The position numbers were made by a program, and so were the translations under genes. This document shows positions 1-64,000 of a stretch of DNA of 64,000 nucleotides, piece after piece (position 1 is the first letter of the stretch; each line of letters starts with the position of its first letter). The notes beneath the pieces are model-generated. The model saw only the letters and a list, made by a program, of their open reading frames with translations, had not been told where the DNA came from and did not search any database. The stretch covers positions 5,238,835 to 5,302,834 of the forward strand of contig OX387186.1 in NCBI GenBank assembly GCA_947561395.2, written 5' to 3'. Origin of the DNA: Buxus sempervirens. Taxonomy: Eukaryota > Streptophyta > Magnoliopsida > Buxales > Buxaceae.

Positions 1-125
1 ACCCGTTTATCCGATAATGACCCTTTTTAACCCAATAATGACCCATTTAATTTGATAATGATTCGTTTAATCCGATAATGACCTGCTTAACTCGATAATT
101 ACCCGTTTAACTTGACAATGGCTTT
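1..125. repeat. 20-bp tandem repeat, about six units
   Basis: Six diverged copies of a unit of about 20 bp (consensus near acccgtttaatccgataatg) run from the left edge. The same vocabulary (cccgattatgacccg and similar) fills the hAT-type element at 25943-26373, so this is probably the interior of a related element cut by the window edge. The sequence to about 325 (inverted gggttttcc-type words, aaccgaccccgattattg) looks like the same family. No coding potential is seen. Confidence 0.7.
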
Positions 126-325
126 AAATTGTATCATTAATTCATGTTATTTTCTATTAGTGTATTTTTTATAATTTGAAAATAAAATATTTTAATCACG
201 TTGGTGGATTGAACTCGATTATTGGTGAATTTGGTTTGATTTTGGGTTTTCCTAATCCACCAATAAATAGATTCAACTTAAACCGACCCCGATTATTGCT
301 CAACCCGTTACAACATACGTCAAGT

Positions 326-666
326 ATATTTTTAAATAAAATGCGTCAACTGTTTACAATAATTTTATATGATAGAATAAAAACAATTTATATGTAACTG
401 TAGTTACCAAACATGCTTTATTGTTTTTTAGCAACAAAGCAAAAGTTTACCAAACAGCTTTGTTTCAACAAAAGATTTTCTAAAAAACAGAAAAGTACTT
501 TTTTGCTTTCTTGCTTTTAAAAACAAAAAAAACAAAAGTATTATCAAAGGGAGCCTCAATCTCATCCCAATACAACTAGCTGGTCCGCCGAGGATTCAAA
601 TTTTAAATATTTTAATTAAAATAAAAATACTTCGTCCTAATCTGTCGTGCCGGTTGGTGCAACCCG
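326..666. other. Intergenic, nothing recognised
   Basis: AT-rich sequence with many A/T homopolymers. No ORF of interest, RNA gene or element end could be supported. Confidence 0.5.
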
Positions 667-805
667 CCGTTCTTTTTGGTCGGACTCGCAAACCGTCCCT
701 TTGTCTTTTTTTGGGTAAGCCTCGCACACCGTTCTTTTTTATTTTTGGTGGGACTCGCACACCGTTCTTTTTTTTCGTAGGACTCGCACACCGTTCTTTA
801 TGCGC
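667..805. repeat. Tandem repeat upstream of the FLOE gene
   Basis: About four diverged copies of a unit of 33-38 bp built on ggactcgcacaccgttcttt followed by a T-rich spacer. The copies begin near 672, 718, 749 and 781. Small ORFs here on both strands are translations of the repeat and are not genes. The array ends about 220 bp before the putative TATA box of the FLOE gene, so it lies in its promoter region. Confidence 0.8.
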
Positions 806-849
806 CAAAACTTCTAGAAAACCAATTTATCACAAGAGGGTCCCGATAA

Positions 850-860
850 GTGGGCCCCAC
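850..860. promoter_or_regulatory. Palindromic TGGGCC (site II-type) motif
   Basis: GTGGGCCCCAC is a near-palindrome containing the TGGGCC core of plant site II elements, which bind TCP-class factors. It lies about 165 bp upstream of the putative TATA box. Motif match only; function is inferred. Confidence 0.4.
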
Positions 861-1024
861 TCTCATCACATGATCGAACGGAATGAGGCTTGATAGCATT
901 TTAATTAAAATACTACCGGCTGTAGCTTTACAATAATGAGCCGACCAACTCCGTCCTTATCCGGCTCTCTGCAAGATGAAAAGCAAGAACGTATTTAACA
1001 ATCCATTTTAGGCAGTCAACACGG

Positions 1025-1032
1025 TATATAAA
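1025..1032 (+). promoter_or_regulatory. Putative TATA box of the FLOE gene
   Basis: TATATAAA stands 197 bp before the start codon at 1229. This fits a 5' UTR of about 165 nt starting near 1060. No ATG opens a long competing frame between here and 1229. Confidence 0.55.
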
Positions 1033-1228
1033 CCTTCTCTGCATTGCGGACGAAGCCGGTGATCTCTCTGCGGTTTTCGGAGTCTTCTTCTCGTTCGGTC
1101 TGGTCGTTTTCACTATTTTGCTTTTGAGGTTCATCGGAAGAAATAAATTTGTTTTCAATCTATCTGTGTAAACCCTAATTGGATCTTCTGCTATCGAAGA
1201 ATCGAGGACGTCTCTTTGCGATCTGGTG

Positions 1229-4200
1229 ATGGCTTCCGGATCCTCCGGTAGAACTGGTTCTGGCTTGAAAGGTTTTGATTTTGGCTCGGATGATATTCTG
1301 TGTTCTTACGATGATATGGGGAATCAAGTGACACCTAACGGAAAGCTTACGGACCCCGCGGTTGGAAGCAATTCCGCGAAGGTATACTCTCTCTAATATC
1401 GATCTAGCATCTCCGTTTTCGTTTTGATTGCAGCGCTTCTCGAAATTACTGTTATGGAGTTGCGGGAACGATACTTAGTGTGAAAGAACATGTAGAAATC
1501 GAAGAATTAGGCAGTTCTGCCTTGAAGGAGAGTTTATCTTCGAATATTTCGTATTTACTGTATGATTCGCATTGATATTGAGTTATATGCCCTGAACGAG
1601 ATTTATGTCCTTATTGAAACAAGGACCTGATTTATATATATGGGAGGAAGCTTGGGTTGTTGTCGACGGTTGGGGAATTGGGTCCCTATGTTTTGATGGT
1701 TTCATGGGCTGTGTACTTCCAAGGGAAACAAAATCAAGGCTGAGATTTCATGAAGATTAACGATTAGTGGCTCCTATGTCTTAATGCTGTTGCGATTAGT
1801 GGCTCATATGTTTTAAGGCTGTTGTGTGTGCTGGTGAGTGAGTGAGGGAAACTTAATTTCAGCTTGAAAACTAAATGAAGCCTGAATGAATTTTTTGATT
1901 CACGAAGATTAATGGTTGTTGTCTTCTAGGCTGCGTTTGGATACTAGGAAACTGCATTGCAAGAAACCCCTGTTTATCACATCCCAACCCGGGAGCGGGA
2001 TGAGAAATAGGCCTGTTTTTCATCCCATGCTTTCTCAGATGCTAGGTCCCACAGTTTTTTTTTCTCTCTCTCTAGTTTCCAAGCACCCATCAAATCCTGC
2101 AATTTCTCGGTAAATCCAGGTACTAAGAGTTTTACTCTGTGTGCTGCTGGGCATGCATCTGATTCTTTGTGGATTACTTTGTGTATTTTTCGATCGTTGG
2201 TGGAGTTAATATACTTTCTTCTCTTTCCCTTCCTTCTCCCCTCAAATGCACATGTGTGCATATGCGCACAAAAGCAGGAAATTCATTCATGAAACTGAAT
2301 TAATAGTTCTCTGAATAAGGGATTTTATTTGAATCCAGGTCATCCTGTGAATTAGTATAGATAGAAAATGTGAAAAACCAGCTGAGACACATAACTCTAC
2401 ATGGACACTTACTTGGAGAACCTTGCTTCTTGACATGTACCTTAGATTAACCTCAGGTCAGAGGTCAAATTTTAGCCATCGAGACATTTTCCATGTAGCA
2501 GCAGGACTCTCCGAAAATGACCTTCTTTCATTGTATAGAGCTTAAGGAACATTATGAAATATGATGGTTGAATAACATGTGACCAAACCTATTGCATGTT
2601 CTAATGAAACTTATATGGGTTGAAGTATTGCCCACGTGGCTGATTGAAAGTGTCATCTATGAGATAGATGAACTGGATTAGCCACATAATTCTTCACTGT
2701 CACACAAAAATGGTTGTGTTTGCCTGTTAACTAAACCTGATGAGTTAGACCAGAATGCGGACCCATTTTATTTCAATTTTAGTTGTCATTTGTCCATCTT
2801 TCACCAACTGGTTTCAAACACAGCTTCAATAGGGTAGAAAAGGGCTAAGTCTGTCAAACCTTTTTGTGGTGGTGTCATACAAACTTATCAGGCCAACTTT
2901 TATGGAGCATTAAGACACTTTTTTTCCTTCAGCTACTAGCATTATCATTGAGTGCAGGGAAGATGGAGAGATCTATTGAGAAACCAAGATACAGAACCTT
3001 ATATCATCAGCCTTCCCTGGAATTCTTCGCAATTTCCTCATTGGATGATATAAAACATAATCCATGAATGCCACAAATGCCTCTTCACATTTCCATCAAG
3101 TACGATGCAACACTGTCACTGCAAACTAATCCACTAATTCTGTGGCAAACTTTTGTATAATTCTGCAGAGTTCTTTGTGAGAGGAAACTAATCTTGCCTC
3201 TCACTACTAAGAAACATCTTGCTTCTTCACACCTTCTTGATAGGCGTGTGTGGTCTTCTGATCCTTCTGGCCATTTTTCTTCTAAGTCCTTTGTGTCTTC
3301 CTTTCGCTCTGATGTGAATATTCCATGCGCTCCTTCCTGTATCCGATGTATTTGGAAGGCTTTGGTTCCCCCTTGCATAAAAGCTTTTGTGTAGTCTGCC
3401 TTGCTGTACAAGATCAACACTTGTAACATGCTGTAAAAGAGAAGATCCCATATTGCTCTTTCTCCTTATGTTTGTGTTTTGTGTTCAAGGCAAGGTGAGT
3501 CAGTGGACCATTTATTCCTTCATTGTGATTTTTTGTGGAAGCTGTGGTACAAATTTTTCTGATTGACTAACATCAGTTGAATCATCCCATCTTCTATTCC
3601 CTTCTTGTTGGAACAGTGGCATTTCGCCTAGGTAGGAAAGGATCTTTGCTATTCAATACTCTTTTATATGCGGTTTTCTTGTGGAAGGAGAGAAATAGGC
3701 GGTTGTTTGAAGGGATAAGCATTAGTTGAGCGATTTGTGATTCTATTATTATTGCTTGTGCTTGTTGGATTCATGCTCTTCCAGAGTTCAGTGGTACTTT
3801 TGGGACAGACATTATACAACATTGGGTGGAGCTTCCAGAGGTCATATCTTGCATCAGGAGGCAGTTAGTGGGTTGGGTTCTTGGTGGGTCAAGCTTAATT
3901 TTGATGGTAGAAATGCAGGAAACCCAGGTCCTTCTGGAGTAGGGGGAGTTTTTAGGTATGCTTAAGGTAAAGTTACCCATGCATATTCGGGGCCTATTGG
4001 TATAGCTACCTCCACAAGAGCAGAAATAGAGGCTTTGATCTTTGGATTGTTGGAGGCATAACAAAACAGTTTCACAGACTTGATGGTGGAAGGAAATTCA
4101 TACACAGTTATTTCTAGGGTTGCCATGGGGAGTGATAGTCCTTGGTCTCTTGTGCATTTAGTTCGATTGGCTCGGATCTTGGCTAGTGGGTTGAATTCAT

Positions 4201-7126
4201 CATTCCACCACGTTCCAAGATCAGCCAATGATGTGGCAAACCGGTTAGCTTAGTATGGAGGGGGTAGAACATCTTTTTTTTTTGGTGGTATTCCTGATGG
4301 GTGTAAGTTGTTCTGCTTATTTTTGCAGGCTTTCATAATCCGCTGTTGTATTCTCCCTCTTTATTATTATTAATCTACCAGTAACTCTCCAAAAAAAAAT
4401 TCTTATATTCTATCAATTCAAGCAGCTGATTCAAGGTTTATTTATTCTTTATTGATTAGGATTTCCATGAAAGCAGAAAGGGGAAATCATCATTGTTACC
4501 TGTCTATAATCCACTGGAAGAATCTCTCAGGCAGGATATGATTTCTACTGTTGAAAAGACAATGAAAAAATATGCTGACAATCTACTTCGTTTCCTTGAG
4601 GGCATTAGTGGGCGCCTGGCACAGTTGGAAGTATATTGCTACAATCTTGAGAGATCAGTAGGAGAAATGCGGACTGATTTAGTTCGTGATCACAGTGAAG
4701 CAGATGCAAAGCTTAAGTCTCTGGAAAATCATCTTCAAGAGGTGAGTTTATGGTTAAGTCCATTATTTATGCTGTGTGATGTTATTTACGCTCAGTGGAA
4801 TGGTTTTTTGGTTTTAGTTTGCCATGTCCTCTATTACTTGAAGTTCCTTCTATATGTCCATGTTAGCACAGAGGAATTTTGTGAGAGACATTAATCATAT
4901 TGGCAGTTAAACATGTGGTTTGAAACCGCTGGATTGATTCTATGTAAACAACAATTTTTTTATTTTAGGAAGCATACCGTAAATGGTAACATGGACATAT
5001 ATAAGGAACAGGCATGCTTCTTGAATATTAATCACATTATTTTGTTTGAATTTAGAGACTTTGTGTGATGGTAGGATGGTAAAAGTCTTGAGCTGCTAGC
5101 GTTAGATCGTTGATTAAGTTTGAGTGCCAAAAAATCAATGATTATATTTGTTGGCAGTCCACTGCTCCTGGGACGCTGCTTTGGCAGAACTTGCATCAGG
5201 CTGTTGGCCTTATTTAGTTTGTATGCATTTGATTTTTTAACACAAATTGATTTTTTTTTATCTATGTTTTTAGCTTCTGCCTAAACACAGTGATGTTCAT
5301 GTTTGACTATTCAAAGGCTTTCTTTATGCAATGCCTGATTTGTTCATGCCTGTTTAGTAGCCATCATGAGGTATTAAATACCTTTGGGTCTTGCATGCAT
5401 TTATTAAGCATATAAAATAACTGTTCTGTGCATTCATTAAGCATAGAAAGGAGGCAACTCCAGATGCAGTCTTCTATGTGGCAGATTTTTGGTCTTCAAT
5501 CTGTCCTGAGTTTTTTGGTTAGGGTTGGGGGAGGTTGTAAGAAATTGGGAAATGTTGTTATGGTAGAAAGTTTCATTCCATCATATGCATGTTTGTGGGT
5601 GTGTTAGGTTTTAGGGCCTTTTTGGTTTTTTAGATTGCATCTCATTCTCATTTGATGCCATCGCTCTTCGTAAGATTTTCACTTTCAGTTTTTAAAACAT
5701 TTTCCATTACTGATAAAAAAAATGATTGTTAGGATTAGCATTCTTATATTTGACCTCAAGCCATGTTTAGATTTTCCATTGTCATCTTTTTCCCTCAATT
5801 GTCCTTTGGTCAAAGTTAATATTCTTATTTGACTGAAAATCTGTATCATCAAGTCTTCTATGATTGCTGCAGGTTCACAGGTCTGTGCAAGTCTTGAGAG
5901 ACAAACAAGAACTTGCAGAAGCTCAGAAGGAACTTGCCAAGCTTCATCTGGTGCAGAGAGAATCCTCTGCAAGTCATTCAAAACATAATGTAGAGGGATC
6001 TTCTTCAGCTGCCTCTGATCCCAGGAAGACTGATGCTACTCCGGATATGCAGAATTTGCAGTTAGCCCTAGCTTTACCCCCTCAAGTAAACATGGCACCG
6101 TCACTTCATACCAGACCTCTGGAGCAGCTCCAGCCTTTGCCACCTCCATCTCAAATCCCACAACAGAATGCTCATGTTCAGTCCCAACAACAGACATACT
6201 ATTCCCCTCAGAATCAGATGCCAAATCCAGTGGCCTTGGCCCAACACTCCCAAGATCAGTATTTGCATACAGATACTCCCTACCAGAGGCAACAAATGCC
6301 GGATGTAACGAGACAGACTCCCCAACAAACACAGCCTCAAGTAAATCAATCCCAGCAACCACAGCCATTCCCCCAATATCAGCAGCAATGGTCACCTCAA
6401 CTTCCTCAACAAGTACAACAGCCACAACAGCCCTCTACTCAACCTCCAATCAGGCCCCCTACATCAATGTATCCTCCCTACCCACCAACACAACCTGCAA
6501 ACCCCTCTCCTGAAACATTTCCGGGCAGCATGCCAATGCAACCATCATTTTCAGGAATCCCCCCATCAGGGGGTAGCCATGCTGAAGCCTCGGGTTATGG
6601 TTATGGTAGGACCAGCAGAACAGTTCCGCAGCAACCAGTTCAGCAGCAACCTCTACCTCAGCATAACCTACAGCATCAACCACAACCTCAGACCAGCCAG
6701 AGCAGCTTTGGAGCCCATTTGAGTGCTGGATACCCAGGTCCTGGAACCCCACCTACACAATCTCCAGGACCAGGATCAGGATACATGATGTATGTTGGTG
6801 AGGGAGGACGTGCTCAGCAACCACCACCGGCTCAGTTTCCACAAGGTAGCTATCCTTCAACACAGGTTCCACTTCCACCTATTCAAAACCCCCAACAGGC
6901 TATTGGCAGTAATCTTTTGGTCCGACATCCAAGCCCATCACAGATTATCCGCGGCCATCCATACAGTGAGCAAATTGAGAAAGCTGTGAGCATGGGCTAC
7001 GGGAGGGAACATGTCGCAAGTGTGATCCAGAGGATGGAGGAGACAGGCCAGCCAGTAGACCTTAATGCAGTGCTTGACAGGTTGAACATGCATTCATCTG
7101 GAGGTTCCCAGAGACGATGGAACTAA
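1229..7126 (+). CDS. FLOE: FLOE-family protein (DUF1421, Q/P/S-rich, coiled coil)
   Basis: Three exons, 1229-1381, 4460-4741 and 5873-7126, join in phase 0 at GT-AG sites to give 562 residues. Residues 1-51 are Ser/Gly/Asp-rich and contain the family signature FDFGSDDILCSYDD. Residues about 65-190 (exon 2 into exon 3) are heptad-like and rich in Leu, Glu and Lys, as expected for a coiled coil. Residues about 195-495 are a low-complexity Gln/Pro/Ser region with GYGYG and QQPQ runs. Residues about 515-562 form DUF1421 (QIEKAVSMGYGREHVASVI), a UBA-like helical domain. In Arabidopsis, FLOE1 forms hydration-dependent condensates in seeds and influences germination under water stress; this gene's role is inferred by homology. 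The paralogue (FLOE1, 2 or 3) was not resolved. Intron 1 (3.1 kb) holds a dead LINE that stops 60 bp before exon 2. Confidence 0.93.
1382..3189 (+). other. FLOE intron 1, 5' part
   Basis: Begins GTATACTCT. It contains T-rich tracts and CT-rich runs (2049-2072), but no ORF or element end could be supported before the LINE remnant at about 3190. A first intron close to the start codon is common in plant housekeeping genes. Confidence 0.6.
3190..4399 (+). pseudogene. LINE ORF2 3' remnant: zinc-finger and RNase H
   Basis: Plus-strand translation across several frames gives the plant LINE C-terminal zinc-binding module (VCVLCSRQGESVDHLFLHC, about 3470-3530). It is followed by an RNase H domain beginning WWVKLNFDGRNAGNPGPSG at 3882, with the acidic DG and a later RAEIEAL segment. 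Several in-frame stops (3961, 4060, 4252) and a frameshift kill it. A T-rich 3' UTR ends in an A9 tract at 4391-4399. It lies in sense orientation in FLOE intron 1. Boundaries on the 5' side are uncertain because the copy is degenerate and truncated. Confidence 0.75.
4742..5872 (+). other. FLOE intron 2
   Basis: A GTGAGT donor and TGCAG acceptor flank 1131 bp of T-rich sequence. No inserted element or coding remnant was recognised. Confidence 0.7.
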
Positions 7127-7916
7127 GCCCAAAACTTACCAAATAGTAGTGACTTTTAGAGCTCTTCGCAGGCCTATTCAGTCTCTAATAAGATGAGTAT
7201 ATATGTTGCTGTATATCTGGTAAAGTGGAACTACCTCACACGACTTTCATGTTGACTATTCCATACAGTGCTCCAGTACCAAAATAGACGTCATCTGTTT
7301 ATGTTTTAAATTATATGCTTTAAGAATCTTTAGTTTATCGAGCTGAAGAAATTCGCGTACTGTTATTGATGAATCTTTCAGTCTCCAGTCATCAAGGGAA
7401 TGCAGGAACCATGTTAGAGAATGGAAACCAAAAATGGCGAATGGGTCGCATATCTTCTCATGATGAATTTTCCGGTCATCCTAGGAAACAAAATCGGATC
7501 ATTTTGATCCTTTGCTTTCTTAAAGAGAGGGTTGCTCTGACCCATTTCTTCATCCTTTAAAGAACCAAAGGCATGCAAGATGCAAGTAATTTTTGTTATG
7601 TTCTGCAATTCCTGGCCTCGCAGCCGGGATCTCTATTTTTAATTTTAAAAATTCAATTTAATTATTGACCTATTGAACCATCGCTTGGAACGGAAATAGC
7701 ACGTGGTAGTCTTTTTCTTCTAGAAAATGGAATTATCTCTAACAAACATCAGATTCAGCTTTGGTCTTTAGAAAAACTAGTTGCGGAATAGGAGCAACTC
7801 AGGTCATTTCCAAAAGAAATTCCTAGAGGGAAGGAAAACAGCTTCCAAAACGTGGTTTGGTAGAGCCTGCTCAGTTGCTTCAATAAAGCGAGATGAAATC
7901 GTCTACCAAGTTTTTA
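7127..7916. other. FLOE 3' UTR and intergenic sequence
   Basis: Follows the FLOE stop codon. Short ORFs here (such as that at 7366-7560) lack family features. The 3' end of the transcript cannot be placed; no clear AATAAA was seen near the stop. Confidence 0.5.
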
Positions 7917-8083
7917 CTGAATTGTCCCCTGCTTTGGTCATGAGATGCTTCTATGTGGAGCATCTCACGGCTAGTGTTTTTTTCATGTGAGCCCCACTTG
8001 AAACATGTACAACAATCAAAAAACAGTGGCCATAAGATGCTACACATGGCAGCATCTCAAGGTTACGTCAGGGGCCAATTCAG
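7917..8083. mobile_element. MITE with palindromic terminal arms (copy 1)
   Basis: A 167-bp foldback unit. The left end ctgaattgtcccctg pairs with the right end, whose reverse complement is ctgaattggcccctg. Inside, each arm carries its own palindrome: GAGATGCT..AGCATCTC at 7941-7965 and AGATGCT..AGCATCT at 8036-8058. It has no coding capacity. It lies between the convergent 3' ends of the FLOE and TRF4-like genes. A related copy occurs at about 30030-30155. A target duplication could not be fixed, so the superfamily is unknown. Confidence 0.7.
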
Positions 8084-8733
8084 GGAAACAATGAAAAAGA
8101 TTTCATTGCCAATAAAGCAGACTTTATAGTTCATAGATAATTGCTCATTTATGAAAACAATATCAGTTGAGTTTCTTCGAGTCCAGGAAGCAGTAGCACT
8201 CCCAAAACTAAAACTAACTCCTTTTAACATGGTTCTGTCCTGAGTGAGTAAAGAGTGAATAACGGTACGTGGTTCTTTTATATGCTCATTTTGGTTCCAA
8301 ATGGAGGACAGTGTTTTAAGTTAATATGGTTTTTGAGCCTCAGAAATAATACACTGAATTATTTAAATTAATGCAATAATCATGCCATCCAAGTTCTTCC
8401 TTTCATGATTTGGATCAAACTAAATTTTTGGTATACTTTAAATAAATAAACATATTGTTAAACAAAGAGCCCGTGTCAAAACTGCTGCCTAGAATGCATG
8501 GACAAGAAATGCCTTCTAGCAGACCTCATGCATACTTGCAACTATGGTTGAGGCAAATCTCTACCATTATGTACTCTGACAAATAGTAGTTACATACCTA
8601 TATCCTAGGTTGCATGTGCCATAGTAGATATCATGCAAACAATCTAGCTGCTGCTTGCTGGGATTCCAGAGAGGGCCCTGCCTGCATACTTGTGTAAACG
8701 ACTGCCTCCATATTCATTATCTCCACCCAGGTA
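8084..8733. other. Intergenic / 3' UTR of the TRF4-like gene
   Basis: Probable 3' UTR of the minus-strand TRF4-like gene followed by the convergent intergenic gap. No further gene or element was seen. Confidence 0.5.
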
Positions 8734-25768
<17,035 letters not shown>

Positions 25769-25942
25769 TAAACTGAAACTGAGAGCCTGTTAGAGGAAGT
25801 AGAGCGTGCCAAGTATAAAACAACTCGGGAAATCTCTTGCAACCAAAAAGACTAATTTAAACAACGGTTTCTGTCGAATTTAGGCCGACCAGGACGATCT
25901 CTGTTCCTTCGGTTCTAGGTGAATACTAACAGTGGACGTAAC

Positions 25943-26373
25943 TGTAGAGCCGGCAAAAAACGAACCGACCTTACGACCAACTCGACTAATCTGATTATAA
26001 ACGAATTGGGTTGACCCAGTCAAGTTGACCCGTTTATTAATTGGGTCGTTGCGGGTTGGGGTTTTCCCAACCCGCCCTGTAATAGGATCAACCCCGATTA
26101 TGACACGCCAACCTGATTAAATAAAAAAAATAGCATGAATCAACCCGATTATGACTTGCCACCCTGATTATGACCCGAACCTGACCCAATTACCCCATAA
26201 TATATATATATAATCGGGTTGCCGGGTTGAACCCATTTATTGACGAGTTGGGTTCGGTTTGGGGTTTTCCCAACCCGCCATTAACCGGGTCAACCCGAAC
26301 CCGCCATTAACCGGGGTCAACCCGAACCCGCTTAACCCCAACCAGAGTACAACCCGACCCATTGCCAGCTCTA
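25943..26373. mobile_element. Non-autonomous hAT-type element
   Basis: Terminal inverted repeats tgtagagccggcaa at the left and ttgccagctcta at the right. The flanking 8-bp direct repeats match at seven of eight positions (gacgtaac 25935-25942, gacgtaaa 26374-26381), as hAT insertions leave. The left end carries two extra bases relative to the right. The interior is dense in gggtcaacccgaacccgcc-type words, subterminal repeats typical of this plant family. It is noncoding. It lies about 170 bp upstream of the TRF4-like start codon, in that gene's promoter region. Confidence 0.75.
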
Positions 26374-26400
26374 GACGTAAATAATCATCCCCGTATCTAT

Positions 26401-26584
26401 TCTATATACTATCAAAAGAGAAGGGTGAAAATATTCTTTCAGATTCTAGTCATTTTTCTTTTTTCTAAACGTTATCCTCTCTAAACAAACAATTCCCTGT
26501 TATTTTAAACATTTTGTAACTACTTTGAACTGTTTATCTTAGTGGGTCCACATTTTCTACGCGCGTAGCGAGTGCAGCCCCTAG
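26401..26584 (+). mobile_element. Small non-autonomous Helitron
   Basis: Starts TCTATATACTATCAAAAGAG, a common plant Helitron 5' end. It ends CTAG followed by T (26581-26585), and a perfect 12-nt palindrome CTACGCGCGTAG lies 12 bp before the terminus. It is 184 bp long, noncoding and has no target duplication. The base before the 5' end is T rather than the expected A, which is the main doubt. Confidence 0.6.
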
Positions 26585-26740
26585 TACGGATTTAAAACGA
26601 CACTTTCAAGAAGCATACGTGCTGTAAAATCGTTACATTAGGGAAAGTTACATGAATTTCCCTATAACTTAGAAAAATTAAAATGCCCTCTTTAAGATTT
26701 TAAAATAACACTTGCATCTCGTAAGGTCTGGCCGTTTACA

Positions 26741-27916
26741 CCACTTTTTTTTTTTTTTTTTATATATGGAAAGTCGAACTAAGCTCTTTCTTCATTACAT
26801 GAAAACATTGTTACAAGAGTTAATGCCTCAAATCAGTACAGACAGATAATATACTCATATAAGCATAAAAGCAAAAAATGCCAGGATACTAAGAAAACAT
26901 AAACCCCAACAATCTGGTTGCAGTTCTAAGCGATAGTATCCGACCCTGCACCGAAGCAGCATGAAACCACTTGAAGAACAAGGATAAAGTCGAACGGTAG
27001 GTCTGTCAAAACACGGATTGTAAATCCCATTAATGGGAAAAAAAGGTTTCGTCGGAGATGAGATAGCCAAAAAAAGAGTGCTCGATGAACCGAGACACAT
27101 CTGAACATAAAATTGCACTTGGACTATGGGGGTTGAGACCCTCTGGTACCTAATAATACAAAACCTAACTAAAAACAATACAATAAAATTAATTCCACTA
27201 GAAATGAAAACAAAAATAAATACATGAAAATTGATTCCACGGAGAAGGAGTTGCTATAACAAAATCATCAACACGCCAAGTCCTGATGAACCGCCAAGGC
27301 TTAAACTTGTGCAACCCCCGTCTTCTTCCCCATTGGGGTATCTCCTTCATCCTCCGATTCTGTAGTCATTCACGAAGGATGCAAATTGACGACCACCAAA
27401 CTTGACTAACAAAAGCCCAAATGACGAGATTGGGTGGCAAGCAAAAGAACATGTTGCAGATGCCTATTTCTTTATTCTTCTTCTTCTCTTGAGCCCAAAA
27501 AACCTCGGGATTAGAGACTAGAGCCCAAGCCAAACCTAAGCTACAAAGCACCCCTTGAAAGCAGTAGCAACTAACACCAAGAGCGGCGACGCCAAGAGAA
27601 GAGAAGATGAAACCAAGAAAAAACACACATGGAGTGGAGAGGCACGAGAAGGCCAATCAATCAAGACCAAAGAGCAAGAAACTAGAAAGGGTTCAAAAGA
27701 ACTCAAAAAAAAAAAACCAGCCAAACCACGATAAAAATCAGCGGCCAGGAAAGCAAGGAGAACTTAAAACCACCATCAAAACCACTAAGGGAGTGGTTTG
27801 GAAGGGGGGAAAAAGAAGCCCAAACGTCAAAACCGGCGGCAAATCCAAGTTGATCTAACACCCCAAGATTCCTCGAGACCCCAAAACAAAATCGCCCTTT
27901 GCTCTCCCCTGTATTC
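26741..27916 (-). mobile_element. Poly(A)-tailed retroposon-like block, unclassified
   Basis: On the minus strand this 1.2-kb block ends in taatgaagaaagagc, then cgactttccatatata and an A tract of about 19 at 26744-26762. Short matching words flank it (gtttacacc at 26733-26741 and 27919-27927), suggesting a 9-bp target duplication. Its minus-strand ORFs (up to 107 codons) resemble no family I know. Its 3' end resembles those of plant LINEs, so a deleted LINE derivative is the best guess; a processed transcript is an alternative. Confidence 0.45.
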
Positions 27917-29180
27917 GGTTTACACCTATACCACCCCTTTACCAACCTATATATAGCTCTAGTTTTTAACCAACTTGAAGTTTTTTTCCCTTGATAATAT
28001 TAATAATTGACTTAAAAATATATATTTTTATTTTTACTTGCAACAAACTTTTAATTATCCAACTAAAAAAAAGGAAATAAATGTAAAAGTATAAGAATAT
28101 TTCAAATCAAGCATATTCCGTCACATCCATGCATCCTATCATGTAATAGGGACCACCTAATGTTCCGACTTTCACAAGACCTGAATAATCATCTCTAAGA
28201 ATTCACATTTCCTCATGAATTCTTTTGAGGTAGTATAGTTTTGTTTTCCAATACTACGACACTTCTTTCCTCGGGCGATTACAAGTGGCCCTCCAGTAAG
28301 CTTCCATTGTCATCTTATTGAAATAGTTGTCATGGCCTGGTACGTTACGTACAACCTTGAGAACCAAACTACAGCAAACATTGCTCCAACAATTCTGGAT
28401 ACACATCATTGGTCCCCATTCTTACAATACAAACCACTTGATTTTGTAGGGGATAAGGAACTCGTGCCAGTGAGTAGCATGGATTAATGAAGCAAGTGTC
28501 TATCACCTAATTCATGTCATGGCACGCGAGGCTAAGGAATTATTTCTTATGGCACGGGGAAATAATAATATCGTCTTCTATGAGTGCTGCTATGGTTTCG
28601 TTCCTTTCTTGTTTTTGTGTTTCATTTTCCTTTTTTTGATCTTTCTCTAATTTGTTGCATCTCACTTTCGTGTGCAATCTCTCACCAAAATGAAAGTATA
28701 AAATGTCCTTATTGGACCTTGACTTGTAAACTTTGTTCAAAGGCTCGTAATGACCAATTTACACACTTACGGATCCTGTTAAAAAACTTGTAACAAGCCA
28801 TTCTATCAACTTATAAACACCCTTAAACTGATTTATAACAATCTAGTTATTTACTGACCCGTAAACCTTATAGAAAGAATCCTTTTCAAAGACTTGTAAT
28901 AACTTATTTAGACGTATAAACAAGAACAAAGGACTTGTAATTTATGTGTTATTTAAACATTTAAAAATGACACTTGTTTTCAATTATTTTAAAAATATAA
29001 TTTTTTTTAAATTATCTATAAATTCGAGACTGAATCTGAATTTATTTTAAACATATCATTGAAACGACCTTTTGAAATCATCTGCCGCCTTTTAGTGCAG
29101 TCAACTTTGCAGCTAAACCAAGACGCTGACATGTGTAGCATCCGACACTTGTGAAGTTAAAATTTTAATTTTAATTTTTG
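27917..29180. other. Intergenic, between divergent TRF4-like gene and TPC1
   Basis: AT-rich, with loosely repeated gacttgtaataactt words at 28780-28950. ORFs here are short and featureless. No gene was seen. Confidence 0.5.
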
Positions 29181-29186
29181 GGAAAA

Positions 29187-29510
29187 ATTGGGTTTTAGTG
29201 ATACTTTTTTTCAATAATTTAGATTCAATTATCAAATTCATGGTAATTAAGAATTACTAATACTTTTTTAAAATAATTGAGAATCAGTATTATTTTATTG
29301 TCCTAAAAAATTCCTTCCAAAAATACTCCAAAATACTTGCAAATTTCGCTTGTAATAAAATCAGTAAAAAGGGTTTTCAAAGACTTTTGAAGGTATGTTT
29401 GGGAAAATTTTTCATGAATAGTAAAATGATATTGATTATTAATTATTTTAAAAAAGTATTACTAATTCTTAATTAACAAGAATTAGTTAACTAAATCCCA
29501 TTATTTTATT
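29187..29510. mobile_element. Foldback MITE upstream of TPC1
   Basis: Long inverted arms, about 29241-29295 and 29417-29475, share a core of ttaagaattactaatacttt and its complement with roughly 85-90% identity. The outer ends are gggttttag and the complement of ctaaatccc. No coding capacity is seen. The precise ends and any target duplication were not resolved. It lies 1.1-1.4 kb upstream of the TPC1 start codon. Confidence 0.65.
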
Positions 29511-29578
29511 TGGAACGCGAGTTATAGTTGAAAAAATCCTACCCGTCAAACTCTGCACGTTGAAGCATCACACTTGTA

Positions 29579-29726
29579 GTCAACGGCATCAGACGATTTC
29601 ATCCCATTAAAAAAAAATAAACACGATTCTGGTGCAATTAACCGGACGCTTTGACTTTGTATACCGGCCACGCCAGTCAACGGCGTCAGACGATTTCATC
29701 CCATTTAAAAAAAAAACACGATTCTA
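29579..29726. repeat. Direct repeat pair upstream of TPC1
   Basis: Two copies of a block of about 52 bp beginning gtcaacggcatcagacgatt (29579) and gtcaacggcgtcagacgatt (29676), each running through an A tract into acacgattctgg or acacgattctag. The period is 97 bp. It lies about 0.9 kb before the TPC1 ATG. Confidence 0.8.
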
Positions 29727-30029
29727 GCCTTTACGAGTCGAAACATCTATTTATTTATTTTTTTATAATTCGAAACATCTATTTTAGCACTCCACGCGTA
29801 ACATCGCGACAATAAATTCACCATTCATGTCGGTATTAGTTTCGTTTCACAACTGAGTGGCACTTTCATTCCACAGAAGACGCTGCTTTATCCGGCTTTA
29901 CTGACACGCGGCATGACACGACTACTATTTTTTGCCGAAAAGTGAAAGAATTTTTTTTATCGGGATAATTGAAGGAGTATCGTCTGGGCAAAATAATCTA
30001 CAATTTTTTTTTGAATTGGTTACTGTATT

Positions 30030-30155
30030 TGTATTTGAAATGGGATGCCACGTTGAGCATCTCATGATTAATAAATTTTTAAGTGGACCCCATATAAAAA
30101 TAAAAATCATTAACATGGATGCTCGACGTAGAAGCGTCCACTTCGGTAAGCAACT
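30030..30155. mobile_element. MITE with palindromic arms (copy 2)
   Basis: The left arm gggatgccacgttgagcatctc and a right arm whose reverse complement reads ggacgcttctacgtcgagca share the layout and words of the element at 7917-8083, including ggaccccat/gagccccac in the middle. The ends are less clear than in copy 1. It sits 460-590 bp upstream of the TPC1 start codon. Confidence 0.55.
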
Positions 30156-30615
30156 TCCAGTAAGCAATTTAGGCTTACATTACATACGATCATCTCCGTC
30201 ATTGACGCAGCACACGATGCTATCCCATCTAACGGATAATTTCGAGAAGGATAAAGATCATATGTCCCATCCGATTCCGTCCTCTTCGTTTAACTTCTGT
30301 CGGTCGAAAACTTTCGGTCATTTTTGGGGTGTCAGTCTACGATTTTTATGTACTGACAGACGAGAGAGAAGATGGAGAAGCCTCGAGGATCGGATTCTTA
30401 TTCGCCTTCTCACAGCTTGTCCTGCTCTTAAATTTTCGTACAGTCTGCATCTAGAGTCTCCGATTTATCCAGAGACGGAAAGCAGAGATGACAGACGAGC
30501 CTCTCCGATCGGGTTCTTAACCGTTGTCACCCCTAGATATCTCCGATCTTAATTTGACGGTAAGTTTTGGAGTCTTACGAGTTTCCGATTTCTCCCCGGA
30601 CCGAAGCCAAGGAAG

Positions 30616-33600
30616 ATGGAGGATCCTTTGATTGGTGGAGAGAGTAGCAGCGAAAACAGCGGCCAACAGAAGCCGAGGGTGTATCAAAGAAGGTCTGATG
30701 CCATCACTAACGGCACGCGTTATCAAAGGGCCGCAGGACTTGTTGATCTGGTTAGACAGTGCCTTATTTTTAACGCTAAATTGTTCTGGATTCTGTTTTT
30801 AAGCATGTAATGCACCTTTTCTGTTTTTTTCTATTTTCGTAGTTCTGGAAGTGAAGCACGGTGAATTCTATATGGGTATTTAATCCTAATGCTTCAACCT
30901 AATTCCAGCGAAGCCTGACATTGATGTGATGCAGTTGGCAGTGCCGATGGCAATTTTAGTATTTTCTAAACCTGTTTTGTTGCAATATTTTGCCCTTTTT
31001 GTTTTTTTGGCGGGATTGAGAGCTTTGAAGAGTTGAAGATTGTCTGATGGGCGTTCTACAGGAGATGTAACGAGTGACCCGAAGTTGATGTTGAACAGCT
31101 GATCTATAAAAGCCAGAGTTACCGAATAACAGATAGGGTAAAAAAAGAAGCTGGCAGCAGGAGCATACATGACCATGTGGTTTTTTAGATGATAGAAATA
31201 GTGATGGTTAGTCATGGTTTATCGTGGTTGTTTTCATGGAGATATATAATGGGAAAAATATTGGACAACTAAGAAAAAAGTATATCCATAGGCTGTACAT
31301 TGCTGGGATGGAGAAATTATGGTATGGCTGAAAAAGTAGAAAACATAGGATTAGGTACGAAGAGCCTATGAGTAGCTATAATAGGTGAGTAGTTCTAATA
31401 GATGATAATAGGTGGTAAGCTCGTACAGCCCTTGGATCAAAGAGCCTATGAGTAGCTCTAGTAGGTGATAATACAAAGCTGAATGGATTGAAACGGTCTG
31501 GAGTTTGGACAGCTAAAAATTTTTTAGTGAGACTATTAGGTTGTGCAAGCAAAAGGCCTTAACTTTACATTTGTGAATAGAACATCAAATCTGCATCTTG
31601 AATATTGATTGAAGACATAATTTTAGATGTGGTGAAATGGACGAACTAGAATAAGGACATCCAACTTAACTAGTTTGTGGATTGATTGATTTGATTGTCA
31701 CCCAAGTGGTAGAGTTAAAGAATGAACACAATTCAAGGGCTTCAGTTATAATGGAAGTTACAATATAATCAAAGTCAACATTTTCATTTTCATTGCATGT
31801 TTTATAATATTGTATGCAGAATCAAAATTTTTTTTTAAACCTTCCAAATGCCGCAGTATTCACCTTTTTGCTTGTTAGTGCTCATTTCCAAGATCAGCCA
31901 CATGATGACTGCATATGTAATATCTGACTGGTTGTGAAACACTTCATATGTGATACTTGTCAAAGATTTATTTCTTGGCATGCCTTGCTTTCCAAAACTT
32001 AGACAGATTTGTTAAGTTTAATAAATTGAGGGAGCTTTATCATTTGATTAGTGATTCAATACTTCTTAGTCATATTTCTGTTTTATAGGTATGTGGTTCT
32101 TGGAAAAGAAACACATTATAAGTTCTACAGTTTCCACTTTGTTGGTTCTCCCAATCTCTTATTTCAAAAAAATTCTGAAAATCTCTCGAAAAGGTGAATA
32201 CAAGGTGGAAAAAGTAGTAGTTATATGAAGGTTATTTTAAAATAAGAGTTCTTTAATTAAAAATTTTGGATCATGAAGGGGAGAAAGAAGGAGAAATCCC
32301 AGATCTTTACGGGAGAATAAAAGCAGAATGAATTTAAAAGTGGAGTAAAATGGACTATCCAGGCTTGAGGAGATCAATTGGAGACAAAAGCCTAGATTGT
32401 TATGGTTGATGTAGGGTGACAGGAACGGCTAGTTCTTTTATAATTTGGGCAAGGATAGAAGCAATGATAATGATTGTCAAGCTCAAGGTGAACATGTAAT
32501 GTTAATGAGGAGGAACATATTAGAAAAATCTGGTATTATTCTATGGTAAGTTTTTTTTTTTTGATCAGTAATCAAGGAGATAAAAGTATATTAATGGTAG
32601 AAGATAGAAACAGAGTCTTGATGGTACATAGAATATGTACCTAGGACAACAAAGAAAAGAAAAACAGAAAAGACATAACAGGACCTAGAATATAAACCAA
32701 CCAGCCCTCTAGTCTTGGAATGTCTCCCCTATATAGAACTCATGAAAAGGAACATTCAACAAATAATTTTCTGAAACAAACCAATCGTACATCAATCTCA
32801 GAAGATCAGGAATTCTTGGAGAAACCATTTTTTTTAAAGAAGAGGTGATTTTGGTGTTTGGGGAGTTTCATGAGAGTAAAACAATTGGTTTTGGTAGCTG
32901 CACCATGGCTTTCTACATAAGGTGGTGGAGCATTGTTTGATGTTAATTTGTGGATATTATTGAGTTCCACAAATTAATCCCACTGTTCAGCTTCTTTTGA
33001 GAATTGTGACACACTTATCCAAATATGAAAGATTTTGGTTGTGGCATCTAAAATATTATTTTAAGTTGCTGGTCAATCTAGCAAAGTAAGTTTTTCTTCT
33101 TCCATGTAGCTGCTGTAGCATGCTTTTATGATAGCCTATGACAAATGAATGCTTAAAAAATAGCTTGAGTGGGGGCCTCAGTGTAACGTGTAAGATTGAT
33201 ATGGAAAAAGCCTATGACCATATCATTGGAAAATTGTGTTATGTACATTTAGAACCGAGAAAAACTGGTATTGGGGTGAGATTCAGGATTTGGATTGAAG
33301 TATCTATATCTATTCTGCATTCTTCTGCAATTTAGTTGATGGGGTGTCTTTAGAGATCTTCTAGAGCCTCAGGTGTTTGAGACGTTTGATCCTTTTTAAT
33401 GTTATGGTACTTGAGCTCCCACTGTGTGCCCTTTTTGGATATTACACATTATGGATATGGGTGTTGGAATGTGTTTCGCTGTCCTTGACTCAATGCCCAC
33501 TTTTTTTAAATCAAATTTTTGTTAAGCTGGGTATGAATCCTGGACCATAATAACAACCAGTGGCCATCTAAGATGGTTAATGTTAGTATTTCCTTGTATA

Positions 33601-36600
33601 ATTATGCTGCAATTTCACATATAAGCTTTTTTATGTTGTATTTTTATTTATAAGTGATATGCTTTGAAGTTGACCCCTTTTTTTAGTTGAATATAAACTG
33701 CCAATGTATATAATTGCTTCTTTATGCAGACAATGTATTATTATTTTTTAATGAAAATATATGTGCTTATGAACCTTGTTCACATAGTGCCGATATGCCA
33801 TATCCTACATGATGGCAAATCCGGATTCAATGTCTAGAAATATACATGTTTTGAAACTTGTACCTGAGTCCATAAAGCATTGTTCCTCGTGTTTTTTTTG
33901 AATATTTATGCAAGATATAATATAAATGAGAGATGGATAATATACCAAATTTCACCTCCTCAACTTAGGTGAACCAGAGAAAAAAACTAAAAACTCCCAA
34001 CAACACATCCCCAATCACAAACACCAATCTACTATACAAAATCATCCCAAACCCCTAGGGTCTCCCTTGAACACACCACAAGACTAACCTATACCTGTTG
34101 CCTCATCAACATCAGTGCCCACTTAGAGATCAGATCATCGTGCTCTAGCCTTGGCCAAAGAGTCGGCAACTTCATTAACTGATCTTAGCACATACTTGAA
34201 TGAGACATTTAAAGAAGAAGCTAAGGATCAAGCCTGCCGAACTGAATATATAAGCTGCCAAGGACCTTGAATCTCTTGAGTCATCCAACAAAATATAGAT
34301 TCCAAATCACCATCAACAATAAAGTGACTAAATGCTGACCTCTTTGCCTGAGATAGGCCTATGAAAACTGCTAGAATCTTTGCCCGATGGGCATCTCCTG
34401 ATCCTATCGTACCACTAAAGAAAACATGGTCCGCCCTTGATGATGCCTAAGGATCCCACCTGCTCTTGATACCCCCGGGTTTCCAACTGAACCATCATGT
34501 ACATTCATCTTCAGGACACCCAATCCTGGGGGCTGCCCTCTTAGCTGCCGGAGGTGAGGAGCGACAAATAAGAGACCACTCTAGTAGAATGACCAGTCTT
34601 GAGACTCCTCTAGAGCTCGCTATACCATTGATCCAGGTAACTATTGATACTTTGATAGCCTCCACAACTGCCTTAGACGATGAAGAGATGTCCTAAAAAT
34701 CCTCCTGTTCTGCTCACGCCATATATAGCACAAAATGTCCTGAAATAACACACGTTAAAGGATTCTGCTCCTCCTTTAAAGCATTGTTCCATCCTTCCAC
34801 CCTTCATTTGTAGTAGAAGCCTTAAGCAGTTATTGGTAAGGTGTAGAAAAGAATTAATAGTTATTTTTGTTTTGTTTTGTTTATATTTTTTTGGTTGGAA
34901 TGAGGGAGGTGTTGTGTGCATGGGATATGCTTATTCTTTCATCTTACATTGAGAATTTGAAGAGATCTTTTGTGCCGCTGGATGTACAGCCACAGGGCTC
35001 TAGCTAGCATCATTTTTTATGCTACACTTGTTTATGCAATCTTAATAAGCTAAGACGTGAGTAAGGGACATGTGTAGGAAAACAAGACATATAAGCACTC
35101 ATGAATGTTGAAGATTATGGTTTGGGGAATGAATAATTGCATGTGTGCTAATAAGTGGATAAAGCAATAATTCCAAAGTGGGTCTCAAGTGGCTAAATCA
35201 TTAAAAATTTTGTTGTTTTTGACACAAATTCCGTGTTTGAAATAGAGGACAAGAAAAAGTTTGAACAAATTACAATTTGTATTAAAATGAGTAAATGTTA
35301 CAATTTTTGTGATTCTCCTTTGATTCGATCTTCTTGACGAGTCTTTGATCTAAGGGTTGTACGAGCTTAATCTTGAACCAATCTTCAGTATTCGATTCGA
35401 GGGTTGCAAAAGCTTGATCTCGTGTAAATTCACACGTCCGGGGGACTGTTGAGATTATGTTTGGGCCCTTTGATATATATAGTTACACCTTCATTTATAA
35501 GCTTATGCTTTTTAGGTGCACCAATTGTTCAAAAAATATTTTACACAGTATGGGTTGGGCTGAGTTCTCTTCTCTTTGGGCTTAGCTAAAAATAGAATCA
35601 GTTAGCTCAAACTTAGCCCGTTCTAAAATATACTTGGGAATAATGAGCCAAATCCATCCTGAACTCACTTGTTGAGTTTTGAGTTGGGTTCAAACACGTC
35701 AAATTAAGCACATTTTCAATTAAAAGAATTTAATAAAATCTGTCAAAAATGTAAACAAAAAATGGTTTCTTGTCATACAACAAATAATTTTTCGTTTAAG
35801 ACATCATAAATCTTGTAGGTCATTCCATTGTTGATTCAATACTTCTCAAAAGTAAAAAGAATCTAACAACAGTGATATTAGGGATGTAATAGGCATCAAG
35901 CTCAAGTTGAATTTGATTGAACTCAATATGAGGCTAGATTGGGCTTTAGGGTTGTGGAAACTTTAGCTTGAACTCAATCGAAAAATGAGTCTTTTACCAA
36001 ATCCAAATGGTAAATTTTTTTTTTTAACTTATAAATTTGGGCTCTTATTCTTGCCTGGTCGGGTGGGCTTTGATTGGGCTGCACAAAAGTTATAGCTTTA
36101 TTTGCAGTACTTCTTGGAACCATCTTAACTTGCTTTCTTTTCTCTATCTCCTATTTGGGCAATACCTAAACACCCTTGGATATCTTGTAACACTTGATTG
36201 GCAATGGATTTTGATTCTCATTTTATCTTTCCTTTTTTACCCCTTTTTGAAATATTTCTCTCCTTTTTCATGGACACATGTATGGAGACATTTAGTTTTT
36301 AGACATATAGTTCTAAGAAATCCTTGATTACTTTATATAAAATGAATGTTGTTTTGCATGATTTATTGGTAAGTGTTGTGTTTGCTATTTCCATTTACCG
36401 CTTTTATTCTTTGTTACTTATTTCTTGGCTTGGTTAGCTCAATATAGATGGAAATTTGAAGGATGACAGTATTGGTGGTGGCTATACTTGTTGGCTCCAA
36501 TTTTAATATAGGTTGGTATGGATTGGTCCTTACTTGTATAGAACTGAATTAGTTAGACTTATTGGGTTGAGCCAAGTTACCAGAGCACAAAGTGATAGCA

Positions 36601-39600
36601 AGAGCATCAATTTTGTAAGTACTTGGGAGTCTAGAGGGCCTCTAAACTAAAATATATAAATTAAGTAATTTTTAAGATTTAGTTTTAGGAGTATAAAAGT
36701 ATCTAGTATAAAAAGCATGACCATAATCGTAATTACAAAGACACACATATGTACACACACATGCACACATGTATTTATGTGTACGTGTATCTACACATAT
36801 GCATGTATGTATTTTTTTGTATAAAATAAATGTTTAAATATTTTAATAAAAATCATATTTTCTTTATTCTTATAAAAATTATATTTATTTTATTTATAGT
36901 ATTTTGTTATAAAAATTCAAAAAAAATTATTTGATTAGGGAAGTGAATATATTTAATCTCGATAAATGTGAGTAATTATTTGAAAATATCAATTGGGAGA
37001 GAGTTGGAGGATAGGACTATAATAAATGCATTGCAAATGTCCCAATTTGTTCCAATTCTTGATGGATAGAAAGAAAAAATAGAAGTGGGAGACGGTTACA
37101 ATAAATGGTATATTCGAATGTGCTTCTAGTGTATAGAGAAAATGTATTGATTCAAATGAAATTGTTTTTTTTTTATTTTCTATAAAAAGCGAGTACTCAT
37201 TTGTCAAAAATGTTGTACTTACTTTGTCAAGTTAATATCTCATTTTTAAATAAATCCATGAACTGAAGGTGAATTCGCTCTCAATGCATTGATCTACATA
37301 TTGAACGTGGATACTCCAAAAAAAGGAAGTTGATTAATTGATGGAGTCAAGGTCCTTTGATGCATCAAATGTTTGTGGGAGTTGTATATCTCAGGCCAGT
37401 TTAAGTCTGATACTGATATTGATCAGCTGGCCCATACAAGTTTGATACTGGTATCGGTTAGCTGTCCATAACTCTACTTTATTATACTCTAAACCAAGGG
37501 TAATGGTGTTGAAGACATCTCAATATGCGTATTAGATAATTACTCACCTTTTTTTTGGTTGAAAATTTCTATCCAATTTTTTCCTCTGTCTTTTGTTTTA
37601 CAGTGACATGAGTTATAAATTCATTAATGATGACTTCTAAATTATTTATTGCAGTTTTCTTTGAAATGATAATAAATTGGTTCGGAACTTCTGATATCTA
37701 CTTTGTTCAGTTATTGATCTTGTTGAAAATGCATTTTGCAGGCTGAAGACGGTATTGGTTTACCAGAGCAAGTTCTAGATGAATCAAGCTTTGAAAGTGC
37801 AGCAAGATTCTATTTCATTTTTATTCGTTTTGATTTCTTATGGTCCCTTAATATTTTTGCCCTGATCGCACTAAGTTTCTTTGAGGTTAGTTCAGTTTGC
37901 TGATGAGTTGTTTGTTTTCTGTATTTTTTGAGTTGATTATAGGGAATTTAGGAATATTGGAAATAAAAAAAAGGTTGGGATTGCCTATAGAAAGTTAATA
38001 TTCTCCAGGTTTTTAATAAGGATAAGCATTTTGTAGTATCCCGTTTATAGTTATGTTATTTTGGTTTCATGTACTGTCAGTTTTATGAATTATTTTTGCT
38101 TAAATATACTGTCTTGTTTTTTTATTGATTTAAACCCTTGCAGAAACCTTTATGGTGTGCCAAGTTGACTGGACATTCTTGCAATAACAGAGAATACTTC
38201 TTCCTTGGGCAGTTGCCATACTTAACTGCTGCTGAATCTCTCGTATATGAGGTAAATACTATAAATATTTTTTTTCGAAGCTCATAGCTGTTATATACAT
38301 TTACTGAAGAATATAACTTGTGATCTACAACTTCCGGGGTCACTGCGGTCTGCATTGTGGACTTGTCAAGGGGTTTGAGTAGAACACGAAATATGGTGAT
38401 AGTGTCACAAATTCTGATTATCTCAATGTGTTGCAGTTTGGAATTTGAACTTTCCCACCTTCGAACTTTGAGAGTTGGCCTGTCATTCAGTGGCTGGATC
38501 ATGCTTCCCTAGATCTTCGCTTGTCATTCTATTCAATTCTTGGTGGAAAACAGTGCACCAATGGGACTCTAAATAGTGGAATGTTATTGCTCGGTTCAAA
38601 GAGGGGAGATCTTTCTTGTTGTTCCAATTTCTGTCCAATGAAATGGGACCTTTACTTTTTTTGATCGATTAAAAAAAAAAAAAAAGTAAAGGTCCCATGC
38701 ATACATAATAATGGTCCCCACTTCCTAAACGGGACCTTTACTTTGTTCCTTTCTTTTTGTTTCTTGATGTTTGGCATTCCTCATTTGAGTGTGTGGTGAT
38801 AATGCCTATTAGTTGAGTGTGGGTGAGGATATTTGACCTTCTCTTGTATTTCCATTGCCAAGAAATATCTTTCACTTCATTGGATAATTGTTTGTTGAAT
38901 GTATCAAAACAATCCTTGGTGCTGATAAAATGAAGATAACAGATAGGCTCGACTCATGGTTACAAGATCTAATAGAGGAAGTGAATGCACAGTGTTTCAC
39001 TAATATTTAGGAAGTGGAGACCATCATTATGTATGCATGATTTGTCTTGAGACTATCCTGGACTGACCCTCAAAGGCTTCCATGGTTAATGGGTTGATAG
39101 TTATTTCCAAATTCTTGTTCTTTGGAGGGTTTGTTCCTAATCCTAACAAGAGATAGAACAGAGTCATTGAGGCTGATTTCGGAAATCTTGGATCCTCGGT
39201 GGTAGAGGTATTTCCAATTTTTGTTCCCTGGCGGGTTTGTCCCTATTCATACAAGGGATAGAACAGAGTCATTAAGGGCGATTTTGGGAATCATGGATCT
39301 TCGGTGGGAGACATTGAGGTGCAAGTATTGGGTTCCATATGCCACTATTATGGCAATAAACAACTACATATAAAATAACTCATGTGAAAAGTCATAATGC
39401 TGATTAGTCTTGGAGTTGGAGAACTGGAGTGATATCTTGCACCATTTGAAGCTTTGCTTCCTAGTGTCGGACCATTGAAATCAGGGTCTCTTAAAAAGCC
39501 ATTATCCAAAGATGTTTTAAGAGAGAGTCCCATGGAGGATGTCACATCGGAGCAATCTACCACGACAAAATTCTACTCTAGGGTTCGCATTTCAGAGTTG

Positions 39601-42600
39601 CAGTTGCTTCTCCACACCTAAAGAAATGAATGGATTGAAATTAAAGAAAAATAAAATAGGGAAAATAAAAAATTTTAGAAAACAAAGGCGTTATTGTAAT
39701 TTTTATATGATTAAGTGGTAATACACACACACACACACATTAACAACTTCTTATATGCTAAAAGTTTATCATGACAGGAAAAATTGGACCAATGTAATAG
39801 TTGTTTACTTTTTATCTAAAGTAGTTTTGCCTGCTCTTGATTTGTTTTTTATGTTTTTGTATTTAGATGATATGGTAGGCAAGAAGGAGGATATTGAACG
39901 AAGTCATGGCACACTATATGAGGGCAACAAGAACAAGGCAGTTTGCAATTATTGCAGTCATATTATTAGGGGTGGTGTGGTTTCTAGATTGAAGCAACAT
40001 ATAGCAGATGGGTATAAGAATGTGTCAAATTTCCCTGGTGTACCTCCAGAAGTTAAGGAGATGATGAAGGAACATCTTGATTGGTCCAGTATAGGGTTGG
40101 CAATGGGTTGAATACGGTATGGATCTACCTTGATCCGAATCCGAATCGAAAATAAAAATCCGATATCCGAATTTGATCCGAAATTTGATGAATATTTTGT
40201 ATGTGAATCCGAATTCGAAACCGAATTTATATACTGTATCTGAATTCGAAATTCGACCGAATAAATAACTGAAATCCGAATTAGATCCAATTTGAACTTA
40301 AAACTCGAAATTCAAGTTTAACTATTAGCAAATTTTAACTATCAAAACTAATGAGCCATATAAATATTAAAGCAAGACATGAGTAAGGATGGTTCAACCA
40401 TGGTTTATACAAAGTTTACCAATGGTTTAATGAAAGTATATGTTGATTTCGGTTTGGATCCTATTCGGATCGGATATGGACAGATTCGAATTTGGATCCG
40501 AAATCCGTATTCGAACCACGGATCTATATCTCATATTCGAATTTGAGATTTTCGGATCGGATTCGGATATATATCCGACCCATTGCCAGTCCTAGTCTAG
40601 TACAAGCAAGGTAGAAAGGAGGGAGAGATAATAGGATCTGAGGAGGAAGTTGGTAGGCTGTATGAGCGCTAGATAGCATTTCAAATGAGGACATTGCATA
40701 TCCACCTGATTGTGTCATACAGGAAGATCAGGGTAGTTATTGGGTTCAATGGCGGGCATATATGCAGCCAGAGTTTGGTAGGAGGAAGTCTAAGAGGCTT
40801 GGGATCTATAGAGGGACATCTAGAGGGGAAGGTAGAGGGTTTGGTGGCTGTAGGATGCTAGGGGGTGGAGATGGAGCTTTGAGATGATCCCATAGCACAA
40901 GGATGCCCAATCCTCTCATGCAGCCTTCATTTTACAAATCAAAGAATGCAAATAAGAAATGATTGAAAGACGTATGGAGTGGGGAGTAGTATGAGGGATA
41001 AGATGGGCAAATTTATTCCAAAATTCTTCATTTTCAGTCACATTCCAGCAAATGCAGTTGCTTCTCCACACTTGAAGAATAAGATAAAAATGGGCGTAAG
41101 GTCAAACCCAAGATTAGAATACATTGTGCCAATCCTTGGAAAGCTGTATCTGGTCTTGCACCTGCCTTTCAGCCCTTGGTTACATTCAAAATATGTGCTA
41201 GGTCCTCATTATTCTTTTGGTCTGGCCAATGGTATTGCTTACTTTCCCATTGTTGCCCTAGACTTTTTTGTATAAGATTGCTTGCGGATCTTTGTATTGG
41301 ATGTTCTTTCTTGGATTTCTGTGGTTCTCATTTGGAACCTTAAGTTTCGTCTTGACCTTTGGCTTGCAAAATTGGAGGAATTGGGGTCCCTTCTAGTGGC
41401 CCTTAATTCCATGATTCTTGAGCCTAACCTTCTAGATCGTCATATTTGTTTTCTTTCAAAGCAAGGGTTTTTCTACTTCCTGCTCTTTCGTTGAGTTTTT
41501 GTGTACCCTTGTTAATCCTATAACCCTTCATTTTCCACCCCTTCTTATTTGGGAGTCCTCGATCCCTCCCAAGGTGAAGGCCTTTCTTTGGATTGTACTC
41601 TACAATTGCATCAACACTCTTGACGATCCCCAAGGAAAAGGAAGTGGCTAGCTATTTCTCCCTATTTGTGTGTTTTGTTCATTGGAGACAGGGAATCAGT
41701 GGACCATATGATGCTACTTTGTGAGATGGCTAGATTCTTTTGGTGCTTTGTGTTGAAGGGTATTGGGTTGAGTGTAGTCTTCTGATAGAACTCTTCTATC
41801 AGTACCTCGAGCTCGTTTACTCCTCTAGGATTCTCGGCAGCAACTCGGTAAGGTTGAGCAATGCGATTGAAGAATAGAAGAATGAAGAAGATGAAAGGGA
41901 TGTAGTTGGTATTAACTGTAACTGAATGATTACATCAATGGAGGTGTTCGAGAGACCTCCCCTCTCCAAGTTAGCTCATACAAATTCCATAAGAAAAAAC
42001 TCATCCTCTCCCTCCCTCTGTTATTTGATTGTTCGTAACAAACTCCCCTCCCACAGACACGTCATCACCCATATCATTCTCTAACTAATTCCTAACAAAC
42101 TCAGCATCAGTGGCTTCACGTGAGTTTCTTTCTTGGGCTAAAGAGTTGCCTGACGTGGCTGCCCTTCCTCTCCTGACGTGGCTACTCCCCTCCTGGTGTA
42201 TGTGAAACGTATGGGAGGTATGCTGGTACTTGGGATCTCATCATCTTCCCAAGGAGACTAGTTGATCTTGTTCACCAATGGCATTACCATGTGGGTAACT
42301 TGGTTGGCCTGTAACAAAAGTATCTTTGATGCCTTTACTTCTAATAACTACAAAATATTTGAGGACATTATAGTGCTAACCTCGTCTTGGGTGTGCCTTC
42401 ATCAGGAGTTTAGTTTTGCATTTGTCACTGATTTGCTTTGTAATTGGATTACTATGGTGCCTACACATTAGCTTGAGGTTCGATGTAAATTTCTGTCTCA
42501 TAGGGGTCTTATGTTTATCGTGTTTTGCATTTTCTTGCCCATATCTCATGGGTCCTTTTAGTTTCTTACTTTGATCTTAATGAAATTTGCATTAACCACC

Positions 42601-43097
42601 CAAAAAAATTTTTTTTTTGAGATGCTTAGTGTGCCTTAGAAAAGATGCAAGAGATGCATTGAAATGGATTTAAATGGAAACAAGGGTCCTTGATGGATGT
42701 GGTCAGAATTGATTTAAGTACTCATAATGTGATTAAGTACACGGTTTTTAGGAAATGGGATGAAGAAACAAGAATCATATTTGTGACACAAACTAGTTAG
42801 GATAAGGCATTACTATTTTACTCAAACCAGTTAGGATAGGGAGAATAACTCACATAATTTAGACCTGTTAACTACTGGGGGTTGTATTACTATTTTATAC
42901 ATGAACTTAGTTGAATATTTGTTGTGTTACATTTGCTTCATTTGTAACGTGGTTCATCATAGACCTATGGTTCCATTTACTTGGCTGTCAATTGTTTGCA
43001 GGGTATAACTCTTTTCATACTTACAGTGCATACTTTCTTTCCCGTTGCATATGAGGGTTGCAACCTGTATTGGAGGAAACCTTTAAATCCATTAAAG
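30616..43097 (+). CDS. TPC1: Two-pore cation channel TPC1, N-terminal exons (partial)
   Basis: Four exons, 30616-30750, 37742-37885, 38144-38251 and 43002-43097, join in phase 0 at GT-AG sites to give the first 161 residues. The start MEDPLIG carries the acidic dileucine-type signal that sorts TPC1 to the vacuole. Residues 21-45 match the conserved N-terminal block ([10 protein letters not shown], then RAAGLVDL). Exon 2 supplies [13 protein letters not shown] and transmembrane helix S1 (about residues 69-93). Exon 3 is the lumenal S1-S2 loop (PLWC...[21 protein letters not shown]). Exon 4 is S2 ([13 protein letters not shown]). TPC1 is the slow vacuolar Ca2+-activated cation channel used in stress calcium signalling. 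No later exon (remaining helices, EF hands) was found before 64000, so the gene either continues beyond the window across an intron of more than 20.9 kb or is broken. The four exons themselves look intact. Confidence 0.9.
30751..32550 (+). other. TPC1 intron 1, 5' part
   Basis: GTTAGA donor. Includes two copies of agagcctatgagtagct (31358 and 31439) in a locally repetitive stretch, and otherwise AT-rich sequence with nothing recognisable. Confidence 0.5.
32551..32835 (-). mobile_element. LINE 3' end fragment
   Basis: A T14 tract followed by gatcagtaatcaaggagata then tatattaatgg, which closely parallels the 3' end of the LINE at 52694 (T tract, then gatcggtaatgaagaaatat). It is therefore the 3' terminus of a minus-strand LINE with its poly(A) tail, 5'-truncated or decayed beyond about 32835. 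Confidence 0.65.
33138..33400 (+). pseudogene. LINE reverse-transcriptase fragment
   Basis: The frame from 33138 reads [17 protein letters not shown], the conserved LINE ORF2 block before the RT active site, then a decayed [10 protein letters not shown] segment. It stops at 33335. Neither a 5' nor a 3' terminus was found. It is in sense orientation in TPC1 intron 1. Confidence 0.75.
33958..34920 (-). pseudogene. LINE ORF2 C-terminus with RNase H domain
   Basis: Minus-strand translation across frameshifts gives an RNase H domain: [20 protein letters not shown] near 34400-34340, then [13 protein letters not shown], then [13 protein letters not shown] near 34150. It is preceded by a decayed W-R-E-Q-N region near 34700. 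Stops are scattered through it. The relict belongs to the plant LINE type with a C-terminal RNase H, like the copy at 3190-4399. It is antisense in TPC1 intron 1. Confidence 0.75.
34921..37741 (+). other. TPC1 intron 1, 3' part
   Basis: Mostly AT-rich. The segment from 35440 (gggggactgttgagattatg) resembles a polypurine tract plus LTR start of a decayed retrotransposon, but no partner end was found. A CA/TG-rich microsatellite lies at 36735-36820. Confidence 0.45.
38643..38698. repeat. Perfect 20-bp inverted repeat (hairpin)
   Basis: ATGGGACCTTTACTTTTTTT at 38643-38662 is exactly complementary to 38679-38698 across a 16-base spacer. A third, direct copy of gggacctttactttgttcc follows at 38731. 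Confidence 0.9.
39102..39314. repeat. Tandem duplication of a unit of about 106 bp
   Basis: Units 39102-39208 and 39209-39314 align head to tail (tatttccaa..., gatagaacagagtcatt, tcttggatcctcggtgg). Divergence of perhaps 15% indicates an old duplication. No coding function is apparent. Confidence 0.8.
39872..40900 (+). pseudogene. BED-finger hAT transposase fragment, interrupted
   Basis: From 39872 the frame reads a BED zinc finger: CNYC, then [14 protein letters not shown], then [17 protein letters not shown]. At 40092 it is cut by a 503-bp hAT-type insertion. Removing that insertion with one TSD copy lets the frame continue ([11 protein letters not shown]) before a TAA stop. Further downstream, other frames give a Gly/Arg-rich hAT-like linker ([19 protein letters not shown], about 40740-40815) and a PSFY motif. 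No catalytic domain follows. It is the N-terminal piece of a dead element in TPC1 intron 3. Confidence 0.7.
40092..40594. mobile_element. Non-autonomous hAT-type element inside BED pseudogene
   Basis: Terminal inverted repeats tagggttggcaatgggtt at the left and, complementing the right end, taggactggcaatgggtc. The 8-bp flanks agree at seven of eight positions (gtccagta 40084-40091, gtctagta 40595-40602). The interior has repeated ccgaatccgaat-type subterminal words and no coding frame. The TIR core ggcaatggg links it to the element at 25943-26373. Confidence 0.85.
40970..42612 (+). pseudogene. LINE ORF2 3' remnant split by a solo LTR
   Basis: Decayed plus-strand LINE sequence. 41560-41640 gives a [13 protein letters not shown] start of the zinc-binding module, followed by a [19 protein letters not shown] segment near 41700. 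After the solo [14 protein letters not shown] sequence and a W-R-N-N-like block ([19 protein letters not shown], 42322-42375) lead to the 3' UTR. The element ends taatgaaatttgcattaacc plus an A7 tract near 42607. The 5' limit is approximate. Confidence 0.65.
41783..42243. mobile_element. Solo LTR (461 bp)
   Basis: Begins TGATAGAA, ends GATCTCATCA, and is bounded by a perfect 5-bp duplication TCTTC (41778-41782 and 42244-42248). It splits a LINE reading region that rejoins when the segment and one TSD are removed. No internal coding domains are present, so it is a solo LTR left by recombination. Superfamily and orientation cannot be told from the LTR alone. Confidence 0.8.
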
Positions 43098-43462
43098 GTA
43101 TGTATCTACCTATTTTATTATTTATTTATTTTTTGTAATTTTATTATATATATACACATATATTCACACTTATATATAATGTTGTTAGAATCCTTAGTTT
43201 TTTGATAAATAACCAACTTATATTGAAAATAAAAAAGGAGGAGAATGTACATGATTTTAGACCAGGAATCCAAAAACTTGCTTATATGTGAACTCTTTGG
43301 CTTCTCTAGGCACTTGAGTAAACATGATTTTAAACCTGGAATCCAAAAACTTTGCCAATCAAAATGGATGGATAAGCTTCTGAAAGCTATCATGAAAAGA
43401 TGCAACCAATTGTATCACACTATTTGATTCCCTTCGATTGTCACCGCGGTGTGTGTTGGGGG
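43098..43462 (+). other. TPC1 intron 4 start
   Basis: GTATGT donor followed by TA-rich sequence and a diverged direct repeat (accaggaatccaaaaactt at 43261, acctggaatccaaaaacttt at 43335). No exon 5 was seen. Confidence 0.6.
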
Positions 43463-43825
43463 TGTTGAGTTGTGTAGAGTCTGATCATGCTGGACACCCA
43501 GCCACAGCTGGCGAGTCAAGCTCGCGGAGGGCGCTGCCCCCTGTTCGTAAGGTGGGGGTTTGGGGGCGGAGCTTCTGAGGCGAAAATTCGCAAGAGGGTA
43601 TTTCGGGTATTTCTATTGTATTAGGGTTATATTTCTCTTTGTATTGTTTTATCCTTGTAAGCTTCGACCATTCTGAGATTATAGTGAAACAGTACCAGCG
43701 GCCGTGGACTTAGCCCTATTTTGGGGTGAAACACGTAAAATCTCAGTGTTTAATTTCTTGTTTGATTTTTTCTATTGTTTTCTTTGTTTCTCACGATCTC
43801 TAGGAATCATGTTGGATTCCTAACA
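43463..43825 (+). repeat. 5' LTR of the copia element
   Basis: 363 bp, starts TGTTGAG and ends CCTAACA. A promoter-like region is not obvious. It has a nine-base insertion relative to the 3' LTR near its start. Confidence 0.9.
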
Positions 43826-43857
43826 ACTGGATCAGAGCTTTGGTTTGAGTGGGAGCA

Positions 43858-46800
43858 ATGGCCACAGAAGATGGTTAGATCAAGATCGAGAAGTTTGATG
43901 GTTTAGACTTCGGATTCTGGAAGATGCAAATTGAAGATTACTTGTATGGCGAGGATCTGTATTTACCTCTCATAGGAGAGGAACAAAAAGAGATGAGTGA
44001 TGCAGATTGGGCGATTCTTGACAGAAAAGCCCTAGGGGTTATTTGTCTATCACTAACTCGCAAAGTTGTGTTCAACATTGCAAAAGAGACAAGTAAAACA
44101 TCTCTCATGAAAGCCCTATCAGATATGTACGAGAAACCCTCTGCCTGTAATAAGGTATATCTGATGCGACGTCTATTCAATTTGAGAATGGAAGAAGGTG
44201 CCTCAGTGACAGAACATCTAAACGAGTTCAACACTATCATAACTCAGTTAAGTTTTGTGGATATTGATTTCGAAGACGAAATCAGGGCTTTGATTCTCCT
44301 TTCATCTTTGCAAAAAAGCTGGAATGGCATTATGACAACAGTGAGCAGTTTTGCAGGAAAAACGAAATTAAATTTCAATGATGTGCGGGATTTGATTCTA
44401 AGTGAGGATGTTCGCGGAAGAGAACTGAGCCAAACATTAGGATCAGCTTTGAACACAGAGAGCAGAGGCAGGATGATAGACAGAAAAAATGGTCATGCTA
44501 GATCAAAATCCAAACATAGAAGCAAGTCAAAATCCAGGGGTTCATCAGGGTGTTGGAACTGTCGAAAACAAGGACATTTCAAACATGAGTGTCGGGCACC
44601 CAAGAAGAAGTTTAACAAAGGTGAAGACAAGCAATCTGTGAATGTTACCGAAGAGATTAGCGATGCTCTTATTCTCAGGGTGGACAGTCCGTTTGAATCA
44701 TGGGTATTGGATTCAGAAGCATCGTTTCATTCTTGCCCACATAAGGAAATCATGGAAAACTATGTTAGTGGTGATTTCGGAAAGGTTTACTTGGCTGATA
44801 ATGAACCTTTGAGTATTGTGGGAAAGGGAGATGTTCGGATCAAGACCCCTAGCGGAGGTGTATGGCTACTGCAGAATGTGAGACACATTTTGGGTTTGAA
44901 AAGAAATCTAACTTCTGTTGGGCAACTTGATGTTGAAGGGTATGCAGTATCCTTCATGGGTGGATTGTGGAAGATCACCAAAGGTGCAATGATAGTGGCT
45001 TGTGGGAGAAAGACAGGCACACTCTATATGATTACCAGCATCCGAGATATTGTTGTTGTTGCAAACAAAGAAGCAGATTTAGATCTGTAGCATTGCAGAC
45101 TTGGCCACATGAGCGAGAAAGGAATGAAGGTACTCTGTTCAAAAGGAAAACTGCTGGGACTTAAATCAGTCGATATTGGTCTCTGTGAAGACTGTATTTA
45201 TGGTAAACAGAAAAAGGTGGGATTCTCAAAGAGTGGCAGAACACTGAAGATAGAAAGGTTAGAGCTGGTTCACACTGATTTGTGGGGGCCTACTCTAGTT
45301 TCATCCCTTGGTGGCTCATCTTATTATATTACCTTCATTGGTGATTCGACAAGGAAGGTATGGGTTTATTTTCTGAAAAATAAATCTGATGCTTTTGATA
45401 AAATGGAAATCCTTGGTAGAAAATAAAACAGGTTTGAAGCTGAAGTGCTTGCGATCTGATAATGGAGGAGAGTACAATCTTACAGAGTTTAAGGAATACT
45501 ATGCTGTCAATGGAATTAGGATGGAGAAAACCATCAAGGGAACTCCTTAGCAGAATGGAGTTGCAAAACGTATGAACAGAACTCTTAATGAGAGGGCTAG
45601 ATGTTTGAGGATATACCGGGTTACGTCAGATGTTTTGGGCTGATGCATTTAACACTGCAGCCTTTCTAATTAACCGAGGACCTTCTATACTTTTGGATGA
45701 ACGTATACCAGAGGAGGTTTGGAGCAGAAATGAGGTAAATCTTTCTTTTCTAAAAGTCTTTGGTTGTATTTCTTATGTGCACATAGATTCTACTGCTAGA
45801 AATAAGCTTGATGCTAAGTCTGTGAAGTGCACTTTCATTGGGTATGGTGGTGATGAATTCGGGTATCGATTTTGGGATGATTAGAATTGGAAAATAATTC
45901 GAAGTAAAGATGTCATATTCAATGAGCAGGTTATGTACAAAGACAGATTTGGAGCAGTAGATTCTGACAGTGTAGGTTCCTAGGTTAGAGACTTTGAGTA
46001 TGTAGAATTAGAAGATATTACTGACTCCGACACAAAGGGGAGTACTCAAAACAGTCAAGAGGTAGCTTGTCCACAAGCAGAATCCAGCACACCAGTTACT
46101 GAACCTAGAAGGTCAACCAGACAACACAGAGTTCCACAAAGATATTTACCATCCTTACTCTATACTTTATACTTATACATCCATATAATATATACTTCAC
46201 ACTTTCATTATTCATAAAAAAAAAAAAAAAAGTTGGTGGTGAACCTGTGAGTTCTAATGAATCTTTGCAAATAGAGGATGCAAGCAAGTGGGAGTTGGCG
46301 ATGCAAGATGAAATGGATTCTCTAATTTCAAACAAGACATGGGAATTAACAGAGCTCCCTAAAGGCAAAAAGGCCTTACATAACAAGTGGGTTTACAGGA
46401 TAAAAGAAGAAACTAATGGCAGCAAACGGTTTAAGGCCAGGTTAGTTGTGAAAGGTTTTCAACAAAAGGAAGGTGTTGATTACACAGAAATCTTCTCACC
46501 TGTGGTGAAGTTAACTACTATCAAATTGGTTTTGGGAATTGTGGCTATTGAGAATTTGTATCTGGAGCAGATGAATGTAAAGACAGCGTTCCTCCATGGT
46601 GATCTAGAGGAAGAGATTTACATGAAGCAACCACAGGGTTCTGTAGTTGAAAGCAAAAATGAGCTTGTGTGTAAGCTGCAAAAGAGCTTATATGGTTTGA
46701 AACAGGCCCCAAGATAGTGGTACAAGAAATTTGATGGATTCATACACAAGATTGGCTTCTTGAGATGTCAAGCAGATCATTGCTATTATGTGAAAAGGTC

Positions 46801-47760
46801 TGACAATAGTTTCATTATTTTACTTCTGTATGTGGATAATATGTTGATTGCAGAGTCTTGCATTCAAGAGGTAAATAATGTGAAGAAACTGTTGTATGAG
46901 CAATTTGCAATGAAGGATTTGAGAGCTGCAAATCGGATTCTTGGAATGCAGATTATAAGAGACAAAGTGACTGGTACCTTGAAGCTGTCACAGGCTGACT
47001 ATGTCAGAAAAGTTTTAAGCAAATTCAATATGCAAAATGCGAAGCCAGTAAACAGTCCTTTAGCTAGTCATTTCAGACTAACTAAAGAATAGTCACCTAC
47101 AACCGAGGTGGAGCGTGCTTATATGGAAAGAACTCCCTATGCTTTAGCAGTTGGCAGTCTTATGTATGCAATGGTGTGTACTAGATCAGACATAGCACAT
47201 GCAGTGGAAGTAGTAAGTAGGTACATGAGTAATCTAGGAAAGCAACATTGGGAGGCAGTAAAATGGATCTTTTGGTATTTACAGGGTACCACAGATACAA
47301 CATTGTGCTTTAAAGGAGGAGGCTTAAAATTGCAGGGTTATGTTGATTCTAATCTAGTTGGAGATGTTGATAACAGGAAGAGTACTACAGGGCATATTTA
47401 TACCTTGAATGGTACTGGACTGAGTTGGATCTCTCAATTGCAGAAAATTGTAGCTCTTTCTACAACAGAAGCAGAGTATGTTGCAGTTACAGAAGCTATC
47501 AAGGAGATGGTTTGGTTACAAGGTTTTTTAACTGAATTGGGAAAGGGGCAGAAGAATAGTGTTTTGTATTGTGATAGTCAAAGTGCCATCTATCTTGCTA
47601 AAATCCAATATTTCATTCAAGAACCAAGTACATATAGTTGAGGTACCATTTCATTCGGTCTTTATTAGAAGATAAAGTATTGGCTCTTGAGAAGATTCTA
47701 GGAAGTGAAAATCCAACTGATATGTTAAGTCACTTTTGATAAACTGAAGCTATGTAGAGC
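43858..47760 (+). pseudogene. copia gag-pol polyprotein, inactivated
   Basis: The frame opens ATGGCCACAGAAGATGG at 43858 and meets a TAG at codon 7. It continues as gag, with a CX2CX4HX4C zinc knuckle near 44548, then protease with DSEAS instead of DSGAS (44710). Integrase follows with an HX..H/CX2C region (GLCEDCIYGKQKK), then RT (46247-47092) with YVDN where YVDD is expected (46829), and RNase H (about 47300-47640). In-frame TAG stops lie at about 43876, 45088, 45547, 45882, 45988, 46715 and 47090. Frameshifts occur near 45400 and 47600. An A16 tract preceded by TA-rich sequence (about 46160-46232) interrupts the RT start. Not capable of its own transposition. Confidence 0.9.
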
Positions 47761-47879
47761 TTCAGTTGGTTTGGGCACTTGATGATTGGGATCTTTGTCA
47801 CTGGTCTATTGTTCAGCTATGTTTCTTTGAGGATTTGAAGCTTGAGAATTTAGATGAGATTAGCCTCTAAGTGGGAGAT

Positions 47880-48245
47880 TATTGAGTTTGATCATACTGG
47901 ACACTTAGCCACAGCTAGCGAGTCGAGCTCCGCTGTGAGCTCGCGGGGGGTAGCACCCCCCTACCCGTAAGGTGGGGGTTCGGGGGCGGAGCCTCCGAGG
48001 CAAAAATTCGCAAGAGGGTATTTCAAGTATTTTCATTGTATTAGGGTTATATTTCCCTTTGTATTGTTCTATCCTAGTAAGCTTCGACCATTCTGAGATT
48101 ATAGTGAAACAGTACCAGCGGCCGTGGACGTAGCCCTATTCTGGGGTGAACCACGTAAAATCTCAGTGTCTAATTTCTTGTTTGATTCTTTCTATTGTTC
48201 TCTTTGTTTCTCATGATCTCTAGGAATCACGTCGGATTCCTAACA
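47880..48245 (+). repeat. 3' LTR of the copia element
   Basis: 366 bp, starts TATTGAG (TG mutated to TA) and ends CCTAACA. It carries a longer GC-rich segment near 47935 than the 5' LTR. Confidence 0.9.
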
Positions 48246-48250
48246 GGGGG

Positions 48251-49925
48251 TCCAACTAAAAATTCAGCTCTATCAGTTGCTCTGCAGGCGGTGTCCAAGA
48301 ACAGCTTGCACTTGACAGGCCTAGAAAGAGAATTCGTTCAATGTACAATTTGAGTACAATATGCTTTGATACAAAAATCCCATGAACTCTTGGGAGAGAT
48401 CCATAAGGTAGCATCCCCATCACGGACTTGATAAATTGAATGGGGGCAGCATCAACAAATATTTTTCTTTTTTTTCCCTTGTGTTCCACTACATTCCTAG
48501 CTCTATGATTTTCCACACGTCCAATAATGAGCATAGACTTTGGCCAAATACTCTATCCAACCTTATAAGATGCATGATACGTCATGAGCTTCCAATTGAT
48601 GCGGAAATAAATGAGCCACTGAGTTACCATATCTAAGGCACATTAGAGACACCTGAGGTGGTAGAAGTGTCTCCTCATTTGCAGAGTATCATATATAATG
48701 AAGGGTTTGACTCTAGTTGGAATCAAAGAATTCCACAATTGATTGTGAGGAGATCCTAGTAGGAGGATTGTCTATATTTGCCCAAAGGAACATGAAACTT
48801 GAAAGGGGTATCATAGAAAATCTGCCTCCTAGATTGGAATTTTTAAGAAGAGGTTAGTCTAGTCAATAAATATTCTTAATAAAGAGTTGTCATTAAAAGG
48901 TTTATTCTTGCTTAAGAATACGTTTTTATGTATAAATAAACATGTAACTTACATATTAACTCATACATATGGAAAGAACTTCTGGTCTATCTAACTGGAT
49001 TTTGTTTTTGTTGATAGGGCCATTTGTATGAGTTTCATTCTTAATATCCTATGTTCTTCATATTTTCTGAGGAAAAGTATGGTTTGCATACATACATACA
49101 TATATAAATATGTATATATTCATGTTTGCATGTATATATGTACGTATACACACATATATGCATTTATATATTTATATATGTATGTATGTATGCATGTTTG
49201 TATGAATTCTTCTAGGAATCTGTCAAATTCCTGTATATATTAACGTGTAAGAAAATTTTGCGAATAACACTATGGAATTGAATTCCCTCATTCTATTTTA
49301 AACTGTAAAAATCCTAAAATGAGAGCCAATTGTGCAAACTTACAAACAAAGCTCACAAGGTTTAATAGAATGTTTGCGGTTGATTTTCCATAACTTTCTG
49401 ATGGGTATTCGTTTTGGGAGCTTTTTGGTTTTTATCAGGAGAAAAATAATTTTTTAAGAAATTGTTTGTTCAATTAGTTATGATGCTAAAATTTGGCAGC
49501 CTCTAATTCTGTTTAACTTGTATGGAAATTACAAGTATCTAGAAACTGTTTTTGTGGAATTTGGAAGAATATTGGAGGTAAGGGTTTGCTTTTCTACTGT
49601 GTTTACTGCTTCTTCTTCTTCTTCTTTTTTTTTTTCCAAATTATTTTCTGCTTGTGCTTCGGAGCACTGCATGCTTCATGTGGTGATTAGAAACACTGCA
49701 TGCTTCTCTTTTGGACTTGCTTCCAGTCCTGGCTTGGATTCCTTTTTGTACTGGGGGCAAACTCGTGCTGCTAAATGTTTGCCTTTTTGCTTGCACATGG
49801 TTAAAGTGGTATCAAGCAGTGGATGTATAGAAGGCAGGTCTCAAAATCTACAAAAACTCTCATGGAGTAAGCAGACAGTACAATACATGCCATATATGTA
49901 GGACCTAAAATTGCCAAGCAACATC
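48251..49925 (+). other. TPC1 intron 4, between copia and LINE
   Basis: No TPC1 exon was recognised. A minus-strand open stretch at 48256-48534 (92 codons) has no recognisable family. A diverged (ATGT)n/(TACA)n microsatellite occupies about 49085-49205. Confidence 0.5.
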
Positions 49926-51800
49926 TACTTGAGAGTTGAGATCAGCCGGGACTATCAAAGATAGTATGTGAACTGTATTCCCCATGTTGAACCAAAATTT
50001 CTATTTTGTGTACCGTCTTTGATTTTGCCATTTGATAAGCCAAAATTGACCTTCACACCCTCGACTATTGTTGCCAAGATTTCTTCTTTCGGTTTAAAAT
50101 TATTCTGGAACATTCTTCAATTTCGTTCCCTCCAAACATGGTAAATCGTGGCAGAAAAGGATGCTTTTTGAATGGCTGAATCATTACATTCCATTTGAAT
50201 TCCAGAAGTACCCAATTTACTTCCTCTCTCCATCTTGGGGCTGTCATGTTATAGCTGTTTGTTTTGGTGACCTATTGCCAAATGTATTTGGTACATTCAC
50301 ATTTGAAACAGACGTGCCCGTGCTCCTCAGATTTTCTAACACAGAAAATGCATTTGTTGTTTTTTTTATGAATAATGATGATGTATGTATATATATATAT
50401 ATATATATAAGATGGAATATACACCGTACAAAAAGTCTATGCCATATGCAACATAGAAAATGCATTTGTCGTTGGTGATAATCTTGAGTCTCTTAAGCTG
50501 TTTTCTTGTGAGTGATCACTTAAATGAAGGCATGTTTTGGAATCTACCGCACAAACCAAACCAGATACTTTCATGGAGTTTAATTGTTAGTGTGAGTCTG
50601 TGACACATTTTAAGATAGGAGCCTTCGATGGAAAACTGTCCCATCACTTGAAGCTGTCCGCACAACTTTACCTTCCCTGCTATTTTCTGGAATCATCAAG
50701 CTACGTAATTCCTTCCAAATTTTAACTGGATTGGATGAGGAAACAATCAGTGGATCCCAACCATGAGTGTTAATAATTTCACACACTTTAGCTTCTAATT
50801 GTAAACCTGAAACAAGGACAACTCATCTTCCAAATTTCTTTATCAACAGAACAAAAAGGATGCAAAGGATCAAACCATAGGCTTATTCTTCTTGCATATC
50901 AAACCACATACTTTGTATGATTCATTGCCATGATTCTACCTTTTAATATCTTTTTCCAGCTCTAAGAGCTACTAGAAGGTGTTACTAAACCCCAGAACTC
51001 CCTGGCTTTAACCAGATGTTCCATAATCCATTTAACCCACAATGATGGTTTACTTTATGTAATATGCAATATCAACCTCATAACTGCTGCCTCGTGCCGT
51101 TTTTCCCAATTAATGATTCCAAGCCCACAGTGTTCTTCAGGTGAGCTAATAGTCTCCCAACTTACAAGTTACAAGAGAAATTTTCCTCTTCACTTCTGGT
51201 CCTGACCAGAAAAAGTGCATACAAAGTTGTTCCACCAATCGTATTATCTTCTTAGGAAGAAGGAGACAAGATAACCAGTAAATATTTGTAGCAAAAATGA
51301 CCAATTTAATCTGTTGGACTTTGCCAATGTAAGATAGCATCCTTCCTTTCCAATTTTGCTGTTTGTTCATCACTGTTCAGGAGTGGGCACAATCTATAGA
51401 TGTAAGTCTGGTTGTAATCAATTGTGAATCCAGGTAACTTGCTGGTATTTCTCCTTTCTTGAAGCATTTGAGGTCAGTGATTTCATTCTTCAGCTTCTCT
51501 TCTATACAGCTAAAGTAAACAGTACTTTTTCCCAAATTTACCCTTAGACCTGACCAAGATTCTATCCACATGAGAGCCTTTTAGAAACATCCAACTGAAG
51601 TTTTATCTCCTGCAGAAAATGGGAAGATCGTCTGCAGATCTGAGGATTTTAACTTAGTGTTCATTACGGAAAAGGTTATGTATAAATCCCTCCCAGGTTA
51701 TCATATCTATAATCACTGCTAACAATTCCATGGTAAGAACAACCTTATAAGGAGACAAAGGGTGTCCTTGAATGAGGCCTTTCACTCCAGTGATAAAATC
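49926..51800 (-). pseudogene. LINE ORF2 3' half, degenerate
   Basis: Minus-strand translation starts in the RT thumb region (MWIESWSGLRVNLGKSTVYF at 51571, then KCFKKGEIPASYLDSQLI). It continues with NWKGRMLSYIGKVQQIKLVI and WRERN-type host-factor motifs near 50130 (YHVWREQN). It is broken by many stops and shifts. A (TA)n run sits inside at 50388-50409. The 5' half of ORF2 and both termini were not identified. It is antisense in TPC1 intron 4. Confidence 0.75.
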
Positions 51801-52265
51801 TTGCATACTGGTATCGATTATTATTTACTAGTTTACTATAGAGTAAGCAGGAGTATTGTATCAACTAGTTTTCCAATTTATGAATGATAAAAGGAAGTTT
51901 GCTTCTTCAAGTATCAACTTGATCAACCTCCAGACAACTGAATCATATGATTTTCTAAGTCTGCCTTGCGAGCACATTGGGGGCCCTTGTCCAAATGTTA
52001 ACTGTGCTGAATTTTGTGAGTGGGCAAAAGATTATCTACAATGCATTTTGTTGATGTTGAAGCATCAAATGACAAAGGTGAAAAAGCTACTGAAATTATA
52101 GACCTCTGTTTTTTCTTCTTTAATAAAATTTCTCTGCACCCTAATGTGAGATAAAAACCAAGATGACTGGCGTGACTGGCTGGTTGAACAGGCTCTTTTG
52201 TTGAGTTTTTTTTTCTCCTTTTGTTTTTAAGTAAATTGTAATAACCTAGAGCAGTTAGGGTGAAA
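51801..52265. other. Unassigned sequence with a small ORF
   Basis: A plus-strand stretch at 51856-52101 (81 codons) includes CEHIGGPCPNVNCAEFCEW, a cysteine-rich run that resembles no family I can name. No splice or promoter context supports it as a gene. Confidence 0.3.
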
Positions 52266-52358
52266 AGTCTTTTAAGTTAGAAATAGTTTGAGGGTTAAAG
52301 TAATCTCTAAGTTAGACTTAGCTTAAGGGTTAAAATTGCCTTTTAAGTTAGAACTAGT
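52266..52358. repeat. Tandem repeat (about 37 bp) that hosts the hAT insertion
   Basis: Units built on aagttagaaatagtttgagg then gttaaaat recur at 52275, 52311 and 52345. The third copy is split after gaactagt by the hAT element and resumes at 59759 (ttgatggttaaaatagtc). Confidence 0.75.
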
Positions 52359-52693
52359 CATGGTTCAAAGTATCGTATCGACGTGCCTTATCGGACGATC
52401 CAAAAATGGAAACGTATCGAGGATACGCACGGATACGGTCTAAAATGGTGGATACGGGTGGATACATAGATTAAAACCTATCCAGATAGAAAGATAAGTT
52501 AAAAATATGTTAAATAAACATGTTTCTAGCATTATAGGGCTATACAAATAATATCTATGCATTTTAGAAGCAAATAGGCATACGCGAAAATGAATGAAAA
52601 TTATAATAAAAGCTATAAAAGGTTAAATAAACCAATAAATAAGGTTAGAAAATTCATTCAAATAATATAAGTAACACACTAAGTTATTAACAC

Positions 52694-55368
52694 ATTTTTT
52701 TTTTGATCGGTAATGAAGAAATATATTAAAAAGAAGCTGAAAACAGAGTACAATGCTGTACACCAAAGGTGTACAATACCCTCATCCCCTCCCCATCCTT
52801 ACAAATCATTGAAATCTTTACACATTAATACATCATGACATTTCAATCCCTTACAAGATTCCACAGCAGACGCCCAATAAAGGATAAGATTAAGAGAGTA
52901 TTTGAAAAGGGCATCCCGAGATCTTTCCTTATTCTCAAAAATCCTGTTGTTTCGTTCCTTCCAAACTGCCCACATCACTGCCCCTGGTGTTAACCGCCAA
53001 AAGACCTTGAAAGGAGAGTCTCCTTTTGAGATCTTCCAACATAAAAGAAGCTGAGAAACACCTTGAGGCTGGACCCAAGCAACACCAAACCTGGCTAAGA
53101 ACTCATTACAAACTCCACTTGTGATTGGGCAATGAATGAGGAGATGATTGACTGACTCCGCATCCGCTCTACAAAGGCTACATCTATTAGGGAGCTGCCA
53201 GCCTCTCTTCATCAGATTATCCAAAGTCAAAATTTTCTCCAGCATCGCTGTTCACATAAAGAACCCTACCTTTGATGGGAGTAAAGGTTGCCATAACAGA
53301 TTGTGGACCTTGAAATTAAGATTCCGCTTACTAATAAACCCATATAGGCTCTTCACGGAGAAAACCCCATCACTGCTCCTTGACCATCTCATAACGTCTT
53401 GATGAGAACCAAAATCCTTTCCATTGATGCACTCCAGAAATTGGGACAAGTCTTCCAATTCCCAATCAAACATACCTCTTCTGAACTGCAAATTCCATTG
53501 TATGCCTCCCACTCCTTGGGAGTACAGGTCTGCAACAAAGGCATGAGGGGCTGAAGATATATTATAAAGTGTAGAAAATTGCTCCTTGAGAGCTCCACCA
53601 GAGCACCAAGGATCCAACCAAAACTTAACCCTATCTCCCCTCCCCACCTGAAACTTCACTCCTGCCTCAACCAGGGGAGACAATCTGCATATGGGCCTCC
53701 ATAAGCTGCAACCAATTCTCCCATTCACCTGGTCAGGAAGCCACCTTGTCTCATCATAGCCATACTTAACAACAATTAATTTCCTCCAAAGACTGTTTAC
53801 CTCCTGGCCAAACCGCCAACACCACTTCGCCAAAAGGGCTCTATTAAAAAGCCGCAGATTCCTTATACCCAAGCCACCATACTCTTTTGGGTTACAAACC
53901 TCCTTCCAAGAAACCAGATGATAATTACTGGACTCCTCCCCTCCTGCCCATAAGAAGTTCTTCTGTAACTTCTCAATGGCCTCCAGCACTGAAATCGGAG
54001 CTAATAAAACAGAGAGCATATAAGTTGGGTGGTTAGATAAAGCACTCTTGATCAAGACTGTCTTACTCCCTTTCGATAAAAGACTCCCCTTCTAAGCCGA
54101 CAACTTCTTTTTCATCCTCGATATTGTTGGTTCCCAAATTAATTTGGATTTAAAAGACGCCCCAATAGGAATTCCGAGATAAGAAGTAGGAAAAGACCCC
54201 AAACGACACCCCAAGAGACCACAGAAAATAGAGGAATTTCCACTTCCTCCAACATCAAAAAGCTCGCTTTTCTGAAAATTCACTCTCAAACCCGATAGCG
54301 CTTCAAAGCAATTCAGGATAGATCTCACCACAAGAAGTTGAGAGGCTTGCGCCTTGCAAAAGAGCATAGCATCATCTGCAAAAAGTAAATGAGAGATGGA
54401 TAAAGAGCCTCCTCCCACCTTCACCCCTTCAATAAGCTCCATATTTTCCGCCCTAGCAACCAATCGACTGAGAGCTTCCATAACCAGCAAGAAGAGTAAG
54501 GGGGAAAGGGGATCTCCTTGTCTCAGACCCCGAGATGACCGAAAGAAACCAGCCGCCACTCCATTAACCAAAACAGAGAAAGATGCTGAAGAGACGCAGG
54601 TTTCCATCCAAGATCTCCATTTGGCCCCGAATCCCATCCTCCTCATAATGTACCATAAAAACTTCCAATTCACATGATCGTATGCCTTCTCAATATCCAA
54701 CTTGCAAAGAATCCCATTAACACCCTCCCTTTGAATGGAGTCCACACATTCACTAACAATCAAAACACCATCCAAAATTTGCCTCCCCCCTATAAATGCA
54801 TTTTGATAAGGAGAAATAACATCCGAAAGCACCTCCCTCAATCTTTTAGCAAGAACTTTAGAAATGATTTTATAGAAACTCCCCACCAAACTAATGGGCC
54901 GATAATCTCTCAATGATGCAGCACCTTCCTTCTTAGGAATGAGGGAAATAAAAGTGGCATTCAAACTCCTTTCAAAATGAGATGAATTATAAAATTCTTG
55001 AACTGCTCTCATGAAATCCGCCCGGATGTGGCCCCAACAAAGCTTGTAGAATTTGATTGTAAACCCATCCGGCCCCGGGGCCTTATCACCCTCCAACTCC
55101 TTGATAACCTCCAACACCTCTTCTTCCCCCAATTGCCTTTCCAACGTATCCCTGTGATAATCTGAAATCAAGTCAAACTCCATACCATCCAGCAGAGGTC
55201 TAACATGAACTTTCTCTATGAAAAGGTCTTCAAAGTAAGCTGCTACCGCCTTCTTAATTTCATCTTGCTCAAGCAATAGGGACCCATCCACCTCCAAGTG
55301 GTCAATGGAATTAGCTCTCCCTCTAGCTGAGGCCATCCTATGGAAAAAACCTGTATTTTTATCACCAG
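52694..55368 (-). mobile_element. 5'-truncated LINE nested in the hAT
   Basis: A 2675-bp insertion flanked by the perfect 16-bp duplication actaagttattaacac (52678-52693 and 55369-55384). The minus-strand 3' end is a poly(A) tail, seen as a T tract at 52695. The 5' end starts inside ORF2, at SGDKNTGFFHRM, so the endonuclease domain is missing. Truncation at the 5' end with long target duplications is the hallmark of target-primed reverse transcription. Confidence 0.95.
52799..55366 (-). pseudogene. LINE ORF2 (RT to zinc-binding domain), two nonsense codons
   Basis: One continuous frame encodes the RT domain with KAPGPDGFTIKFYK, CKLDIEKAYDHVNWKFL, SSRGLRQGDPLSPLLFLL and the catalytic FADD (54371-54382). 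Then come the thumb (SYLGIPIGASFKSKLIW) and the C-terminal zinc-binding module (CSLCRADAESVNHLLIHC). The frame has a TAG at 54092-54094 and a TGA at 53252-53254. Family alignment expects Trp at both, so each is a single G-to-A change. There are no frameshifts, so this is the best-preserved LINE in the window, though lacking the endonuclease. Confidence 0.93.
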
Positions 55369-55516
55369 ACTAAGTTATTAACACTTAAAACATCAAAATC
55401 AACAATAAATTACTATCATGATTCATAACACAACATTCTCCATAATCCATTACATAAAAATAGGTGGTTTCAAAATCTAAACATAAAAAGCTACTTCATG
55501 GTCCCTAATATCTTCT

Positions 55517-58500
55517 TCAATGCCAGAAGGAGTGACGTGCAGGTTCATCTTCAGCTTCTTCATAATCGGCCAATGGCACGTTATGCGTGCGCTGAACATG
55601 CTGACAATAAGAAGCCCAATCCATATAATTTCGATACCATGCTTCATACTCCCTTCTAAATTGCTGATACTGTGCTGAAGTAGGCCTATAGTAACCCCCA
55701 ACATTACCACCATAGTGACCATACTGATCCATCTGCTGCCCATAAGATGATGATCCCTCCTGGCCATACCCATAGCCTGTATGCTCATAACCATATCCAT
55801 AACTAGACTGATAAGATGATCCTCCCTGGCCATAACCATAATCATATGAAGAAGATGACCTCTCCTGGGTACGCCCAAAAGACGACGACCTCGACCCTGA
55901 ATTTGGTCCACCTCCAAATATGCCTGAAAGACCCACATTAATCAAGTCTATTCCTTGTGTAATGGCATCTAAATTATGTCCACGTGGCATCATCACATCA
56001 TCGTGTTCTGATCCCGGTGCTGGATGGCCTCCACGTCGTTTTTGATGGTAAAGATTATGAATGGAAGGAGGATGTCCCCTATGGCCACTACCATGATCAT
56101 ACTGCTGCTGTTGCTCCTCAGCCTCCTCTGTAATGTGAATACCACCACCATAACCACTACCAGTACCACCCTGTGGTGGACTTGGTGGTGATGAAGGACT
56201 CTCACGACGTCCAACATCATCATCGTCGTCACTTTCATAGCCATCATCTCCATCATCATCAACATCATTAGGAGGATCACGACCCACTCCAGTATTACTG
56301 CTGCTCACCCCAGCTCGACTACTCCCTGCAGCTCTAGTATTTCCTCCTCCTTCATCATCACTAAATCTGTTGACCAAGTTTGCCACATAGCTACTTGGTC
56401 TTGTAGGCCTCCCCTCATCATCTAATTCATCGAGCACTACCTCCTCTGGATTATCCAACCACTCCGTGAGTAGCTCATCTGCATCTTCATCAAATATGTG
56501 TGCAAGGTCAATCGGCCTAAACTCGCCCTCCCCCCTTCTGCTTTGCTTTTGAAGATGTCGTATCTTTAGCCTCATGTTGTAGTGCACAAAAACCAGCTTC
56601 TCCAACTTTGCATAACTCAAACGGTTCCGCACTTTAGTGTGGATGAGAGAAAAAGTGCTCCAGTTTCTTTCACATCCACTGGATGAAACCGTCTGTGATA
56701 AAAGTCTTAGTGCAATTCTTCTCAAATTTGATGCATCGGTTCCATACAAGAACCACCACTCAGCTGCAGAAATAACAAAAAAAAAAAAAAATGAATTCCT
56801 CCCACATGCAAATTATACAATTTACTTGAACAATGAAAATAAGTATTTTCATTGTTTAATTTCTATTACCTGGCTCACATGTAGTCCGTGCCCTAATAGC
56901 GGCTGGATCTCCAAAACCATACATAGCATCTCTAAATGTTTTCTCCTATTAAAAAAAACATTGTTAGTGATTGTCCATTACAAAAAATAATAAGTAAATA
57001 ATTTTTAAAATTCTTAATTCCTAAATCACCTCACTGAGTGCTTTACTGGCACGCTCTGGATCCCTTTCCAATCTCAACATTACCCTTCTGAATGAACTCA
57101 CTAATTCCGTATCGTCCCCAAGATTTTCAGTGTAATGATACGCCGGGTGGAGGTAAAATGCTAATTCAATAAAAAAAATTAGTAACTTATTCAAGATAGG
57201 AAGTAGACAATTGGAAACAAATTTACGTATATTACCTGCACGGTGGATGTCCTGAATAAGCTGCTTCTTACATCTTTTATCAATAATTGCACAATACATC
57301 TCTTGATCATCAGGAGCAGCTTGGGCAATAGCAAGCTTAGACCTTCTAATAGCTTCATATAGATAACCTATTGTGGCTTGCTTTTCTCCATTCATAACTT
57401 TCAACACTTTCACAAGAGGATCATGTATTTCAGCTACCAATCGTCCATTCTTCCAAAAAGTGTTATTTAGAACAATATCCTCAACCTTTTTTCCAACAAC
57501 ATCCTGTCTTTGTCGACATTCTTGCCACTTATCTGATAAAAACATTCTTCTCAATCCAGCCTTTTCAGACATAATACTATTAATTGGAATGAAATTTGTG
57601 GCAAATCTTGTAAGACCGGGCCTAAGCAGCTTCCCTTTGGTGTGTTCTCTCATTAGGCTAAGTACCCAGTTGTGGTTGTAAATAAAGTTTGTCAATCTCC
57701 TTGCTTTTTCAATCACACCTTTCACCTTCTTCTTCTGACCAAAATCATGGAGCATAAGATCAATACAATGTGCCACACACGGGGTCCAGTACAGATGTTT
57801 CCTTTTCTCCATCAACAACTCCCCTGCTTTCTTGTATGAAGATTGGTTGTCAGTAACAATCTGTACAATGTATTTTTCACTAATCTCCTCTACAACATCA
57901 TCCATCAATTTGAACATATACTGATGGTCCTTGATTTTGTCAGAAGCATTAACTGACTTGTGAAAAATTGCTCTTCCATCACAGTAAACCAAAAAGTTAA
58001 TGATCGATAGCTTGGTAGGCCCAGTCCAACCATCACACATCAAAGTTACACCATAAGTATCCCATTTCTTCATAAATGACTTTATGTAAGTCTGTATCTC
58101 ATCCACTTCTGCATCCAGTATAGGGCCTGTGATCTCATATGGAGCGGGACCTTTAATCCCTGGTCCAGCCCTAGCGATCTCATCAATCATCGTCTGATAG
58201 TAGGGGTTATTTGCAGCATTTGGTGCGATATTGCTGTTAATTAACCACCTACCAATGGCTTGCTTTACATTCTTTGCCCATTTTCCTGGATGCCAAGAAT
58301 CCTTCAACCTAATTTGCTTCGCATCTCTATTTCGATAAATTGAAGGATCCATCTCTTCTATAGTAGATCCCCTTGACTTCTTTCTTGGCTGCTTCGGCCT
58401 TCCAACCATTTTGTCAAAAGCTTCTCTGACACTTGTACTGCGCATCAAACCAGCTCCATGACGATGCCCCCCAGAACTAGCTCTACCTGGTGTGCAACCA

Positions 58501-58676
58501 ACATCTATAGAATCTACACTCCTTCTCCCTCCTTGCTCTCTGTAATGAATGTCTGCAATTGATCTTCTCATTGCTTCATCAACATCTTCTCTTTCCTCTC
58601 GTATCATAACATCTTCTCGATCAGAATCATCATCAGAAAAATCATCATCAACACAGATGCCCTTTCCCCTATCCAT
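55517..58676 (-). CDS. hAT transposase with Tyr/Gly-rich tail
   Basis: Four minus-strand exons, 58676-57236, 57160-57030, 56945-56870 and 56763-55517, join in frame to 964 aa. The N-terminus is acidic. The RNase H-like core carries D215 (LMCDGWTGP) and D276 (QIVTDN), a DUF659-type region, a C300-x2-H303 element and E581 in SGCERNWSTFS. A dimerisation segment follows (HTKVRNRLSYAKLEKLVFV). After residue about 640 comes a disordered acidic, Gly- and Gln-rich tail with Tyr/Gly repeats at about 854-909. The spliced frame is intact from Met 58676, but the upstream BED finger is out of frame, so DNA binding may be lost. It could be expressed as a truncated protein or be a recently dead transposase. 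Confidence 0.85.
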
Positions 58677-58705
58677 CCGTGTTGCCCTCCCAGCTAACCT
58701 ATCTC

Positions 58706-58976
58706 TTAAAGCATCTCTATAGTAATTTTCTCCTTCTCCTTCCTTGCAGCTCTAAGATGCTCACTCATAGCCCTGGAAACTTCTACAGGACAACAGTAGC
58801 ACTTCTCTACATTCGGATTCCCACCAGCAAGATGATGTTTCAATCTAGTAACTCCACCCCCTCTAAGTTCCTTCTGAAAATAATTGCATCTTGTATGCAA
58901 TCTATTGCCTCCAATCATCTCTCCGTGTTGCTAACTGACGTCTAGCCCTTTCCGTTGTTGCGTTTTAGGTGCCATA
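58706..58976 (-). pseudogene. BED zinc finger of the hAT transposase, frameshifted
   Basis: The start MAPKTQQ at 58976 soon shifts frame; ERARRQLATRRDDW reads in a different frame. The finger itself (GGGVTRLKHHLAGGNPNVEKC) reads in another frame that ends at a TAA at 58706. A further one-base shift in the purine tract near 58740-58760 would be needed to reach the main ORF. The usual CNYC is CNYF here, so one zinc-binding cysteine is lost. Confidence 0.75.
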
Positions 58977-59758
58977 TCTACAAAATAATTAAAACTATAT
59001 CAAGAAACATGCAAATGGCATCACCAACCTCTCTTAGGAAAAAAAGTGGAACCAAAATATCAAATTTGATAAAAATATAATATTATTTTCCTATATTTTT
59101 AATTAATATTCAACAAAACAATTATTAAAAATAATTTTATTAATGAAAAAAATGCAAGAATCATAGGGAGGATAGATCAACCCCACGTGCATCTCATATA
59201 AAAAATTGAACACAAACCGTTAAGGTTTGTATAATTTTTTTCAAAAAAAATTAGAATTTTCGTCACTTTTTTCCATATTGCAAAAAAATTTCGATTTTTT
59301 TACTTAAAAACGCAATTTCAATCTATGGATTTCACTTGAAATCCATAGATTCATACAAAAGATTGTTAAATAATGCTTAAATATGAAAATACAAAGATTT
59401 AGAATGAAAAAAATCGAAAACCTAACATATCTCTCGAAAATGTTGACGAATCTTACTTTAGTTGTTTGATTCGTTGTTCAAACTTGTTTTGAACAATTTA
59501 AACCACCAATTAGGTCGAAAATGGGTTATAATCAAGGGGGTTTGACAAATTTTTGAAAGGATTTCGAACGAAGGAACTATTTGGGTTCTTGTAAGAGGGC
59601 TGTTTTCACGTTTTTGAACGTGACAGGCTATTTATAAGGACTGTATTGATCGATACAGTCCCTGTATCGACTGTATCCAGTCGATACAATCGCGATACAT
59701 ACAAGAGTATCGTGCGTATCGAGCGATACGGCACAATACTTAGTACCCTGGAACTAGT

Positions 59759-61312
59759 TTGATGGTTAAAATAGTCTTTATATAAAAAATATTTTTGACA
59801 AGGAATGGGGGTGTACGTCGAAGTTATTAAGGTATATTTGTTTTTATTGCTAAATTGAATAATTCAAGAGAATAACCTAAATCTGTTATAGGTCTAATTA
59901 TTGATGATTAATGTCCAAATTTACCTTTATTTATGAAAGCATGAGTTGGTTAAATTTATATGAGCTGCATACATGAAAGTTTAATGGATCTGCATGGTTA
60001 TGAATGATGATTGAAAAACACATGAATGCATTACAGATACTTGCATGAACTGCATGCTCAGTTGGAGTGAGGTTTGAGGGTTTATAACCCAAAAGCCATT
60101 AGCAGCTTTATTAATAAGAGTGAGGTGTGAGAGTTTGGGACTTGATAGTGACTAAAAACTCTTTATAGCAGATAGTGAGGTGTGAGGCTTTGGGATCCAA
60201 CAGTCACCAACAATTGTTTTGAGATTATCCTGTGAGATATGGTGAGGGATTTTTTAGAGTCATACAAACCTGTTTATAGGAAATTATGACATAAGTGCCT
60301 AGACCTAGGATTGGTCTGGAAATAATTTTAGATTGATATTGTTTTGCATATTGGAGGCAGGTTGTCTTGGGGATGTTTGGGGCATGTGCAGGTATATTAT
60401 TCATTTTCAGAAATAGTGGTTTGGCAATGTGATCTTATTCTGAAAACGTGCAGCGTGAACGTAATCTAAAATAGTAGAAACAGAAGAGAAAATTCATACA
60501 ATGATTTTAAATGGTTCGGCAGGATGCCTATGTCCACTGTGTATAGAGAAATTTCTACTATGTTTCAATTGGTTACATTAGAAGACATATACTGACCCTA
60601 ATCTAGTATTTTTTGCACTTGTCTCCAGGGCCCCTCAGGCCTCTCCCAAGGGGACCTAGACACAAGTATGAGCCACACTCTACAGATCTGATCAGTTGAA
60701 AGCTCGTAGAACTGCAATATATTCGTAGAATATTGTAGATGTACTGAGAGTTAAGTGATCTAGAGTCTATAGGTAGAATTTGTATTGTTTAATATGTCCA
60801 ATACACTTCACATTGCATTGGCCTGTATCATACTTGGTTGCGCATGCTTTTATTTGTTTTGCATGGCATGATATTCTGGAAGGTTTTATTTTGGGCATGC
60901 ATGCATTATAGGATTATGAAATTCATTACTGGATGCTTTAAATTCTGTTTTTGCATTTGTTTGTTTGTTTTTTTTTTTTGGTGCATTATTGTAAATGTCT
61001 AGAGTTTCCAATAGAAACTAAGTATGTAGAATACCATCAACTGAGCATAGCTTATATGATTTTGACCACATGCAAGGATTACTCAAGAGGATCAGGATTG
61101 ACTTCATTAAACTTTTCTGGGGTAAACATACGGAGACATCGATTTAAGTCTATATAGAATAGTTAGATTTATTTAAATTGATACGAAATGTTCATTGGAT
61201 TTTTTATGGCTCATTTTATTTATATTGATTCATAGGTTATTTATTTATAGGTTGAAATTTTTGGAGTACATATTTTATTATTAATTAACAGTTTCTGTAC
61301 TTTTATTTAATA
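59759..61312 (+). other. Right flank of the hAT, unassigned
   Basis: Loosely repeated gtgaggtgtgagggtttggg words occur at 60067-60260. A tggttcggcaggatgcctat stretch at 60513 resembles LTR sequence common in plants, but no paired ends were found. No TPC1 exon was seen. Confidence 0.45.
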
Positions 61313-61341
61313 CTAGTAAATATGCACGTGCGTTGCACGTG
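61313..61341 (-). mobile_element. Helitron-like 3' terminus
   Basis: On the minus strand a hairpin CACGTGC-aac-GCACGTG (61341-61325) is followed by 8 bp and then CTAG with T as the next base (61312). That is the canonical Helitron 3' layout (hairpin, then CTRR at an A/T target). The matching 5' end should lie at a higher coordinate and was not identified. Confidence 0.6.
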
Positions 61342-62500
61342 GGATTTTTATTTAGAGTAAAAGGTAAACTAAAGGTTTTATAATAGGTAAATCAAAGATT
61401 GTAGTTTGAGGGAAGATGCATATGTAAACGTTTTAAGAAAATAGTAGGCAGGTAGGAATAGGCTAACGATTATTGCTGAGCAAACAGGAACTTTCATGAT
61501 GCTATATTTCAGAATGGTTTGGGATGCATTATCAATTCTATGTCTGACTTTTCATTTATTTATTTATTTATTAATTCTATGTCTGCACCTTCATCGTTAT
61601 ACTATAAAATATTGCTTGATGATAGAGCAAAGCTTGAGGAAGTGAATGTGTAAGTTTCCTACCTTGTATGGTCTCTAATATTCACTTAAATTTCTGTTTT
61701 GTCATCTTTTAAACCAAGATTTGTAAGTTTTCTATTAGAGTTAGAACTATATCTATAATTATGGTGTTGAATAGATCATAGATGTAAGATTATTCTCAGA
61801 GGTTTTCTATTTGGAATAGATCTCTATTATGATAGGAATTATTTATTTAAGAAATGTATGATTTCTATCCGTGCAAGAAATGTCAACGAGATAAAACTGT
61901 GGAAAAGGTAAGAAATTGGGTGGACATTGATGTTAATAGGCTAACGATTATTGCTGCCATATTTTTTTCTTTCATATTCGTTTATTTAAACAAACAAAGC
62001 GCTTAAGATGAGGTTTTGAGATAATCCTATTGGAAATAATCAGACGATAAGAGTAGAAGGGATAATAACCTCTAAACAATAATATATCAGAATAGTTATT
62101 ATTTACAATTGATCTTTGAAAGGATAATAGCCTCTAATTAAAAGAATAGAGTTATTATTTGTTATGATAATCCTATTGGAAATAGTAAGACAATAATAAC
62201 TTTATAAAAGAATTAAAAAATAAAGATTTAAGACAATAATCTTATGTAGTGATTTCACTCAGTCCGATATTTTTGTAAATGAATTTAAATAATCGAGAGT
62301 TTTACTTTAAGGAGATTTAAACTAATCTATTGCTTCCATATTTGTTTCTTTCATATTCGTTTATTTAAACAAAGAGATTAAAATGAGGTTTTGAGATAAT
62401 CCTATTGGAAATAATCAGATGATAATAGGAAATAAAGAATTGAAAGAAATAGGTAATTCCACTACACCAATTAAAGCAACGAATCTAACTGGTAATCAGA
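61342..62500. other. Possible Helitron interior, noncoding
   Basis: AT-rich with diverged direct repeats. The block tttcatattcgtttatttaaac then gaggttttgagataatccta appears at 61971 and 62349, and variants of aatcctattggaaataatcaga at 62024, 62168 and 62397. No gene was seen. Confidence 0.5.
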
Positions 62501-62504
62501 AGTC

Positions 62505-63965
62505 TCTATCAATGTCTGTCTGGGAATTAGAAGCCAAAAAGTTCTGCTCCACGTTAATCTTCTTGGCGGCAGTGAGGTAATTCGATACACTTCTAAGATT
62601 TTGAACAGTGAGATTGGCTTGCTACACAACATAGTCTAATGTGTTCGTTGTGGTACTGTGAAACTTCCCCTGGCCAGTGTACAGAACAACACATCCAACA
62701 CTGAAAACAGAGCAAAACATCAATGACGTCAAATGATCAATAAACTAACAAACAATCAACGGGTAAAGTAAAATGAGAATAGGAACTTACTTTGCGGCAA
62801 CAGTGAATAATATGAGAAAAATGAGAGAGAGGGCATAAGCTATTCACGAATAGCCATAATAGGGTCTTCGGCAACAGCAAAAATAGCAGCTCATACACAA
62901 CAATCACAATCCAAAGACCAGGAACCAGATTGCAGCAATGATAAATAATGGAGCCGCAGAAAAACCCATAGACTGTTTTCAAAGTAATTCCAGAAAACAC
63001 AAAGAAAAGGATAAGTTGATCATGATAAACACCAAACAAACTAATCACAGATAAGAAAAATCAAAAATACGACAAGCAAGCCAGAACAAAGGGGGAAAAA
63101 AATGCTCAGACACAAATCAATTTCCAAATAAAAAAAATCGCTTCAGTGCTCTAGAAAATGACGATCCAATTAAAAAGTAGAGATAATGGATTATGTATTT
63201 TAGACATTCACAAGTCAATTATATAAAAATAGATAAAACCCAGAAGAGATGACCCATCAAAGATCCAGAAACTTACAGCCCAGTAATGCTTATTTTTTAT
63301 ATTCCATCCACCGGTGTAACGCTTGAATCCATCTAGAGGGTCTTTCCTATGTGTTCTCCTTGCAGCTAATATGAGAGATGAGTTGTATGCAGGGTCACTA
63401 TTGTTCGCTTAGGCCATGGACCTCCTCGTACCCCATGAAATCACCACATCATGTTCTCCCTCATTAATTACCCCTGACGGTAAACAGAAAGAGCAAACAT
63501 TTCAGAAGGAAGAAATGAGAAAGGAAAAATGGTTGTTCAAAGAACAACTCTGTAACTGGAAAAACAAATTCCTTCGTCAAATTCAAGGATAAAACAAAGC
63601 AATAAACACGATGTAGAATGGAAACAAAAACAAAGAGGAAAGGGGAAAATCTTTTACTCGTTAAGAAAACAACACTATTCACTGTGGAACAAAAAGAACA
63701 AACTTGCCAGGGGAAGGAAAAGAACATAAAGAGAGACTGACAGAAGTAATCTTTCAAGATAAAAATAACAATACTATTTAGTGTGAACCAATTTCTTCGT
63801 CAACCAGAAAACTAAGAAATACCCACCAAGCAGAAGAGAATAGATAATCACTAAAAAAAGCACCTGATACGGGTGACGTTTGAAAATGTAACAACTGAGA
63901 ACCTCCTTGCGCGAAGGAAATGATGGCCGAAGAAAAGAAGAGAAGAGTAGGAAGGAGGAGAAATG
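62505..63965 (-). pseudogene. Tweety-like membrane protein pseudogene (introns retained)
   Basis: Four minus-strand exon remnants join in phase at GT-AG sites: about 63965-63903 (signal-peptide-like LLLPTLLFFSSAIISFA), 63473-63277, 62972-62791 and 62700 to about 62505. They spell the plant tweety-like transmembrane family: AARRTHRKDPLDGFKRYTGG, then APLFIIAAIWFLVFGL, then ALSLIFLILFTVAA, then GCVVLYTGQGKFHSTTT. Four in-frame stops break it: TAA near 63415, TGA near 62918 and 62858, TAG near 62603. No start codon was found and the 3' exons are absent. Retained introns rule out retroposition, so it came by DNA duplication or Helitron capture. Family membership is from memory of its motifs. Confidence 0.75.
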
Positions 63966-64000
63966 TTTATCTATTTCTAATAGTCTCTATCCATTCAACG

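Follow-up and report, generated by a model that had tools for sequence, protein, structure and literature searches.

Introduction

Transposases of the hAT superfamily are usually described as finishing at the dimerisation region, which an excerpt of PMC3499209 places at the C-terminus; the same excerpt describes the hAT-derived SLEEPER genes, in which a BED finger is combined with this C-terminal hAT dimerisation domain. The Ac transposase oligomerises at high concentration into a potentially inactive form (cited in PMC10288884, as excerpted), and overproduction inhibition has been discussed for mariner elements and was not detected for Mos1 (excerpt of PMC3419177). In rice, 131 of 201 prion-like genes are transposon or retrotransposon genes (Garai et al. 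2021, PMC8350573); the main text of that paper contains no word starting with 'hat', and hAT elements are unnamed there. Our literature search found no paper combining 'hAT transposase' and 'prion-like', and none of the titles and abstract beginnings that were listed named a tail of the kind described below. Prion-like plant transposon proteins are thus already in print as a class, and such a tail on a hAT transposase is a variant of a known theme, if a somewhat surprising one.

Here we examine a hAT element in a 64,000-nucleotide stretch of the Buxus sempervirens genome (contig OX387186.1), the whole of which is referred to as the window. The element resembles other plant hAT transposons in its 8-bp duplications, its short inverted ends, which start CAGGG/CATGG, its DUF659 core and its C-terminal dimerisation region. 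It departs from the usual description in what follows that region: at least three lineages of this genome carry tails of approximately 350-400 residues with a common end module.

A long tail in frame with the dimerisation region

The transposase gene lies in an element (Table 1) flanked by a perfect 8-bp duplication, a hallmark of the hAT superfamily, and bounded by short terminal inverted repeats (CAGGGTACTAAGTAT and CATGGTTCAAAGTAT) that match at 12 of 15 positions when compared by eye. The LINE fragment nested in it, whose coding sequence falls in more than one frame, has 16-bp duplications of its own (52678-52693 and 55369-55384) and is therefore younger than the element. An origin of the tail from this LINE, whether directly or through read-through, was ruled out, since the LINE is situated 3' of the stop codon.

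Table 1. Coordinates of the hAT element, its transposase gene and associated features in the window.
Feature	Position	Strand	Basis
hAT element, 7,392 bp including nested LINE; ends CAGGG..CCATG (coding orientation)	52359..59750	-	TIR-like termini; same octamer on either side
8-bp target-site duplication, GAACTAGT on + strand	52351..52358	.	Identical to 59751-59758
8-bp target-site duplication, other side	59751..59758	.	Same octamer as 52351-52358
LINE fragment inside the hAT element, 3' of transposase stop	52694..55368	-	RVT_1 E 7.3e-36 and 16-bp duplications
Seven TATCG/CGATA motifs at element 5' end	59651..59728	.	Motif count
Four more TATCG/CGATA motifs, other end	52371-52419	.	Motif count
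N-terminal transposase part, degenerate BED finger	58709..58990	-	zf-BED below cut-off, E 0.064, 13.7 bits
DUF659 domain	57696..58148	-	PF04937 E 2.5e-53
Inferred exon 2	57030..57160	-	GT-AG junctions picked by eye; joining keeps frame
Inferred exon 3	56870..56945	-	GT-AG junctions picked by eye; joining keeps frame
Last exon: dimerisation region, whole tail and stop in one open frame	55517..56763	-	ORF reading
hAT dimerisation region, exon residues 1-67	56564..56764	-	PF05699 E 3.3e-10
Tail part 1 (residues 68-185): linker, acidic, with 28% Asp+Glu	56210..56563	-	Composition
Tail part 2 (residues 186-295): rich in Ser/Pro/Gly; contains basic patch and short hydrophobic island	55880..56209	-	Composition, alignment
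Tail part 3 (residues 296-360): repeats rich in Tyr/Gly/Ser/Gln	55685..55879	-	Composition, permutations
Tail part 4: C-terminal module, residues 361-415, Y-x6-Y-x3-Y-x5-W-x2-Y ... P-x-R-H-S	55520..55684	-	Alignment, shuffles

With splicing predicted from these junctions, the gene would read in the order BED finger, DUF659, dimerisation region and tail. The PF05699 match in the window copy scored 40.1 bits against a cut-off of 21.4, and a putative RNase H-like catalytic core is indicated by the DUF659 match (E 2.5e-53). The N-terminal part of the window copy contains an in-frame stop and is read in a different frame from DUF659; in a sister copy this N-terminal part is open throughout. Given the stop and the frame change so near its start, the window copy is probably dead.

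Beyond the dimerisation region, 348 residues run uninterrupted to the stop, so that the figure of about 320 disordered residues given in the first-pass annotation was roughly right as to length. The tail might instead be spliced out of the mRNA and so be missing from the mature product, a reading that we find barely credible: a single open exon of 1,247 bp holds both the tail and the dimerisation region, no intron is needed, and variants found in at least three copies of the exon lean silent (see below).

Composition of the tail and its likeness to FUS-type domains

Residues 296-360 of the exon (55685-55879), in which the repeats SSYDYGYGQGG and EHTGYGYGQEG quoted in the first-pass annotation are indeed present, consist of 22% Tyr, 26% Gly, 17% Ser and 11% Gln. 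The richest 60-residue stretch of the frame is 82% Y/G/Q/S/N, compared with 53% in the runner-up among 229 stop-to-stop frames of at least 60 residues within the window. YG/GY dipeptides number 15 against a permuted mean of 7.3, and 7 of 10,000 permutations reach 15. The protein had been described as ending in these repeats, which are real, but its final 55 residues form a separate, Gly-free module after them. Recent microsatellite expansion was rejected as the origin of the region, tandem-repeat scores being no higher than 41 across 55400-56800.

The tail as a whole has a net charge of -31, low hydrophobicity and 2 Lys in 348 residues. In a charge-hydropathy comparison, for which the constants of the Uversky line were taken as general background, the tail parts fell among disordered sequences, whereas the dimerisation region came out as ordered; the tail is predicted to be disordered. 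None of the Pfam models covers the tail at its cut-off. Searches of solved structures returned no significant relative of the tail (best E 0.11), and with the module alone the best E was 6.8. No relative was confirmed in viral, prokaryotic and plasmid collections, which are a weak guide for a plant element.

FET-type domains such as that of FUS belong to RNA-binding proteins. The tail is like them in its local Tyr/Gly/Ser/Gln composition and its [GS]Y[GSQ] motifs, and unlike them in that its Tyr/Gly part is shorter, stands in an acidic context and is attached to a DNA transposase. One explanation of the tail is therefore condensation of the FUS type, in which the Tyr/Gly/Gln/Ser part self-associates and either concentrates transposase on the element ends or sequesters it at high dose (overproduction inhibition). 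We regard this as rather unlikely. The composition and the Y/G alternation point towards it at the level of composition, as do the scarcity of Lys and the low hydrophobicity, but the whole tail is acidic and the Tyr/Gly part is just 65 residues long.

Recurrence of the tail within and between lineages

We searched the genome (676.5 Mb, 247 contigs) with the last exon and obtained at least 113 matches (101 of 1,359 candidates scored), at least 30 of which, the window included, cover residues 1 or 2 to 414 or 415 of the 415-residue exon. The tail is thus not limited to a single copy, a point on which the first-pass annotation had itself made its claim depend, and the genome-wide matches ruled out a one-copy curiosity. 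Among 30 loci compared, 9 (the window locus among them) have the full exon open, another 2 have an open but shorter match, and the remaining 19 contain at least one stop. The 3' end of the element is present in all 29 sister loci at no more than 2 mismatches (exact in 26), with the LINE intervening in the window locus. When the 5' sides of four sister copies were inspected, three repeated the octamer of the 3' side, and the stretch inspected for the fourth did not show the element end. Two loci, L021 and L038, have an identical 16 bases of 3' flank and probably represent one insertion that was duplicated along with its surroundings.

A sister copy on contig C21 is 4,772 bp long and has terminal repeats as well as a perfect 8-bp duplication; with the splicing predicted here, its frames would encode a protein of 1,063 residues, tail included. 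The dimerisation region begins at residue 651. DUF659 and the dimerisation domain are above cut-off in this copy, and its BED finger scores 19.3 bits against a cut-off of 20.6.

A DUF659 search of the same genome, in which 150 of 1,317 candidates were scored, brought up further families among the matches listed, and one downstream stretch each was examined for four that were chosen by hand (L089, L090, L091 and L092). L089, L090 and L091 continue for 384, 397 and approximately 405 residues past the dimerisation region, and all of these extensions are acidic, Tyr-rich and module-ended. L090 and L091 are close relatives, with Asp/Glu runs of unequal length; the L089 and L090 lineages are also related to each other, and their tails align along the whole length (z 43 with the module excluded). 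The net charge is -47 in L089 and -44 in L090, compared with -31 in the window, and each of these three tails has 25 Tyr. The motif [GS]Y[GSQ], however, is not equally frequent: it occurs 8 times in the window tail (a count reached by 2 of 5,000 permutations), 5 times in L090 (22 of 5,000) and 3 times in L089, where there is no excess (750 of 5,000). Judged from these sequences, what recurs between lineages is the end module, the acidity and the Tyr content, and the FUS-like spelling is family-specific. The likeness to FUS-type domains that had been proposed for the tail therefore stands for local composition and Y/G alternation and does not extend to the Tyr-Gly spelling, which is not conserved across lineages, and the lack of excess in L089 is a further point against condensation.

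The L090 search, which scored 101 of 1,970 candidates, gave at least 103 matches, and the top ten rows are open and 99-100% identical over all 415 residues. So many near-identical open copies indicate that the L090/L091 family was probably active recently.

Apart from the module, the window tail aligns with those of the other lineages slightly better than its composition would give (2 and 7 of 1,000 shuffles). Identity between lineages is 27-29% just past the dimerisation region, as against 73% (over 52 residues) and 71% (over 17 residues) within it. A drop of this size would suit a passenger, that is, a fast-drifting low-complexity extension without function. We consider this quite unlikely, since three lineages have the same module in the same terminal position, and full length is kept both in the 30 or more matches to the window exon and in the first ten, nearly identical L090 matches.

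The densest Asp/Glu runs in the three lineages hold 14, 16 and 21 of 30 residues and lie beside Tyr-rich stretches, and a basic patch occupies the same alignment position across lineages. Such features could belong to a transcription or chromatin module, either an acidic and aromatic activation domain or, in the case of the patch, a nuclear import signal, through which the transposase would regulate its own or host genes. This too strikes us as improbable; the sole solved-structure match to the C-terminal module was not significant.

The DUF659 host-like genes have the same kind of core domains as the window element, as do SLEEPER genes (excerpt of PMC3499209), but the five readable loci of this kind (L059, L061, L062, L063 and L092, with exons read by eye) have short acidic ends and no Tyr/Gly part. 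At L060, L064 and L065 the stretch examined showed nothing clear past the dimerisation region, and these three stand outside the host-like count. We also sampled 16 loci of the plant hAT branch that we take to be Ac-like (the best eight, which are one near-identical family, and eight picked by hand, from a search that scored 150 of 2,045 candidates). With introns disregarded, all 16 stop 12-48 residues after the dimerisation match, in agreement with the earlier statement that hAT transposases usually end soon after dimerisation, whereas the window lineage has approximately 345 residues more. The sister copies, together with at least two other transposon families that have such a tail, indicate that the enzyme has genuinely inherited its tail.

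The shared C-terminal module

The module, which in the window copy comprises 55 Gly-free residues, stands at the very end of the protein in all three lineages, and these have in common the aligned residues Y, Y, Y, W and Y and the terminal P-x-R-H-S. In pairwise local alignments it scored z 10.4 between the window and L090 and z 20.0 between L089 and L090 (0 of 5,000 shuffles in either case), and z 4.2 between the window and L089 (11 of 5,000 shuffles). These pairwise shuffle tests were run after a profile search had scored no better than shuffles: a profile of 27 window-family modules gave 3.7 bits for L090, 3.7 for L091 and -15.8 for L089, compared with 9.0 for the top scorer among 5,002 shuffles or reversals. 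We therefore base homology of the module on the pairwise shuffle test taken together with the same end position and the collinear alignment. Helical amphipathicity, calculated with moment scale values taken as general background, drops before the Trp and climbs on either side of it, an effect that is clear in L089 and L090 but slight in the window, and the module may be a pair of short amphipathic helices, the chain turning ahead of the invariant Trp.

Evidence for constraint on the tail

To describe variation within the window family, single-base codon variants were counted in 50 copies, with gapped codons and codons more than one base off the commonest dropped and stops kept apart; the copies are related, and the p values below are nominal and uncorrected. 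The ratio of amino-acid changes to silent changes (N:S) in the tail was 261:76 for singletons, 81:17 for variants found in two copies and 100:58 for those in at least three. Between singletons and the last class the odds ratio was 2.0 (nominal p 0.0011), and amino-acid changes were depleted in the linker (p 0.0052) and in the Tyr/Gly part (64:15 among singletons vs. 11:10 in at least three copies, p 0.011), which argues against a passenger. No significant depletion was found within the window family for part 2 (p 0.58), the dimerisation region (33:11 vs. 13:9, p 0.26) or the module (33:10 vs. 13:4, p 1).

The undepleted module and the two-copy variants of the tail, in which amino-acid changes are likewise not depleted, count on the side of a passenger. 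An earlier count on 30 copies had given 184:45 for singletons, 40:20 for two copies and 44:34 for at least three, so that the two-copy class switched sides between the two counts. A recurrent C-to-T change can make independent events appear shared, and 9 stop variants in the tail are common to at least three copies; the shared class is thus not clean of decay or recurrent mutation.

Between the young and old subfamilies, represented by 8 and 7 hand-picked copies, dN/dS was 0.505 for the whole tail and 0.509 for the dimerisation region. By part, the values were 0.27 for the linker, 0.88 for part 2, 0.71 for the Tyr/Gly part and 0.54 for the module, and those for part 2 and the Tyr/Gly part again lean towards a passenger. 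Constraint on the tail is likely but weak and appears uneven by part, while conservation of the module, as far as these alignments go, is visible between lineages and not inside the window family. We infer that the tail is translated in active lineages.

Element ends and a possible role of the tail

In the C21 copy, the terminal 200 bp of the two ends together contain 19 TATCG/CGATA motifs, 15 of them in the first 200 bp, compared with a mean of 3.9 and a maximum of 13 in 2,000 first-order simulations. Dense motif clusters are typical of transposase-binding arrays, and by analogy the transposase may bind the TATCG motifs. The number of these motifs at the element ends also suits condensation, for which the dose-dependent assembly of the Ac transposase offers a precedent within hAT (excerpt of PMC10288884).

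The reading that we tentatively favour, at somewhat short of an even chance, is that the tail has been inherited and is translated with the transposase in an autonomous hAT lineage, that it is made up of a tether and an interaction module, and that it aids clustering or end pairing at the TATCG-rich ends. On this proposal a flexible, acidic, Tyr/Gly-rich tether of approximately 290 residues would bear the C-terminal module of approximately 50 residues, and the module would bind another transposase or a host partner. The tether would let transposases seated on the TATCG arrays at each end reach one another, and contact between these end-bound transposases would help to pair the ends of the element. 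Condensation could possibly add to such a tether mechanism.

A broader version would concern an entire branch of plant hAT transposons, which would have acquired and kept the module and a Tyr-rich disordered tether. The tether would gather transposase on element ends with many sites, perhaps in the form of a condensate that serves as a pairing aid at low dose and as a shut-off at high dose. We think this version unlikely; if it were true, a high-copy cut-and-paste element would have dose control built in. Should the tail control assembly, deletion of the module or change of the Tyr residues would provide a genetic handle on spread versus self-limitation. The occurrence of such tails also suggests that surveys of plant prion-like proteins pick up transposases unless these are masked.

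Two minor observations concern other parts of the window. The frame second in Y/G/Q/S/N content (53% of a 60-residue stretch) is a + strand frame of 420 amino acids from approximately 5864. At 61966-62428 there are two 88-nt direct repeats, 375 bases apart and 81% alike, a 33-nt part of which recurs for a third time between them.
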